From Pseudacidovorax sp. (lineage in GTDB: Bacteria > Pseudomonadota > Gammaproteobacteria > Burkholderiales > Burkholderiaceae_C), in contig NZ_JAGOPN010000018.1 of assembly GCF_017991995.1 (NCBI RefSeq), positions 1 through 64,000 on the forward strand: a stretch of DNA of 64,000 bases. Reading direction: 5' to 3'. Under the pieces are notes generated by a model. The model was not told the origin of the DNA and searched no databases. It saw only the letters and a program-made list of their open reading frames with translations. This document shows positions 1-64,000 of this stretch, one piece after another (the first letter of the stretch is position 1; each line of letters opens with the position of its first letter). The position numbers were made by a program, and so were the translations under genes.

Positions 1-480
1 TTCTAAAAGCGCAACTTCTTTTTTTACTCAGAAGCCGCCGCCACTCTCTCAAACCCCTCACCAGCCAAACTCAGCAACCAAAGGCTACGTATCAGTCAGC
101 GAGCCCGCCAGTATACGAGGGTTTTCGATAGGGACGCAAGAGGCGTCCTACAAAAATTTTCAAACGGCGGGGAGCATGCCCGCATCCGGGGCGACCAAGC
201 CCAGCGGGGGCGGACAAACAAGGGGCACGCAACCGGGACTGACGGCCGACGAGGCAGGGAGTTTCTCTGGAATGTCATGTCCCACGGCTGTTCGACGGCC
301 CAGGAGCACATCCGCCATCGGCCAGTCGAGACACACCCCTTATAGAAGTAGATGCACAAAAGCAGGGGCCAGCACCAGACGTACCTTCTCACGCGTCTTC
401 CGCGCGGCCCCGCAGCCGAGATGAAGCGACTGGCCAGTCACCCGCACAAGCCAGCCCTTGCTGCCGCACTTCCAGCCGCG
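1..480. other. Gene-free left end with one perfect hairpin
   Basis: I see no convincing gene here. Base composition is less GC-rich than the uvrA body that follows, and short frames on either strand lack family resemblance or a good ribosome binding site. The clearest structure is a perfect hairpin at 132-148 (6-bp arms GGACGC/GCGTCC, 5-nt loop) followed by an A/T-rich run at 150-162. It may be the downstream region of uvrA, which is transcribed leftward into it, or the edge of an element lying to the left of the window. Confidence 0.5.
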
Positions 481-3400
481 TCACACCCGAACAGCCCCGC
501 GCTCCAGAACTGAACGCAGCGCGACGCCCGTGTGTGTGCCTTGCGCGACCACATCCTCGGGCGGCGCCGACGCCACCACCCGTCCGCCGCCGGATCCACC
601 TTCCGGCCCCAGATCGACGATCCAGTCGGCTTCGGCGATGAGGTCGAGGTCATGCTCGATGACGACGACGCTGTGATTGGCATTGACCAGCCGATGCAAC
701 ACGTGGATCAGCTTCTCGACGTCCGCCATGTGCAGGCCGACCGTGGGCTCGTCCAGCACATACAAGGTGTGGGGCGCCTTGTTGCCGCGGCGCGTGACGT
801 CGTCGCGCACCTTGCTCAGCTCGGTCACCAGCTTGATCCGCTGCGCCTCGCCGCCCGACAGCGTCGGTGAAGGCTGCCCCAGCGTGAGGTAACCCAGCCC
901 CACATCCTTGAGCAACTGCAGCGGATGGCTGATGTTCGGCATGCTGGCGAAGAACGCGACGGCCTCGTCCACCTCCATCTGCAGCACGTCGCCGATGCTC
1001 TTGCCGCGCCAGGTGACGGCCAGCGTCTCCGGGTTGAAACGCGCACCGTGGCAGACCTCGCAGGGCACCTTCACGTCGGGCAGGAAGCTCATCTCGATGG
1101 TGCGCACGCCCGCGCCCTCGCAGCCGGGGCAGCGGCCTTCGCCAGTGTTGAAGCTGAAGCGGCCCGGGCCGTAGCCGCGGGCCTTGGCTTCCAGCGTGTC
1201 CGCGAAGAGCTTGCGGATGGTGTCCCAGAAACCGATGTAGGTGGCGGGGCAGCTGCGCGGCGTCTTGCCGATGGGGGTTTGGTCGACCTCGAGCACGCGG
1301 TCGATCTCCTCGTAGCCGGCCACGCCAGTACAGCCGACCCACCGGGGGCGCTTGCCCGCCGCGTCGGCATCACGACCGGCCTTGGTCATGCGCTGCTGCA
1401 CGATGGCCTGCACGTTGGCCAGCAGCACGTCGCGCGCCAGCGTGGACTTGCCCGAACCGCTGACGCCGGTGACCACCACCAGACGGTTGAGCGGAATGCT
1501 CACGTCGACCGACTGCAGGTTGTGCAGGTTTGCGCCGGCCACGGCGAGCCAGGACACGGCGCCCTCGCCTTCCTCGGCGGTCTCTGAAACCAGCCGCCGT
1601 GCATGCAGCGGGTGCCGGATCGCATCGCGCAGATACCGGCCGGTCAACGACTCCTCGGACTGCTGGACTTCGTCCACAGTGCCCTGCGCGACCAGACGCC
1701 CGCCGCGCTTGCCCGCGCTGGGGCCGATGTCGATCACATGGTCGGCGCGGCGGATGGTGTCCTCGTCATGCTCGACCACCACCAGCGTGTTGCCCTTGTC
1801 GCCCAGCTTGTGCAGGGCGTCGAGCAGGATCTGGTTGTCGCGTGCATGCAGACCGATGGTCGGCTCGTCCAGCACGTAGCACACGCCCTGAAGGTTGCTG
1901 CCCAGCTGCGCCGCCAGGCGGATCCGCTGCGCCTCGCCACCGCTGAGCGTGGGCGCACCGCGGTCCAGGGTCAGGTAGCCCAGGCCGACTTCCTCCAGGA
2001 ATTCGAGCCGGCTGCCGATCTCGGGGATCAGGTCGCGCGCGATGTCAGCCTGCCGGCCTTCCAGCGCCAGCGACTCGACCCAGCGCCGCACGTCCGTCAC
2101 CGACAGCCGCGCGATCTCGGCGATGCCCACGCCCGCGAACTTGACCGCCCGTGCCGTGGCATTGAGCCGCGTGCCTTCGCAGGTGGGGCAGACGGTGTCG
2201 CCCACATCCTCCGCCTCGGGCTCGGCGAAGGTCTGCTCGCGGCCACGTTGATCGTCGGCCAGCACCGAGTCGTCGAAGACCTTGCGCTGTTCGCGCGTGA
2301 GCTTGACGCCGGTGCCGACGCAGTCGGGGCACCAGCCGTGCTTGCTGTTGTAGCTGAACAGGCGCGGGTCGAGCTCCGCATACGACGTGGCGCACACAGG
2401 GCAGGCGCGCAGCGTGGAGAAAACATGCGCATGGCCGATGCCGGCGGTGGACTGCCCCGCCTCCATCGCAGCCCGCAGCGCGCCAATGTCGGACAGTACG
2501 TGCACCACGCCCTTGCCGTGCTCCAGCGCCGAGGTCACTGCCTGGCGCAGCAGCGACTCGGCCGAAGGCAGCACATCCGCGCTGGCCACCGGCAGCTCGA
2601 TGCTGTGTTCCTTGAAGCGGTCCAGGCGCGGAAAGCCGGTGGTCGGCAGGAACTGGCCATCCACCCGCAGGTGCGTGTAGCCGCGGGGGCGCGCCCAGTC
2701 CGCCAGCTCGGTGTAGACGCCCTTGCGGTTCGTCACCAGGGGCGCCAGCAGGCCGACGTGCTGGCCGCGGAACTGCCGCATGACCTGGGCCACGATGCTG
2801 TCCGGCGTCTGCGGCTGCACGGCCGCGCCATCGCGGATGCAGTGCTGCACGCCCAGCTTGACGTACAGCAGCCGCAGGAAGTGCCAGACCTCGGTCGTCG
2901 TGCCCACCGTGCTCTTGCGACCGCCGCGCGACAGCCGCTGCTCGATGGCGACCGTGGGCGGAATGCCGTAGACGGCGTCCACCTCCGGCCGGCCAGCCGG
3001 CTGCACGATGCTGCGGGCATAGGCATTGAGCGATTCCAGGTAGCGCCGCTGCCCTTCGTTGAACAGGATGTCGAAGGCCAGCGTCGACTTGCCCGAGCCG
3101 CTCACGCCCGTCACCACGCTGAACTTGCCGCGCGGAATCTCCACGCTCAGGTTCTTGAGGTTGTGCTCGCGCGCATTGACGATCTCGATGGCGTCGCGGC
3201 CCAGCGCGGGCACCGGGCGGTACCGCGCGGCCGATTCCCGCACGACGCGCGCCGCGGGCCCGAGCGCCGTCTCGTAGGCGGCGAGGGCCATGCCGGTGTG
3301 CGTGCCCGGCATCTCGCGCACCTGCTCGGGCGTGCCCTGGGCCACGATGCGTCCACCGCCGTCGCCGCCTTCGGGGCCGAGGTCGATCACCCAGTCGCTG

Positions 3401-6396
3401 GCGCGGATCACGTCCAGGTTGTGCTCGATCACCACCAGCGAATGGCCGGCGTCGAGCAGCTTGCGCAGGGCGCGCATCAGGCGGGCGATGTCGTCGAAGT
3501 GCAGGCCGGTGGTCGGCTCGTCGAAGAGGAAGAGCGTGCCCTTCTTGGCCAGCGGCTGGCGCGACTTGCTGCCGCCACCGGCCGCCTCGGCCAGGAAGCC
3601 AGCCAGCTTGAGGCGCTGCGCCTCGCCGCCGGACAGCGTGGGCACGGGCTGGCCCAGCTTCACATAGTCCAGGCCCACGTCGACGATGGGCTGCAGCACG
3701 CGCTGCACTTCCCTGTCGTTGGCGAACACGGCCAGGGCCTCGGCCACGGTGAGGTCGAGGACGTCGGCGACGTTGTAGACGCCCATGCCCATGCGGCCGG
3801 CGCTTGGTGCGTCCTGGGTTGGCTGCGAGGTCGAGCGGGTTGACCCGGCTTCGACGACAGGCTCAGCCCGAACGGTGGGGGCGTGCTCAGCCCGAACGGT
3901 CCTCGGGCGCTCGATGGTGACTTCCAGAATCTCGGGCCGGTAGCGCTTGCCGTCGCAGTCGGGGCAGCGCAGGTACACGTCCGACAGGAACTGCATCTCC
4001 ACGTGCTCGAAGCCCGAGCCGCCGCAGGTCGGGCAGCGGCCGTCGCCAGAGTTGAAGCTGAATTTGGCCGCCGTGTAGCCGCGCTGCCGGGCCAGCGGCG
4101 CGGTGGCAAAGATTTCGCGCACGGCATCCCACGCGCCCACGTAGCTCGCCGGGTTGGAGCGCGCCGTCTTGCCGATGGGCGACTGGTCGACGAACACTAC
4201 GTCCGACAGGTGATCCGCGCCCAGCAGGCGGTCGTGTGCGCCGGCCGTCTCCGTGGGCTTGCCGAAGTGGCGCATCAGCGCCGGCGCCAGCACGTCCTGG
4301 ATCAGTGTGGACTTGCCCGAGCCGCTGACGCCGGTGATGGCCACCAGGCGCTGCAGCGGGATGTCCACCGTCACGTCCTGCAGGTTGTGCTCGCGCGCGC
4401 CCTCCAGGATGAGCCGCGGCGTGTTCTCGGAGACGAGTCGCTTGAAGCCCATGCCGATGTGCTTGCGCCCACCCAGGTATTCGCCGGTCAGCGTGTCGGC
4501 CCCCCGCAGCTCGTCGACGGTGCCGTCGAACACGATCTGCCCGCCGCGCGCACCGGGACCCGGGCCCATGTCGATCACACGGTCGGCCGCGATCATCACG
4601 GCGGGGTCATGCTCGACGACCACCAGCGTGTTGCCGGCATCGCGCAGGCGCTGCATGGCCTGGGTGATGCGGTCCATGTCGCGCGGGTGCAGGCCGATGC
4701 TGGGCTCGTCCAGCACGAACAGGGTGTTGACCAGCGAGGTGCCCAGCGCCGTGGTCAGGTTGATGCGCTGCACCTCGCCGCCGGAGAGCGTGCGGCTCTG
4801 CCGGTCGAGCGTGAGATAGCCGATGCCCACGTCGTGCAGGTAGCGCAGGCGGGTGGTGATTTCTTCGAACAGAAGCTTGAGCGCCTGTCTTTCTCCTTCC
4901 CCCTCTGGGGGAAGGCTGGGATGGGGGCTGCCCTCTGCATCGAGCGCCGCAGGCCCACACCCCTGCCCTCCCCCAGAGGGGGAGGGGGAAGAAAGCCGGT
5001 CGAAGAACTGCCGCAGGCGCTCGATGGGCATGAGCATCAGGTCATGCAGGCAGAGGCCCGGCAGCGCCTCCAGCTGTTCGCGTGACCACTTCACACCGAC
5101 CGGCATGAAGCGCTTGGCCGGCGCGAGGACGGCATCGGCATCCTCCTTGCCGCCCACGCGCCAGAGCAGGCTCTCCAGCTTGAGCCGCGCGCCGCCGCAG
5201 GCCGGGCAGGGCGTATAGCTGCGGTACTTGGACAGCAAGACGCGGATGTGCATCTTGTAGGCCTTGCTCTCCAGGTAGCCGAAGAAGCGCCGGATGCCGT
5301 ACCACTGCTTGTTCCAGTTGCCTTCCTTGAAGTTGGGCGTGCCTTCGATCACCCAGTGCTTCTGCTCGGGCGTGAGCTTGTTCCAGGGCGTGTCGCGCGG
5401 AATGCCGGCCGATTCGGCATGGCGCATCAGATCCTCCTGCGCCTCCTGCCAGGCCGGCGTCTGGATCGGCTTGATGGCGCCGGCGCGCAGCGTGAGCTTG
5501 TCGTTGGGAATCACCAGGTTGAAGTCCACCCCGATAACCCGGCCGAAGCCGCGGCAGGTGTCGCAGGCGCCCACCGCGGAGTTGAAGCTGAACATCGACG
5601 GGATCGGGTCTGCATAGCGGATGTCGCTCTCGGGGCAGTGCAGGCCGGTGGAGAACTTCCAGGTCTCGGCCTCGCCGCCCTCTTCCGCCGGCAGCGCATG
5701 CACCATCACCCGGCCGGTGCCGCGCTTGAGCGCCACCTCCAGCGCCTCGATCACCCGAGCGCGCTCGGTGTTCGCGATGCGAAAGCGGTCGGCCACCACG
5801 TCCAGCACCTTGCGCGGGCCGGTGGGCGTACCCACCTCGCGCTGCGCATGCACACGGGTGAAACCGCTGGCCGACAGCCACTGCTCCACCTCCGCCTCGC
5901 TGGTGCCGCCCGGCAGTTCGACCGGGAAGGTGACCACCACGCGCGGATCGCCAGCCGCCGCGGCACGCGCCTGCAGCTCGGCATAGATGGAATCGGGCGT
6001 GTCGTGGCGCACCGGCAGCGCGGTCTCGCGGTCGAACAGCCGGCTCGCCCGCGCGAACAGCATCTTCAGATGGTCGTTCAGCTCCGTCATCGTGCCGACC
6101 GTGGAGCGCGAGCTGCGCACCGGGTTGGTCTGGTCGATGGCAATGGCGGGCGGCACGCCCTCCACCTTGTCGACCGCCGGCTTGTCCATGCGGTCCAGGA
6201 ACTGGCGGGCGTAGGCCGAGAAGGTCTCCACATAGCGGCGCTGGCCCTCGGCATACAGGGTGTCGAACACCAGGCTGGACTTGCCCGAGCCGCTGGGCCC
6301 GGTGACCACCGTCATCTCACCCGTGCGGATGTCCAGATCGATGTTGCGGAGGTTGTGCTGGCGAGCGCCGCGGATGCGGATGGAACCCTGTGTCAT
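481..6396 (-). CDS. uvrA: Double-length excinuclease ABC subunit UvrA (UvrA-UvrA tandem)
   Basis: The protein has 1971 residues, about twice the usual UvrA length, and consists of two complete UvrA modules (about 1-1000 and 1000-1971). Four Walker A motifs are visible: GPSGSGKSS near residue 33 and three GVSGSGKST copies. Each module has LSGGE signatures, DEPS/DEPT Walker B motifs and CxxC zinc fingers such as CPTCGGSG. UvrA is the cytoplasmic DNA-damage sensor of nucleotide excision repair. Tandem forms of this length are, to my knowledge, typical of Burkholderiales and probably accompany a normal uvrA elsewhere. The start at MTQGSIRIRG is chosen because the family begins there; an upstream in-frame start would add 20 atypical residues. 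Two in-frame repeat insertions (about residues 468-503 and 832-850) interrupt it; see the repeat entries. Whether this protein replaces or supplements standard UvrA cannot be told here. Confidence 0.95.
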   Translation of the reverse strand: MTQGSIRIRGARQHNLRNIDLDIRTGEMTVVTGPSGSGKSSLVFDTLYAEGQRRYVETFSAYARQFLDRMDKPAVDKVEGVPPAIAIDQTNPVRSSRSTVGTMTELNDHLKMLFARASRLFDRETALPVRHDTPDSIYAELQARAAAAGDPRVVVTFPVELPGGTSEAEVEQWLSASGFTRVHAQREVGTPTGPRKVLDVVADRFRIANTERARVIEALEVALKRGTGRVMVHALPAEEGGEAETWKFSTGLHCPESDIRYADPIPSMFSFNSAVGACDTCRGFGRVIGVDFNLVIPNDKLTLRAGAIKPIQTPAWQEAQEDLMRHAESAGIPRDTPWNKLTPEQKHWVIEGTPNFKEGNWNKQWYGIRRFFGYLESKAYKMHIRVLLSKYRSYTPCPACGGARLKLESLLWRVGGKEDADAVLAPAKRFMPVGVKWSREQLEALPGLCLHDLMLMPIERLRQFFDRLSSPSPSGGGQGCGPAALDAEGSPHPSLPPEGEGERQALKLLFEEITTRLRYLHDVGIGYLTLDRQSRTLSGGEVQRINLTTALGTSLVNTLFVLDEPSIGLHPRDMDRITQAMQRLRDAGNTLVVVEHDPAVMIAADRVIDMGPGPGARGGQIVFDGTVDELRGADTLTGEYLGGRKHIGMGFKRLVSENTPRLILEGAREHNLQDVTVDIPLQRLVAITGVSGSGKSTLIQDVLAPALMRHFGKPTETAGAHDRLLGADHLSDVVFVDQSPIGKTARSNPASYVGAWDAVREIFATAPLARQRGYTAAKFSFNSGDGRCPTCGGSGFEHVEMQFLSDVYLRCPDCDGKRYRPEILEVTIERPRTVRAEHAPTVRAEPVVEAGSTRSTSQPTQDAPSAGRMGMGVYNVADVLDLTVAEALAVFANDREVQRVLQPIVDVGLDYVKLGQPVPTLSGGEAQRLKLAGFLAEAAGGGSKSRQPLAKKGTLFLFDEPTTGLHFDDIARLMRALRKLLDAGHSLVVIEHNLDVIRASDWVIDLGPEGGDGGGRIVAQGTPEQVREMPGTHTGMALAAYETALGPAARVVRESAARYRPVPALGRDAIEIVNAREHNLKNLSVEIPRGKFSVVTGVSGSGKSTLAFDILFNEGQRRYLESLNAYARSIVQPAGRPEVDAVYGIPPTVAIEQRLSRGGRKSTVGTTTEVWHFLRLLYVKLGVQHCIRDGAAVQPQTPDSIVAQVMRQFRGQHVGLLAPLVTNRKGVYTELADWARPRGYTHLRVDGQFLPTTGFPRLDRFKEHSIELPVASADVLPSAESLLRQAVTSALEHGKGVVHVLSDIGALRAAMEAGQSTAGIGHAHVFSTLRACPVCATSYAELDPRLFSYNSKHGWCPDCVGTGVKLTREQRKVFDDSVLADDQRGREQTFAEPEAEDVGDTVCPTCEGTRLNATARAVKFAGVGIAEIARLSVTDVRRWVESLALEGRQADIARDLIPEIGSRLEFLEEVGLGYLTLDRGAPTLSGGEAQRIRLAAQLGSNLQGVCYVLDEPTIGLHARDNQILLDALHKLGDKGNTLVVVEHDEDTIRRADHVIDIGPSAGKRGGRLVAQGTVDEVQQSEESLTGRYLRDAIRHPLHARRLVSETAEEGEGAVSWLAVAGANLHNLQSVDVSIPLNRLVVVTGVSGSGKSTLARDVLLANVQAIVQQRMTKAGRDADAAGKRPRWVGCTGVAGYEEIDRVLEVDQTPIGKTPRSCPATYIGFWDTIRKLFADTLEAKARGYGPGRFSFNTGEGRCPGCEGAGVRTIEMSFLPDVKVPCEVCHGARFNPETLAVTWRGKSIGDVLQMEVDEAVAFFASMPNISHPLQLLKDVGLGYLTLGQPSPTLSGGEAQRIKLVTELSKVRDDVTRRGNKAPHTLYVLDEPTVGLHMADVEKLIHVLHRLVNANHSVVVIEHDLDLIAEADWIVDLGPEGGSGGGRVVASAPPEDVVAQGTHTGVALRSVLERGAVRV
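3848..3901. repeat. REP-like GGCTCAGCCCGAACGG element inside uvrA
   Basis: Two head-to-tail copies of the motif GCTCAGCCCGAACGG lie at about 3860-3875 and 3886-3900; the first has the full preceding arm (GCTTCGAC). The same motif occurs as an inverted pair inside mccB at 35946-36006. It is translated as part of UvrA (peptides TVRAE and TVRAEPVVEAG, about residues 832-850) between the zinc finger region and the signature domain. It keeps the frame. Confidence 0.8.
4889..4995. repeat. About 107-bp palindromic element inserted in frame in uvrA
   Basis: The ends are imperfect inverted repeats: CTTTCTCCTTCCCCCTCTGG at the left and the complementary arm CCCAGAGGGGGAGGGGGAAG at the right, with GGGATGGGGG and CCCACACCCC inside. 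A second copy with the same ends lies at 40399-40518 between two genes. In uvrA it is read through as a Ser/Pro/Gly-rich peptide (about residues 468-503, [10 protein letters not shown] and SLPPEGEGE) in a loop before the first LSGGE motif. I infer a REP/MITE-type element that can be tolerated in coding sequence. Confidence 0.85.
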
Positions 6397-6625
6397 GCGT
6401 GCCTTGGGGATGGGGGCAGAGATTCTAGGAACGCGAACCCACCCGCACCGGCGCAAGGCTTTGGCCGGAATCCAGCCCCACGATGATCACCGGAGGCAGT
6501 TCCGCACCGTGCGGAGCGGGATCGGTGCAGACGTGCTGCACCGGTCGCGGCTGGCACCTTGCCCTGCCCCCGCCCACCGCCGCGCGGGATAACGCCGATG
6601 ACAAACGTCAGCATGGCGACTAAGA

Positions 6626-6635
6626 TTTGATCAAA
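6626..6635. promoter_or_regulatory. Putative GntR operator palindrome
   Basis: TTTGATCAAA is a perfect 10-bp palindrome 19 bp upstream of the GntR gene start, in the gap divergent from uvrA. TTGATCAA-like sites are common operators for FCD-type GntR regulators, so autoregulation of the operon is a reasonable inference. Nothing else in the gap is as symmetric. Confidence 0.45.
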
Positions 6636-6654
6636 CATCAAAACTCCGACCCGC

Positions 6655-7401
6655 ATGGCTCTCGCCACCCCGTCCGACGCGTCGGCCACCGACACCCTGG
6701 GCCTGCTCAAGCCGATCACGCGCTCGTCCGTGAACGAGTCGGTGTACCAGGCACTGCGCAACAAGCTCATGAATGGCGAATTCCGCGCCGGCCAGCCGCT
6801 GGGCATCCAGTACCTGGCCGATGCGCTGGGCACCAGCACCATGCCCGTGCGGGAGGCGCTGCGACGGCTGGTCGCGCAGCAGGGGCTGGAGCCATTGCCC
6901 AACGGCACCACGCGCGTGCCCCTGATCACGCGCGACAAGCTGGCCGACATCCGCCGCGTGCGGATGCTGGTGGAAGGCCAGGCCACCGAATGGGCCACGC
7001 CGCGGCTGCTGCCCGCCCAGCTGGACGAGCTGGACGACATGGCCCGGCGCATCACCCGAGCACGGCACGCCCCCGAGAGCCTGCCCGCCAGCCTGGAGAT
7101 GAACCTGGTCTTCCACTTCACCATCTACCAGGCGGCGCAATCGCCGGTGCTCATCGCGATGATCGAAAGCCTGTGGCTGCAATCGGGCGCCTACCTGCGC
7201 GCCACGCGCGCGTACCTGCACACCGACGAGCAGCCCTCCGACCATCTGCACGAGCAGACCGTGGCCGCCCTGCGCGCGGGCGACGCCGCCGCGGCGCGCC
7301 GCTGCATGGAGCAGGACATCGCCTGGGTTTTCGACCGCCTCGACCCCGAACTGCCCGATCACCCCCCTTCCACGCCCTTGAAGATCCGCCCCACACCATG
7401 A
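6655..7401 (+). CDS. GntR/FadR-family transcriptional regulator (FCD domain)
   Basis: A 248-residue cytoplasmic DNA-binding regulator. Residues 27-90 form the winged helix-turn-helix ([20 protein letters not shown], then [12 protein letters not shown]). Residues about 95-225 are the all-helical FCD ligand domain, with His-containing helices such as LVFHFTIY and HLHEQTV that usually bind a metal and a small carboxylate. It is the first gene of the catabolic operon and its stop overlaps the next start by ATGA. It probably represses the operon until a sugar-acid intermediate binds; the palindrome at 6626 is a candidate site. The effector is unknown. Confidence 0.92.
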
Positions 7402-9170
7402 CCGACCAACCCCGCTCCCTGCACAAGCACCGTTCCCGCGCCGTCACCGAAGGCCCGGGCCGCGCCGCCCACCGCGGCTTCCTGCGCGCCACCGGCATGG
7501 ACGACGAGACGCTCGCCAAGTCGATGGTCGGCATCGTCAGCACGGCCGGCGACAACACGCCCTGCTCCAAGTCGCTCGGGCCTCAGGCCGACTACGCCCG
7601 CCTGGGCGTGGCCGAGGGCGGCGGGCACCCGGTGAGCTTCACCACCATCTCGGTCTCCGACGGCACCTCGATGGGCCACGACGGCATGCGCATGAGCCTG
7701 CTGTCGCGCGAGCTGATCGCCGACAGCGTGGAGCTGGCCGTGCGCGGCCATGCCTACGACGGCCTGGTCACCTTCGGCGGCTGCGACAAGACGCTGCCCG
7801 GGATGATGATGGCCATGGTGCGGCTGAACGTGCCTTCGGTCTTCGTCTATGGCGGCTCGATGCTGCCGGGCTATTCGCCCGAGGGCGAGGAGCGCACGGT
7901 GCTCACCGCCATCGAGGGCACCGGCCGCCACCAGACCGGCGCCATCACGCTCAAGCAGCTGGACCAGATCGAGCGCACCTGCGCCATGACCGTAGGCGCC
8001 TGCCCCGGCCAGTTCACCGCCAACACCATGGCCATGGTGGGCGAGGCGCTGGGCCTGTCGCTGCTGGGCACGGCCACCATCCCGGCCGTCTACAGCGAGC
8101 GACTGGCGCTGGCGCGCCGCGCCGGCCTGCGCGTGATGCAGATCATCGAGAACGGCGGCCCGCTGCCGCGCGAGCTCATCACCCGCGAAAGCCTGGAGAA
8201 CGCCTGCGCCGCCGTGGCGGCCACCGGCGGCAGCACCAATGCGGCGCTGCACATCCCGGCCATCGCACACGAGGCCGGCATCGCCTTCACCTTCGACGAC
8301 GTGGCGCGCGTGTTCCAGCGCACGCCGCTGGTGGCCGACCTGTCGCCCGGCGGCCGCTACCTGGCCAAGGACCTGAACGTCATCGGCGGCGTGCCGGTGG
8401 TGCTCAATGCGCTGCTCCAGAGCGGCCATCTGCATGGCCACACCATGACCGTCACCGGCCGCACGCTGGCTGAAGAGCTGGCCGCCTTCCCGGGACCGGA
8501 TGGGCGCATCGTGCGCGAATCGGCCAAGCCCATCCATGCCTCGGGCGGGCTGGTCGTGCTCAAGGGCAACCTGTGCCCCGACGGCGCCCTCATCAAGATC
8601 GCCGGCCTCAAGTCGCTGCAGTTCGACGGTCGCGCCCGCGTCTTCGAGACCGAAGAGGACTGCATGAAGACCGTCGCCGCCCAGGCCTACGAACCGGGCG
8701 ACGTGCTGGTGATCCGCAATGAAGGTCCGCGCGGCGGCCCCGGCATGCGAGAGATGCTGGCCGTCACGGCCGCCATCTACGGCCAGGGTCGTGGCGAGCA
8801 GGTCGCGCTGCTGACCGATGGCCGCTTCTCCGGCGCCACCCGCGGCATGTGCATCGGCTACGCCAGCCCCGAGTCGGCGGCCGGCGGGCCCATCGCCCTG
8901 GTGCAGGACGGCGACCGCATCCGCATCGACGCGGCGGCCGGCAGCATCGTGCTGGACGTCGAGGAAGCAGAACTCGAGCGCCGTCGCGCCGCCGCCAAGC
9001 CCTTCCAGCGCGAACGCCTGGCCGGTGCGCTGGAGAAGTACGCCAAGCTGGTCGGCCCCACCCACCTGGGCGCCGTCACACATTCCGGGTGCGTCGATTG
9101 GCCCTATCCGGAAGAGGACCAGGTGCCGTCGCTCGACGAAGGCCTCGGCGACAAGGACGCACAGCGATGA
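7398..9170 (+). CDS. IlvD/Edd-family dehydratase (probable sugar-acid dehydratase)
   Basis: A 590-residue Fe-S dehydratase. The IlvD/Edd signatures are clear: [13 protein letters not shown] near residue 127 and [12 protein letters not shown] near the C-terminus. Cysteines at residue 56 (DNTPCSK), in FGGCDK and in VGACPGQFT match the cluster ligands of the family. Members remove water from a 2,3-dihydroxy acid to give a 2-keto-3-deoxy acid. It could be a dihydroxy-acid dehydratase of branched-chain amino-acid synthesis. The operon context (GntR, HIBADH, Hyi, DenD-like) argues for an aldonate or similar sugar-acid substrate instead. The start is fixed by the 4-nt overlap with the regulator. Confidence 0.9.
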
Positions 9171-9216
9171 GCACCGGCCACCTGACGATGAACCGCGCGC
9201 CCCGAAAGGCCGAGCG

Positions 9217-10143
9217 ATGAGCGCCGCCGCAACCCCACGCCCGCTGACCCTGGCCTTCTGCGGCCTGGGCCTGATGGGCGCGCCCATGGTCCGCCGCCTG
9301 CTGGCCGCCGGCCACACCGTGCGCGTGTGGAACCGCTCGCCCGCCAAGGCCGCGCCACTGGCCGCCCTGGGCGCGCAGGTGGCCGCCACGCCGGCCGAGG
9401 CCGCTGAAGGTGCCGATGGCGCGCTGATGTGCCTGTTCGACGCCGACGCGGTCGAGGCCGTGGTCTTCGGCACCGACGGTCTGGCACACGTGCGCGGCCT
9501 GCGCTGGCTGGCGGACCATTCCAGCATCCATCCGCAGCGCACCCGCGACTTCGCCGCCCGGCTGCAGGCCGCCAGCGGCGCGCACTGGCTGGACGCGCCG
9601 GTCTCCGGCGGCATCGGCGGCGTGGAGGCCGGCACGCTGGCCATCATGGTCGGCGGCGAGGCCACGCATCTGGACGAAGCCTTCGGTGCCCTGCGCGCCT
9701 ATGCCGGCAACATCACGCACATGGGCGCCAGCGGGGCCGGCCAGGCCACCAAGCTGTGCAACCAGACGCTGGTCGCCACCGCCGTCGTCGCGCTGGCCGA
9801 GGCCATCGGCTTTGCCGAGCGCAACGGCATCGCCATCGAGCGCCTGGCACCGGCGCTGGCGGGCGGCTGGGCAGACTCCAAGCCGCTGCAGGTCTTCGCG
9901 CCACGCATGGCGCAGGCCCAGCCGCAGATCATCGGCGCGCTCGCCACCATGCTGAAGGACATCGACACCGTGGCGGCCGTCGCACGCGACAGCGGCGCGC
10001 CGATGCCGGTGACCGGCGCTGTGCAGCAGGTGCTGCGCATGGCCGATGCCATGGGGCTGGGCGAGGCCGAGCTGTCAGCGGTGGTCGCACTGATGACGCC
10101 GCAGCGCCTCGACGCTTTCCTCGCGCAAGCCGGGAAGCAATGA
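9217..10143 (+). CDS. NAD(P)-dependent beta-hydroxyacid dehydrogenase (HIBADH/LtnD-like)
   Basis: 308 residues. The N-terminal Rossmann motif is FCGLGLMGAPM (about residues 13-23). The substrate-binding signature DAPVSGGIGG lies near residue 128, and the catalytic lysine sits in GQATKLCNQ near 180; the rest is the helical C-terminal domain. The family oxidises 3-hydroxyisobutyrate, L-threonate, tartronate semialdehyde or related acids. With a hydroxypyruvate-isomerase-like and a DenD-like gene next to it, an L-threonate-dehydrogenase-like role is plausible, but no DUF1537 kinase of the usual threonate pathway is present. A 46-bp gap separates it from the dehydratase. Confidence 0.88.
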   Translation: MSAAATPRPLTLAFCGLGLMGAPMVRRLLAAGHTVRVWNRSPAKAAPLAALGAQVAATPAEAAEGADGALMCLFDADAVEAVVFGTDGLAHVRGLRWLADHSSIHPQRTRDFAARLQAASGAHWLDAPVSGGIGGVEAGTLAIMVGGEATHLDEAFGALRAYAGNITHMGASGAGQATKLCNQTLVATAVVALAEAIGFAERNGIAIERLAPALAGGWADSKPLQVFAPRMAQAQPQIIGALATMLKDIDTVAAVARDSGAPMPVTGAVQQVLRMADAMGLGEAELSAVVALMTPQRLDAFLAQAGKQ

Positions 10144-10236
10144 AGCATCCCCGGCAAAGACGGTTCCGCGAGCGCGCCGCAGGGGCCTGCTCCGGGGCCA
10201 TTCGAACTCTCACGCTTCCTGCCTGACCCACGCCTC

Positions 10237-11025
10237 ATGCAATTGAACGCCAATCTGGAGTGGCTCTACGGCCACCTTCCGCTCGACCAGCGCTTCGCCG
10301 CCGCCGCAGCCGATGGCTTTGCCGGCGCGGAGATGCTGCAGCCTTACGAGCAACCGCCGGCCTGGTATGCCGACGCGCTGAAGGCGCAGGGCCTCACCGC
10401 CGTGCTGCACAACACGCCGATCCGGCCGGACAGCCCGGGCCGGCTGGGCTGGGCCGCCATCCCCGGCGGGCAGGCGGAGTTCCGTGATTGCTTCGACCGC
10501 GCCCGCGCCGTGGCCGAGGCCACCGGCTCGCGCCGCATCCACGTCATGGCCGGCGACTGCCGCGCGCACGATCCCAAGGCCTGCCGCCAGGCGCTGGACC
10601 AGAACCTGGCCTGGGCCCTGCGGCATGCGGAGTCGGACGACCTGATGCTGATGCTGGAACCGCTCAACCGCGCCGACATGCCCGGCTACTTCTACTGGCT
10701 GCCCGAGCAGGCGCTGGAGGTGATCCGCGCCTTCGACTCGCCGCGGCTTCGGCTGCAGTTCGACCTCTACCACTGCGTGAAGGAAGGGCTGGACCTGGCG
10801 CAGGAGCTGGAGCGTTGCCGCGGCTTCATCGGCCATGTGCAGTTGGCCGGCGCGCCCGACCGCCACGAGCCCGACCTGTCGCGCGACGACCTGCTCGCCA
10901 CCGTCGCCGCCCTGCCCGCCGCCGGCTACGACAGCTGGCTGGGCTGCGAATACAAACCCCGCAGCACGGCCGCCGAGGGTCTGGCCTGGGCCGCGCCGCT
11001 GCGCCAACAAGGATTGCTCTCATGA
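10237..11025 (+). CDS. Hydroxypyruvate isomerase-like TIM-barrel protein (Hyi/OtnI family)
   Basis: 262 residues of xylose-isomerase-like TIM barrel. Typical features are NLEWLYGHLPLDQRF at the N-terminus and acidic/His metal ligands in MLEPLNRADMPGYF, LQFDLYHC, GHVQLAGAPDRHEP and LGCEYKP. Relatives isomerise hydroxypyruvate to tartronate semialdehyde, or 2-oxo-tetronates in threonate/erythronate catabolism. A 93-bp gap precedes the gene and ATGA overlap couples it to the next gene. The substrate is not determined by sequence; the pairing with a DenD-like dehydrogenase favours a 2-oxo-tetronate. Confidence 0.88.
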   Translation: MQLNANLEWLYGHLPLDQRFAAAAADGFAGAEMLQPYEQPPAWYADALKAQGLTAVLHNTPIRPDSPGRLGWAAIPGGQAEFRDCFDRARAVAEATGSRRIHVMAGDCRAHDPKACRQALDQNLAWALRHAESDDLMLMLEPLNRADMPGYFYWLPEQALEVIRAFDSPRLRLQFDLYHCVKEGLDLAQELERCRGFIGHVQLAGAPDRHEPDLSRDDLLATVAALPAAGYDSWLGCEYKPRSTAAEGLAWAAPLRQQGLLS

Positions 11026-11978
11026 CCCGTATCCTCGTCACCGGTGCCGGCGGCTTCGTCGGCCAGGCGCTCGTGCGGCGGCTGCTGGCCGGCGTCGATG
11101 CGCTGCCGCTCACGCAGCTCGTCGCCGTCGATCTCGCACTCGACCTGCCGACGCATCCCAAGCTCACACAACTGCGCGGCTCCGTCGCCGATGCGGCCGT
11201 GCGCGCCCAGGCCCTGGCCGAGCCGCCCGACGTGGTCTTCCACCTCGCCGCCATCACCAGCGGCCAGGCCGAGCGCGAATTCGAGCTGGGCCTCACCGTC
11301 AACCTGCGCGGCACGCTGGAGCTGTTCGAAGACCTGCGCCGCCAGCACGACGCCACCGGCAAGGCCGCGCGCCTGGTGCAGACCAGCTCCATCGGCGTCT
11401 TCGGCCTGCCGCTGCCACCGCACATCGACGACGCCACGCCCATCGTGCCCACGATGTCCTATGGCGCGCACAAGCGCATGCTCGAGATCCTGCTGGCCGA
11501 CTACAGCCGCCGCGGCTGGATCGATGGCCGCTCGCCGCGGCTGCCCAGCGTGGTGGCGCGGCCCGGCCTGCCCAACGGCGCGCTGTCGGCCTTTGCCAGC
11601 GACCTGATCCGTGAGCTGGCCGCCGGCCGCAGCTACGAATCGCCCGTCGATGCCGAAGGCACGCTGTGGCTGCTCTCGCTGCCCGCCTGCGTGGACGCGC
11701 TGATCCATGCCGCCACCCTCGATGCCGAGCGCCTGCCGGCCACCCGTGCCTGGACGCTGCCTTCGCTGCACGTGTCGGTGGCCGAGGTGGTGGCCGCGCT
11801 GATGCGGCGCTTTGGCGTGGAAGTGTCGCAGCGCCTCAGCTACGCGCCCGACCCGGCCATCATTCCGCAGTTCGCCCGCTGGCCGACCGTGGACACCGCC
11901 CTCGCCCGCTCGCTCGGCTTCCGCGCCGATGCCTCGCTGGACGAACTCATCGAACGCTGCCTGCCCGGCGCCGCCTGA
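11022..11978 (+). CDS. NAD-dependent epimerase/dehydratase, D-erythronate dehydrogenase (DenD)-like
   Basis: 318 residues of extended short-chain dehydrogenase. GAGGFVGQAL (residues 7-16) binds the nucleotide, FHLAAITSGQAE is the family motif, and SYGAHKRMLE supplies the YxxxK catalytic pair near residue 147. The layout (AITSGQAEREFELG, VVARPGLPNG) is that of DenD-type proteins, which oxidise D-erythronate to 2-oxo-erythronate. Starts within the stop of the isomerase (ATGA). With the Hyi homologue this gives two of the steps of erythronate degradation; the kinase and aldolase steps are absent from the window. Confidence 0.82.
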   Translation: MTRILVTGAGGFVGQALVRRLLAGVDALPLTQLVAVDLALDLPTHPKLTQLRGSVADAAVRAQALAEPPDVVFHLAAITSGQAEREFELGLTVNLRGTLELFEDLRRQHDATGKAARLVQTSSIGVFGLPLPPHIDDATPIVPTMSYGAHKRMLEILLADYSRRGWIDGRSPRLPSVVARPGLPNGALSAFASDLIRELAAGRSYESPVDAEGTLWLLSLPACVDALIHAATLDAERLPATRAWTLPSLHVSVAEVVAALMRRFGVEVSQRLSYAPDPAIIPQFARWPTVDTALARSLGFRADASLDELIERCLPGAA

Positions 11979-12000
11979 CCCTCTGCTTCTTCTTCGCCCC

Positions 12001-12342
12001 ATGATCATCGAACTGCGTACCTACACCCTGCGCATCGCCACCACGCGCGACTTCGTCGCCCGCTATGCCGCCGAAGGCCGCGACGTCCAGGTCGAGCACC
12101 TGGGCGAGCCCGCGCTCTATGCCGTCAGCGACATCGGCGACCAGAACCAAGTGATCCACGCCTGGCGCTACCGCGACTTTGCCGACCGCGATGCGCGCCG
12201 CGCCGCGCTGGAGGCCGATCCGCGCTGGCTGGCCTACAAGCGCCGCAGCCTGGCCGACGACCATGTGCAGCAGCAGAGCACGGCCATCCTGCGCGAAGTG
12301 GACTTCGCGGCGCTGACCGCGGCGACCGGAGCCAAGGCATGA
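12001..12342 (+). CDS. NIPSNAP family protein
   Basis: 113 residues with the NIPSNAP ferredoxin-like fold signature: MIIELRTYTLR at the start, then HAWRYRDFADRDARRAAL and WLAYKRR. These small alpha/beta-barrel dimers often sit in catabolic operons and are thought to act on, or protect, reactive intermediates; no reaction is established. It lies 22 bp after the DenD-like gene, and its TGA overlaps the start of the following dehydrogenase by 4 nt, so it belongs to the same message. Confidence 0.88.
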   Translation: MIIELRTYTLRIATTRDFVARYAAEGRDVQVEHLGEPALYAVSDIGDQNQVIHAWRYRDFADRDARRAALEADPRWLAYKRRSLADDHVQQQSTAILREVDFAALTAATGAKA

Positions 12343-13349
12343 GCGGCAGCCCCTCCACGGCGGACGTCGCTCGCACCGAAGCGCAGCGCAACGACGCCCC
12401 ATCGCCGGACGCGCCCCTGCTGTTGCTGTCGGCCCAGTTGCCCCCACCGCTCAAGGCCGTGCTCCAGGACCGCCATGCCAGCGTGACGGCACCGACGCGC
12501 GACCAGATGCTGGCCACCGCCCGCGCGCATGCCGACCGCATCGAGATGGTCGTCACCACCGCCACCGACGGCGCCGATGCCGCGCTGATCGAGGCCCTGC
12601 CCAAGCTGCGCGCCATCTGCAGCCTGGGCGTGGGCCTGGACGCGCTCGACCTGGAAGCCGCCAAGGCCCGCGCCGTGGCCGTGAGCTACACACCCGATGT
12701 GCTGAACGACTGCGTGGCCGACCTGGCCGTGGGCCTGCTGATCGACGCCGCCCGCGGCATGGGCCGGGCCGAGCGCCTGGTGCGCCGCGGCGACTGGCCG
12801 CGCATCGGGCCCGGTGCCCTGGGCACGCGCGTCAGCGGCCGGCGGCTCGGCATCCTGGGCCTGGGCCGCATCGGCCAGACCATCGCCCGCCGCTTCGCCG
12901 GCTTCGACATGGACATCCGCTACCACACGCGCACGCCGCGCGAGGGCGTGGCCTGGACGCACGAGCCCTCGCTGGTGGAACTGGCCCGCTGGGCCGACTT
13001 CCTGATCGTGGCCTGCGCCGGCGGCGAGGCCACGCGTCATCTCGTCGATGCGCGGGTGCTCGATGCGCTGGGCCCGCAGGGCATCGTGGTCAACATCGCG
13101 CGCGGGTCGGTCATCGACGAAGCCGCGTTGGTCCTGGCCCTGCAGCAAGGGCGCCTCGGCGGGGCCGGCCTTGATGTGTTCGACCAGGAGCCGCAGGTGC
13201 CGGCCGCGCTGATGGAGATGGACAACGTCGTGCTGCTGCCGCACATCGGCAGCGCCACCGCCCAGACCCGCCGCGCGATGGGCGACCTGGTGCTGGCGAA
13301 TGTGGAAGAGTTTCTGGGCACGGGGCGGCTGCGCACTCCGGCGTACTGA
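12339..13349 (+). CDS. D-isomer-specific 2-hydroxyacid dehydrogenase (GhrB-like)
   Basis: 336 residues. The nucleotide site is GLGRIGQ (about 174-180). The catalytic triad of the family is visible as R255 (NIARGS), E284 (FDQEPQVP) and H302 (LPHIGSA). Such enzymes reduce glyoxylate, hydroxypyruvate or 2-ketogluconate with NAD(P)H. As last gene of the operon it may remove hydroxypyruvate or another 2-oxo acid formed upstream. The first 25 residues are a poorly conserved, Pro/Ala-rich extension; the start is fixed by the ATGA overlap with NIPSNAP. No clear terminator follows. Confidence 0.9.
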   Translation: MSGSPSTADVARTEAQRNDAPSPDAPLLLLSAQLPPPLKAVLQDRHASVTAPTRDQMLATARAHADRIEMVVTTATDGADAALIEALPKLRAICSLGVGLDALDLEAAKARAVAVSYTPDVLNDCVADLAVGLLIDAARGMGRAERLVRRGDWPRIGPGALGTRVSGRRLGILGLGRIGQTIARRFAGFDMDIRYHTRTPREGVAWTHEPSLVELARWADFLIVACAGGEATRHLVDARVLDALGPQGIVVNIARGSVIDEAALVLALQQGRLGGAGLDVFDQEPQVPAALMEMDNVVLLPHIGSATAQTRRAMGDLVLANVEEFLGTGRLRTPAY

Positions 13350-13446
13350 GCCGCTGCCGCGCGGGCGGTACGTCAGCGTGGCCTCATCGCGCTGTTGCGG
13401 GGCAACGCCAAAGGTAAGCAGCACAGGAGCCCGACAGCGTGGAGGG

Positions 13447-13497
13447 CACCAACATTGGCCATGAAAATGGCGAAGCCATTGCCAGTGTTGGTTGTCC
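13447..13497 (-). repeat. attC-like terminal palindrome
   Basis: A 51-bp imperfect palindrome: CACCAAC at the left and GTTGTCC at the right, with arms CCAACATTGGC (13449) and GCCAGTGTTGG (13481) matching at 10 of 11 positions and an inner GCCAT/ATGGC hairpin. It lies just beyond the last cassette gene, where the final attC is expected. It is less canonical than the others. Confidence 0.55.
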
Positions 13498-13544
13498 GCC
13501 TGACCGCCCAGCTGGGCACTGGATTTTCGTTGTAGCGTTGCACT

Positions 13545-14120
13545 TTAAAGTTTACTCAGCCCCTCATCGCGAAAAATCCGAAGCTCGCCGCGCATGTCGA
13601 TCACGAGGTGGTCCATGAGCGCAACAAGGCCTTTAAACTGATCGTACGACTTGGTCACAAGTCCCTGACGCTGGCCAGGAACAACTTCCGCACCCTCGCT
13701 CCAAAGTGATCTTGACGCTTGAATTTCCAGTGCCCGATCTACCACGGCGGTCATTGAGTTGGCGATACCGGCAGGGAAGTAGAACTCGGCCAATTGCGCG
13801 TGCTTCCACAGTGCCCAGACAGCATCATCCTTGAAGTGAATACCGCCGCCAACAACGCGGGATTTGAACTGCAATAGCGCCTTGTATGCCTCAAGTTGGT
13901 GAGTGTGCACGGCAATTTTGTTCTGCGACTTGGCTTCTGCCAGAGCAGCCTTGGCAAGAACGGATTGCGCCTGAGCTTCTCTGACAGCACTCTCGGCGGC
14001 TTTTGCCTGCCGCCGAGCTTCGTTCGCAGACCGTTCGGCGTAAACCGCAGCTAACAGGGCGGCGAGGAACATGCCGGCCGAGAGCAAATTCGGAACATCG
14101 AACAATATCAACTCCGCCAT
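13545..14120 (-). CDS. Cassette protein: one membrane segment plus coiled coil
   Basis: I do not recognise the family. The 191-residue product starts at MAELILFDVPNLL, next to an attC, with a hydrophobic segment at about 9-27 (LSAGMFLAALLAAVYAER). An Ala/Lys/Glu-rich region at about 28-65 (ARRQAKAAESAVREAQAQS) should form a coiled coil, and a mixed globular C-terminus follows. It is therefore probably anchored in the inner membrane with a cytoplasmic body. The longer frame upstream is not used, because it would run through the attC. It is the last cassette of the array as read. Confidence 0.7.
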   Translation of the reverse strand: MAELILFDVPNLLSAGMFLAALLAAVYAERSANEARRQAKAAESAVREAQAQSVLAKAALAEAKSQNKIAVHTHQLEAYKALLQFKSRVVGGGIHFKDDAVWALWKHAQLAEFYFPAGIANSMTAVVDRALEIQASRSLWSEGAEVVPGQRQGLVTKSYDQFKGLVALMDHLVIDMRGELRIFRDEGLSKL

Positions 14121-14125
14121 GTGAG

Positions 14126-14224
14126 GCCTAACATTTGACGCGAGGGCCCGCCGCAGCGGCGAAGCCGCGCAGGGAATCCACACACGCAGCTTGTGGGCGG
14201 TCCCTCTCGACAAAATTGCCGGGC
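14126..14224 (-). repeat. attC site between cassettes
   Basis: Read on the minus strand, the R' box is GTTAGGC (14126-14132). The opposite box is the degenerate GCCCGGC (14218-14224), immediately after the TGA of the GIY-YIG gene. The arms GTTTGACGCGAGGGC-like and TTGTCGAGAGGGACCG-like pair imperfectly, and a GC-rich stem (CCGCAGCGGCGAAGCCGCGC) lies between. Confidence 0.7.
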
Positions 14225-14225
14225 G

Positions 14226-14981
14226 TCAGCACTGTAGATACCGAAGCGGGTTTTGACTACCACGGACAAACAGGTGGGCTACAGACTGGCCTACATAGCC
14301 TGAGACTTGGCTGTGCTGATTTTCACCTGTCATCTTTTTTCGGCTCTCGTGCCCACTGTCTGTCCATCCGCTTGGAACAAAAACCGCTCGTACAAGCCCG
14401 CGAGCGACAGCAAGAACGCATTCTGCACGTTGAGCACGAGAAATATTGAGTTTCCACTCCCCTTTAGTAGCTTCGTAAATTTCTTCCCTAGGAACCTTTG
14501 TGCCTGAACCATGCTTCGAAACAAGACCGGCCCATTGCCGTTCGATTTTGATTACGAGCATGGGGCGATCTGGTTGTAATTCCTTGGCGCAAAGCGAAAG
14601 GGCCAAATCAGCGGCGTCGTATATGCCCTCAGCAACGCCGTGACCGGATACTTCATTTTTTAGGATATCAGGCTGGATGAGGTTTACGAGATCGATAAGT
14701 GAAGCCTCAATCTTGAAGGCCTCATCTTCGGAGAGGCCGAAGCGAATTATTCTACTTCCTACAAAGAGGCCGTCGTTTTTGATCTCGGCTATGAGTTGTA
14801 GCTTTGCGCTCAAAGGTTCATCTTCAAATTGAACTACTTCATTGCCCAGAGCATGCGAGAAGACTCGGTTTCCGCAGCCCTTCCCGATGTAGAACGGCCA
14901 CTGCGGATTTCTCGGATCAAAGAGTGCATATACGTAGTAGCCGAGCTGTTCTTGCGCCTTGTTATCAAACACAGCGGACAT
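14226..14981 (-). CDS. GIY-YIG domain cassette protein
   Basis: 251 residues. The N-terminus has the GIY-YIG nuclease-like core: YYVYALFDPRNPQWPFYIGKG followed by GNRVFSH (about residues 15-45), similar to the COG3680/LEM-3-like subgroup. GIY-YIG domains cut DNA, but the catalytic Arg/Glu set cannot be confirmed by eye, and the C-terminal half is unassigned. ATG at 14981 is preferred; a TTG two codons upstream is also possible. The stop touches the following attC. As a cassette it may act in DNA transactions or in defence; that is inference. Confidence 0.72.
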   Translation of the reverse strand: MSAVFDNKAQEQLGYYVYALFDPRNPQWPFYIGKGCGNRVFSHALGNEVVQFEDEPLSAKLQLIAEIKNDGLFVGSRIIRFGLSEDEAFKIEASLIDLVNLIQPDILKNEVSGHGVAEGIYDAADLALSLCAKELQPDRPMLVIKIERQWAGLVSKHGSGTKVPREEIYEATKGEWKLNISRAQRAECVLAVARGLVRAVFVPSGWTDSGHESRKKMTGENQHSQVSGYVGQSVAHLFVRGSQNPLRYLQC

Positions 14982-14993
14982 CTCCAAGTGACT

Positions 14994-15064
14994 CTCAACG
15001 TTTGAGATAATCGGCTTCGCGCGCTTTTTTTTGCGCGAGTTCCGTGGCGACCGAGAGGTTAGCC
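14994..15064 (-). repeat. attC site
   Basis: On the minus strand the R'' box is GGCTAAC (15058-15064) and overlaps the TAA stop of the next gene; the R' side is GTTGAGA (14994-15000). Between them CTCTCGGTCGCC pairs imperfectly with GCCGATTATCTC, and a GCGCGC stem flanks an A8 loop. Confidence 0.75.
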
Positions 15065-15562
15065 GTCGATTTCACGATAGTTCTCTCGGCGCCACGCACG
15101 CTGCTTCTTGGAGAAGCGCTTGAATGGCTTTATGTAGAGCGGAGTGCATTCCCATTTAACTCTCTCCCAGTCGTGCTTGAGAAGGAGCGCAATGCGGTGA
15201 GCGAACACTTTCAGATCATCGGACTCGCCGGAAAATAGACTGTCATAGTGGGCCAGGATTGCTCCATCGTGGCCTTTATCCTTGGGGTTGATCGACGTTT
15301 CGAGGCGCGCCCTTAACGAAGCCACCTTTGCAGGAATTGGACTAGCCTTGTTTTCAACATAAGTGGTGGCAATATCTTCGCACAATTTCCGCATGTTGTC
15401 TCGCCACTTCGTTCGTTCCTTTGTGACTTGTTCAAGCTGAACGGCGCGTTCATCTTTTCGCAGCGCGACGAAGGATGCAATCCAACCTCCGATGGCTGTA
15501 AGAGAAACACCAGCCAGTAGCGAGGTGAGGTCAATAGTGAGGTCAGAAGGGAGGGAGAGCAT
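15059..15562 (-). CDS. Cassette protein with one N-terminal membrane segment
   Basis: 167 residues, family not recognised. A hydrophobic segment lies at about 10-30 (LTSLLAGVSLTAIGGWIASF), followed by a charged helical region (RKDERAVQLEQVTKERTKWR), a middle part and a basic C-terminus (FKRFSKKQRAWRRENYREID). This design, membrane anchor plus helical cytoplasmic body, recurs in integron cassette proteins. The start MLSLPSD avoids translating the neighbouring attC, which would otherwise encode LTSNVSR. The stop lies inside the downstream attC. Confidence 0.7.
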   Translation of the reverse strand: MLSLPSDLTIDLTSLLAGVSLTAIGGWIASFVALRKDERAVQLEQVTKERTKWRDNMRKLCEDIATTYVENKASPIPAKVASLRARLETSINPKDKGHDGAILAHYDSLFSGESDDLKVFAHRIALLLKHDWERVKWECTPLYIKPFKRFSKKQRAWRRENYREIDG

Positions 15563-15567
15563 AAGAC

Positions 15568-15625
15568 GGCTAACGTTCGAGGTAAGGGGCAAAGTGCGGC
15601 CTGCCGCACTTCAATAACTTCCTCA
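15568..15625 (-). repeat. attC half-site, probably disrupted
   Basis: The R' box reads GTTAGCC on the minus strand (15568-15574), followed by a clean GC stem AAGTGCGGC/GCCGCACTT. No good R'' partner is found to the right, where relic IS sequence begins. I infer that the cassette boundary was lost when the IS entered or decayed. Confidence 0.55.
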
Positions 15626-15659
15626 CCATACGGCTCAGCTATCGCATCGACGGCATCGA

Positions 15660-16496
15660 GATGATGAGAGTACGGGCGCTTGTCTACCACTGCGCGACAG
15701 GTGCGAGCCCAGCAGCTCGGCTGTGGCAGTCGGGCACCAGCGCCATCGTCGTCCAGCCATCCCGGCCCGCCCACACCCGGCACATGTCGGTCGAACAGCG
15801 TTCGTTCGGCGCATTTGCCACCGAAGGCAATGATTGGATCCTTGGACGAAAGCCTACCAGTCGCTTGCGCACCTGCCAGCCCCTGAGCTGGAAGATGCGC
15901 TGCGCGGTGTTCTTGGTGAATCCGAGCAGGTGCGCCACCGTGCGGTAGCCGAACGAGGGGTTCTCCTCGATCATGGCCTTGTGGCCGGCGCGACCAAATG
16001 TTCCTGCAGCTTCGGTTCGGCCTTCACCGGCTTGTAATACACGCTGCGGCGCGGCACGCCGAGCCACCGGCACAGCTTGCTGATCAAGACGGCGATGCCT
16101 TCGGCCTGCAGCCCCTGGCGGATCGTCTCGATCACTTCTCGTCCTCGCCCAGCAGGGACTGCAATTTTTTCGGGCACGCAACTCGAGCATCGCCTCGCCA
16201 TAGGCCTCCTGCAGGTCCTTGAGCTGGCGCCCATACTGCTCACGCACGTCCCGCGGGTTCGCCTTCATAGCATTTTCCATGCCCTTGCGGCCATCCTCTA
16301 CCCAGCCCTCGATCTCCGAGGGCTGCAGGTGGTAGGCACGGCTTGCCTCCTACACGCTCTTCTTGCCCTGGATGATATACAGCACCGACGCCGTCTTGCG
16401 CTTGGCCGTCCAGCGCTTCATCTCCTTCTTCCATCAACGTACTCACCGCGTCTTCCTTTCAAGCAGGTTTTCACTGGGTCAATGTACTCGGGCTCA
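15660..16496 (-). mobile_element. Decayed IS3-family insertion sequence
   Basis: The two-gene IS3 organisation is recognisable on the minus strand but carries frameshifts and a stop, and the transposase lacks its C-terminal half. The right end probably begins TGAGCCCGAG at 16496, overlapping the last codons of a cassette gene. The left boundary is blurred and no matching terminal repeat or target duplication is evident. It sits inside the cassette array. Confidence 0.7.
15668..16422 (-). pseudogene. IS3-family transposase orfAB, frameshifted and truncated
   Basis: OrfA begins at ATG 16422 after a good AGAAGGAG site (MKRWTAKRKT) and is interrupted by an in-frame TAG in the helix-turn-helix region. 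The OrfA/OrfB linker reads DVREQYGRQLKDLQEAYGEA, then a frame change to IETIRQGLQAEGIAVLISKL and LGVPRRSVYYKP. The integrase-core start follows (NPSFGYRTVAHLLGF, STDMCRVWAGRDGW with the first catalytic Asp). A further frameshift occurs near DCHSR/ELLG and the sequence ends around 15668, so the rest of the DDE domain is missing. It cannot be active. Confidence 0.8.
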
Positions 16497-16841
16497 GTTG
16501 TGAATTACTGGCGCGACGAGTGTTAGCCCTGTAGCCTTTGATATGGCGGTCCACAGGACGTCAACTATTGCGTTCCAGACTTTCTCAATCGTTACCATTA
16601 CCAGTCCGCGAAGAGTCTTAGCAAAACTCAGTGCCATGTCTTCGAGTCCGTCCAAGAAGAACTCATGTGTTTCTGAAGTGATTTGCCCTGTCGCAATGCC
16701 GGTTGCAACCAACTCTGCTTGCTGGGCAATAGCTTTGAGTTGGCGATCAGAGAACCCGCGAAGTGAGGAAACATCAGTATTGAGTACTTTACTTGCGGCC
16801 GTGTGCATGTCGTTAGCGAGTTGTCCTACATCAAGTGCCAT
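16494..16841 (-). CDS. Cassette hypothetical protein, probably cut at its 3' end by the IS
   Basis: 115 residues, family not recognised. Helical throughout: MALDVGQLANDMHTAASKVL, a Ser/Asp-rich stretch, then LVMVTIEKVWNAIVDVLWTAI near the C-terminus, which may be amphipathic or membrane-associated. A strong AAGGAG site precedes the ATG. The TGA stop lies at the presumed IS terminus (CACAACTGAGCC), so the original C-terminus may have been longer. It lies 18 bp downstream of the lipoprotein gene, suggesting a two-gene cassette. Confidence 0.6.
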   Translation of the reverse strand: MALDVGQLANDMHTAASKVLNTDVSSLRGFSDRQLKAIAQQAELVATGIATGQITSETHEFFLDGLEDMALSFAKTLRGLVMVTIEKVWNAIVDVLWTAISKATGLTLVAPVIHN

Positions 16842-16859
16842 TTGCTTTCTCCTTAAATA

Positions 16860-17373
16860 TTAACGTTGAAGAAAATTCTCGTATGTCAATGCTTGATCAA
16901 GGTAGATCAAAATTTGCCCCTTAAAAATCTTGGCCTCAGTTGCTGTGACTCCTTGTTTTTTGTCCGTATCACGCATTTTTGTGACCGTCTCCGCGATTTT
17001 TTTAATTGCATGCACACTTGGAGGCACTTGGTCGTCATCTGCAAGCACAGATGTACCACGGCTTTGCAATACTTTATTGACCAGATCCGAAGCCTTGTTT
17101 TTCGGCATCGGGCGGGCGCCAGCCTGAACAGACAAAGCCTCAAATTTTCCAATAACTGTGTTATATTTTTCCTCTCGCTGCTGAAATGTCGCATTCGTTG
17201 TGGCAGGCGTTACTGCCGCTAGCAAAGTCATCACTTCCGTATTGCCGGAAGTTAGCCCATCAGCAACAGCTTTGTCGTATGCCGGTGCTAGTTGCGTTGC
17301 GCAGCCAGCAAACAAGAGTACAAAAGGAGGTAAACAATAGGCGCAGTCTGTTTGCTATTAAGAGTTTTAACAT
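16860..17373 (-). CDS. Cassette lipoprotein with a -1/+1 frameshift in the signal peptide
   Basis: The body, read from TTG 17315, is LFAGCATQLAPAYDKAVADG and on, about 150 residues with a perfect lipobox (LLFAGC) but no signal peptide in frame. ATG 17373, preceded by AAGGAA, opens MLKLLIANRLRLLFTSF in another frame. Removing one T from the T4 run at 17322-17325 joins the two into a textbook lipoprotein signal peptide. The gene is thus either frameshifted, subject to slippage, or affected by a sequence error. The mature protein is predicted helical and periplasmic; its function is unknown. It is followed closely by the 16494-16841 gene. Confidence 0.6.
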
Positions 17374-17454
17374 GGTGTGTTCCTTGGTTTCAATGATGAA
17401 GAAAAATCAATGGATCGGGTTTGAGTTTGCGTGCGGACAATCCTCCCATGTGAT

Positions 17455-17520
17455 GTCTAACGTGGAAGTGAGCGGCCTGTGCGGCTTTACGCGCAGGGCC
17501 GCTCGACTGAAAATTTAGAC
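17455..17520 (-). repeat. attC site
   Basis: 66 bp. On the minus strand R'' is GTCTAAA (17514-17520), containing the TAA stop of the upstream gene, and R' is GTTAGAC (17455-17461). The arms TCGAGCGGCC and GGCCGCTCAC pair, and an inner CTGCGCG/GCCGCAC stem is present. One of the cleanest sites in the array. Confidence 0.85.
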
Positions 17521-18078
17521 TTGGGCTGCATTATGCAAATTCTCTTTCTCAAGATCTTCGAGATAGCACTCAAGATTTACCGTGATCTTTTCGAGGACGG
17601 GTGGAAGATAACTGACAAGGTCTGAGAAATTTGCATTGTCTCCGCTCGGGCCTCCATGGTAGTTACGACAGTGATCCAGCATATCTTCGCGCTCTTGAGC
17701 GGGAAGTTGCTCCAACGGGTCGCGGCCGTTGTAATCGTGGAGGACAGACAGATGAATGAACGCGCAACCAAATTTGTAAACCGAGCGTGCCCACCCTTGA
17801 AGATTCTGCGCCAGACCGACCATTTCTCTGTCGGTCACGGAAGCGCTTAGATTTGGTTGTGACCACTTGTCGCCACGAACTGATGCCTCAACAAGTAAAC
17901 CTCGGCGTTCAGCACTCTGCGTCAGCAGATAAATGATCCCGACCATCGAATCCAGTTCTTGGCGGAGAACGGCGACCATTTGGCCCGAGAGCCTCTCTCG
18001 CTCAAGAACTGCCATAGCACGTTGATGCTTTTTGGAGCGGCTGCGGACTTGGCGCAGAAAGATGGGGAGCGCGTCCAT
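17515..18078 (-). CDS. Cassette hypothetical protein
   Basis: 187 residues, soluble, family not recognised. No signal peptide or membrane segment is seen. It starts MDALPIFLRQVRSRSKKHQR (basic), continues with a helical region (LSGQMVAVLRQELDSMVGII) and ends in an acidic helix (CYLEDLEKENLHNAAQV). The TAA stop lies inside the downstream attC and the start is only 5 bp from the upstream attC, so it is a single-gene cassette with no room for its own promoter. It probably depends on transcription from outside. Confidence 0.65.
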   Translation of the reverse strand: MDALPIFLRQVRSRSKKHQRAMAVLERERLSGQMVAVLRQELDSMVGIIYLLTQSAERRGLLVEASVRGDKWSQPNLSASVTDREMVGLAQNLQGWARSVYKFGCAFIHLSVLHDYNGRDPLEQLPAQEREDMLDHCRNYHGGPSGDNANFSDLVSYLPPVLEKITVNLECYLEDLEKENLHNAAQV

Positions 18079-18082
18079 TAAG

Positions 18083-18148
18083 GACTAACGTAGGGTTGAG
18101 CGGACTGCGCGGCTTATAGCGCAGATCCGCTCGAACTTAAGGTTATTC
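18083..18148 (-). repeat. attC site
   Basis: 66 bp. On the minus strand R'' is GAATAAC (18142-18148), overlapping the stop of the pYEATS gene, and R' is GTTAGTC (18083-18089). The arms TTCGAGCGGATCTGCGC and GCGCAGTCCGCTCAA are nearly complementary with an unpaired base, as in true attC sites. Confidence 0.85.
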
Positions 18149-18499
18149 GTCGACTGCCACATAATTGCCTCCATCATCTTCTGGCAGGTCGTAGGTTAGA
18201 TAGTACTGAATACGGTGAATCGATCCGTCCCGCAGGTGAATTGCGACATCGATCATGAACATCCCCCAGGTCCAAATGGTGATCGAGAACTTGTTGGCAC
18301 GATTCGACGAGGATCGTATCGGTCGTTTGAAAGATGGGTGCAGGGTGTACTCTACGTGCTCAATAGAGTCCAATTCACTCTTAGTGCCTTCAATCCAAAT
18401 GCCTACGTGAAAATGCTCACGCCCGTTCCCGCTGGGCTTCCAGAACTTAATCTTTCCCGCTGGGTTTTTGATGACCTGTCGAGTTACGGTAAGCGTCAT
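18143..18499 (-). CDS. pYEATS domain protein
   Basis: 118 residues forming one beta-rich domain. The pattern VEYTLHPSFKRPIRSS, then FSITIWTWGMFMIDVAIHLR and HRIQYYLTYDLPE matches the prokaryotic YEATS (pYEATS) family, including the LHPSF motif and the aromatic WTWG loop. In surveys of prokaryotic conflict systems pYEATS domains occur with membrane effector or signalling domains and are proposed sensors. Here the gene starts 8 bp after the stop of a two-TM protein and shares its cassette. Family call by motif; function inferred. Confidence 0.72.
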   Translation of the reverse strand: MTLTVTRQVIKNPAGKIKFWKPSGNGREHFHVGIWIEGTKSELDSIEHVEYTLHPSFKRPIRSSSNRANKFSITIWTWGMFMIDVAIHLRDGSIHRIQYYLTYDLPEDDGGNYVAVDE

Positions 18500-18507
18500 G
18501 ATTTTCC

Positions 18508-19107
18508 TCAGGGGGAGTGGCTAGGCTTTCGAGATACGGCCACGATGTCGGGGGCATCAAACCCAAGAATCGTAGGGGCGTCTCCGTCGCCTTCGGGCTC
18601 AAGTTCGTAGCGACCAATTATTCCTGCCAAGACAGAGCCATTAAATGCGCGTTCGGCCGAGTCTCGATCTGAAGCGAGGACCTCGAACGGCACTTTCGTC
18701 CCCTCGGTTAGGCGCTTGGAAATTTGGCCAAAAGGCTCCATCCCGGATGTCAAATCTGTTGCGTTTTCCATCGCTATCACGCAGGTCACGATGTCCTTTT
18801 TTATGCCTTCAAGTTGAGTTCGGCATTCCCAGAATGCCTGCGATGATTTTCCAGGCGCATAGGCTTGTTCGATTGCGGATAGCGTCGCAGTAAGAATGCC
18901 GGCAATAACCGTAAGGGGAGGCCAAGGAGTTGCTGTTGTAAGTGCGGTGGCGACTGCCGAAGCGAGAGTGCCGCGTCTCATCCACTCGTTAATTAACCTG
19001 TTCCTACGATAGTCACGCTCATAGGCGGAGAGCGTTCCATGAGCCTCTAGCCAATGGTCTCTTGCTAACCGGTACAAGTTGAGTCGCTGCTCGGTTGAAA
19101 TTGGCAT
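18508..19107 (-). CDS. SLATT-like two-transmembrane protein, partner of pYEATS
   Basis: 199 residues. An N-terminal helix (RLNLYRLARDHWLEAH) and a basic YRRNRLINEWMRRG stretch lead into two adjacent hydrophobic segments at about 47-85 (TLASAVATALTTATPW and LTVIAGILTATLSAIEQAY). A cytoplasmic helical region (WECRTQLEGIKKDI) follows. This helix-2TM-helix arrangement resembles SLATT domains, membrane effectors found with nucleotide-signal and pYEATS components of defence loci. Similarity is at pattern level only. It forms a two-gene cassette with the downstream pYEATS gene. The start MPISTEQ excludes translated attC sequence. Confidence 0.62.
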   Translation of the reverse strand: MPISTEQRLNLYRLARDHWLEAHGTLSAYERDYRRNRLINEWMRRGTLASAVATALTTATPWPPLTVIAGILTATLSAIEQAYAPGKSSQAFWECRTQLEGIKKDIVTCVIAMENATDLTSGMEPFGQISKRLTEGTKVPFEVLASDRDSAERAFNGSVLAGIIGRYELEPEGDGDAPTILGFDAPDIVAVSRKPSHSP

Positions 19108-19140
19108 ATTGACATCTTGTATGATTAGGAGAATTGAGAC

Positions 19141-19209
19141 GCATAACGTTCGCAGTAAGAGGCGACTTGCGCGTCGGCGCAAAACGTCCCCTCGACTAAG
19201 GAGTTAGCG
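19141..19209 (-). repeat. attC site
   Basis: 69 bp. On the minus strand the R'' side is CGCTAAC (19203-19209) and R' is GTTATGC (19141-19147). The arms AGTCGAGGGGACG and AGTCGCCTCTTAC pair partly, with a GCGCCGACGCGC central stem. Confidence 0.75.
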
Positions 19210-19216
19210 GGCACCT

Positions 19217-19870
19217 TCATCGTGGCCTCACGATTGCCTCGACGGCAAGGCTGAACAATTGCTGCGGTTGGTTCGTCTCGGCGAATGCGCCAAGCCTCTT
19301 TGCCTCTGCCGCAAACTCGGGAGACGCAGAACCGCTGTATATGATGAGTGGTGGCGGGTTCTTTAGACTCTGAACCCGCTTTAGAAGTGTGTACCCAGCG
19401 CGCTCGTCATCTACCCGTTTGAAGTCAGTGATTACAAGGGCAAACTGCTGGCTTTGAAGCAAGGGAAGGGCTTCGGATGTACTGCGAGCTTGGACAAATG
19501 TGACTCCAAGCGCCGACAAGGCATTGCGCTCGTACTCCTGATTCTGCGGGTTGTCATCCACCCAGAGAACCTTTGCTTTGTCCAACGAGATCGCACTGGC
19601 CTTCCGAGCGACGTCCTGAATGGCCTTTGTATTCGGCGGTGCCTCTGGCGGTTTCCCATCGGGGCCGCCACTTTCCACGGCCTGCAGCAGATAGAAGCTG
19701 ATCTTTATGCCCTTCTCGTTCAGTTCAATGTCTTTGGGGACACTTGTTCCCTTGAAGACCAAGAGAATCAAGAGCAACGCTGCCGGCCAGACAACCACCT
19801 TAAGGATTTGAACTAGGCGATCCGGTTGACCTTCGGTCTTAATAGGCTGAGCATTTGACTTGCTAATCAT
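19217..19870 (-). CDS. Membrane-anchored receiver (REC)-like domain protein
   Basis: 217 residues. One hydrophobic segment at about 24-44 (ILKVVVWPAALLLILLVF) precedes a linker, and residues about 98-217 form a receiver-like alpha/beta domain. It keeps the acidic pair (VLWVDDNP), the phosphoacceptor-position Asp (LVITDFKR) and the Ser switch position (IIYSGSASP). The conserved lysine appears missing (AFAETNQP). No output domain is present. A stand-alone anchored receiver in an integron cassette is unusual; it could be a pseudo-receiver in a stress or defence module. The start follows a CTCAGGAGCGAC site beyond the attC. Confidence 0.68.
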   Translation of the reverse strand: MISKSNAQPIKTEGQPDRLVQILKVVVWPAALLLILLVFKGTSVPKDIELNEKGIKISFYLLQAVESGGPDGKPPEAPPNTKAIQDVARKASAISLDKAKVLWVDDNPQNQEYERNALSALGVTFVQARSTSEALPLLQSQQFALVITDFKRVDDERAGYTLLKRVQSLKNPPPLIIYSGSASPEFAAEAKRLGAFAETNQPQQLFSLAVEAIVRPR

Positions 19871-19889
19871 GTCGCTCCTGAGGTTTGTG

Positions 19890-19975
19890 TGACGGCTCAC
19901 GTTTGACGTGAGGGGTAACCGGAGCCGCACGCGGAGGGAATTATTGGCAGATTGCACCTATTTTGACGTACTTAG
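19890..19975 (-). repeat. Degenerate attC site
   Basis: The left part GGCTCACGTTTGACGTGAGG closely resembles the 14126 site (GCCTAACATTTGACGCGAGG), but R' is mutated from GTTAGCC to GTGAGCC. A GGAGCCGCACGCGGAGG stem follows, and the distal box next to the TAG of the next gene is unclear. Probably an inactive attC. Confidence 0.55.
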
Positions 19976-20364
19976 TAGTCAATACATTGATACCCATAGC
20001 CGTCAAGCATGCCGTGAGCGGATAGATAAATGCTAAAGCGCTTAAAAAGACCAAAAAATTCTAGCAATGCCATTTCTAATTTGACGCATCGCACATCGAC
20101 CGGCCCGTTGGCCGAATTTATCTTCTCTTGAACGTTATCGTGATCGCTCGGTGTCGCAAGCAAAAACTCGACATGTACTGGGTCTCTGTGCGTCCCGTGA
20201 CTCTCGCCTGCGGACAACGTAATACCTAGCAAGAACTCATCGTCTTTGATGAGGCCTTTGCTTTTAAGCCAATCCTTTGCGTCACCTTTATCCGCTGAGT
20301 CTGCGGCGGAAGTTCCTTTCCAGTCATCATACTGAACAGAGGCTTTGAATTTTTGCGGGTACAT
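19972..20364 (-). CDS. Cassette hypothetical protein
   Basis: 130 residues, soluble, unrecognised. It begins MYPQKFKASVQYDDWKGTSA, has alternating beta/helix character, a His-rich stretch (ESHGTHRDPVHVEFLL) and an aromatic C-terminus (SAHGMLDGYGYQCIDY). No signal peptide or membrane segment. A TAGGAGCAACC site lies before the ATG. It is the first cassette of the visible array in transcription order. Confidence 0.65.
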   Translation of the reverse strand: MYPQKFKASVQYDDWKGTSAADSADKGDAKDWLKSKGLIKDDEFLLGITLSAGESHGTHRDPVHVEFLLATPSDHDNVQEKINSANGPVDVRCVKLEMALLEFFGLFKRFSIYLSAHGMLDGYGYQCIDY

Positions 20365-20735
20365 TGGTTGCTCCTATTAAATGATATTGACGAAGACTCG
20401 GACGATGAATGCCTAACATGTTCTCAGGAGACAGCTAGCGCCGCCTAGGCAGAAACATTGCGCCCTAGATCGACACGCTTGCCTCACTGTAGGCCGCTGA
20501 CGCACCGTCAGATTCCCCCATTTGACTGTGCGTTTACAGTGTTCGACTTCCAACAAAAGCGGCACACCGACCACCACCTCGCCGAGGTCGGCTGGCTGCC
20601 TGGGGAGCCCCTACGATGCCAGTTGTGCCGGCCATGGGCCTCTCGGAAATATCCGCTTCCATCCGCTGCGGCCCCTGCCGAGATGGGTGGGCCGGAGGTC
20701 ATCCGGCACAGCATGCAGCGCGCCCCCTAGCCATG
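20365..20735. other. Intergenic edge of the array, with a possible attI or half attC
   Basis: A GTTAGGC box read on the minus strand lies at 20411-20417, followed by palindromic GCCTAGGC around 20443. This could be a half attC or an attI-like site at the start of the array. From about 20460 to 20735 I see no credible gene, no integrase and no tRNA; the sequence returns to the chromosomal high-GC composition. Confidence 0.45.
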
Positions 20736-20760
20736 AAAAAGGCCCGGCAACGCCGGGCCT
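20736..20760 (-). terminator. Intrinsic terminator
   Basis: A perfect AGGCCCGGC/GCCGGGCCT hairpin with a short loop, followed on the minus strand by a T5 run. It lies 46 bp after the 43-residue membrane protein gene and should end the transporter transcript. Confidence 0.85.
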
Positions 20761-20805
20761 AGTCGTGGGTGCCTGCCAAAGGGCCAAGCTGCGTCGCTTC
20801 TGCGC

Positions 20806-20937
20806 TTACTTTGCAGGCTCGTGCTGCACATCCCCGCCGTGCTTCTCGCCACTCATGTCGACCTTGTCGCCGGCCTGCAGGATGACGAACAGCGAGAGGG
20901 CGGCAAACACGACGAAGCCGATGGCGATCTTCCACAT
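20806..20937 (-). CDS. 43-residue single-pass membrane protein
   Basis: A short gene with a clear GGAG site 9 nt before ATG 20937 and a stop before a strong terminator. The product starts MWKIAIGFVVFAALSLFVIL, a single transmembrane helix, and ends in a hydrophilic tail (DMSGEKHGG then HEPAK). It lies downstream of the MHS transporter on the same strand. Small one-helix proteins of this kind sometimes modulate transporters; that role here is inference from context. Confidence 0.72.
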   Translation of the reverse strand: MWKIAIGFVVFAALSLFVILQAGDKVDMSGEKHGGDVQHEPAK

Positions 20938-21010
20938 GAAAAGGGTCTCCTAGAAAGGGTGAACGAGAAACGGAAGCCGCGAAGCAGGCCACGCCAGTGC
21001 ACCCGCGGAA

Positions 21011-21085
21011 CCGGCTTTGCCGGGCCGGGGGGTGCGCCCCCCTCCAAGCCGAAGGCGCAAGAGAGGGGGGAGCCGCGTAAGCGGC
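21011..21085. repeat. Cluster of three perfect hairpins
   Basis: Consecutive perfect stem-loops: CCGGC/GCCGG (21011-21023), CCCCCCTC/GAGGGGGG (21037-21070) and GCCGC/GCGGC (21072-21085). They fill the gap between the transporter and the small membrane protein gene. They look like a REP-type extragenic element and could also attenuate or stabilise the transcript. Confidence 0.65.
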
Positions 21086-21101
21086 ATGGGGGGTGTGGCC
21101 C

Positions 21102-22793
<1,692 letters not shown>

Positions 22794-23083
22794 GTGTCTG
22801 TCTCCTGATTGTTGAATCGGCCGCCGGATCGGGACCGTGGGCGGATTCTTTGAGGAGCGACTGACCGGTTCCTTTCGCGAAACTGAACCGTTTCTGACAA
22901 CTTCAGGGGAAACCCGGTTCAGCCATTTCGGATGAAGAAAAAAAGTCGGTGGCACGTGACGACAAGGGAAAACACTGAGCCTTTTGGGCGAGCCGGCGAC
23001 ACCAAAACCCGCCCTTACCATATGTTTCGCTGGCACGGTTCAAGAGGAGGCCAGCGTTTAACAAATTCCTACATTCAAAAATC

Positions 23084-23542
23084 ATGAAAAAAATTTCCTT
23101 TCTCGTTCTTGCTTCATTGCTTTTTACAGGCTGTGCATCCGTCAAGATGGAAAGCCAGGAATCCGCCGACCGCGCGAAGCAGTTCGTCGCTCCCTCACAG
23201 GGGCAGGCCGGCCTGTACATCTACCGGGACAGCGGGATAGGCAGGGCGCTCAAGAAAGAGGTGCGCGTCGACGGCAATTGCGTGGGGACGACGGCACCCG
23301 ACGTCTTCTTTTTCACCGAGGTCCAGGGCAACAAGGAACACGTCATTTCCACCGAGTCCGAGTTTTCGCCCAATACGCTGAAACTCTATTCGGAGGCGGG
23401 AAAGAATTATTTTGTCCGCCAGTACATCAAGATGGGCGTCTTCGTCGGCGGCGCCGATCTCGAACTGATTCCGGAAGCCAAAGGCAAGGAAGCCGTCGCA
23501 AAACTAGGAATGGCGACACCCGGCACCTGCAGTGGCAAGTAG
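23084..23542 (+). CDS. DUF2846-type lipoprotein
   Basis: 152 residues with a lipoprotein signal peptide (MKKISFLVLASLLFTGC, Cys17). The mature part has GQAGLYIYRDSGIGRALKKE and a HVISTESEFSPN turn, typical of the DUF2846 beta-domain. The protein should be anchored to a membrane facing the periplasm; its role is unknown. The upstream 290 bp is shared divergently with the transporter and contains no other gene. The gene has lower GC than its neighbours. Confidence 0.82.
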   Translation: MKKISFLVLASLLFTGCASVKMESQESADRAKQFVAPSQGQAGLYIYRDSGIGRALKKEVRVDGNCVGTTAPDVFFFTEVQGNKEHVISTESEFSPNTLKLYSEAGKNYFVRQYIKMGVFVGGADLELIPEAKGKEAVAKLGMATPGTCSGK

Positions 23543-23549
23543 TCCAATG

Positions 23550-23577
23550 GCCCCTGGCTTTCCGCCGGGGGCTTTTT
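23550..23577 (+). terminator. Intrinsic terminator
   Basis: GCCCCTGG pairs with CCGGGGGC (one mismatch) around a short loop and is followed by T5. It directly follows the DUF2846 gene and faces the convergent isomerase gene. Confidence 0.8.
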
Positions 23578-23614
23578 GAGGTTCCGAGCGTGGCGGCTAC
23601 CCCGGAAACGCCAC

Positions 23615-24253
23615 TCAGCCGCCCACCAGCGCGGAGGGCCGCTGGTCCGCACCAGCCCACTGCGGACCGGCGAACCACGCGTCGCCCTGCAGGTAGGCGC
23701 GCAGCATGGGCAGGCTGTCGAAGCCCCAGAACAGCCGGCCATCGACGACGAACGCCGGCACGCCGAAGGCGCCCTGTGCAATGGCGGCGTCAGTGTTGGC
23801 CTTGAGCTCGGCCTTCACCGCGGCATCGGCCACGTCGCGCGCAGGCTGAAGGCGGGCCTTGAGCGCATCGAAGCGCGCCGGATCGCTGGCGTCCTGCCCG
23901 CCGCGCCACACCTCGCGGAACAGCTGCTCGGCCTGGTGCCGGCTGATCTCGCCGCCGCGCGAGGCGGCCACCGCCAGGCGCAGGTGCGGCAGCGGGTTGT
24001 AGGGATGGGTGGCCGGCATGTCGATGGGTACGCCCAGCGAATGGCCCAGCCACAGGATGTGCCGGTAGGTCCACTGCCGCTTGCTCAGGACCTCGGCCGG
24101 TGCCTTGTGCCCGTGGTGGCGCACGATGGCGCCCAGCAGCACCGGCTTGTAGGCCACGCTGTAGCTCAGGCCAGCCAGGGCATCGGGCAGGTGCTCGAAG
24201 GCCAGGTAGGCATAGGGCGAGATGAAGTCCAGGTAGAAGTCGATGTGCTTCAT
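23615..24253 (-). CDS. 2-hydroxychromene-2-carboxylate isomerase family protein (DsbA-like fold)
   Basis: 212 residues of thioredoxin/GST-kappa-like fold. MKHIDFYLDFISPYAYLAFE places the catalytic-type Ser at residue 12. The cis-Pro loop is GVPAFVVDGRLFWGFDSL near residue 172. Family members isomerise hydroxychromene carboxylates in naphthalene-type degradation using glutathione, but many homologues act elsewhere and no aromatic pathway is nearby. It ends a minus-strand run DUF1653-YbaK-DUF1289-isomerase. Confidence 0.88.
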   Translation of the reverse strand: MKHIDFYLDFISPYAYLAFEHLPDALAGLSYSVAYKPVLLGAIVRHHGHKAPAEVLSKRQWTYRHILWLGHSLGVPIDMPATHPYNPLPHLRLAVAASRGGEISRHQAEQLFREVWRGGQDASDPARFDALKARLQPARDVADAAVKAELKANTDAAIAQGAFGVPAFVVDGRLFWGFDSLPMLRAYLQGDAWFAGPQWAGADQRPSALVGG

Positions 24254-24294
24254 GGCAGAGGTCTCCTTGTTGTTCGTCCTGGTGCCCAGCGCGC

Positions 24295-24564
24295 TCAGCC
24301 GGGCTGCGGCGCGGGTGCGATGGCGCTGCGGGCAAGCACCTGGTCCCACACGGCCAGGCGGCCCGCATCGGGCGTGCGGCTCCAGTGCCGGATCTCCTCG
24401 ATGGTGCGGAAGCATCCTTCGCACAGACCGGTGGCCGCGGACATGCGGCAGACATTGACGCAGGGCGAGGGCACCGGCTCCAGGCCCTGCCGCACGGCCT
24501 CGCGCATCAGCGCGGCGCGGGCGGCCAGCGGGCTGCGTGCCGTGTCGACGTCGGGCGCACTCAC
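24295..24564 (-). CDS. DUF1289 family protein
   Basis: 89 residues. The C-terminal half holds the DUF1289 Cys motif: SPCVNVCRM, GLCEGCFRTIEEIRHW, with four cysteines likely to bind metal. I chose GTG 24564 because GGAGGG lies 7 nt upstream; an internal ATG (MREAVRQG) is possible. Function unknown; the family is often found near small redox or translation genes. It lies between the YbaK-like gene and the isomerase. Confidence 0.78.
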   Translation of the reverse strand: MSAPDVDTARSPLAARAALMREAVRQGLEPVPSPCVNVCRMSAATGLCEGCFRTIEEIRHWSRTPDAGRLAVWDQVLARSAIAPAPQPG

Positions 24565-24622
24565 TGGACTACCCTCCGCGCAAGGCGCTCCGGGACTCGC
24601 GCTTGGGAGCGGCCCGGCCCGC

Positions 24623-25129
24623 TCATGCCGCCACCGCCTGCACCACGTCCGCCACCGGCGCGCCGCCGGTGAGGGCCGGCAGGTCCTGCGGACGCAGCGG
24701 AAACACCGCATGCGGATGGCCGGCTGCCGCCCACACGGTCTCGAAGCGGAACAGCTCCGCATCGATCAGCACCACCGGCTTCGTCACATGGCCGACCGGC
24801 GAGACGCCGCCGATGGAGAAGCCCGTGCGCGACTTGACGAAGTCGGCGTCGGCTCGGCCGGTCTTGCCCACCAGGGCGTCGACCTTCTTCTCGTCCACGC
24901 GCCGGTCGCCCGAGGTGACGACCAGCACCGCCACGTCGTCGGCCTTGCGGCGGAAGATGATGCTCTTGGCGATCTGGCCCACGGCCACGCCGAGCACATC
25001 GGCCGCCTCCTGCGCCGTGCGGCAGGCGTCATCGAGCATGCGCGGCGCATGCGGATGACCGGCATCGAGAAGGTGGCGCGCCACGCGCTGCACGCCGTCG
25101 GGAAGGGAATGGAGTTCGGAACCGCACAT
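24623..25129 (-). CDS. YbaK/ProX-type aminoacyl-tRNA deacylase
   Basis: 168 residues of YbaK domain. Conserved parts are TAQEAADVLGVAVGQIAKSI (catalytic-type Lys), VVTSGDRRVDEKKV and GFSIGGVSPVGH. These cytoplasmic enzymes hydrolyse mischarged aminoacyl-tRNAs, such as Ala- or Cys-tRNA(Pro). The subgroup cannot be assigned by eye. It lies between DUF1653 and DUF1289 genes on the same strand. Confidence 0.88.
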   Translation of the reverse strand: MCGSELHSLPDGVQRVARHLLDAGHPHAPRMLDDACRTAQEAADVLGVAVGQIAKSIIFRRKADDVAVLVVTSGDRRVDEKKVDALVGKTGRADADFVKSRTGFSIGGVSPVGHVTKPVVLIDAELFRFETVWAAAGHPHAVFPLRPQDLPALTGGAPVADVVQAVAA

Positions 25130-25163
25130 AGATGGCAGCGATTGTCGGCGCGGGCGCAAGGCC

Positions 25164-25403
25164 TCAGCCGATGAAGGCGAAGCGCGGCTGCGCGTGCCCC
25201 TCATGCACGATGCTTTCCTCGAACATGCCGAAGGGCCGCACCCACAGGCCGCGGTCGTCGTAGAGCGGCTTGTAGAGCACCATCGGCGCCAGTGTCTCGC
25301 TGTGGCGCACGACGCCAAGCACCTCGTACTCCAGGCCCTTGTAGTGCCGGTAACGCCCGAGACGGATGGCCGGCAGCGCGGGCAGGTCGTCGCCGAGCGC
25401 CAT
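25164..25403 (-). CDS. DUF1653 domain protein
   Basis: 79 residues. The family core is LGRYRHYKGLEYEVLGVVRH, then LYKPLYDDRGLWVRPFGMFEE, a small beta-barrel of unknown function. The ATG overlaps the stop of the upstream HMG-CoA lyase gene by 4 nt (ATGA), so the two are translationally coupled although no functional link is evident. Confidence 0.9.
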   Translation of the reverse strand: MALGDDLPALPAIRLGRYRHYKGLEYEVLGVVRHSETLAPMVLYKPLYDDRGLWVRPFGMFEESIVHEGHAQPRFAFIG

Positions 25404-26323
25404 CAGCCTGCCCGCTTGGTGCGCACAGCCTTGGAGACGCGCGAATTCGGCTCGCGGCCCAGGGCCTGGCTGATGAACACGCCGGCGTCGATCAGCGCAT
25501 CGAGGTCGATGCCGGTGTCGATGCCCATGCCGTGGAGCATGTAGACCACGTCCTCCGTCGCCACATTGCCCGTCGCGCCCTTGGCATAGGGGCAGCCGCC
25601 CAGGCCGGCGATGGAGGACTGGTGGTTCCACACGCCCAGCTCCAGCGCCGCCAGCGTGTTGGAGAGAGCCTGGCCGTAGGTGTCGTGGAAGTGGCCCGAC
25701 ACGGCATCGACGGCAAAGTGCGCCAGCGTGGCCTCCAGCGCCGCCTGCACCTTGCGCGGCGTGCCCACGCCAATGGTGTCGGCCACGTCCACGCGCGCGA
25801 CGCCGATGCCCTTCATCAGCCCTGCCAGGTAGCCCACCTTCCCGGGGGCGATGTCGCCTTCGTAGGGGCAGCCCACGGTGCAGCTCATGGCGCCGCGCAC
25901 CGCGATGCCCTGGGCCTTGGCGGCCGCCACCACCGGCGCGAAGCGTTCGATGCTCTCGGCGATGGAGCAGTTGATGTTCTTCTGGCTGAAGGCCTCGCTG
26001 GCGGCGCCGAAGACGACGATCTCGTCGGGCCATTCCTCGCGGGGCGCGGCGAGGGCGGCTTCCAGTCCCTTCATGTTGGGCGTGAGCACCGAATAGCGCA
26101 CGCCCGGCTGGCGACGGATGCCGTGCATCACCTGCGCGTTGTCGGCCATCTGCGGCACCCACTTGGGACTGACGAAGCTGGTGACCTCGATCTCTGCCAG
26201 GCCGGCGGCCTGCAGACGGTGCACCAGCTCGACCTTGACCTCGGCAGGCACGGGCTGCTTTTCGTTCTGAAGCCCGTCGCGCGGGCCGACGTCGACGATG
26301 CGGACGCGGGAAGGAAGGTTCAT
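25403..26323 (-). CDS. mvaB: Hydroxymethylglutaryl-CoA lyase
   Basis: 306 residues, TIM barrel. VGPRDGLQNEK at the N-terminus supplies the catalytic Arg/Asp, GHFHDTYGQA holds the metal His residues, and SSIAGLGGCPYAKGATGN carries the active-site Cys loop. The enzyme splits HMG-CoA into acetoacetate and acetyl-CoA, the last step of leucine breakdown. The other liu genes lie further right on the same strand, separated by the oppositely oriented GDPD gene, so it has its own transcript start upstream of 26323. Confidence 0.95.
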   Translation of the reverse strand: MNLPSRVRIVDVGPRDGLQNEKQPVPAEVKVELVHRLQAAGLAEIEVTSFVSPKWVPQMADNAQVMHGIRRQPGVRYSVLTPNMKGLEAALAAPREEWPDEIVVFGAASEAFSQKNINCSIAESIERFAPVVAAAKAQGIAVRGAMSCTVGCPYEGDIAPGKVGYLAGLMKGIGVARVDVADTIGVGTPRKVQAALEATLAHFAVDAVSGHFHDTYGQALSNTLAALELGVWNHQSSIAGLGGCPYAKGATGNVATEDVVYMLHGMGIDTGIDLDALIDAGVFISQALGREPNSRVSKAVRTKRAG

Positions 26324-26481
26324 GGGGTCTCCGAAAAAAGAAAAGCGAGAGGCAGAGGGAGCGCGTGCAAGTGCACGCATCCAGGTCCCGCGCGCGACGC
26401 GCGGATCGCGCACGACATACCGACGTCACGGGGGCTGCCTAGATTGCGGCCTCCATTAAAAAACAGAGTCGGAGTTTCTTC

Positions 26482-28962
26482 ATGCAACAGACACGCATCG
26501 CAGCCGCGATCGCCATGAGCCTGGCCTTGGCCGCCTGCGGCGGGGGTGGAGGTGGCGGCGCCACCTTCGTGCCCGGAACGGGCCTCGGCACGGGCACCGC
26601 ACCCGCCCCGTCGCCCGCTCCTGCGCCAGCGCCCAGCCCGGTACCGGGCACATCCCCAGCGCCCGCGCCCGGCACGGCCCCTGCGCCCAGTCCCGCCCCG
26701 GAACCCGAACCCACCGCCAAGGTGCTGCTGGAGGAAAGCTTCACCGGGCTGAGCGACCTGCCCGCCAGCTGGGCACGGCCGGCGGCCAACAAGGGCACGG
26801 TGAGCGTGCGCGACGGCAGCCTCTACATCGACGGCCGGGCCGACAGCTTCGCCATGACGGGCGTGGCCCTGCCCGCGGCACTGGCCGAGATGTCCGACTA
26901 CCGCATCGACGTGGTCTTCACCTTCGAGGCCGCCAACAACAATGCGCGCTGGGGCAGCGTGATGTACCGAAGCTCGGCCGCCACGGCCACGCCGGCCTAC
27001 GAGCCCTACCACCAGTTCGCGATCCGCCAGAACGCCACCGCCAGCAACGGCACCGAGTTCGCGCTGCGCAAGGCGGGCGCGTGGACGGTGCAGTCCACCA
27101 AGGCCTTCGGCTCGGCCATCGACAGCGCAAAGACCTACACCGCCACCGTGATCGTTCACGGCAACCGCGCCCGTCAGTACCTGGACAACGTGCTGATGCA
27201 CGACGTCACGCTGGACGCCGTCGCGCCCGCCAAGGGCGGCATCGGACTGCAGACGGCCGGCCTGCTGATGCGGGTGGACAGCATCAAGGTGAGCGAGCAG
27301 CTCAAGCCGCTGCCCGAGATCGCCACGCCTGCCGCGCTGCAGGACACGGGCACGGCAGCGGCCATGGCGCCGACCCTCGTGCAGCCGATGGCCGCCAGCA
27401 CCAACCTGGCCGCCACCGGCGCCAGCCATGCGCTGTTCCGCATCGACGGCACGCTGAGCCTGCGCAGCGCCAGCGGCGAAAGCCTGGGCAGCCTGGCCCA
27501 GTACCTGGCCGACCGCAACCGTGCCACGGCCCCGGTGCTGCGCGTGGCCGACGACGCCACGGTGGACGCGCTGGCCCGCTACGCGCAGGAGAACGACCTG
27601 AGCGACGTGACCCTGCTGTCCGACCAGGTGAGCCTGCTCGCCCGCGCACGCACGCTGATGCCGATGGTGCGCGCGGCGGTGGACTTCTCGGGTTCCGGCC
27701 TGCTCGACGCCAGCACCCAGAGCGTGATGCAGGTGGTGAGCGCCACCAACAAGGCCCGCGCCAAGATCGCCGTGCTGCCGCCCGCGATGACGCAGCGCGC
27801 CACCGTGGCCCAACTGCAGCGCCTGCTGATCACGGCCTGGGCCGCCAGCAGCGCCGGCACACCCACCGAGGCCGCCCAGGTGCTGACCACCGGCGTGAAC
27901 GGCGTGCTCGCCAGCGACGGCGCCGTCTTTGCCCGCGTGATGCGCAAGCTGCCCGCCAACACGCTGCTGCGCAAGCCCCTGGTGATCGGCCATCGCGGCA
28001 TGCCGCAGGGCACGGGCGACGAGAACACGCTGGCCAGCGCGCAGGCCGCCGTGGCGGCCGGTGCCGACGTGGTGGAGAACGACATCTACCTCACCAGCGA
28101 CAAGCACCTGGTCATCATGCATGACGACACGGTGGACCGGACCACCAACGGCACCGGCCGCATCGAGTCGATGACGCTGGCACAGGTCAAGCAGCTGCGC
28201 ACGAAGGTGGGCAACCGCGAGGTGCCGACGCTGCAGGAATATTTCAGCGCCTTCAAGGGCCAGCCGATCACGCACTTCATCGAGCTCAAGAGCAGCAACA
28301 CCGGCCTGGTGGCACAACTCAAGAACGAGCTGGACGCGGCCGGCACGCGCGATCAGGCGGTGGCCATCTCCTTCCTGGGCGACCAGCTCAACCGTGCGGG
28401 CCAGACGCTGCCCGAACTCTCGACGGGCTTCCTCAACAGCAATGCCGACGCCAGCGATCCGCAGGTGGCGGTGCGCAACATCCTGGCGGCCGTGCAGCCC
28501 TATTCGTCCACCTACAACCCGGCCTACGGCGGGCTGAGCCAGGCGACGATGGAAGCCGGCAAGCACCGCGGCATCACCTTCTGGCCCTGGACCATCAACG
28601 ACCAGGCGGCGTTCCATCGCTTCTACAGCTATGGCACGCACGGCATCACCACCGACTACGCCTTCTGGGCGAAGGACTTCCCGGTGGAGATCGGCACGGC
28701 CGCCACGGCCACCGTGGGGCTGAACACGCCGGTGGCCCTGCCCGTGACGCTGACCACGCAGGTAGGCGGCAGCATCGCCGCGCAGAGCAACGTGATGGCC
28801 GTGATCGACGGCACGGCGCCCTTCGTGCAGAGCGCGGAAGGCGACCTGCGCTTCACCGCGGCCGGCACCGCCGTCGTGCTGCCCGGCTACCGCCACAAGA
28901 TGGGCGACGGCACCTACAGCTATGTGATCGTCGCCAAGCCGGTGAGCCTGACGGTGCGCTGA
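26482..28962 (+). CDS. Large lipoprotein with glycerophosphodiester phosphodiesterase domain
   Basis: 826 residues. A signal peptide ends in LALAAC (Cys19), then Gly7 and a long Pro/Ala/Ser linker to about residue 77. Residues about 80-275 form a LamG/concanavalin-like beta domain (VLLEESFTGLSDLPASWARP). The GDPD domain is at about 500-735 with H504-R505 (GHRGMPQG), E514, E532/D534 and H547 (IMHDDTVDRTTNGTG). A beta-rich C-terminus follows. It probably hydrolyses glycerophosphodiesters at the cell surface or in the periplasm. The fusion of lectin-like and GDPD domains in one lipoprotein is unusual. Confidence 0.88.
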   Translation: MQQTRIAAAIAMSLALAACGGGGGGGATFVPGTGLGTGTAPAPSPAPAPAPSPVPGTSPAPAPGTAPAPSPAPEPEPTAKVLLEESFTGLSDLPASWARPAANKGTVSVRDGSLYIDGRADSFAMTGVALPAALAEMSDYRIDVVFTFEAANNNARWGSVMYRSSAATATPAYEPYHQFAIRQNATASNGTEFALRKAGAWTVQSTKAFGSAIDSAKTYTATVIVHGNRARQYLDNVLMHDVTLDAVAPAKGGIGLQTAGLLMRVDSIKVSEQLKPLPEIATPAALQDTGTAAAMAPTLVQPMAASTNLAATGASHALFRIDGTLSLRSASGESLGSLAQYLADRNRATAPVLRVADDATVDALARYAQENDLSDVTLLSDQVSLLARARTLMPMVRAAVDFSGSGLLDASTQSVMQVVSATNKARAKIAVLPPAMTQRATVAQLQRLLITAWAASSAGTPTEAAQVLTTGVNGVLASDGAVFARVMRKLPANTLLRKPLVIGHRGMPQGTGDENTLASAQAAVAAGADVVENDIYLTSDKHLVIMHDDTVDRTTNGTGRIESMTLAQVKQLRTKVGNREVPTLQEYFSAFKGQPITHFIELKSSNTGLVAQLKNELDAAGTRDQAVAISFLGDQLNRAGQTLPELSTGFLNSNADASDPQVAVRNILAAVQPYSSTYNPAYGGLSQATMEAGKHRGITFWPWTINDQAAFHRFYSYGTHGITTDYAFWAKDFPVEIGTAATATVGLNTPVALPVTLTTQVGGSIAAQSNVMAVIDGTAPFVQSAEGDLRFTAAGTAVVLPGYRHKMGDGTYSYVIVAKPVSLTVR

Positions 28963-29006
28963 GCACGCGCCGCCGCAGGCCGGCTGCGGCCCGCGCGCGC
29001 CAGTGC

Positions 29007-29927
29007 TCAGTAGCCGCGCTGCGGATCGACCACGCCCGCGATGGGCTGGCCGGCCTGCAGCGCGCGGATCTTGCCGGCGATCTGTGCGATGGACTCGCTG
29101 CGCAGCGTGCGCGCCGAACCGTGCGGCGTGACGGTGATCTTCGGATGCCGCCAGAAGGCATGGTCGGCGGGCAGCGGCTCCTGCTGGAACACGTCCAGCG
29201 TGGCACCAGCCAGCTTGCCGCTGTCGAGCAGCGGGATCAGGTCCTCTTCCACCAGATGGCCGCCGCGCGCGATGTGGATCAGGTAGCCGCCGGGCTTGAG
29301 CGCCGACAGCGTGGTGCGGTTGAGGATGCCGCGGGTGGCATCGGTCAGCGGCAGCAGGTTGACCAGCACCCGCGTATTGACCAGAAAGTCGCCCAGGCGC
29401 GCCTCGCCCGCGAAGGTGCGCACGCCCTCGATGGACTTGGGCGTGCGGCTCCAGCCCAGCACCGGAAACTCGAACTGCTGCACCGCGCGCGCCACGCGTT
29501 CGCCCAGCACACCCAGGCCCATGATGCCGACGGGAAAGTCGGCGCGAGCCAGCGGCTTGCGGTAGACCCAGCGGCCCTGCCGCGCCTCGGCCTCGTAGAC
29601 GTCGAACTCGCGGAAGTGACGGATCAGCGCATGGCACACGTACTCGGCCATCTGCACCGACATGCCGGCATCGTCCAGCCGCACGATCTTCAGGTGGGGT
29701 GGCAGGCTGAGCTTCGTGATCGCGTCCACACCCGCGCCGATGTTGAACATGGCCTTCAGGCCCGGCTGCTCGTCCACCATCTGCTGCGGCGGTGCCCACA
29801 CCACCGCGTAGTCGGCCTGCGGGCTGCCGGGCGTCCAGTCGACGATCTCGGCATCGGGCAAGGCGGCGTGCAGGCCCTCGATCCATGGGGCGGATTTGGT
29901 GTCGGTCAGGCAGAGGGCGATGCGCAT
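29007..29927 (-). CDS. ghrA: Glyoxylate/hydroxypyruvate reductase A-like dehydrogenase
   Basis: 306 residues. MRIALCLTDTKSAPWIEGL and AMFNIGAGVDAITKL are typical of GhrA. The Rossmann motif is IMGLGVLGERVA and the catalytic residues are in IHIARGGHLVEED, DVFQQEPLP and VTPHGSA. It reduces glyoxylate and hydroxypyruvate with NADPH. It lies downstream of mccA at the end of the minus-strand run, 39 bp away, and may be co-transcribed without a pathway link. Another 2-hydroxyacid dehydrogenase of a different subgroup is at 12339. Confidence 0.88.
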   Translation of the reverse strand: MRIALCLTDTKSAPWIEGLHAALPDAEIVDWTPGSPQADYAVVWAPPQQMVDEQPGLKAMFNIGAGVDAITKLSLPPHLKIVRLDDAGMSVQMAEYVCHALIRHFREFDVYEAEARQGRWVYRKPLARADFPVGIMGLGVLGERVARAVQQFEFPVLGWSRTPKSIEGVRTFAGEARLGDFLVNTRVLVNLLPLTDATRGILNRTTLSALKPGGYLIHIARGGHLVEEDLIPLLDSGKLAGATLDVFQQEPLPADHAFWRHPKITVTPHGSARTLRSESIAQIAGKIRALQAGQPIAGVVDPQRGY

Positions 29928-29966
29928 GAGGGCGTGCAAGAAGGCTGTGGAAGACAGCCCGCGATG

Positions 29967-31985
29967 CTACGCGGCCAGACGCAGGAGCTCTGCCCCTTCG
30001 GTGACCTGGTCGCCGGGCGCGAACAGCAGTTCGGCCACGGTGCCGTCGGCCGGCGCGGCGATGGTGTGCTCCATCTTCATGGCCTCCATCACCGCCAGCG
30101 GCTGGCCCTTGCTCACCGTGTCGCCCGCCTTGACGGCGAAGGACACCACCTTGCCGGGCATCGGCGCCGTCAGGCGTCCGCCTTCGGCCTGGATGTCGCC
30201 GGCATGGGCGAGACGGTCGACGGCATCGATGCGGCCGGCGCCGGCCTGGCCGAACACATGCCACTGGTCCTGGTGACGATGCACGGCCAACACCTCGCGG
30301 CGGCCGGCGAAGTCCAGCGACAGGCGGCCGTCGGGCAGCAGCGTCCAGGCCAGGTCGCCCGCGACCTGCGACTCGCCCTCGCCCACGCTCAAGTGCCGCG
30401 TGGCACCGGGGCCGTAGCGCAGCAGCGCCGTGGCGCCCTGGCCATTGAAGTCGAAGGCGAAGGTGCGTGTGGCGAGGCCCAGGCCGCGCCAGCCGTCGGC
30501 ACGGCCGAAGGGGCCGCCTGCAGCCTGCGCAGCCTCGTCCGCCAACTGGCGGGCCACGACGCCCGCCGCCAGCAGCGGCAGGCCCAGGGGATCGCGGTCG
30601 AAGAGCTGCGCCCGCTCGCGCTCGATCAGCGCCGTGTCCAGCCGCGCCTTCGAAAAGGACTCGGTGGCCAGCACGCCGCGCAGGAACTGCACATTGGTCG
30701 CCACGCCCACGATGTGAACCTCGGCCAGCGCCGCGTCGAGGCGTGCCAGCGCCTGCTCGCGCGTGTCGCCATGCACGATCAGCTTGGCGATCATGGAGTC
30801 GTAATACGGCGATATCTCGCCGCCCTCGCGCACGCCGTCGTCGATGCGCACATCGGCCCGCGCGAAGGCCGCGGCGGCCGGCTTGCGGTACACGGTCAGC
30901 GGGCCGGTGGCGGGCAGAAAGCCCTTGTTGGGGTTCTCGGCGCAGATGCGCGCCTCGATGGCGTGGCCGTGGATGCGCAGATCGTCCTGCGCCAGGGGCA
31001 GTGGCTCGCCGCTGGCCACGCGCAGTTGCCATTCCACGAGGTCGAGGCCGGTGATGGCCTCGGTCACCGGATGCTCCACCTGCAGCCGCGTGTTCATCTC
31101 CATGAAGTAGAAGGTCATGGCCTCGGGCGCGTCGTAGCCGCCGGTCTGCTCGACGATGAACTCGACGGTGCCGGCGCCCACGTAGTCCACGGCGCGGGCC
31201 GCATCGACGGCGGCCTGGCCCATGCGCTGGCGCAGCGCGGGCGGCATGCCGGGCGCGGGCGCCTCTTCCAGCACCTTCTGGTGGCGGCGCTGCACCGAGC
31301 AGTCGCGCTCGAACAGGTGCACGTAGTGGCCCTGCGTGTCGCCGAAGACCTGGATCTCGATGTGCCGCGGGCGTTGCACGTACTTCTCGATCAGCACGGC
31401 GTCGTCGCCGAAGCTGTTGATGGCCTCGCGCTGGCAGCTGGCCAGGGCGGCGCCGAAGTCCTCGCTCTTCTCGACGATGCGCATGCCCTTGCCACCGCCA
31501 CCCGCGCTGGCCTTGATGAGCACCGGGTAGCCGATGCGGTCGGCCTCGCGCTGCAGCAGGGCCGGGTCCTGGTCGGCGCCGTGGTAGCCGGGCACCAACG
31601 GCACGCCCGCCTTCTCCATCAGCCGCTTGGACTCGGCCTTCAGGCCCATGGCCTGGATGGCCGAGGGCGGCGGGCCGATGAAGACCAGGCCCGCCTCGGC
31701 GCAGGCGCGGGCGAAGTCCTCGTTCTCGGACAGGAAGCCGTAGCCGGGGTGGATGGCCTCGGCGCCGGTGGCGCGGGCGGCTTCGAGGATGCGCTCCCAG
31801 CGCAGGTAGCTTTCCTTGGGTGCGTTGCCGCCCAGGGCCACGGCCTCGTCGCAGGCACGCACATGGTTGGCCTGCGCGTCGGCATCGGAATACACGGCCA
31901 CGGTGCGCACGCCAAGGCGGCGTGCAGTCGCCGCCACCCGGCAGGCGATCTCGCCACGGTTAGCGATGAGGATCTTCTTGAACAT
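29967..31985 (-). CDS. liuD: Methylcrotonyl-CoA carboxylase alpha subunit (biotin carboxylase + BCCP)
   Basis: 672 residues. Biotin carboxylase at about 1-450: KILIANRGEIACRV, ATP loop KASAGGGGKGMRIV, MEMNTRLQVEHPVTE. A BT-type middle region follows, and the biotinyl domain ends in EAMKMEH with biotin-Lys637. It carboxylates biotin for transfer by the beta subunit (35155-36816) onto 3-methylcrotonyl-CoA. Acetyl- or propionyl-CoA carboxylases share these domains, but hydratase, beta subunit, isovaleryl-CoA dehydrogenase and HMG-CoA lyase in the same cluster support the leucine pathway. The start overlaps the DUF4126 gene by 26 bp. Confidence 0.93.
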   Translation of the reverse strand: MFKKILIANRGEIACRVAATARRLGVRTVAVYSDADAQANHVRACDEAVALGGNAPKESYLRWERILEAARATGAEAIHPGYGFLSENEDFARACAEAGLVFIGPPPSAIQAMGLKAESKRLMEKAGVPLVPGYHGADQDPALLQREADRIGYPVLIKASAGGGGKGMRIVEKSEDFGAALASCQREAINSFGDDAVLIEKYVQRPRHIEIQVFGDTQGHYVHLFERDCSVQRRHQKVLEEAPAPGMPPALRQRMGQAAVDAARAVDYVGAGTVEFIVEQTGGYDAPEAMTFYFMEMNTRLQVEHPVTEAITGLDLVEWQLRVASGEPLPLAQDDLRIHGHAIEARICAENPNKGFLPATGPLTVYRKPAAAAFARADVRIDDGVREGGEISPYYDSMIAKLIVHGDTREQALARLDAALAEVHIVGVATNVQFLRGVLATESFSKARLDTALIERERAQLFDRDPLGLPLLAAGVVARQLADEAAQAAGGPFGRADGWRGLGLATRTFAFDFNGQGATALLRYGPGATRHLSVGEGESQVAGDLAWTLLPDGRLSLDFAGRREVLAVHRHQDQWHVFGQAGAGRIDAVDRLAHAGDIQAEGGRLTAPMPGKVVSFAVKAGDTVSKGQPLAVMEAMKMEHTIAAPADGTVAELLFAPGDQVTEGAELLRLAA

Positions 31986-32658
31986 GGGGCAGGTCTCCGG
32001 ACGATTTGTTGCCGCGGCCAGCGCGGGAAAAGGCAGGCGCGACACCCGGGTCGGGCCGGCCGCTGAAGATGCGCGTGAGGCGGCCGACGAGCGCACGCAG
32101 GAAGCGCCAGCTCTTGCGGATCAGCCACACGCTGAGGACGAGCACCAGCGCCAGCGCCACCAGGAAGACCAGCGGATGTGCCAGCGCCAGCCACAGGCCC
32201 GCGGGCACCAGCGAGTCCTCGGCCAGCGAGGCGCCCACGTTGGTGAAGGGCTCGGGCGAGGTGTTGATGGCCGCGCGCGTGGTGGCCTTGGCCGCATGGG
32301 CCGTGGCCGCGAAGCCGCCGCCCACCAGCGCCGCCACCACGGCCATGGCCGCATGATCGGCGCCGAACACCGAGGCCGCGAGCGCGGCGCCGGCCGGGAT
32401 CCGGATCACGGTGTGAACCATGTCCCAGAGCGAATCCAGGCCCGGAATCTTGTCGGCGAAGAATTCGACGAAGACCAGAAAGCCACTGACGATCAGCACC
32501 ACCGGGTGCGACAGCGCCTGCAGCCCGGCGGGCAGCGGCACCCAGCCCAGCCAGCCGGCCAGGCCCACCAGCAGCACCGCGAGGTACAGGCGCACGCCGC
32601 TGGCCCAGCCGAGGGCGGCGGCCAGCGCGAGCAGTTGGGGAAAGTCCAGGCCGTCCAT
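31960..32658 (-). CDS. DUF4126 integral membrane protein
   Basis: 232 residues, about five hydrophobic segments. Family features are LALAAALGWASGVRLYLAVL, LVFVEFFADKIPGLDSLWD and VGGGFAATAHAAKATTRA. Function unknown. It lies between the hydratase and mccA genes and overlaps mccA by 26 bp, so it is part of the liu transcript. Its C-terminal 40 residues are hydrophilic and poorly conserved; they may exist only because the frame continues into mccA. Confidence 0.85.
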   Translation of the reverse strand: MDGLDFPQLLALAAALGWASGVRLYLAVLLVGLAGWLGWVPLPAGLQALSHPVVLIVSGFLVFVEFFADKIPGLDSLWDMVHTVIRIPAGAALAASVFGADHAAMAVVAALVGGGFAATAHAAKATTRAAINTSPEPFTNVGASLAEDSLVPAGLWLALAHPLVFLVALALVLVLSVWLIRKSWRFLRALVGRLTRIFSGRPDPGVAPAFSRAGRGNKSSGDLPHVQEDPHR

Positions 32659-32668
32659 CGGGGGCCGA

Positions 32669-33463
32669 TCAGCGCACCTGCGTCCAGGCTGGCTTGCGCT
32701 TTTCCAGGAAGGCGCGCAAGCCCTCCTGGCCCTCTTCGCTGGCGCGCAGGGCGGCGATGCGGCGCACCGTCTCGGCGGCGAGTTCGTCGTCGATGGGCCG
32801 GCCGGTCACGTCGCGCAGCAGGCGCTTGGATTCGGCCACCGCGCCGGGTGCGGCGGCCAGGATGTTCTTGAGCACCTCGTCCACCTTGGCGTCCAACGCG
32901 TCGGCCGGCACCACCTCGTGCACGAAGCCGACGCGATGGGCCTCGGCCGCGGTGAAGCGCTCGGCCGTGAGGAAGTAGCGCTGCGCCGCGCGCGCGCCCA
33001 TCGCCCGGATCACATAGGGGCTGATGGTGGCGGGGATGAGGCCGATCTTGACCTCGCTGAGGCAGTAATTGGCGCTGTCGGCGCTGATGGCCACGTCGCA
33101 CACCGACACCAGGCCCATGCCGCCCGCGTACACGTCGCCCTGGATGCGCGCGATCACCGGCAGGCGGCTGTCGGCCAGGGTGCGCAGCATGCGCGGCAGG
33201 CCGGCGGCGTCCTGCAGGTTCTGCTCGGGCGTGAAGCTGGCGGCGCGCTTCATCCAGTTGAGGTTGGCGCCGGCGCAGAAGGCCGGGCCGCGCCCGCCCA
33301 GCACCACGGCCCGCACGCCCTCGGCGGCCTGGGCCTGCGTGAAGGCCTCGGCCAGCTCGCGGATGAACACGTCGTCGATGGCGTTGCGCATCTCGGGCCG
33401 GTTGAGCCAGATGCGGGCCACCGGGCCGTCGATGTGCAGTGCGAGCGTGGTGAAGTCGGTCAT
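32669..33463 (-). CDS. liuC: Methylglutaconyl-CoA hydratase (enoyl-CoA hydratase family)
   Basis: 264 residues of crotonase fold. The oxyanion-hole motifs are AFCAGANLNWMKR and GDVYAGGMGLVSVCDVAIS, followed by FCLSEVKIGLIPATISPYV-like sequence (CLSEVKIGLIPATISPYV). ANLNWM and the context fit methylglutaconyl-CoA hydratase, the step between methylcrotonyl-CoA carboxylase and HMG-CoA lyase. It sits between the hydrolase and DUF4126 genes on the same strand. Confidence 0.9.
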   Translation of the reverse strand: MTDFTTLALHIDGPVARIWLNRPEMRNAIDDVFIRELAEAFTQAQAAEGVRAVVLGGRGPAFCAGANLNWMKRAASFTPEQNLQDAAGLPRMLRTLADSRLPVIARIQGDVYAGGMGLVSVCDVAISADSANYCLSEVKIGLIPATISPYVIRAMGARAAQRYFLTAERFTAAEAHRVGFVHEVVPADALDAKVDEVLKNILAAAPGAVAESKRLLRDVTGRPIDDELAAETVRRIAALRASEEGQEGLRAFLEKRKPAWTQVR

Positions 33464-33488
33464 GGCGTGTCTCGGTTGGTCGAAGGGT

Positions 33489-34451
33489 TCAGTCGCGCAG
33501 TGCCGGAAAACCCAACCGCTGCAGAAAGCCGGACACCACCGGCTGCCAGGCCTGCGGTGCGCGGGTGAAGGTGCTGTGACCGTCCTCGCCCTGCGGCGGG
33601 AACTGCACGAGCTCGCCATTGCCGCCCGCGGCGCGGAAGGCCGAGAACCACTGGCGCGGCCAGTCGGCGCCGAAGTACTGGTCGTTCTCGGCATACAGCC
33701 ACAGCGTGGGCATTCGCACGCTGCGGCCGTAGCTGGCGAAGAGCTCGCCCATCTGCTGCGGCGAGCAGGGCTGGCCGGCATGGGTGCGCGGGTTGCCACC
33801 GCCGCCGCCGGCGAAGTTGATCGCGCCCACCACGCCCGGTGTGGCGCGGGCGGCGGCGGCGATGGCGGTCGCACCGCCGTAGGACTGGCCGACGATGACG
33901 GCGCGCCCCGGGTCCGCGCCAGGCATCGCGCGCACGGCAGCCAAGGCCGCGAGCGCCTGGTCGGCCGCGGCGCCGTAGCCGGCGGGATAGTCGCGCCGCT
34001 GGCAGGCGCCGCTGTCCTCCACGTCCGGCCCGCCGCTCACACCGTAGCCCACGCGCGTGGGTACGGCCACGATGAAGCCATGCCGCACGAAGAAGCGGGA
34101 AGCCTCGTGATAGCGCGCGCGGCCCAGCGCCGCGCGGCCGGCCGCGTCGACCGCCCGGCCGTGGTTGAGCACCAGCACCGGCGCCGGGTGCGGGTTGGCG
34201 TCATCGTCGAATACGGTGACGCGGATGGTCTGGGCGACGCGCCGGCCCTGCATGTCCTGCACCGAGACGGGCACATCGAGCTGGGTCTCGCGCAACGTCG
34301 CATGCGCAGGAATGAGGAAAGCCGCCAGCGGCAGGGCCAGCCATGCGCGCCGGAGAGCACTGGCAATCGTCCGCAACAACGCCCGCCATACAGGGCCGCG
34401 CCCAACCGGCGGGCGGCGGGTGCGAGACGGATGGCGGTGACGTGGATGCAT
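33489..34451 (-). CDS. Secreted alpha/beta hydrolase
   Basis: 320 residues. A basic N-terminus and hydrophobic stretch (LALPLAAFLIPAHA) suggest a signal peptide cleaved near residue 51. The fold shows the oxyanion motif NHGRA, nucleophile elbow GQSYGGA and a catalytic His in GEDGHSTF near the C-terminus. It resembles dienelactone-hydrolase-like esterases; the substrate is unknown. It starts 4 bp after the vapC stop and lies inside the liu cluster without an obvious role in leucine breakdown. Confidence 0.82.
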   Translation of the reverse strand: MHPRHRHPSRTRRPPVGRGPVWRALLRTIASALRRAWLALPLAAFLIPAHATLRETQLDVPVSVQDMQGRRVAQTIRVTVFDDDANPHPAPVLVLNHGRAVDAAGRAALGRARYHEASRFFVRHGFIVAVPTRVGYGVSGGPDVEDSGACQRRDYPAGYGAAADQALAALAAVRAMPGADPGRAVIVGQSYGGATAIAAAARATPGVVGAINFAGGGGGNPRTHAGQPCSPQQMGELFASYGRSVRMPTLWLYAENDQYFGADWPRQWFSAFRAAGGNGELVQFPPQGEDGHSTFTRAPQAWQPVVSGFLQRLGFPALRD

Positions 34452-34455
34452 GACC

Positions 34456-34848
34456 TCAGTCCTTCCAGCCGTTCAGGCCGTCGATGCCGTCGAAATCGCG
34501 GTCGCCGTGCAGGAGCGCACAGCCATGCTCCACGCACCAGGCGGCGACCATCAGGTCGATGGGGCTGCGGACGGTGACGCCGCGCCGACGCTGCTGGCGG
34601 TAGATGTCGGCGGCGCGCAGGGCGACGGCTTCGCCGCCGGCCGTGGCGACAGGCAAGGCCGCCAAGGCTTCGCGTGCAAGGCGCCACTCCCGGTCGTGCG
34701 CAAAGCCGCGCAGCACCTCCATGAGAACCAGATCCAGCAAGACCAATTGGTCTTCGTTGCCCTCCATCAACTGCCGCAGGGCCGAGGTCTGAGACGTCTC
34801 CCGATTGCGGAAGAAGTCGATCCAGACACTGGAATCGACCGTCATCAT
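34456..34848 (-). CDS. vapC: VapC-type PIN-domain ribonuclease toxin
   Basis: 130 residues. The PIN acidic residues are all present: D5 (TVDSSVWIDFF), E44 (LMEVLRG), D98 (SPIDLMVAA) and D116 (HGDRDFDGI). Such toxins cut RNA, often tRNA, when the antitoxin is lost. The start overlaps the vapB stop. Two Met codons in tandem make the exact start uncertain by one codon. The pair lies between mccB and the hydrolase, an unusual place for a toxin-antitoxin module. Confidence 0.92.
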   Translation of the reverse strand: MMTVDSSVWIDFFRNRETSQTSALRQLMEGNEDQLVLLDLVLMEVLRGFAHDREWRLAREALAALPVATAGGEAVALRAADIYRQQRRRGVTVRSPIDLMVAAWCVEHGCALLHGDRDFDGIDGLNGWKD

Positions 34849-35108
34849 GGCCGCGAGCGCCTCTTCGACACGTACGGCGCAGGCGCCGGCTCCTGGACGG
34901 CCTGCGGCTCGGCCGGCAGGCGCGTCCAGTCGATGCTCTCGTCGCCCATCCATTGCAGCTTGCCTCGCAATGCCAGCAGCTTCTGGTAGGCCTCGCGCCG
35001 GGCCAGCAACCGAAGGCCCTCTTCGACCGCTTCCTTCTTGGTCTTGAAGCCACCTGCGCGCATGGCGGCCTCCATGAGCGCGTCGTCGATCACGATGTTG
35101 GTCCGCAT
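34845..35108 (-). CDS. vapB: VapB-type antitoxin
   Basis: 87 residues. MRTNIVIDDALMEAAMRAGG followed by TKKEAVEEGLRLLARREAY is the ribbon-helix-helix DNA-binding domain of type II VapB antitoxins. The C-terminal tail (LPAEPQAVQEPAPAP) would wrap the toxin. The stop overlaps vapC (ATGA). A GTATGAAAA and ATCATAC-type inverted sequence just upstream (35120-35145) may be the autoregulatory operator. Confidence 0.9.
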   Translation of the reverse strand: MRTNIVIDDALMEAAMRAGGFKTKKEAVEEGLRLLARREAYQKLLALRGKLQWMGDESIDWTRLPAEPQAVQEPAPAPYVSKRRSRP

Positions 35109-35154
35109 GGCACCCCCTATGTGTATGAAAACGGAAAATCATACACATCACTCA

Positions 35155-36816
35155 TCACATGCGGAACACACCGAACTTGGGCTCCGGAATGGGCGCATGC
35201 CGCGCGGCGGCCAGGCCGAGCGCCAGCACGCGGCGGGTGTCGGCGGGGTCGATGATCCCGTCGTCCCACAGGCGCGCCGTGGCGTAGTAGGGATGGCCCT
35301 GGTCCTCGTACTGCTGGCGGATGGGCGCCTTGAACGCTTCTTCCTCGTCCTTGCTCCACTGACCGCCACGGGCCTCGATGCCGTCGCGCTTGACGGTGGC
35401 CAGCACGCTGGCCGCCTGCTCGCCGCCCATCACGCTGATGCGGGCGTTGGGCCACATCCAGAGGAAGCGCGGCGAGTACGCCCGGCCGCACATGCCGTAA
35501 TTGCCGGCCCCGAAGCTGCCGCCGATGATGATGGTGAACTTGGGCACGTTGACCGTCGCCACTGCCGTCACCATCTTGGCACCGTGGCGAGCGATGCCTT
35601 CGTTCTCGTACTTGCGGCCCACCATGAAGCCGGTGATGTTCTGCAGGAAGACCAGCGGGATCCTGCGCTGGCCGCACAGCTCGATGAAGTGCGCGCCCTT
35701 CTGTGCCGACTCCGAGAACAGGATGCCGTTGTTGGCCACGATGCCCACCGGCATGCCCTCGATGGCCGCGAAGCCGCAGACGAGGGTGGTGCCGAAGCGC
35801 GCCTTGAATTCGTGGAACTCGCTGCCGTCGACGATGCGGGCAATGATCTCGCGCACGTCGAAGGGTTTGCGGGTGTCGGTGGGGATGACGCCGTAGAGGT
35901 CTTCCGGCGGGAACGCTGGCTCTTCGAACGCCGGCCTTCCCCCACCCGTTCGGGCTGAGCCCGTCGAAGCCGGGGCCGGCACTTCGACGGGCTCAGTGCG
36001 AACGGACTGGGGAACATTCAGGTTCCTCACCGCCTCCCGCGCCAGCGCCAGCGCATGCAGGTCGTTCTGCGCCAGATGGTCCGCCACGCCCGACAGGCGG
36101 GTGTGGACGTCGCCACCGCCCAGGTCCTCGGCCGACACCACCTCGCCGGTGGCCGCCTTCACCAGCGGCGGGCCTCCCAGGAAGATGGTGCCCTGCTCCT
36201 TGACGATGATCGATTCGTCACTCATGGCCGGCACATAGGCGCCGCCCGCCGTGCACGAGCCCATGACCACCGCGATCTGCGCGATGCCGTCCGCGCTCAT
36301 GTTGGCCTGGTTGTAGAAGATGCGGCCGAAGTGATCGCGGTCGGGGAAGACCTCGTCCTGGTTGGGCAGGTTGGCACCGCCCGAGTCGACCAGGTAGATG
36401 CAGGGCAGCCGGTTCTGCGCCGCGATCTCCTGGGCACGCAGGTGCTTCTTGACCGTCATCGGATAGTAGGTGCCGCCCTTCACCGTGGCGTCGTTGCACA
36501 CCACCATGCAGTCCACGCCGCTCACACGGCCGATGCCGGCGATCAGGCCCGCGCCCGGCGCATCGCCGTTGTACATGGCGTGCGCGGCCAGCGGCGCGAT
36601 CTCCAGGAAGGGCGAGCCCGGGTCCAGCAGTTGCTGCACCCGGTCGCGCGGCAGCAGCTTGCCGCGGGCCGTGTGCTTGGCGCGCGCGGCCTCGCCGCCG
36701 CCCTGCTCCACCCGCGCGAACTGGGCGCGCAGGTCGTCCACCAGCGCGCGCATGGCGGCGGCGTTGGCCTGGAAGGCCTCGGATCTGGGATTGAGTTGGG
36801 AGACCAGTTTGCTCAT
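35155..36816 (-). CDS. liuB: Methylcrotonyl-CoA carboxylase beta subunit (carboxyltransferase)
   Basis: 553 residues. Both carboxyltransferase halves are clear: [39 protein letters not shown], then [19 protein letters not shown] and [19 protein letters not shown]. It transfers CO2 from biotin to 3-methylcrotonyl-CoA. The protein is some 18 residues longer than usual; the extra segment (about 271-291, VRTEPVEVP then STGSARTGG) is encoded by an inverted REP-like pair and lies in the linker between the two halves. It starts a transcript divergent from the CPA1 antiporter. Confidence 0.94.
35946..36006. repeat. Inverted REP-like pair inside liuB
   Basis: CCGTTCGGGCTGAGCCCGTC begins the left arm (35946-35969) and CTTCGACGGGCTCAGTGCGA the right arm (35981-36006). 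They form a near-perfect palindrome around an 11-bp spacer. The same unit occurs in uvrA at 3848-3901. It is translated in frame and lies in the interdomain linker of the carboxyltransferase. Confidence 0.85.
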
Positions 36817-36872
36817 GAATGTCCTTGGAGCCTGACGCGCGGCCGCTCGCCGCGCGAAGATGATGCGAACCC

Positions 36873-38660
36873 TTGGCGGCGACGGACACTCCTAGCCCTG
36901 CGCCCCGCCTCATCCAAGAATCGCTCGAATTGCATACCGTCGAAACCGTCCTGCTGGTGCTGATGCTCGGCGCCCTCACCGGCATTGCCGCCCGCTACCT
37001 GCGTGCCATTCCGCTGCCGCTGATCCAGATCGCCCTGGGCGCCGCCCTGTCGTGGCCGCAGCAGGGCCTGCACATCGCCTTCGATCCGGAGCTGTTCCTG
37101 CTGCTGTTCATCCCGCCGCTGCTGTTCGCGGACGGCTGGCGCATTCCGAAGCGGGAGTTCTTCGCGCTGCACCGGCCCATCCTCAAGCTGGCCTTCGGCC
37201 TGGTGGCCTTCACCGTGTTCGGCCTGGGCTGGCTGGTGCACTGGATGATTCCGGAGATGCCGCTGCCCGTGGCCTTCGCCCTGGCCGCGGTGGTCTCGCC
37301 TACCGACGCCGTGGCCGTCTCGGCCATCACGCGGCGCCTCGGCATGCCGGCCAAGACCATGCATGTGCTGGAGGGCGAATCGCTGCTCAATGACGCCTCG
37401 GGCCTGGTGGCGCTCAAGTTCGCCGTGGCCGCCACGTTGACCGGCCTGTTCTCGTGGGCGCAGGTGACGCGCGAGTTCCTGTGGATCGCCCTGGGCGGCG
37501 TGGGCGCCGGCATGCTGCTGGGCTGGGGCTTCGCCCATGCCCGCGCCGCCGTCACCCGCCGGCTGGGCGACGTGGCGGCCACGCAGATGGTGCTGCTGCT
37601 GGTGCTGCTGCCCTTTGCGGCCTACATCGTGGGCGAACGCATCGGGGTCTCGGGCATCCTGGCCGCGGTGGCGGCCGGCATCGCCACCAACTTCGCCGAC
37701 CTGGAGCGCAGCGAGTTCATCGCCGAGCGCATGCAGGCCGAAGGCACCTGGACCATGATCGAGTCGGCCTTCAACGGCGCCATCTTCCTGCTGCTGGGGC
37801 TGCAGTTGCCCTCGATCCTGCGCACGGTGGATGAGAGCAAGCACCACGGCGCCTGGACGCTGGTGGGCTATGTGCTGGCGATCTCGGCCGCGTTGCTGGC
37901 GCTGCGCTGGGTGTGGCTGCAGTTGGCCATCCGCGGGGGCCTGCGCCGGGCGCACCGCGACGGCCGCATGCCAGAGGCCCCCTCCGGGCGGCTGACCCTG
38001 GCCATCACGCTGGCGGGCATCCGCGGCGCGGTGACGCTGGCCGGCGCGCTGTCCATCCCGCTGATGGTGGACGAGACCACGCCCTTTCCCTCGCGCGACC
38101 TGCTCGTCTTCCTGGCCACGGGCACCATCCTCGTGACGCTGCTGGTGGGCAGCATCGGCCTGCCGCTGGTGCTGCGCAAGCTGCCCCAGCCGGCCGAAGC
38201 GCCCGAGGTGCGCGAGGAACGCGAGGCCCGCATCGCCGCCTGCCATGCCGCCATCGCCAATCTCGTGCGCAGCCAGAAGGACCTGCACGATGTCGATGCC
38301 GACACGGCGGCCGAGCGCCAGGAGATGGTCGGCCGCATCACCCAGCAGTACCGGGTCCGGCTGGAGCTGCTGGATGACGCCAGCGCCACCGCCTCCACCC
38401 CGGAGACGCGTGCCGAGGAGGCCGAGGCGGTGCGGGCGCGCAAGCAGGGCTTCGTGCATGAACTGGAACTGCGCCTGGCCTGCCTGCAGGCCGAGCGGCA
38501 CGCGCTGTATGCCGAGCGCCAGTCGCATCGCATCAACGACGCCTCGCTGCGCGAACTGGTGGGCGAGCTGGACATGGCCGAGGTGGCGCTGCGCAAGCGC
38601 CTGCGCGCCGCACGTCAGGCCGCCGGGCTGGCGCCGCACGGCCCGGCCTCGCGCGACTGA
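36873..38660 (+). CDS. CPA1-family Na+/H+ antiporter
   Basis: About 595 residues: some 12 membrane helices to about residue 430, then a cytoplasmic helical tail with [23 protein letters not shown]1 motifs are [26 protein letters not shown] and [13 protein letters not shown], with the ND pair used for ion exchange. The tail resembles YjcE/NhaP-type proteins. No ATG fits: TTG 36873 or TTG 36930 ([10 protein letters not shown]) are candidates, and the second matches family N-termini better. It splits the liu genes into two minus-strand transcripts. Confidence 0.88.
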
Positions 38661-38710
38661 CGCGCGGGGCGCGGTCGACGCACCGGCCATGCCTGCAGCC
38701 ACCGGCATGC

Positions 38711-40381
<1,671 letters not shown>

Positions 40382-40398
40382 TGCGGGTCTCCTTGTGT

Positions 40399-40518
40399 CT
40401 TTCTCCTTCCCCTCCGGGGGAAGGTTGGGATGGGGGCCTGCCTCGGCTGCAAGCGCAGCGCCACGGTCGAATGCCGCGGCCCCCACCCCTGCCCTCCCCC
40501 AGAGGGGGAGGGAGAAAA
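40399..40518. repeat. Second copy of the palindromic element found in uvrA
   Basis: The ends CTTTCTCCTTCCCCTCCGGG and CCCAGAGGGGGAGGGAGAAA match those at 4889-4995, as do the internal GGGATGGGGG and CCCCCACCCCTGCC blocks. The centre differs. This copy lies between the isovaleryl-CoA dehydrogenase stop and the acyl-CoA synthetase start, where it would form a strong hairpin in the message. Confidence 0.88.
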
Positions 40519-40520
40519 GG

Positions 40521-41702
40521 CTAGGCCGTCTCGGCGAACAGCTCGCGCCCGATCAGCATGCGGCGGACCTCGCTGGTGCCGGCGCCGATCTCGTAGAGCT
40601 TGGCGTCGCGCCACAGGCGCTCGACCGGGAAGTCCTTGGTGTAGCCCACGCCGCCCAGGGCCTGGATCGCCTCGCCGGCCATCCAGGTGGCCTTCTCGGC
40701 CGCGTACAGGATGGCGCCGGCCGCGTCCTTGCGGAAGGTGCGCGCATGGTCGGCCGTGTCGCAGGCGCGGCCCACGGCGTACACATAGGCCCGGCAGGCC
40801 TGCCAGGTGCTGTACATGTCGGCGACCTTGCCCTGCATCAGCTGGAACTCGCCGATGGCCTGGCCGAACTGCTGGCGCTCGTGCACGAAGGGCAGCACCG
40901 CGTCCATGCAGGCGGCCATGATGCCCAGCGGGCCGCCGGAGAGCACGGCGCGCTCGTAGTCCAGCCCGCTCATCAGCACCTTGGCGCCGTTGCCCTCGCC
41001 GCCCAGGATGTTCTCCTCGGGCACCTCGCAGTTGTCGAAGAAGAGCGGATAGGTGTTGCTGCCGCGCATGCCCAGCTTGTCGAGCTTGGTGCCGGCAGAA
41101 AAGCCCTTGAAGCCCTTCTCGACCAGGAAGGCCGTCATGCCGCGGGCCCCCATCTCGGGCTCGGTCTTGGCATAGATGACCAGCGTGTCGGCATCGCCGC
41201 CGTTGGTGATCCACATCTTGCTGCCGTTGAGGACGTAGTAGCCGTCCTTCTTGTCGGCACGCAGCTTCATGCTCACCACGTCGGAGCCGGCGTTGGGCTC
41301 GCTCATGGCCAGCGCGCCGACGTGCTCGCCGCTGACCAGCTTGGGCAGGTACTTCTTCTTCTGCGCCTCGCTGCCGTTGCGATGGATCTGGTTGACGCAC
41401 AGGTTGGAATGCGCGCCGTACGACAGGCCCACCGAGGCCGATGCGCGCGACACCTCTTCCATGGCGACGATGTGGGCCAGGTAGCCCAGCTCGGTGCCGC
41501 CGAATTCCTCTTTCACCGTCATGCCGTGCAGGCCGAGGCTGCCCAGCTTGGCCCACAGGTCGCGGGGGAAGAGGTTCTCGCGGTCGATGTCCGCGGCGCG
41601 GGGCGTGATCTCGTGGGCGCAGAAATCGGCGATGGCCTCGCGCAGGGCGTCGAGGGTGTCGCCCAGGCCGAAGTCCAGGCCGGGCAGGCGTTGTGCGGAC
41701 AT
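40521..41702 (-). CDS. liuA: Isovaleryl-CoA dehydrogenase
   Basis: 393 residues, acyl-CoA dehydrogenase family. Conserved parts are [20 protein letters not shown] (substrate/FAD region), [33 protein letters not shown] with the catalytic-type Glu of isovaleryl enzymes, and [20 protein letters not shown]. It oxidises isovaleryl-CoA to 3-methylcrotonyl-CoA, the entry step of the pathway encoded here. It is the first gene of its transcript, divergent from the AraC regulator. Confidence 0.95.
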
Positions 41703-41820
41703 GCGTCGTCTCCGTGGAAGGTGTGCGAAAGCCCGGCCAGCTTACGCCCGGGGGATTCCCATTTGGCGACACAATGGTTGCAAATCCCGCCATCGACTGA
41801 TGCCTCGGGTTATCCACTAG

Positions 41821-42864
41821 ATGCCCTCACCCCGCTTCCTCAAACCCCAACGCGCGGCCACGCCGATGGCCTTCGTACGAGCCATCGTGCAGGGCTATGC
41901 CCGCTACGGCGTGGACCCCGGCGCGGCCCTGCGCGCGGCACAGATCACGCCGCGCGAACTGTGGCGGCCGGAGGCCCGCGTCACCGCGGCGCAGTTCGAG
42001 GCGCTCAACGAGCATGCGATGCAGGAGCTGGACGACGAAGCCCTGGGCTGGTTCAGCCGCCGCCTGCCCTGGGGCAGCCACGGCATGCTGTGCCGCGCCT
42101 CGATCACCGCGCCGGACCTGGGCGTGGCCATCAAGCGCTGGTGCCGTCACCACCGGCTGCTGGTGGACGACATCGCGCTGCGGCTGGAGGTGGAGGACGA
42201 GGTCGCCTCGGTGTGGATCGAGGAGCGGCGCCCCCTCGGCAGCTTCCGCGAGTTCTGCCTGGTCTCCAGCCTGCGCTTTCTGCATGGCTTTGCCAGTTGG
42301 GCCATCGACTCGCGGCTGTGGCTGCAGGAGGCGCACTTTCCTTTCGAGGCGCCGCCGCATGCCGACGCCTACGGGCTGATGTTCAGCGGTCGGATCCACT
42401 TCGGCGCGACGCAGGCGGGCTTTCGCTTCGACGCGCGCTACCTGGCGCTGCCGCTGCTGCGCGACGAGGCGGCCCTGCGCACCATGCTGCGCCGCGCCCT
42501 GCCGCTGACGGTGCTGCAGTACCGGCGCGACCGGCTGCTGGGCCAGCGCGTGCGCGAGACGCTGCGCACCCATGGCGCGCAGGCCGCGACCGCGGAGGGC
42601 CTGGCGGCGCTGCTGCACATCTCCAGCCGCACGCTGCACCGGCAGTTGCTGGCCGAAGAGCAGAGCCTGCAGGGCCTGAAGGACGAGGTGCGCCAGCAGC
42701 AGGCCATCGAACTGCTGCAGCGCACGACGCGGCCGGTCAAGCAGGTGGCGCTGGCGGTGGGCTTTCGCAACGAGAAGAGCTTTTCGCGCGCCTTCCGCGA
42801 ATGGACGGGGCAGAGCCCCGGCGCCTTTCGGGCCGCGGCGGCGCAGCAGAAACCGGAGGGCTGA
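41821..42864 (+). CDS. AraC-family regulator, likely of the leucine pathway
   Basis: 347 residues. The N-terminal domain (about 15-215, AFVRAIVQGYARYGVDPGAA) is of the arabinose-binding-like type found in OruR-like regulators. The C-terminal HTH pair includes TAEGLAALLHISSRTLHRQL and KQVALAVGFRNEKSFSRAF. Divergent from liuA with a 118-bp shared gap, so control of the liu genes is likely. A rough inverted TTTGGCGACA/TGGTTGCAAA at about 41761-41783 is a possible operator, but symmetry is weak. Confidence 0.88.
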   Translation: MPSPRFLKPQRAATPMAFVRAIVQGYARYGVDPGAALRAAQITPRELWRPEARVTAAQFEALNEHAMQELDDEALGWFSRRLPWGSHGMLCRASITAPDLGVAIKRWCRHHRLLVDDIALRLEVEDEVASVWIEERRPLGSFREFCLVSSLRFLHGFASWAIDSRLWLQEAHFPFEAPPHADAYGLMFSGRIHFGATQAGFRFDARYLALPLLRDEAALRTMLRRALPLTVLQYRRDRLLGQRVRETLRTHGAQAATAEGLAALLHISSRTLHRQLLAEEQSLQGLKDEVRQQQAIELLQRTTRPVKQVALAVGFRNEKSFSRAFREWTGQSPGAFRAAAAQQKPEG

Positions 42865-42950
42865 TGGGCAGTCCCTTCTCTGTCGTCACTGGCCTGGCCT
42901 GACCGCCTCGCGCATGACCGGGCCACCCATCGCTGAATGACGCCCGCGGC

Positions 42951-43877
42951 CTACTCGCCGGCAGGCGCCGCGTACACCAGCACCTTCAGCGCCCGGTCGG
43001 CCGACACATCCGCGAAGGCGGCCGGGTTGGCCACGCGCTCCACGAACCGCAGCGAAGGCGCCAGCTCGGCCATCTGGTCCTGCAGAAAGGCCACGCCCAG
43101 CTCCGGCGCATTGAGGCACAGCAGCGCATGGCCGCCCGGCGCCAGCAGATCGGTCAGGCGGCGCATCAGCCGCGCATAGTCCTTGGTCGCCACGAAGCTG
43201 CCCTTCTGGTAGCTGGGCGGATCGACCACCACCAGCTCGTAGGGCCCGCCGCGCGTGACCTTGCCCCAGGTCTTGAAGAGGTCGTGGGGCAGAAAGCTGG
43301 CGCCGCCTTCCACGCCGTTGAGCCGGTGGTTCTGCTGGCCGATGGCGATGGCGCCGGCGCTCATGTCCACGTTGACCACGTGGCCCGCGCCGGCCTGCAG
43401 CGCCACAACCGAGAAGGCGCAGGTGTAGGCGAAGAGGTTGAGCACCGCCGAGCCCGGCCGCGCGGCCACGTGCGCGCGCACCCAGCGCCGGCCCCCGGCC
43501 ATGTCGAGGAAGAGGCCGTGGTTCTGGCCGCGCAGCACATGCACGCGGTAGCGGGCGCCGTCCTCGGTCACCACATGCGGGTCGGGCACTGCGCCGGCCA
43601 TCAGGCGCGTTTCGCTGCGCCCCTCGTGCCGGCACTGGTAGACCCAGTTCAGCGGCTCGCCGGGCGCCACCTCGGCCCATCGCGCCTGCAGGGCCTCACC
43701 GATGCGGGCCAGGTCCTCATCGGCCAGCGGCTTGAAGCTGGTGAGCACGAAGACCGGGGGATAGGCGTCGAGCACCAGGTGCTCGCAGCCGGCGTGAAGG
43801 CCACCACGGCCGTGGAAGATCCGCCGCGCGTCAGGGGCGGGCGCTAGGGAATGGATGGCGTCGAGAAGGGCTTGCAT
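42951..43877 (-). CDS. Class I SAM-dependent methyltransferase (RlmI/RlmK-like)
   Basis: 308 residues. SAM-binding motif I is VLNLFAYTCAFSVVALQAGA, the acidic strand end is VVNVDMS, and motif IV is VVVDPPSYQKGSF, as in rRNA large-subunit methyltransferases. It lacks a clear N-terminal PUA domain. An rRNA or related target is likely but not certain. It is convergent with the AraC gene, and its neighbours suggest no partner. Confidence 0.85.
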   Translation of the reverse strand: MQALLDAIHSLAPAPDARRIFHGRGGLHAGCEHLVLDAYPPVFVLTSFKPLADEDLARIGEALQARWAEVAPGEPLNWVYQCRHEGRSETRLMAGAVPDPHVVTEDGARYRVHVLRGQNHGLFLDMAGGRRWVRAHVAARPGSAVLNLFAYTCAFSVVALQAGAGHVVNVDMSAGAIAIGQQNHRLNGVEGGASFLPHDLFKTWGKVTRGGPYELVVVDPPSYQKGSFVATKDYARLMRRLTDLLAPGGHALLCLNAPELGVAFLQDQMAELAPSLRFVERVANPAAFADVSADRALKVLVYAAPAGE

Positions 43878-43922
43878 GAGCCGGCGAGGTTGCCACGAAA
43901 ACCTCGCCGCCTTGCCCAGGCC

Positions 43923-44909
43923 TCAGGCGGCGCCGGTCGCGCCCAGCGATGCGGGAACGGGCGGCGCCGCCTCGACCGCCCCGCCATCGCCCACGTCGGC
44001 GGCCGCCCAGGCCGACAGGCCACCTTCCAGCACGCGCACCCGCGGCAGCCCTGCCGCCATCAGTACCCGTGCCGCCGCGATGGCCGATGCATCGGCCGGG
44101 CAGTCGCAGAACACCACCAGGTCGCGGCCATCGGCCAAGGGGCCGAGCGCATGCGGAAGCTCGGCCAGCGCAAAGCCCACCGCGCCCGGGATGGCCCGCG
44201 GGTCGATCGCCCGCACCTGATCGCCACGCACGTCGAGCACCGTCGGCGCGCGCCCCTGCGCCAGCGCCGTGCGCAGGGCGTCGACGCTGATCGTCACGAT
44301 GTCGTCGGCGCGGCGTGCCATCCGGCGCTGGTGGTAGCGCCAGAGCACGAAGGCCACCAGCAGCACACCGCCCACCACGGTGGCGGCCAGCCCGATGTTG
44401 GCCAGCACGGCCAGCACATCGCGGATGGCGGCGTGGAACACGGCACCCAGCAACAGGTAGCCCAGCGTCCAGACCAGGGCGCCGGCCGTCTCGAAGGCCA
44501 GGAAGCGCGCATTCGACATGCCCAGCGCGCCAGCCATGGGCGGCGCCACCACCGAGACGCCGGGCACGTACTTGGCCGCGATCAGCGACAGCCCACCCCA
44601 CCGGCCGAGGATCGCTTCGCTGCGCGACACGCAGGTGTCGGCCGAGAGCGAGACGCGACACAGCAGCCGCATCACGGCATAGCCCCAGCGCCGTCCGGCC
44701 AGGAACCAGGCGCCGTCGCCCAGGATGTTGCCCAGCAGCGAGGCGAGGACGATGGCCACGGCATTCAGCGCCGAGCCGCCCATCGCCAGGCCACCCGCCA
44801 CCACCAGAAACGGCACGGCCGGGACCGGCGCGCCGAGCCGGGCGGCCAGCGTCACCACCAGAACCACGGCGGGGCCCTGGGTGGCGAGCAGCGAGATGAG
44901 GTCGTTCAT
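43923..44909 (-). CDS. DedA-family membrane protein fused to a rhodanese domain
   Basis: 328 residues. Residues 1-195 are DedA-like: GAPVPAVPFLVVAGGLA, GNILGDGAWFLAGRRWG, KYVPGVSVVAPPMAG, then a last helix near 172-190. Residues about 206-303 form a rhodanese domain (TVLDVRG, VVFCDCPADAS with Cys268, LEGGLSAW). DedA proteins are lipid flippase-like; the fusion puts a sulfurtransferase-like domain on the cytoplasmic side. The gene starts 11 bp after the DUF3047 gene and is probably co-transcribed. Confidence 0.88.
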   Translation of the reverse strand: MNDLISLLATQGPAVVLVVTLAARLGAPVPAVPFLVVAGGLAMGGSALNAVAIVLASLLGNILGDGAWFLAGRRWGYAVMRLLCRVSLSADTCVSRSEAILGRWGGLSLIAAKYVPGVSVVAPPMAGALGMSNARFLAFETAGALVWTLGYLLLGAVFHAAIRDVLAVLANIGLAATVVGGVLLVAFVLWRYHQRRMARRADDIVTISVDALRTALAQGRAPTVLDVRGDQVRAIDPRAIPGAVGFALAELPHALGPLADGRDLVVFCDCPADASAIAAARVLMAAGLPRVRVLEGGLSAWAAADVGDGGAVEAAPPVPASLGATGAA

Positions 44910-44919
44910 GGCAGCCCCC

Positions 44920-45741
44920 CTATTCGGCCATGCCACTGGCCGTGGGCCGCGCTTCGGCGCGCACGCCGGCGGGGCCCACGAGGCTCAGGTCGGAGAAGTA
45001 GGCCAGGCCGTGGCCGTGCGTGTTGTCGGCATCGGCCGAGACGACCACCGCCGCCACGCCGGGCGTGGCGCCCTGTGCCTCGGTGCCGAAGGCGCGGCGG
45101 TAGTCGGCCAGCAGGTTGCGGCGCTCGCTCACCCAGGTGCCGGGCTGCGCGGCGGGGCCGGATTCGAGCACCACCATGTGCATACGGTTGGTGAAGGCGT
45201 TGACCAGCATCTGGCCCTTGGCCTCCTTGCCGTCCCAGACGTAGCACAAGGCCTCGCTGGGCACGTCCTCGCCCGAGACGCTGCGCGCCACACCCAGGCG
45301 CGTGCGCTCCAGCAGCGGCAGCCGGTCGGTCGGAAAGTCGAAGAAGACGCAGAGCTTGGCCGCGCCATCGTCACCCGTGCGGGTGCGCAGGTCGGCGCCA
45401 TCGACGAACTGGTCGACGCGCCAGCGCCAGCTGAGCACCGTCGACTCGTTCAGCGGTAACTGCACGCGGTGCGACAGCAGGCCATAGGAATCGTTGGCCT
45501 CGACCTTGAGCACGCGGCGCCCGTCTTCCGAGACGACGTCGAAGTGGGTGGGCGTCTTGTTGGGCAGCGTGCTGAAGTGCCAGGGTGCGGGCGGGACCGC
45601 ACCGGCCGCGGCCGAGAAAGGCGTCAGCGCATTCGGCTCCTGTGCCTGCACGAGCGGCGCAGCAAGCGCCAGGGCCAGCCCGGCACCGGCCAGCGGGCCA
45701 GCGCCACGGCGAGCAGAGACGAAAACGGAAGCGATGTGCAT
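44920..45741 (-). CDS. DUF3047 exported protein
   Basis: 273 residues with a signal peptide (GLALALAAPLVQAQ, cleavage near residue 34). The mature part is beta-rich: PTHFDVVSEDGRRVLKVEA, LSWRWRVDQFVDGADLRTR, CVFFDFPTDRLP, CYVWDGKEAKGQ, matching DUF3047. Periplasmic, function unknown. It precedes the DedA-rhodanese gene on the same strand. The 335 bp upstream (45742-46076) hold only possible regulatory sequence, including a GGCGCG/CGCGCC hairpin near 46045. Confidence 0.85.
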   Translation of the reverse strand: MHIASVFVSARRGAGPLAGAGLALALAAPLVQAQEPNALTPFSAAAGAVPPAPWHFSTLPNKTPTHFDVVSEDGRRVLKVEANDSYGLLSHRVQLPLNESTVLSWRWRVDQFVDGADLRTRTGDDGAAKLCVFFDFPTDRLPLLERTRLGVARSVSGEDVPSEALCYVWDGKEAKGQMLVNAFTNRMHMVVLESGPAAQPGTWVSERRNLLADYRRAFGTEAQGATPGVAAVVVSADADNTHGHGLAYFSDLSLVGPAGVRAEARPTASGMAE

Positions 45742-46076
45742 GGACGGGCCCCGGGGTGACGCCTCGCGCTCGGATGGCAACGAGACGGCATGGAACCGGT
45801 CGCGCGCGGGCAGCCGAAAGTGTGCCGCAGGGCCACCCACAGATAAATCCCGCAAAAGGAATTACTTTGTCTCCCGCATGGGGACAATCCAACGCCGGCG
45901 CGCACACCGCCGGGGCGCGCGGCACATGCACGCACCCGAAGGTGACGTCCTCGCCAGCGCCATGCGGCTTGGACACTGGCCCGATCCTCCGACTCGCCTC
46001 GCTGGACCCGGCGTGTCGGAACTGGCAGGCCCCCTTCAGCGGCGCGTACGACGCGCCGAAGGCTCAGACATGCCTA

Positions 46077-46283
46077 TCAGGCATGCGACGGCTCGCCCTC
46101 GCGCAGAGCCGTCTTCAGCGCCCGCGTTCCGCTGGCCAGCGCGGCCTCGTAGCTGTCCGCGGGCGACTCGCACTCGCGCACGGTGCGCCGGGGCTGCCCC
46201 TGCGCATCCGTCTGCTGGAGCTTCCACACGAAGGCGCCGGGTTGCGGCTCCTCCACGATGAGTTGAAGAGGTGGATGGTTCAT
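46077..46283 (-). CDS. Small hypothetical protein (68 residues)
   Basis: MNHPPLQLIVEEPQPGAFVW then KLQQTDAQGQPRRTV and YEAALASGTRALKTALREGE. No signal peptide or membrane segment. The even, soluble composition and the absence of stops suggest a real gene, and the beta-strand then helix pattern looks like a small folded domain. I do not recognise a named family. It is divergent from the PhoX-like gene. Confidence 0.62.
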   Translation of the reverse strand: MNHPPLQLIVEEPQPGAFVWKLQQTDAQGQPRRTVRECESPADSYEAALASGTRALKTALREGEPSHA

Positions 46284-46465
46284 GTCCGCGATGGTGGACC
46301 TGTTGCTGTGCCCCGGCTGTAGTCGCAGGCCTACGGGCTGCCATCCAGAGGGAACGGTGCGATGGCTGCCGCCAAGCTGACCATGCGAGTCAGCTTCCGG
46401 TCACTCCGCTTTCATGGCCGGGAACCAGACTCCGCCGCGAGCGAGGAGCTCAGGAATCACCCCAC

Positions 46466-48433
46466 ATGAAAACCAGAACCCCAACCATGTCCCTCCAGAA
46501 ACTTTCCACCCGCCTCGGCGCGGTCGCGCTGGCTGGTGTGACCATCCAACTCGCCGCCTGCGGCGGCGGCTCGTCGTCCGTCTTCACGCCCGTCGCCACT
46601 CCAACGCAGAGCGGCAGCACCAGCAGTACGACCACCTCGTCTTCGAGCAGCAACACTGGCGGGTCGGTGCTCACCGCCATCGCCCAGGCCTTCGACGCCG
46701 CCTTCGGCAGCATCACGGCCGCCTTCACCGACAGCGAGAAGCGCCAGGTGCGCGCCACCAGCTCGGCCACCATCAACGGGCAGACCGTGCCCACCGGCTT
46801 CAACACCATCCTGCGCTCGGGCGACCGCCGCGGCAGCGACGCCAGCCTCAACACCTACGGCCTCATCCTGGACAACCAGATGAAGCCCATCCTGGCCTCG
46901 GACGGCTCGACCACCATCTCCGACGCCAACGACTTCACCTCGATCCTCAAGGTCGGCAGCAAGCTGTTCTCCGTCGCGCACATGGAAGACATTCCCGGCG
47001 CGCTGTACCTGACCGAGCTGTCGCAGGACAAGCAAAGCGGCGCCCTCACCGCCGTGAGCACCCGCGCGCTGGACCTGTCGGGCATCAACGGCATCGTCAG
47101 CCCCTGTGCCGGCAGCGTCACGCCCTGGCAGACCCACCTGGGCAGCGAAGAGGACGCGCCCGACGCCCGCACCGGCCGCGCCGGATACATGGCGACCTAC
47201 TTCGGCGGCGGCACCACCATCGGCGGCGATGCCTCCAAGAGCAACCTGTACTTCTGGGGCTACCCGGTCGAAGTGGCGGTGGACGAATCGGCCAACGCCA
47301 CGGTGACCAAGCACTACAGCATGGGCCGCATGTCGCACGAGCTGTCGTACGTGATGCCCGACAACCGCACCGTCTACCAGTCGGACGACGAGACCAACAC
47401 CAGCTACTACATGTACACCGCCGACAAGGCGGGCGATCTGACGGCCGGCACGCTCTACGCCATCAAGGTCAACCAGACCACCCCGGCCGGCACCACCGAC
47501 CTGGTGGACGCCAACGTGTCGTGGATCAAGCTGGGCCACGCCAGCGACAGCGAGATCAAGACGCTGATCGACGCCGGCACCAAGTTCTCGGACATCTTCG
47601 ACACGGCCACGCCGGATTCGAATGCGCAATGCGCCACCGGCTTCAAGTCCGTGAACACGACCTACGGCCTGGAGTGCCTGGCGCTCAAGTCGGGCAAGGA
47701 GAAGGCCGCCGCCTTCCTGGAGACGCGCCGCTACGCCGCCTACCTGGGCGCCACCATGGAGTTCCGCAAGGAAGAAGGCATGACCTTCGACCCGGACGGC
47801 AAGCGCATGTACGTGTCGTACAGCTTCCTGGAGCGCGGCATGGAAGACAACCGCAAGCTGGGCGTGGCCAACACCCAGTACGACCGCGGCGGCAACAACG
47901 ACATCAAGGCCATCTTCAACCACTGCGGCGCCGTCTACGCCTACGACATGGGCAGCGATACCACCATCGGCAGCGACTACGTGGCCAAGTCCATGCACGG
48001 CGTGCTGGCCGGCATCATGACCACCAAGGCCGACCCCAACCGACTCAACCCGCGCACCGTCGACGCCTACCCGAGCGGCCCGAGCGCCGGCAACGTCTGC
48101 TCGCTCGACGGCATCGCCAACCCGGACAACATCACCTTCATGCCGGGCCAGAAGACCCTGCTGATCGGCGAGGACTCCGACGACGGCCACCAGAACGACA
48201 TGACCTGGGCCTACAACATCGAGACGAAGAAGCTCACCCGCATCATGACCACGCCCTACGGCTCGGAAGTGACCAGCCTCTACTACCACCCCAACATCAA
48301 CAACTTCAGCTACATCCTGAACGTGGTGCAGCACCCGTATGGCGAGAGCGACCAGAGCATGGTCAGCCCCACCAGCGCGGAGCGCCGCTCGTACCTCGGC
48401 TACATCGGCCCGCTGCCGGTGCTGAAGAAGTGA
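46466..48433 (+). CDS. PhoX-like (DUF839) lipoprotein phosphatase
   Basis: 655 residues. A signal peptide ends in IQLAAC (Cys32), followed by Gly/Ser/Thr linker sequence. The large beta-propeller-like part has PhoX/DUF839 features: SPCAGSVTPWQTHLGSEEDA, MGRMSHELSYVMPDNRTVYQ, EFRKEEGMTFDPDGKRMYVS and GIANPDNITFMPGQKTLLIG. PhoX enzymes are Ca/Fe alkaline phosphatases, usually Tat-exported; here the signal looks lipoprotein/Sec-like. Its stop overlaps the following cytochrome start, so the two are coupled. Phosphatase activity is inferred. Confidence 0.82.
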   Translation: MKTRTPTMSLQKLSTRLGAVALAGVTIQLAACGGGSSSVFTPVATPTQSGSTSSTTTSSSSSNTGGSVLTAIAQAFDAAFGSITAAFTDSEKRQVRATSSATINGQTVPTGFNTILRSGDRRGSDASLNTYGLILDNQMKPILASDGSTTISDANDFTSILKVGSKLFSVAHMEDIPGALYLTELSQDKQSGALTAVSTRALDLSGINGIVSPCAGSVTPWQTHLGSEEDAPDARTGRAGYMATYFGGGTTIGGDASKSNLYFWGYPVEVAVDESANATVTKHYSMGRMSHELSYVMPDNRTVYQSDDETNTSYYMYTADKAGDLTAGTLYAIKVNQTTPAGTTDLVDANVSWIKLGHASDSEIKTLIDAGTKFSDIFDTATPDSNAQCATGFKSVNTTYGLECLALKSGKEKAAAFLETRRYAAYLGATMEFRKEEGMTFDPDGKRMYVSYSFLERGMEDNRKLGVANTQYDRGGNNDIKAIFNHCGAVYAYDMGSDTTIGSDYVAKSMHGVLAGIMTTKADPNRLNPRTVDAYPSGPSAGNVCSLDGIANPDNITFMPGQKTLLIGEDSDDGHQNDMTWAYNIETKKLTRIMTTPYGSEVTSLYYHPNINNFSYILNVVQHPYGESDQSMVSPTSAERRSYLGYIGPLPVLKK

Positions 48434-50160
48434 TGGGCCGCCAGGGGCGGGCAAGCGCGGCGCTGACGCCCCTGCTGGTCGGCGCGGCATTGCTGCTCGC
48501 GGGCTGCGCCGACCCGGACGATGGCGGCGTGAGCCTGGAGGGCCGCACGCTGGAGAACCGGCTCGCCTACATCCCGCCGCAGTGCTACACGATCGCCAAG
48601 GTGGCGGCGTTGCGCCACAACCCCTGCTACGTCTGCCATGCGGAGGCGCCCGAGCCCAATCCCAACGGGCAGCCCGAGCTGCAGCAGGAATACGCCTTCC
48701 CGCAATTGCAGGCGGGCCGGGTGCCGCGCAACCCCTGGACCAACCTGTTCAAGGACCGGCGGTCCGAGGTCGCGGCCATCGCGGACGCCGACATGGCCCG
48801 CTATGTCGCCGAGGACAACTACCACGGCGCCAACGGCACGCTGCGGCTGACCGAGCGCCTGGCGCAGCTGCCCGCCCGCTGGGATGCCGACGGCAACGGC
48901 CGCTGGGACGGCTACCGCCCCGATGCCTGGCTGAACTTCGACGCCCAGGGCTGGGACCATGCGCCCGACGGCACGCCCACCGGCTGGCGCAGCTTCGTCT
49001 ACCACCCCTTCCCCGGCGCCTTCATGCCCACCAACGGCTCCTTCGACGACGTGGCGATCCGCCTGCCTGCGGCCTTCCGCCGCGACGCGCAGGGCCGCGA
49101 AAGCCTGGCGGTCTACACCGTCAACCTGGCCATCGTCGAGTCGCTCATCACACGGCAGGACGTGCCCATCGACCCGGTGGACGAGCGCGCCCTGGGCACG
49201 GACCTGGACGGCGACGGCCACCTGGGCATGGCCGACCACATCGCCTACATCTGGCCCGCCGAGCCGCAGCGGCGCATGCGCTATGCCGGCCAGGCCGGCG
49301 CGCAGCAGGCGGCCGGACAGGTGCACCTGGCGGCGGGGCTGTACCCCGAAGGCACGGAGTTCCTGCACAGCGTGCGCTACCTGGCGGTGGGCAACGACGG
49401 CACCGTGTCCGCATCGCCGCGCATGAAGGAGCTGCGCTACGCCCGCAAGGACGGCTGGCGCACCTATTCGCAGCTGCGCCACACCGCCTCCATCGAAGGC
49501 AAGGAGCAGGCGCTCAAGCCCGAGAACCCGGAGGTCTTCCCGGGCAATGCGGAGCGGGGGCTGTCCAACCGGCAGGGCTGGGTCTACCAGGGCTTCATCG
49601 AGGACCGCCGAGGCCAGCTACGGCCGCAGAGCTTCGAGGAAACCGTCTACTGCATGGGCTGCCACAGCGGCATCTCGGCCACCGAGGACGGCAGCTTCGC
49701 CTTCGCGCGCAAGCTGCGCACCGGCGCGGCGCATGGCTGGCTGGCCTGGAGCGACATGGTGCACCAGCCGCCCGTGCCCGACCCGCTACGCACCGATGGA
49801 CAGCCCGAGTACGCGAGCTACCTGCGCGCCAACCATGCGGGCGACGAGTTCCGGGAGAACCTGGAGCTGCTGACCAAATACTTCGGCCCCGACGGCCGCG
49901 AGAAGCCCGAGGCCTTCGCGCGGCTCGCCACCGACGTCTCGTCGATGACGCTGCCCAGCCCGCAGCGCGCCATGGCGCTGAACAAGGCCTACTGGCTGCT
50001 GGTGCGCGAGCAGTCCTTCAAGGCCGGCCGCAGCCCGGTGGTGGCCCCGGCGACGAATGTCTACCAGGAGGTGCCGCAGGATGCGACCACCGGCGTGGAA
50101 GAGCCGCTGCCCGCGCCACGGCTGGCGGCCGCGCGCGACGTGGCGTACCCGGCGCACTGA
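48433..50160 (+). CDS. Di-haem c-type cytochrome lipoprotein with EF-hand-like loops
   Basis: 575 residues. The lipobox is LLLAGC (Cys25). Two haem c motifs are CYVCH (65-69) and CMGCH (407-411). Two calcium-loop-like stretches, DADGNGRWDG (151-160) and DLDGDGHLGM (257-266), lie between. I do not know a named family for this arrangement. It is translationally coupled to the PhoX-like lipoprotein by a 4-nt overlap, suggesting they act together on the outer face of a membrane, perhaps with the cytochrome taking electrons from a DUF839 oxidase-like partner. Convergent with thiC. Confidence 0.8.
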   Translation: MGRQGRASAALTPLLVGAALLLAGCADPDDGGVSLEGRTLENRLAYIPPQCYTIAKVAALRHNPCYVCHAEAPEPNPNGQPELQQEYAFPQLQAGRVPRNPWTNLFKDRRSEVAAIADADMARYVAEDNYHGANGTLRLTERLAQLPARWDADGNGRWDGYRPDAWLNFDAQGWDHAPDGTPTGWRSFVYHPFPGAFMPTNGSFDDVAIRLPAAFRRDAQGRESLAVYTVNLAIVESLITRQDVPIDPVDERALGTDLDGDGHLGMADHIAYIWPAEPQRRMRYAGQAGAQQAAGQVHLAAGLYPEGTEFLHSVRYLAVGNDGTVSASPRMKELRYARKDGWRTYSQLRHTASIEGKEQALKPENPEVFPGNAERGLSNRQGWVYQGFIEDRRGQLRPQSFEETVYCMGCHSGISATEDGSFAFARKLRTGAAHGWLAWSDMVHQPPVPDPLRTDGQPEYASYLRANHAGDEFRENLELLTKYFGPDGREKPEAFARLATDVSSMTLPSPQRAMALNKAYWLLVREQSFKAGRSPVVAPATNVYQEVPQDATTGVEEPLPAPRLAAARDVAYPAH

Positions 50161-50190
50161 ACGGGCCGCCCGCAGGCCAGGTGCGCCTTC

Positions 50191-52280
<2,090 letters not shown>

Positions 52281-52502
52281 CGATTCTAGGCAGGCCTGGC
52301 GGCAAAGCCAACCCAGACACCAGAGCCCGATGCGCACCGCGCCCTGCCGAAGCGGCTGCCGGTGAGAACTAGTTAACCAAAGCTCCGCCGCAATGCCGCA
52401 AGCCGGAGGTTGGGCCCAGGAGATGCACCTAAGCTCTTTGCGCCTGGTTGCAGCGCCCCCAGCGCGCCGCCATTGCTCAAGCAGATTCAGGGAGAACGAT
52501 CC

Positions 52503-55055
52503 ATGCCACACACCACCCTCGCGGTGCAAGGGCCCGCCATGCCCATGCACAACGGCGAGCCTGCCCTTCATCCCGTGCGGCTTTCCGGCCACGAAGGCGT
52601 CAACACACTGTTCGAATACGAACTCCTTCTCAAGACACCCGACGCCCTCAACTTCAGCCCCAGCCTCGGGGCCGATTTCGACCTGGACGCGTTCATCGGC
52701 CGGGAGATCACATGCTTCATCGACCTGGACGGCGCCGGCGAATTCATTCCCGGTTCGGTCGGTGCGCCGAGCCACGCCATCGGTGCGGGTCACCGGGAGA
52801 TCAGCGCGCTGGTCACCGGCGCGGACTTCTGGGGCGAGGAAGGACGCCACCTTCAGTACCGGCTCACGCTGCGCCCCTGGCTTCATCTGGCCACGTTGAC
52901 CACCGACTGCAAGGTATTCCAGAACAAGACCGTGGTCGACATCCTGGATGAGCTGCTGGCGGACTACCCGTATTCCGTGCACAAGCGGCTCTGCGAGCGC
53001 TATCCGCTGCGCGACTTCCAGGTCCAGTACAACGAGACCGACTTCGCCTTCTTCGATCGGCTGTGCCAGGAATGGGGCATCAACTTCCACTTCGAGCACA
53101 TCGAAGGCAAGCACCGCCTGGTGCTCAGCGACGGCAATGCCGCATTCAGCCGCAACGACAGCGAGGCGTACCACACCGTCGAGTACCACGCACCGGGCTG
53201 GAAGGTCGACGCCGAATACATCCACAGCTTCGTCCCCTCGCACCAGCTCACCAGTGGCCGCTACGTCACCAGCGACTACGACTACACGCGCCCCAAGGCC
53301 GATCTCACCGCATCTCGCCGCGAACCACGGCCCACCGGGCACGCCGACAGTGAGATCTACCAGTGGCATGAGGGCACGGCGGGTACACATTTCGCCCAGC
53401 CCCGCGCAGGCACCGCCCCAGACGCCGACCCATTCGAGGAAGGGCGACTGCTGTCGCTGCTGAGGATGCAGGCTCTGCGCACACACGGTGCACGTGCGCG
53501 CGCCAGTGGCAATCTGCGGGGAATGCAGCCGGGACACACCTTCATCCTCGCCAAACATCCCCGGCCTGCCGCAAACGCGGAGTACCTCATCCTGCATACC
53601 GATCTGTGCATCGAAGAGATCGCACAGGACAGCCAGCCCCACCCAGCGGCAGCACATCGCCGCCAGCAGTGGGCCGTGCGAGTGGACCTGACGGTCCATC
53701 CCATCCAGGAGCCGCTGCGCCCCACCCTGACCCGATCAAAGCCTTATACGCGTGGCCCGGCGACGGCCCTGGTGGTGGGGCCCGCCAACGAAAACATCTG
53801 GACCGACGAGCTCGGACGCATCAAGGTCCAGTTCCCATGGGACCGCATCGGCCGCAGGAATCAGCACAGCAGTTGCTGGCTGCGAGTGAGCTCGCCCTGG
53901 GCGGGCAATCAGCTCGGCGCCATCCACATTCCGCGCGTGGGCCAGGAAGTGATCGTGGACTTCCTGGGCGGCGATCCGGACCTGCCCATCTGTACCGGGC
54001 GGGTGCATAACCAGCTGAACCTGCCACCCTGGCATCTGCCGAATCAGGCAGCGCTTTCCGGCGTGCGCTCGCGCGAACTGGCACCGGAAGGCGGCAACAG
54101 CGCCAGCGGCCGCTCCAATCATCTGGTGCTCGATGACACCCACGGTGCCATCCAGGCCCAGCTCAAGAGCGACCACCAGCACAGCCAGCTGAGCCTGGGC
54201 AAGATCACCCGCATCGAAGACAACGCAGGGCGCAAGGATCCTCGCGGCGAAGGCTTCGAACTGCGCACCGATGGCCCGGGCGCCATCCGTGCCCAGCAAG
54301 GCCTGCTCATCAGCACCGAAGGACGGGAGCGGGCAGAGGGCCACATCAAGGACATGGCGGAGGCGCTGTCCCGGCTCGCCACGGCGCAGCGACGGCACGA
54401 GGCCTTGGCGGGCGTTGCCACCCATCATCGGGTGCAGGCCAATGGCGAAGACCAGCACACCGTGTCACAGGTCCTGGGCCAGCAGCATCAGGCACTGGCG
54501 GGTGCAGGCTCCGCCACGCAGTTTCCCGAGCTGAGCAGTCCCCATCTGGTGCTCTCCAGCCCTGCGGGCATCGAAGCGACCACGCACGGCGCGCTGCACC
54601 TGGCCGCCGAAGGCCATACGGCCATCACGGCAGGCGGCCATGCCAGCGTGGCGGCCAGCGGCAGCCTGCTGGCGAGCGCACAGCAGGCGGTGCGCCTGTT
54701 CGCCAAGGAGCAGGGCGTGCGCGTCATCGCCGGCGAGGGTGCTGTCGAGCTTCAGGCGCAGGATGACCGCATCGAAATCATCGCCAAGCGCGTCCTGGAA
54801 CTGATCAGCGAAAGCGACTGGGTGCGCATCAAGGCCGCCAAGGGCATCTCCCTGGACGTAGGCGGCACGCGCCTGGACGTCACGGCCGGCGGCTTCTTCT
54901 TCAACACCCCCGGTGCCCACCATGTGTGGGCAGCGGACGTGCAGAACTTCGGCCCCAAGACGGCCAAGACCCTCCTGCCGCAGCTTCCAGAGCGGGTATG
55001 CATCCCTTGCCTCATGGCCGCGGCGCGCGCCGGCAGCGCCATCTCCACGCTATGA
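52503..55055 (+). CDS. vgrG: Type VI secretion tip protein VgrG
   Basis: 850 residues. The N-terminal gp27-like part includes HPVRLSGHEGVNTLFEYELL, FAFFDRLCQEWGINFHFEH and YDYTRP. The gp5 OB-fold is VVGPANENIWTDELGRIKVQ and SSCWLRVSSPWAGNQLGAIH. A DUF2345 region (NHLVLDDTHGAIQAQLKSDH) and a beta-helical extension follow, ending IPCLMAAARAGSAI, probably the adaptor-binding tail. It forms the spike that carries the effector encoded downstream. ATG 52503 follows AGGGAGAACG. No T6SS core genes are in the window. Confidence 0.95.
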   Translation: MPHTTLAVQGPAMPMHNGEPALHPVRLSGHEGVNTLFEYELLLKTPDALNFSPSLGADFDLDAFIGREITCFIDLDGAGEFIPGSVGAPSHAIGAGHREISALVTGADFWGEEGRHLQYRLTLRPWLHLATLTTDCKVFQNKTVVDILDELLADYPYSVHKRLCERYPLRDFQVQYNETDFAFFDRLCQEWGINFHFEHIEGKHRLVLSDGNAAFSRNDSEAYHTVEYHAPGWKVDAEYIHSFVPSHQLTSGRYVTSDYDYTRPKADLTASRREPRPTGHADSEIYQWHEGTAGTHFAQPRAGTAPDADPFEEGRLLSLLRMQALRTHGARARASGNLRGMQPGHTFILAKHPRPAANAEYLILHTDLCIEEIAQDSQPHPAAAHRRQQWAVRVDLTVHPIQEPLRPTLTRSKPYTRGPATALVVGPANENIWTDELGRIKVQFPWDRIGRRNQHSSCWLRVSSPWAGNQLGAIHIPRVGQEVIVDFLGGDPDLPICTGRVHNQLNLPPWHLPNQAALSGVRSRELAPEGGNSASGRSNHLVLDDTHGAIQAQLKSDHQHSQLSLGKITRIEDNAGRKDPRGEGFELRTDGPGAIRAQQGLLISTEGRERAEGHIKDMAEALSRLATAQRRHEALAGVATHHRVQANGEDQHTVSQVLGQQHQALAGAGSATQFPELSSPHLVLSSPAGIEATTHGALHLAAEGHTAITAGGHASVAASGSLLASAQQAVRLFAKEQGVRVIAGEGAVELQAQDDRIEIIAKRVLELISESDWVRIKAAKGISLDVGGTRLDVTAGGFFFNTPGAHHVWAADVQNFGPKTAKTLLPQLPERVCIPCLMAAARAGSAISTL

Positions 55056-55837
55056 ACGCGACGACGACCTCCATGTACAGATACGTCCTGCTGGACGGTG
55101 CACTCGTGCACGAGCAGCTCAAGGCATTGGCCGCGTTCGCCAAGCCAGGCGCGCTGTTCGAGCCGCTGATGCCTCATCCGGAACAACACCTGGCCGGCCC
55201 TTTGCTCATCTCGCTGGACCAAGCCCGCGCCGACGAGGGCGTCGGCAAGCAGGTGCGTGCCGTGTTCGGCGGATTCGGGCATGGCCTTCACGTTGCGGTG
55301 CTCACGTCCCACTTGGCACTGCCCGAGCTGGCCAGCCACCTGCGCCGCGCCGTCTGGTTCACCGACGACAGCGGCGAAAGCTACGGCCTGCGCATTGCGG
55401 ACTGCCGGGTGATGGCCTACCTGCCCGGCATCCTGACCCCCGAACAGTGGCGTGCCGTGACAGCGCCAATAGCCAGTTGGTCCATTGGGGACCGGCAGGG
55501 CAAGCGCCGCCCGCTGGCTCTGGACGCTGAGCACACGGACGCCTTCGAGGGCCTTCGACTGACAGCCACGCAGATCGACCAGTTGATCGACGCAGGAGAG
55601 CCGGACGCGCTGCTGCTGCGCATGGGCCGCGCGGCCGGCCAAGTCGCCGACCCGCGGCACCACGAGGATTTCGCCATCGCCGAGGCCTGTGTGCGCCATT
55701 GGCGCGAATCCGGCAGCACCGACCGCGCGCTGCTCCTGGAACTGGCGCGTCTGGCATTCGCGGCCGGCGCGGGGAGCATCAGGAACGCGGCGTGGATGAA
55801 ACAGGCATGGCAGAACGTCGTGGCGCGCAGGCGATGA
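55052..55837 (+). CDS. DUF4123 T6SS effector adaptor
   Basis: 261 residues. It begins with RYVLLDGALVHEQLKALAAF and contains LAGPLLISLDQA, HVAVLTSHLALPELASHLRR and RIADCRVMAYLPGILTPEQW, typical DUF4123 features. Such chaperones load an effector onto its VgrG. The ATG overlaps the vgrG stop by 4 nt, and the effector gene lies downstream. The DUF2235 effector (57236) is the expected cargo. Confidence 0.9.
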   Translation: MNATTTSMYRYVLLDGALVHEQLKALAAFAKPGALFEPLMPHPEQHLAGPLLISLDQARADEGVGKQVRAVFGGFGHGLHVAVLTSHLALPELASHLRRAVWFTDDSGESYGLRIADCRVMAYLPGILTPEQWRAVTAPIASWSIGDRQGKRRPLALDAEHTDAFEGLRLTATQIDQLIDAGEPDALLLRMGRAAGQVADPRHHEDFAIAEACVRHWRESGSTDRALLLELARLAFAAGAGSIRNAAWMKQAWQNVVARRR

Positions 55838-55886
55838 GCGCCTGTGTCGCGTCTTCGCCGCGCTCGACGCCCAGCCAGGAGACCGC

Positions 55887-56432
55887 ATGAAGCTCGCACG
55901 ACGTCTTGCGCACGTACTGGCCGCCCTTGCCCTGGCCCTGCTCGCCGCCGGCTGTGCAGGCTCCTCCGAAGACCTCTTTCCCGACAAGCGGACCATCGGC
56001 GTGCCCGTGGGCGCCGTGGGGCACTACGGCAAGGGCATCGGCGTCCCTCTCTACACCATCAACGACAGGTTCAAGGATGGCGGCGTCTCGACCTGGGGCG
56101 GCGGCGGCGCGGGCAATTGCTGCGTGCTTCTCCCACGCAAGATCACCGGACCTGTGATGGTCACCATCCGCTGGCAGACCTACCGCAGCAGCGTCGACGA
56201 ACTCCTCGAACACGAAGCCACCGTCCCCATCCACTTCGCCGTTGACCCAGGCGAAGGCGGCTCCGGACTCTATGTCCACTTTCTGCCGGGGCACACGGTG
56301 GCGGTCTGGTATGCCGAGCCAACCCCACTCAGCTCTGAGTACCCCGGCCCAGCGTTCCCTCGCGGCCCCGCCCCGCCCTACCGCCCACTACCCGGAGAAA
56401 AGCCCTCACCCCAGCCCACCAAAGCCAACTGA
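55887..56432 (+). CDS. DUF3304-type lipoprotein, putative T6SS immunity protein (copy 1)
   Basis: 181 residues with a lipoprotein signal peptide (LALALLAAGC, Cys23). The mature part has VPVGAVGHYGKGIGVPLYTI, GGGGAGNCCVLLP and LPGHTVAVWYAEP. It shares its signal peptide and the next 25 residues exactly with the second copy at 56671 but differs in the middle. Periplasmic lipoproteins next to Tle1-type phospholipases normally act as immunity proteins; this assignment is by context. It sits directly before a truncated effector gene, so it may protect against a former effector variant. Confidence 0.8.
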   Translation: MKLARRLAHVLAALALALLAAGCAGSSEDLFPDKRTIGVPVGAVGHYGKGIGVPLYTINDRFKDGGVSTWGGGGAGNCCVLLPRKITGPVMVTIRWQTYRSSVDELLEHEATVPIHFAVDPGEGGSGLYVHFLPGHTVAVWYAEPTPLSSEYPGPAFPRGPAPPYRPLPGEKPSPQPTKAN

Positions 56433-56583
56433 TCAGCATCCACAGGGAGAACAACATGAGCACCTACAAGACCATCCTCGAACCCGCCACGATGCAGTAC
56501 GCCAAGCCATTGGCGTTCCCACAGGCCGCCTTCTGCGAGCAGATCATCAACATCGGCCTGTTCTTCGACGGCACCGACAACAA
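55924..56583 (+). repeat. Tandem duplication unit 1 (immunity gene plus effector 5' end)
   Basis: Two blocks here recur about 780 bp downstream (56708-57363). A roughly 105-bp block covering the lipoprotein signal peptide and following codons, and a roughly 114-bp block covering effector codons 5-42, are identical or nearly so. The part between is diverged. This is a direct repeat of one immunity-effector junction. Confidence 0.85.
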
Positions 56584-56674
56584 GCTCCGCCTGCGCGCCG
56601 CCCGGCATCACAGCGTGCCTGCGCAACCCGCCTCAGGTCAGCCGCACTCGACACCCTGCCAGGAGGCCGCATGA
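56456..56674 (+). pseudogene. Truncated 5' end of the DUF2235 effector gene
   Basis: The first 42 codons (MSTYKTILEPATMQYAKPLA, on to FFDGTDN) match the start of the effector at 57236 almost exactly, then the frame continues into unrelated sequence (KLRLRAARHH) and stops after 72 codons. The catalytic part is absent. The gene keeps a good AGGGAGAACAAC site. It is the scar of a tandem duplication or of an effector replacement, and cannot be a phospholipase. Confidence 0.85.
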
Positions 56675-57213
56675 ACCTCGCACGCTGCCTGACCCGCGCA
56701 CTGGCAGCCCTTGCCCTGGCCCTGCTCGCCGCCGGCTGTGCAGGCTCCTCCGAAGACCTCTTTCCCGACAAGCGGACCATCGGCGTGCCCGTGGGCGCCG
56801 TGGGGCACTACGGGGACGGCATCGGCATACCACGGTTCTCCATCAACAACCAATTTCGCGGCCCCGGCATCTTGGGCTGGGGCGGCGGCGGCGCAGGCGA
56901 TTGCTGCGTCCTGCTTCCTCTCCATATCACCAAGCCCATCCTCGCCACCGTCCGCTGGCAGACCTACCGGGACGACGTCGACGAACTCCTCGAACACGAA
57001 GCCACCGTCCCCATCCACTTCGCCGTTGAGCCTGGCGATAGCTCCGGCATGTACGTGCACTTCCTGCCAGGGCATCAAGTCCAGGTGTGGGTTAGCCGCC
57101 CATATCCCAACAGCTCGATCTATCCGGGACCTGCCTTTCCAAGAGGGCCTGCCCCTTCTTACAGCCCACTACCTGGAGAAAAGCCCTCACCCCAGCCCAT
57201 CAAAGCTAACTGA
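56671..57213 (+). CDS. DUF3304-type lipoprotein, putative immunity protein of the intact effector (copy 2)
   Basis: 180 residues. MNLARCLTRALAALALALLA, lipobox LAAGC, then the same AGSSEDLFPDKRT start as copy 1. The middle differs (RFSINNQFRGPGILGWGGGG, LLPLHITKPILATVRWQTYR), while the Pro-rich end (FPRGPAP, LPGEKPSPQP) is shared. It lies 22 bp before the intact effector gene and is its most likely immunity protein. Divergence concentrated in the middle suggests that region sets effector specificity. Confidence 0.82.
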   Translation: MNLARCLTRALAALALALLAAGCAGSSEDLFPDKRTIGVPVGAVGHYGDGIGIPRFSINNQFRGPGILGWGGGGAGDCCVLLPLHITKPILATVRWQTYRDDVDELLEHEATVPIHFAVEPGDSSGMYVHFLPGHQVQVWVSRPYPNSSIYPGPAFPRGPAPSYSPLPGEKPSPQPIKAN

Positions 57214-57235
57214 CAGCACCCACAGGGAGAACAAC

Positions 57236-59068
57236 ATGAGCGCTTACAAAACCATCCTCGAACCCGCCACGATGCAGTACGCCAAGCCATTGGCGTTCCC
57301 ACAGGCCGCCTTCTGCGAGCAGATCATCAACATCGGCCTGTTCTTCGACGGCACCGACAACAACCACAGCTTTCACCCCTCCAAGTTCGACACGAACGTC
57401 TGGAAACTTTCCCTGGCCTATCGCAACGCCCCAGAGGACGGTTGCTTCCGTTACTACGTATCCGGCGTGGGCACCCCGTTCACCGAGATCGCACAGGAGG
57501 CGGCCGACGCAATGGGTGGTCCCTTTGGCGCAGGAGGTGAGGCGCGGATCGTCTATGGGCTGCTGCAGGTGTGCAACGCGCTTCATCGAGTCATCAATGC
57601 CGACGCCCCAAGGTTCGACGGAAAGGCCCTCGCCGCCCTCTGCTCGGAAACCCGACTCCCCGATACCAACGCCGGCGATGCCAGCACCGCACCCCCTCGC
57701 CTGACGCCCGAGCAGAAGATCCTCGAGCAACTCGGCCTGCCCTGCGGCCTCGTCGGCGCCAGCGACCGCAGCTTCCTGGGCGCCTCCATCGCCGGCGAGC
57801 GCCGCAAGTTCCTCTCTCGCATCTGCGGCGAGTTGCGCCAGCAGATCGCCCAGCGCGCCACCCGGCCTCGGCCCAAGGCCATCTACCTGGACGTCTTCGG
57901 CTTCTCCCGCGGCGCCGCCCAGGCCCGCGTCTTCGTCTCCTGGCTGCACCAGTACCTCATGCTCCAGGGCCAGCTCTTCGGCGTGCCCGCCTATGTGCGC
58001 ATGCTCGGCATCTTCGACACCGTCGCCTCCGTCGGCCTGACCGATGCCATCGGCTCCGACGGCCACAACGCATGGGCCACCGCCGAGGACCTGCGCATCC
58101 ACCCCGAGGTGCGCAATTGCCTGCATCACGTCGCGCTGCATGAGCTGCGGACCAACTTCCCTTCGGACAGCGTGGCGCAGGCCGGCGGCCTTCCGCTCAA
58201 CTGCCAGGAGCACCACTGCCCCGGCGCGCACAGCGACGTGGGGGGCGGCTACGCCGCGGGCGAGCAGGGCAAGGGCATTCGTTTCAAGCGCCAGCGCGAC
58301 CAGTTGGGCCAGTTCTTCGAGCAGCCGGAGCTGGCCGACGACCTGCGCCTGTCAAACCTGACGCTCAAGCACATGTACGACGCGGCCGTGCAAGCCTGCG
58401 ATGGGCATGTCTTCGTGCCTTGGATCGCGCTCGACAGTTCTGCGGCTGCACGCCTTATGCTGCCGTCGCAGTTCGGCCTCGACTCCCAACCCCAGATCCG
58501 CAAGGCCGTAGAAACCTACTTCTCCACCTGCGGCGTCCCCACCGGCCTGGACACCCGCGAGGCCCTGCGCCGCCACGGCCAGTGCTACCTGGCCTGGCGC
58601 TATGCCGTCACCCGCCGCAAGAACGGCTTTGCCGAGCTGGCCAGCGTCAAGCAGGCCCGCCGGTTCGACGCCGAGGGCCTGGACTACTACCTGCGCGGCC
58701 AGCAGATCTTCGAGCAGCAGGTCGACCTGCTGGAGCGCCCGCCCGGACCCATCGACTTCATGGGCAACCGCGAGGTGATCCGCGGCTTCCACGCCAAGGC
58801 CTTGCAGATCTACAAGGAGATCAAGACGGGCACCGTCTCCTACGACCTGGGGCGCTTCTTCGACGAATGGGTGCACGACTCCTACGCCGGCTTCATCGGC
58901 AAGTTCCGCAGCCCCGGTGTCAACTGGGTTCAGGCCACCGGCAGCAACATGATTCACCTCGTCGCCGAGGGCCAGCGCTACATCCGCTGGCGCCAGATCT
59001 ACCAGGGCAGCAACCAGGGGCTCAATGCCCAGCGCCAGATGAGCGTCGAGGAGGGGGCGGTTGCATGA
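57236..59068 (+). CDS. DUF2235 Tle1-like T6SS phospholipase effector
   Basis: 610 residues. DUF2235 hydrolase features are IINIGLFFDGTDN at 30-42, the nucleophile motif GFSRG at 222-226 (Ser224), Asp261 in GIFDTVAS and His332 in CPGAHSDVGGGY, matching a Ser-Asp-His triad. Tle1 proteins are phospholipases injected by T6SS. The C-terminal half (about 400-610) is helical. VgrG, the DUF4123 adaptor, lipoprotein immunity genes and PAAR are all beside it. Stop overlaps a 21-codon gene. Confidence 0.9.
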   Translation: MSAYKTILEPATMQYAKPLAFPQAAFCEQIINIGLFFDGTDNNHSFHPSKFDTNVWKLSLAYRNAPEDGCFRYYVSGVGTPFTEIAQEAADAMGGPFGAGGEARIVYGLLQVCNALHRVINADAPRFDGKALAALCSETRLPDTNAGDASTAPPRLTPEQKILEQLGLPCGLVGASDRSFLGASIAGERRKFLSRICGELRQQIAQRATRPRPKAIYLDVFGFSRGAAQARVFVSWLHQYLMLQGQLFGVPAYVRMLGIFDTVASVGLTDAIGSDGHNAWATAEDLRIHPEVRNCLHHVALHELRTNFPSDSVAQAGGLPLNCQEHHCPGAHSDVGGGYAAGEQGKGIRFKRQRDQLGQFFEQPELADDLRLSNLTLKHMYDAAVQACDGHVFVPWIALDSSAAARLMLPSQFGLDSQPQIRKAVETYFSTCGVPTGLDTREALRRHGQCYLAWRYAVTRRKNGFAELASVKQARRFDAEGLDYYLRGQQIFEQQVDLLERPPGPIDFMGNREVIRGFHAKALQIYKEIKTGTVSYDLGRFFDEWVHDSYAGFIGKFRSPGVNWVQATGSNMIHLVAEGQRYIRWRQIYQGSNQGLNAQRQMSVEEGAVA

Positions 59069-59130
59069 GGCGCGGACCGGAAGATTCCGAGAGCGTCGTG
59101 ATCGTCAAGACGGGGGGCGCCAATGCGTGA
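59065..59130 (+). CDS. 21-codon bridging ORF between effector and PAAR genes
   Basis: A possible mini-gene, MRRGPEDSESVVIVKTGGAN plus Ala. Its ATG overlaps the effector stop by 4 nt (ATGA) and its last codons overlap the PAAR start by 8 nt. It may simply relay ribosomes from the effector to PAAR by translational coupling, or be a vestigial N-terminus of PAAR. A purine-rich GAGGGGGCGG stretch precedes it. Confidence 0.4.
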   Translation: MRRGPEDSESVVIVKTGGANA

Positions 59131-59386
59131 TTCGCGAAACCGGCCCGTGGTCCGCCTGGGCGACCCCACCGACCACGGCGGGGAAGTGCTGACCGCGCTG
59201 GACATGATGGTGCTGGGCAAGCCGGTGACCGGCGAAGGATGTGTGGCGCGCTGCCCCAGCTGCGGTGGCATCTTCCGGATCGTGCCGGCGCACACCGAGC
59301 GGCGCCACCGCGGGCGCGTCGTTGCCTTCGAGGGCGACCTGACCGAATGCGGGGCCCGGCTGCTGTCGACCTTGCCGGGGAGCTAG
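59123..59386 (+). CDS. PAAR-domain T6SS spike-tip protein
   Basis: 87 residues. RLGDPTDHGGEVLTALDMMV followed by GKPVTGEGCVARCPSCGG is a PAAR start with Cys40, Cys44 and Cys47, then HTERRHRGRVVAFEGDLTEC. PAAR proteins sharpen the VgrG tip, binding zinc. It has no effector extension. It closes the vgrG-effector operon. Confidence 0.88.
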   Translation: MRDSRNRPVVRLGDPTDHGGEVLTALDMMVLGKPVTGEGCVARCPSCGGIFRIVPAHTERRHRGRVVAFEGDLTECGARLLSTLPGS

Positions 59387-59410
59387 CCAGAAGGGCTGAC
59401 CGACAGGCAG

Positions 59411-59435
59411 ATGGTTGCGACGCTGTCGCAACCAT
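59411..59435. repeat. Perfect 11-bp inverted repeat
   Basis: ATGGTTGCGAC and GTCGCAACCAT are exact reverse complements around a 3-nt GCT loop. It lies 24 bp after the PAAR stop. No T run follows, so it is not a standard terminator; it may be a hairpin terminator of another type, or an operator. Confidence 0.7.
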
Positions 59436-59709
59436 CGAATAGCACCTGCGGCCTCGACATGGTTTCGGCCCGCCTCATGGCGGCCGCCCACCCTCGGCTC
59501 CACCACCACCCGGAGCGTCTGCCGCAAGCGGCGGATCCGCCGCTCGTTGTGGAGCATCCCCCGCCCATTCAGCCCCGAGCAAAGAACGCTCTGCGGGTAA
59601 CTGCTGAACCTGTCTCCCCCCTTCCCCCCTAGCATCCCCAAATCGCTCACATATTAGTGATCTGCCCCCCCGAGCGACGCCCCAGGCAGTCACGACTCAG
59701 GAGACAGAC
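59436..59709. other. Intergenic region upstream of the Bug-type protein
   Basis: No gene is credible here. The sequence changes from GC-rich to a short AT-rich part near 59640-59660 (CACATATTAGTGATC), a plausible promoter region for the binding-protein gene, and an AGGAGACAGAC ribosome binding site ends it. Confidence 0.5.
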
Positions 59710-60687
59710 ATGGTGAAGCTAGTTCGTTGCGTCCTCGCGGTCGCGCTGTCCGTGGTCGCGGGGGCCAGCCTGGCCCAGGAGGCCTATCCGTCCAAGCCCG
59801 TGCGCATCCTCATTCCCTACGCCCCCGGCGGCGGCGTGGATGCCGCCGCCCGCCTGGTGGCCCAGTCCCTGGGGACGGCGATGGGCCAGAGCTTCGTCGT
59901 CGAGTCCAAGCCCGGCGGCAACACCGTGATCGCGGCCGAGGCGGTGGCTCGCGCGGCGCCGGATGGCTACACGCTGCTGCTGACGGGCGGCTCCACCATG
60001 ACGCTGCTGCCGCTCACGCAGGCCAAGCTGCCCTTCGTGCCGCTCAACGACTTCGTGCCGGTGGGCCAGGTGTCGCGCCTGCCCTACTTCCTCGCGGTGT
60101 CGGCCACGCAGCCCTACAGGAGCGCGAAGGACCTGCTCGCCGACCCGAAGGCGCGCGACGGCGCGCTGGCCTATGCGAGCAACGGTATCGGCTCGATGGC
60201 GCACATCGGCACCGAGATGCTGATCCAGCGCGCCGGTGCCAGGATGATCCACGTGCCCTACAACGGCTTCACGCCCGCCATCGCCGATCTGGTGACGGGA
60301 CGGACGGTGATGGTGATGGCCGACCTGGCCCCGCTCAATGCGCAACTCCAGGACGGCAAGCTGCGCCCGCTGGCCGTCGCGTCCGAGAAGCGCTCGCCCT
60401 TCCTGCCGGACGTGCCGACCCTGGCCGAAGCCGGCTTCCCCGGCACCGAGTTCGAGGTGTGGCTCGCGCTCTACGCACCGGCCAAGACACCGCGGGCCGT
60501 GGTCGACAAGCTGTCCGCCGAGCTGAACAAGGTGCTCGCCAACCCCGCCACGCGCGAGGCCTTCGTGCGCCTGGGCCATGAGGCCGACTACGCCGCACCC
60601 GATGCCGTGCGCAAGCGCATCCAGGCCGAGCAGAGTGCCTTCGCGCCGGCCGTGCGGGCCGCCGGACTGGCCGCGCAGACCAACTGA
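59710..60687 (+). CDS. Bug-family tripartite tricarboxylate transporter substrate-binding protein
   Basis: 325 residues with a signal peptide (AVALSVVAGASLAQ, cleavage near 22). Bug-family features are YPSKPVRILIPYAPGGGVDA, FVVESKPGGNTVIAAEAVAR, ADGYTLL-like sequence (PDGYTLLLTGG) and VPYNGFTPAIADLVTGRTVM. It binds a carboxylate in the periplasm. No TctA/TctB permease genes are nearby, as is common for Bug proteins in this order. The ThDP enzyme follows after 9 bp, so the ligand probably feeds that enzyme. Confidence 0.93.
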   Translation: MVKLVRCVLAVALSVVAGASLAQEAYPSKPVRILIPYAPGGGVDAAARLVAQSLGTAMGQSFVVESKPGGNTVIAAEAVARAAPDGYTLLLTGGSTMTLLPLTQAKLPFVPLNDFVPVGQVSRLPYFLAVSATQPYRSAKDLLADPKARDGALAYASNGIGSMAHIGTEMLIQRAGARMIHVPYNGFTPAIADLVTGRTVMVMADLAPLNAQLQDGKLRPLAVASEKRSPFLPDVPTLAEAGFPGTEFEVWLALYAPAKTPRAVVDKLSAELNKVLANPATREAFVRLGHEADYAAPDAVRKRIQAEQSAFAPAVRAAGLAAQTN

Positions 60688-60696
60688 CCACGCCCC

Positions 60697-62448
60697 ATGG
60701 AATTCCAACGCTCCCCCGACGACGACAACACCACCCCCCACACCGCCTCGCACCACCTGCTGCAGGCGCTGCTGGACCACGGCGTCGAGTACCTGTTCTG
60801 CAACCTCGGGACGGACCACGCGCCGCTCATCGAAGAGATGGCGAGGTGGCGCGAGCAAGGGCGGGCGTTGCCCCAGGTGGTGCTCTGCCCGCACGAGAAC
60901 ACGGCCCTGCACATGGCCGGCGGCTACGCCATCGCCACCGGCCGCGGCCAGGCGGTGCTGGTGCATGTGGATGCCGGCACGGCCAACTCGGCCATGGCCA
61001 TGCACAACCTGTTTCGCGCGCGCGTGCCGGTGCTGCTGATGGCCGGCCGTGCGCCGGCCACCACCTTCAACCAGGTGGAGGGCGGGCGCGACACCTATGT
61101 GCACTTCGTGCAGGAGCCCTTCGACCAGGGAAGCGTGGTGCGCCCCTACGTCAAGTGGGAATACACGTTGCCCTGGCCGTCGATGGCGGCCGAAGTCATC
61201 GCCCGCGCGCACTCGGTGATGCAGAGCGATCCACCGGGCCCCGTGTACCTGATGCTGCCGCGCGAGATGCTGGCCGCGCCCTGCCCGCCGCAGGAGCTGC
61301 ATCCCTTTCCGGCGGCCAGCCACAGGCCCGTCAAGGCCGGCGGCGCGCATCCGGCGCCGATCCAGCAGATCGCGGAAAAGCTCGTCGCCAGCGAAGACCC
61401 GCTGCTCGTCACCGCCTACGCGGGCCGCCATCCGCGCACGCCCGCCCTGGTCGACGCGCTGGCGCGGCTCATCGGCATGCGCGTGTGCGAGTTCAACAGC
61501 GTGCACCTGAACATCCGCCGCGACAGCCCCTGCTTTGCCGGCTACCTGCCCGGCCCCTTCGCCGAGAAGGCCGACGTCGGCCTGATGCTGGACGTCGACG
61601 TGCCCTGGGTGCCCAAGACCACGCGCGTCAACCCGAACGCCTGGTGGGCGCAGATGGACCTCGACGCCATCAAGCGCGACATGCCGATGTGGGGCTTTGC
61701 GACCCACGCACGCATCGAGGGCGACAGCGAACTGCTGCTGGCCCAGCTCATCGACGCCGTGAAGTCGCTCGCCACACCGGCCTTCGAGGCAAGGGCGGCC
61801 GAGCGGATGAGGAAGCTCGAACGCGAACATGCCGAGCGCCAGCGCAGGATCGACGCCGCGGCGCAGGCGCCCGGCGAACGCGGTGCCATCAACCCGGCCT
61901 ACCTGTGCGCCGCCATCCACCGGGCGCTGGACAGCCGCGACACCGTGATCAACGAAGGCATCCGCAACACGCTCACGGTGTTCGACCAGGTGCCGCGCAA
62001 CGAGCCCGGCACGCTGCTGGGCCTGCCGGGCGGGGGGCTGGGCTTTTCGGCCGGCACGGCGCTGGGCGTCAAGCTGGCGCGGCCCGACGCCCGCGTGGTG
62101 CATTTCGTGGGCGACGGCACCTTCTACTTCAGCAATGCCACCTCCACGCTGGCCGTGGCGCGGGAGTGCGGCCTGCCGATCTTCACCGTCGTGCTCGACA
62201 ACGGCGGCTGGTCCGCGGTGAAGGAAGCCACCCTGCGCATGTACCCCAAGGGCCGGGCCTTCGCGACGGACGAGTACGCCTCGGTGCTGCCCACCGGCAT
62301 GGACTTCGCCGGCGTGGCCGAGGCCGCCGGTGCGCATGGCGAGCGGCTGGTCGATCCGGCCGATGTCGAGGCGGCCATCGCCCGCTGCATCCGCGCGCTG
62401 GACGAAGGGCGCAGCGCCTTGCTGCACGCGCGCATCGCGCCGCTCTGA
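60697..62448 (+). CDS. Thiamine-diphosphate-dependent enzyme, acetolactate-synthase-like
   Basis: 583 residues. The cofactor-activating Glu67 is in CPHENTALHMAGGY, and the ThDP motif runs from GDG at 472-474 to N502 (VVLDNGGW). The central domain is NAD/FAD-like. Relatives include acetolactate synthase, benzoylformate decarboxylase and oxalyl-CoA decarboxylase; none is clearly indicated. Coupled to a Bug protein and a MarR regulator, it may decarboxylate or ligate an imported 2-oxo acid. Thiamine is made via thiC in the same window. Confidence 0.87.
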   Translation: MEFQRSPDDDNTTPHTASHHLLQALLDHGVEYLFCNLGTDHAPLIEEMARWREQGRALPQVVLCPHENTALHMAGGYAIATGRGQAVLVHVDAGTANSAMAMHNLFRARVPVLLMAGRAPATTFNQVEGGRDTYVHFVQEPFDQGSVVRPYVKWEYTLPWPSMAAEVIARAHSVMQSDPPGPVYLMLPREMLAAPCPPQELHPFPAASHRPVKAGGAHPAPIQQIAEKLVASEDPLLVTAYAGRHPRTPALVDALARLIGMRVCEFNSVHLNIRRDSPCFAGYLPGPFAEKADVGLMLDVDVPWVPKTTRVNPNAWWAQMDLDAIKRDMPMWGFATHARIEGDSELLLAQLIDAVKSLATPAFEARAAERMRKLEREHAERQRRIDAAAQAPGERGAINPAYLCAAIHRALDSRDTVINEGIRNTLTVFDQVPRNEPGTLLGLPGGGLGFSAGTALGVKLARPDARVVHFVGDGTFYFSNATSTLAVARECGLPIFTVVLDNGGWSAVKEATLRMYPKGRAFATDEYASVLPTGMDFAGVAEAAGAHGERLVDPADVEAAIARCIRALDEGRSALLHARIAPL

Positions 62449-62532
62449 GGGGTGCTGGACAAGGGGGCTCCAGTACCATCCGGGCGACCCGCAGGCCGCC
62501 CCATCGGGAGGCCGCCCGACCGAAGCCGCATC

Positions 62533-63051
62533 TTGACGAACAAGCCCGCCGCGCGCAGCCGCCAGCGTCGACCCTCCCCCGCCCCTTCAGCCCGTGCGCA
62601 GCCGCGGCGCAACCTTCCCTTGCTGCTGCTGCAGGTGCGCGCCGCCGTCGTGGGCCGCTTCCGCCATGTGCTCAAGAAGACGGGCCTGACGGAGCAGCAG
62701 TTCCGCATCCTTCGCGCGCTCCATGTGCGCGGCACGCTGGAGCCGCGGGAGCTCTGTGCCATCTGCCATATCTCCAGCCCCAGCCTGAGCGGCGTGCTCG
62801 CGCGCATGGACAGCATGGGACTGGTGCAGCGCGAGCGACACAAGGACGACCAGCGCCGGCAGCATGTGTCGCTCTCGCGCCGGGCGCAGCAGATGTTCGC
62901 GGACGTGAGCGAGGACATGGAGGCCGTCTACCAGGAACTCGAAGCGGCCCTGGGACCGGCCTTCGTGGACCAGATGTACGCCATGTGCGACACGGTGCTC
63001 GAGGTGCTCAAGGGTCCGGAGGGCGAGGCCCCGGCCGAGGACGACGCCTGA
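62533..63051 (+). CDS. MarR-family regulator (HpaR-like)
   Basis: About 172 residues from TTG 62533; a GTG at 62452 would add 27 low-complexity residues, and neither has a strong binding site. The winged HTH is LTEQQFRILRALHVRGTLEP and HISSPSLSGVLARMDSMGLV with the wing RERHKDDQRRQHVSLS. The pattern is close to HpaR repressors of aromatic-acid degradation. It probably regulates the preceding ThDP/Bug genes in response to their substrate. Confidence 0.82.
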   Translation: MTNKPAARSRQRRPSPAPSARAQPRRNLPLLLLQVRAAVVGRFRHVLKKTGLTEQQFRILRALHVRGTLEPRELCAICHISSPSLSGVLARMDSMGLVQRERHKDDQRRQHVSLSRRAQQMFADVSEDMEAVYQELEAALGPAFVDQMYAMCDTVLEVLKGPEGEAPAEDDA

Positions 63052-63138
63052 AGACGGCACCGGCCTGATCTGCCCGCCTCGATAAGGACAAGCCGCAACG
63101 TACCGCCGCCGGCGGCCGCTCGGCAAGTGCGCGGCGCC

Positions 63139-63999
63139 TCAGCCCTGCAGCCCCGCCACGTGCTCATTCACGATCGCAATGAACGCCCGCAACCGGTTCA
63201 GCCGCCGCAGGTCGCGGTGGTAGCCCATCCAGATCTCCCGCGCGGGCGGCTCCTCCGGCAGGCTCAGCCGGCGCAGGCCGCCCACCTGGTTGCCCACCAC
63301 CTGCGGCAGCACGGCGATGCCGATGCCGTGGCTGCTCATGCGGGCCTGCACGTTGCGGTTGTTGGACGCCAGCAGCGGCCGGGCATTGGGAAAGCGGCTC
63401 TTCAGCCACGCGATGTCCGGGAACTGGCCGGTCGAGGTGTCGTGCGTGATGAGCCGAAAGCCCGCGCCGTCGCCGAACACCGGGTCGGGTGAGGCCGTGG
63501 CGACATAGACGCCGTAGGGCAGGCGCACCAGCTTTCGCTGCACCACGTCGGGCGCATTGAAGGGGACGATGCGGAACGCGATGTCGGCCTCCCGCTGCGC
63601 CAGGTTGAACAGGCGCGTGCCGGTCAGCACTTCGAGATCGACGCGCGGGTACGACCGGGCGTAGTCCGCAATGATGGGCGGCAGGACGAAGGCGCCGAAC
63701 CAGTCGGCCGACGAGATGCGCAGGCTGCCCTGCAGCTTCTCTTCCCCGCCTGCCAGGCGCCGCTGCATGGCGAGCGCGCCCTCCTCCATCTGCTCGGCCA
63801 GCGCCACGATGCCGGCGCCCTCGTCCGTGGGCACAAAGCCGTCCGCGGTGCGCTGGAACAGCGTGTGGCCCACGGCCTGCTCCAGCGCCCGGAGCCGGCG
63901 CCCGATGGTCGGATGGCTCAGCTGCAAGGCGCGTGCGGCACCGCCCAGGGTGCCCGCGCGCACCACGGCCAGGAAGATGCGGACATCGCTCCACTCCAC
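63139..63999 (-). CDS. LysR-family transcriptional regulator, at the window edge
   Basis: About 286 residues visible. The N-terminal HTH is VRIFLAVVRAGTLGGAARAL and SHPTIGRRLRALEQAVGHTL; the effector-binding domain follows (LRISSADWFGAFVLPPIIAD, GIGIAVLPQVVGNQVGGL). The visible start is GTG at 63999, one base from the end of the window, so the true start may lie outside. Convergent with the MarR gene; its target is unknown. Confidence 0.85.
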   Translation of the reverse strand: MEWSDVRIFLAVVRAGTLGGAARALQLSHPTIGRRLRALEQAVGHTLFQRTADGFVPTDEGAGIVALAEQMEEGALAMQRRLAGGEEKLQGSLRISSADWFGAFVLPPIIADYARSYPRVDLEVLTGTRLFNLAQREADIAFRIVPFNAPDVVQRKLVRLPYGVYVATASPDPVFGDGAGFRLITHDTSTGQFPDIAWLKSRFPNARPLLASNNRNVQARMSSHGIGIAVLPQVVGNQVGGLRRLSLPEEPPAREIWMGYHRDLRRLNRLRAFIAIVNEHVAGLQG

Positions 64000-64000
64000 G

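What the first reader, a model, noticed from the sequence alone, without database searches (positions are those of the whole stretch)
18143..19107. Two-gene SLATT-like/pYEATS cassette as a candidate defence or conflict system
A two-TM helical protein and a pYEATS protein are encoded 8 bp apart inside one integron cassette, bounded by attC sites at 18083 and 19141. pYEATS domains in bacteria are associated with membrane effectors in conflict systems (Burroughs and Aravind surveys of SMODS/SLATT networks). A compact pair without a nucleotide cyclase or TIR partner, moving as one cassette, would be a minimal sensor-effector unit. The family assignments rest on motif reading.
Basis: partly seen in the sequence, partly recalled or inferred. 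Interest (0 to 1): 0.78.

Follow-up and report, generated by a model that had tools for sequence, protein, structure and literature searches.

The report
Mobile YEATS-reader and membrane-protein gene pair
A small mobile gene cassette in a bacterial chromosome encodes a protein resembling the readers of chemically tagged lysines in our own chromatin, paired with a probable membrane protein, and a similar pair was found in a distant bacterial phylum, which suggests a compact two-part alarm system that remains to be tested.

Summary

Of 12 stand-alone pYEATS genes found, 11 follow directly on a gene for a probable membrane protein; eight of those belong to another family. Other pYEATS are fused to hydrophobic segments, a TIR domain or a papain-like protease.

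Best reading: a cytosolic ligand sensor controls a membrane effector, probably in conflict with phages or plasmids. Adjacency, fold and pocket signature are shown; ligand, interaction, pore activity and defence are inferred. New variant of a known kind.

The parts
18143..18499 (-). pYEATS gene, 118 aa, stand-alone prokaryotic YEATS domain with LHPSF (residues 53-57) and TWGMF (77-81)
18508..19107 (-). SLATT-like helical, probably membrane-associated protein, 199 aa; start codon not certain
   Evidence: DUF4231 E 0.0017 and SLATT_1 E 0.0024, both under cut-off; BLASTP E 2e-7 (two-sequence comparison) to the L034 partner; all-helical low-confidence model
18500..18507 (-). 8-nt spacer; an SD-like GAGG overlaps the upstream stop codon, suggesting translational coupling
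   Evidence: read by eye; no terminator-like site found in 18000-19320
18082..18148 (-). attC site of this cassette; the pYEATS stop codon lies inside its R' box
   Evidence: 68.7 bits with model R1; fold z -5.36
19140..19209 (-). attC site of the preceding cassette, i.e. the upstream border
   Evidence: 62.6 bits with model R1; fold z -1.72, weak
17454..17520 (-). neighbouring attC site of the same array
   Evidence: 70.7 bits with model R1; fold z -4.18
14992..15064 (-). neighbouring attC site of the same array
   Evidence: 70.0 bits with model R1; fold z -2.76

Best explanation
The cassette is a two-gene sensor-effector unit. The first gene makes a small helical SLATT-like protein that sits in or on the inner membrane. 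The second gene, probably translationally coupled, makes a cytosolic YEATS domain whose aromatic acyl-lysine pocket residues are in place. The pYEATS protein most likely binds the membrane protein and controls it in response to a ligand, by analogy an acylated lysine on a protein or a similar planar acyl group. The changed membrane protein then permeabilises or depolarises the membrane, giving growth arrest or death of the infected cell. Shown here: the gene pair, its presence in two phyla, the YEATS fold, the pocket signature, the recurrent link of stand-alone pYEATS to a membrane-protein gene, and the mobile cassette setting. Inferred: physical interaction, the ligand, pore formation and a role in phage or plasmid conflict.
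For: Conserved pair: in L034 (Phycisphaerae) the pYEATS is 50% identical over 118 residues and starts 4 nt after a SLATT-like gene (read) whose product aligns with the window partner (25% over 73 residues, E 2e-7 for that one comparison) and scores SLATT_4 1.8e-6, SLATT_1 5.2e-6 and PADLOC 2TM effector 8e-5. Of 12 stand-alone pYEATS genes, the gene directly upstream encodes a probable membrane protein in 11: two SLATT-like, eight of a second 2-3 TM family, one other. The twelfth (L026) lies in an island with TIR_2, TPR-S and patatin genes. Background: 5 of 140 ORFs are 2-3 TM proteins of 150-260 aa (some partners are in that set). A TIR-pYEATS fusion exists (TIR_2 2.8e-25, pYEATS 4.2e-6). The pocket residues His, Ser/Thr, Phe, Trp, Gly, Phe are complete in 11 of the 12 stand-alone genes (L055 has Leu for the first Phe); they match AF9 H56, S58, F59, Y78 and F81, given as acyl-lysine contacts in passages of PMC12362337. 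SLATT proteins are required for phage defence in DRT10 (passages of preprint PMC12632851).
Against: The SLATT score is below cut-off and hydropathy is weak. The partner model is poor (pLDDT 47.6) and its listed fold matches are generic helical bundles. The SLATT-like/pYEATS pair was recognised in 2 of 30 pYEATS genomes. Over all genomes tested the pocket is complete in 20 of 29, and in only 4 of the 9 fused to hydrophobic segments, so pYEATS as a class is not uniformly an acyl reader. Several 2-3 TM pairs sit among ordinary chromosomal genes (read by eye). No PADLOC hit for the window pair. No promoter-like site and no integrase over cut-off, so expression is uncertain.
Confidence: 0.5

Rival explanations
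1. An addiction module: the SLATT-like protein is a membrane toxin and the pYEATS protein is its dedicated neutraliser, kept because such pairs stabilise cassette arrays rather than sense invaders.
For: Tight two-gene architecture in a cassette array of a genome with no integron integrase over cut-off. The pYEATS is well conserved (50%) while the partner diverges (22-25%).
Against: The stand-alone pYEATS keep complete pocket residues in 11 of 12 cases, which a pure neutraliser would not need. pYEATS is elsewhere in one protein with hydrophobic segments or TIR, which does not suit a separable antitoxin.
Confidence: 0.2
2. A non-immune membrane regulator: pYEATS reads an acylation or metabolite state and tunes a membrane protein in ordinary physiology, and the cassette is one mobile copy.
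For: 2-3 TM/pYEATS pairs occur in Alphaproteobacteria, the window's own family, Bacteroidota, Acidobacteriota and Planctomycetota, several among housekeeping-like genes (neighbours read by eye).
Against: Patchy, rare distribution of pYEATS (5 of 399, 7 of 369, 2 of 398, 5 of 199 and 7 of 231 genomes, centre genomes included), the integron cassette setting, and the TIR/TPR-S/patatin company of a relative.
Confidence: 0.2
3. A silent or decaying cassette without present function in this genome.
For: No promoter-like site in 18000-19320, no integron integrase over cut-off, a weak attC remnant at 15567-15619 (17.3 bits).
Against: Both ORFs are intact, and all six pocket positions of the pYEATS are in place.
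Confidence: 0.1

Closest known systems
Prokaryotic YEATS (pYEATS, PF20305), proposed as a sensory part of prokaryotic conflict systems (Burroughs and Aravind 2020, recalled; paper not held)
   Same: Sequence family (82.3 bits) and YEATS fold
   Different: Here a short stand-alone protein paired with a separate SLATT-like gene in one integron cassette; whether that paper already lists this pairing could not be checked
Eukaryotic YEATS readers (YEATS2, GAS41, AF9, Yaf9, Taf14)
   Different: No histones or chromatin context; ligand unknown; paired with a membrane-type protein
SLATT / 2TM effectors (SLATT_1, SLATT_4, PADLOC 2TM effector; DRT10 SLATT)
   Same: Length, helix order in a low-confidence model, and weak profile similarity; the L034 relative is closer
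   Different: Below curated cut-offs; no nucleotide cyclase or reverse transcriptase partner seen in the cassette
2-3 TM / pYEATS gene pairs found here (L028, L029, L036, L037, L038, L039, L040, L055)
   Same: Membrane-protein gene directly followed by a stand-alone pYEATS gene with the WxWGxF motif
   Different: Membrane partner of a different family (hhalign probability 0.14%); the pYEATS of seven of these form their own clade, support 97/99

Membership tests
pYEATS (PF20305) | Profile match over the curated cut-off | tested here: met
   82.3 bits against 26.9, profile 1-73 of 73
YEATS fold | YEATS beta-sandwich fold | tested here: met
YEATS acyl-lysine readers | Pocket residues His, Ser/Thr, Phe/Tyr, aromatic and Phe at AF9 positions 56, 58, 59, 78 and 81 | tested here: met
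   H54, S56, F57, W78, F81 by the Yaf9 and YEATS2 alignments and the AF9 description; the counterpart of AF9 F28 was not resolved
YEATS acyl-lysine readers | Binding of acylated lysine | not testable with these tools
   Needs a binding assay
SLATT | Profile match over a curated cut-off | tested here: not met
   SLATT_1 17.8 bits against 41; DUF4231 19.2 against 24.7. So it is called SLATT-like, not SLATT
SLATT | Two transmembrane helices flanked by helices | tested here: inconclusive
   Helices 5-31, 35-59, 63-82, 89-114 in a model of pLDDT 47.6; highest hydropathy mean 1.34
Integron gene cassette | ORF(s) bounded by attC sites in one orientation | tested here: met
   attC 18082-18148 and 19140-19209, same strand; the second folds only weakly better than shuffles
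Complete integron | Integron integrase gene in the genome | tested here: not met
   TIGR02249: 0 of 1 over cut-off in the window's own genome (38 contigs, completeness 100); best 79.6 bits against 265
Known anti-phage system (PADLOC) | Match to a defence model | tested here: not met
   No match at E up to 1 for five array proteins, both of the pair included

The most novel reading that the evidence does not exclude
A nucleotide-independent bacterial alarm in which a YEATS domain reads protein lysine acylation, for example marks placed or removed during phage infection, and directly gates a SLATT-type membrane effector. It would be carried as a self-contained two-gene integron cassette and mirrored by a second, apparently unrelated 2-3 TM partner family. 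This would make acyl-lysine reading an immune input in bacteria and point to a conflict-system ancestry for eukaryotic chromatin readers.
Probability: 0.18. Interest if true: 0.85.

Novelty: new variant of a known kind. Interest (0 to 1): 0.56.

Why it matters
I found no paper that measures a function of a prokaryotic YEATS domain: 'pYEATS' occurs in 0 held papers, and 'prokaryotic YEATS' and 'bacterial YEATS' in 0 of the nine papers returned; most subscription papers are not held. A 1.06-kb mobile cassette with an acyl-lysine pocket signature next to one membrane-type protein is a very small unit in which the idea 'pYEATS senses, membrane partner acts' can be tested. If the pocket is used, bacteria would have a protein-acylation sensor related to chromatin readers. 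It would also add a candidate to the defence cassettes reported from integrons (passage of PMC12444791).

Tried and rejected
Searches that gave nothing: tblastn of pYEATS in plasmids and phages, and of the partner in plasmids; five scans of viral contigs with window proteins or pYEATS alignments; PADLOC for the window pair; PHROGs (nothing for the pYEATS, one weak unknown family, E 0.046, for the partner); the partner alignment against solved structures (two kinase chains, E 0.08, not credible). The attC model has no convincing match in 10 of the 11 relatives' loci (two weak matches, 13.6 and 10.1 bits; L038 was not given), so the integron setting is known for the window copy only.

Considered and rejected: that the SLATT-like and 2-3 TM partners are one family (hhalign E 0.41, probability 0.14%; two shallow alignments, so distant kinship is not excluded). 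That the pair is a chance neighbour (L034). That the partner fold can be named from its model (one search lists generic helical bundles; this excludes no family). That the window copy belongs to DRT10 or CBASS: no reverse transcriptase or cyclase match among the array proteins scanned.

Mended on checking: a first pocket count used 19 rows and left out 12 proteins (one of the 12, L045, had two of its repeats in the 19). A second count with those 12 shows the pocket incomplete in L011, L013, L018, L030, L047 and L062, besides L010, L017 and L055; both counts are given. I left the odds as they were because the window copy and 11 of 12 stand-alone genes keep the complete set.

Limits: the genome-contig scan used patterns derived from the window and two 2-3 TM-paired sequences, so its six loci (L035 is the same place as L029) are biased to the WxWG subfamily. 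Of the 12 stand-alone genes, five come from Pfam-profile searches other than the window itself (L021/L026, L027, L028, L029, L055); four of those five have a membrane partner. Membrane segments were called by a hydropathy window, not by a trained predictor; the same window also flags a segment inside the TIR domain of L062, so single-segment calls are soft. Only 150 of 2901 first-look attC candidates in the genome were scored, and weaker attC-like stretches seen by eye near 14127, 19890 and 20411 were not detected by the model.

Full report
What is there. On the minus strand, 19107-18508 and 18499-18143 encode two intact proteins of 199 and 118 residues, separated by 8 nt. The stop codon of the first gene overlaps an SD-like GAGG (by eye). 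The scan of 18000-19320 found no terminator-like and no sigma-70-like site. The second gene's stop codon lies inside the R' box of an attC site (by eye). A covariance model built from four attC-like sequences of the array finds those four in the window at 62.6-70.7 bits; two further weak hits are a likely truncated attC at 15567-15619 (17.3 bits) and the complementary strand of one of the four (16.9 bits). In the 6.24-Mb genome it reports only those four at E up to 0.1, with 150 of 2901 first-look candidates scored. No integron integrase scores over the curated cut-off (best 79.6 bits against 265). The array is best called a cluster of attC sites lacking an integrase, and the pair fills one cassette of about 1.06 kb (about 18143-19204, borders by eye). 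The GC fraction of the 2-kb bins at 14001-20000 is 0.515-0.545, against 0.606-0.727 in the other bins.

How general the pocket is. In the 19 rows the counts are H 17, S or T 17, F 17, W or Y 19, G 19, F 19. Among the 12 stand-alone genes, 11 have the complete set (L055 has Leu for the first Phe). One search added 12 further proteins. Counting a genome once if any of its domains is complete (Phe or Tyr allowed at position 57), 20 of 29 genomes have the complete set; L010, L011, L013, L017, L018, L030, L047, L055 and L062 do not, and L019, below the family cut-off, was not tested. Of the nine fused to hydrophobic segments only four are complete (L014, L015, L051, L054). The pocket is thus a strong feature of the stand-alone paired type, not of all pYEATS. 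Position 76 is Trp in all 10 rows paired with SLATT-like or 2-3 TM partners and in none of the other nine rows, nor in the domains aligned.

The partner. It matches SLATT-related profiles only weakly: DUF4231 E 0.0017 and SLATT_1 E 0.0024, both under cut-off. Its hydrophobic segments are weak and its model is poor (pLDDT 47.6), although the helices (5-31, 35-59, 63-82, 89-114) follow the order helix, two hairpin helices, helix. The link to SLATT comes mainly through its relative in L034, which scores SLATT_4 1.8e-6 and SLATT_1 5.2e-6, both also under cut-off, and the PADLOC 2TM effector model 8e-5.

The pair elsewhere. A scan of the genome-contig collection found six confirmed loci among 46 candidate stretches. 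In L034, a Phycisphaerae contig, the pYEATS is 50% identical over 118 residues, and a SLATT-like gene ends 4 nt upstream (25% identity over 73 residues to the window partner, E 2e-7 for that single comparison). The pair thus occurs in two phyla. The pYEATS is more alike (50%) than the partners are (22-25%). No further SLATT-like/pYEATS pair was recognised: the window-L034 pYEATS profile matched 2 of 150 genomes of the window's family and 4 of 238 of L034's class, and PF20305 matched 7 of 231 of L034's phylum, each count including the centre genome.

The wider picture. Thirty pYEATS genomes were seen in all (own included). Twelve carry a stand-alone pYEATS gene, and in 11 of these the gene directly upstream on the same strand encodes a probable membrane protein: two SLATT-like (window, L034), eight of a family with two or three hydrophobic segments and DF(R/K)H and GYY(F/Y)GE motifs (L028, L029, L036, L037, L038, L039, L040, L055), and one other (L027; there the pYEATS begins with a signal-peptide-like stretch, by eye). 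The twelfth, L026, has an upstream gene without Pfam match in an island with TIR_2, patatin, TPR-S and pentapeptide-repeat genes. Nine of the 30 have the pYEATS in one protein with one to three hydrophobic segments (L010, L011, L013, L014, L015, L017, L018, L051, L054). One is a TIR-pYEATS fusion (L062: TIR_2 2.8e-25; pYEATS 27.0 bits, just over its cut-off of 26.9). Four carry proteins in which repeated pYEATS-like stretches are found (G1510, G1542, G1651, G1743), one of them with a papain-family domain (L053). The remaining four have no clear partner by these tests (L012, L016, L019, L030). Small 2-3 TM proteins make up 5 of 140 background ORFs (that set includes some of the partners). Five of the 12 stand-alone genes come from the biased scan, one (L040) from the window-L034 profile, one is the window; of the five from Pfam searches, four have a membrane partner. 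The 2-3 TM and SLATT-like partners show no detectable relation, and the pYEATS of seven of the 2-3 TM pairs form one clade with support 97/99 (L055 was not in that tree). Two apparently unrelated membrane families thus go with the same reader domain.

How it most likely works. A reader with the aromatic acyl pocket residues, encoded directly after a membrane-type protein, fits a sensor-effector switch. The partner classes (SLATT-like, 2-3 TM, TIR, protease) look like interchangeable outputs around a recurring input. SLATT proteins are predicted pore formers (passages of PMC7159879) and are required for phage defence in DRT10 (passages of preprint PMC12632851). A passage of PMC12444791 reports work in which 20% of Vibrio cholerae integron cassettes of no predicted function encode anti-phage systems. 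These make defence plausible but do not show it. Against it: no PADLOC match for the pair, weak membrane signal, only two copies of the exact pair, ordinary neighbourhoods of several 2-3 TM pairs (by eye), incomplete pockets in 9 of 29 genomes and uncertain expression.

Known or new. From memory, prokaryotic YEATS domains were named as sensory parts of conflict systems by Burroughs and Aravind in 2020; that paper is not held, so I could not check whether it lists this pairing. In the held library 'pYEATS' is in no paper. 'SLATT' and 'YEATS' meet in 15 listed papers; in the only one of them I opened (PMC7159879, passages) the YEATS hits are an author's name, and of the others I saw only the listing. 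The component families are known; the stand-alone SLATT-like/pYEATS cassette, its presence in two phyla and the parallel 2-3 TM pairing are not described in what could be searched. I file it as a new variant of a known kind.

Noticed in passing
window 14226-14987 (-): Another gene in the same array encodes a LEM-3-like GIY-YIG domain (PF22945 E 2.6e-10).
   Followed up: no
window 19217-19957 (-): The neighbouring cassette encodes a response-regulator receiver domain (PF00072 E 3.1e-10, residues 130-225) behind a hydrophobic segment (read by eye), an unusual order.
   Followed up: no
window about 15567-16490: A likely truncated attC (17.3 bits) is followed by what looks like a broken insertion-sequence transposase (read by eye; no Pfam match).
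   Followed up: no
L028 3073-4126, L029 3913-4892, L036 1346-2349, L037 4411-5336, L038 4298-5351, L039 about 4404-5306, L040 837-1839, L055 749-1779: A second gene pair: a 2-3 TM protein with DF(R/K)H and GYY(F/Y)GE motifs followed directly by a stand-alone pYEATS gene, in Alphaproteobacteria, the window's own family, Bacteroidota, Acidobacteriota and Planctomycetota.
   Followed up: partly
L062 2259-3023 (-): TIR-pYEATS fusion protein in a genome of the phylum of L034 (TIR_2 2.8e-25, pYEATS 4.2e-6).
   Followed up: partly
L053 1387-3219 (-); L052; L045: Papain-family protease domain with pYEATS repeats (L053), and similar tandem pYEATS proteins.
   Followed up: no
L026 (whole, 8.5 kb): Island with TIR_2, TPR-S, pentapeptide-repeat, patatin and pYEATS genes, like conflict-system loci.
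   Followed up: partly
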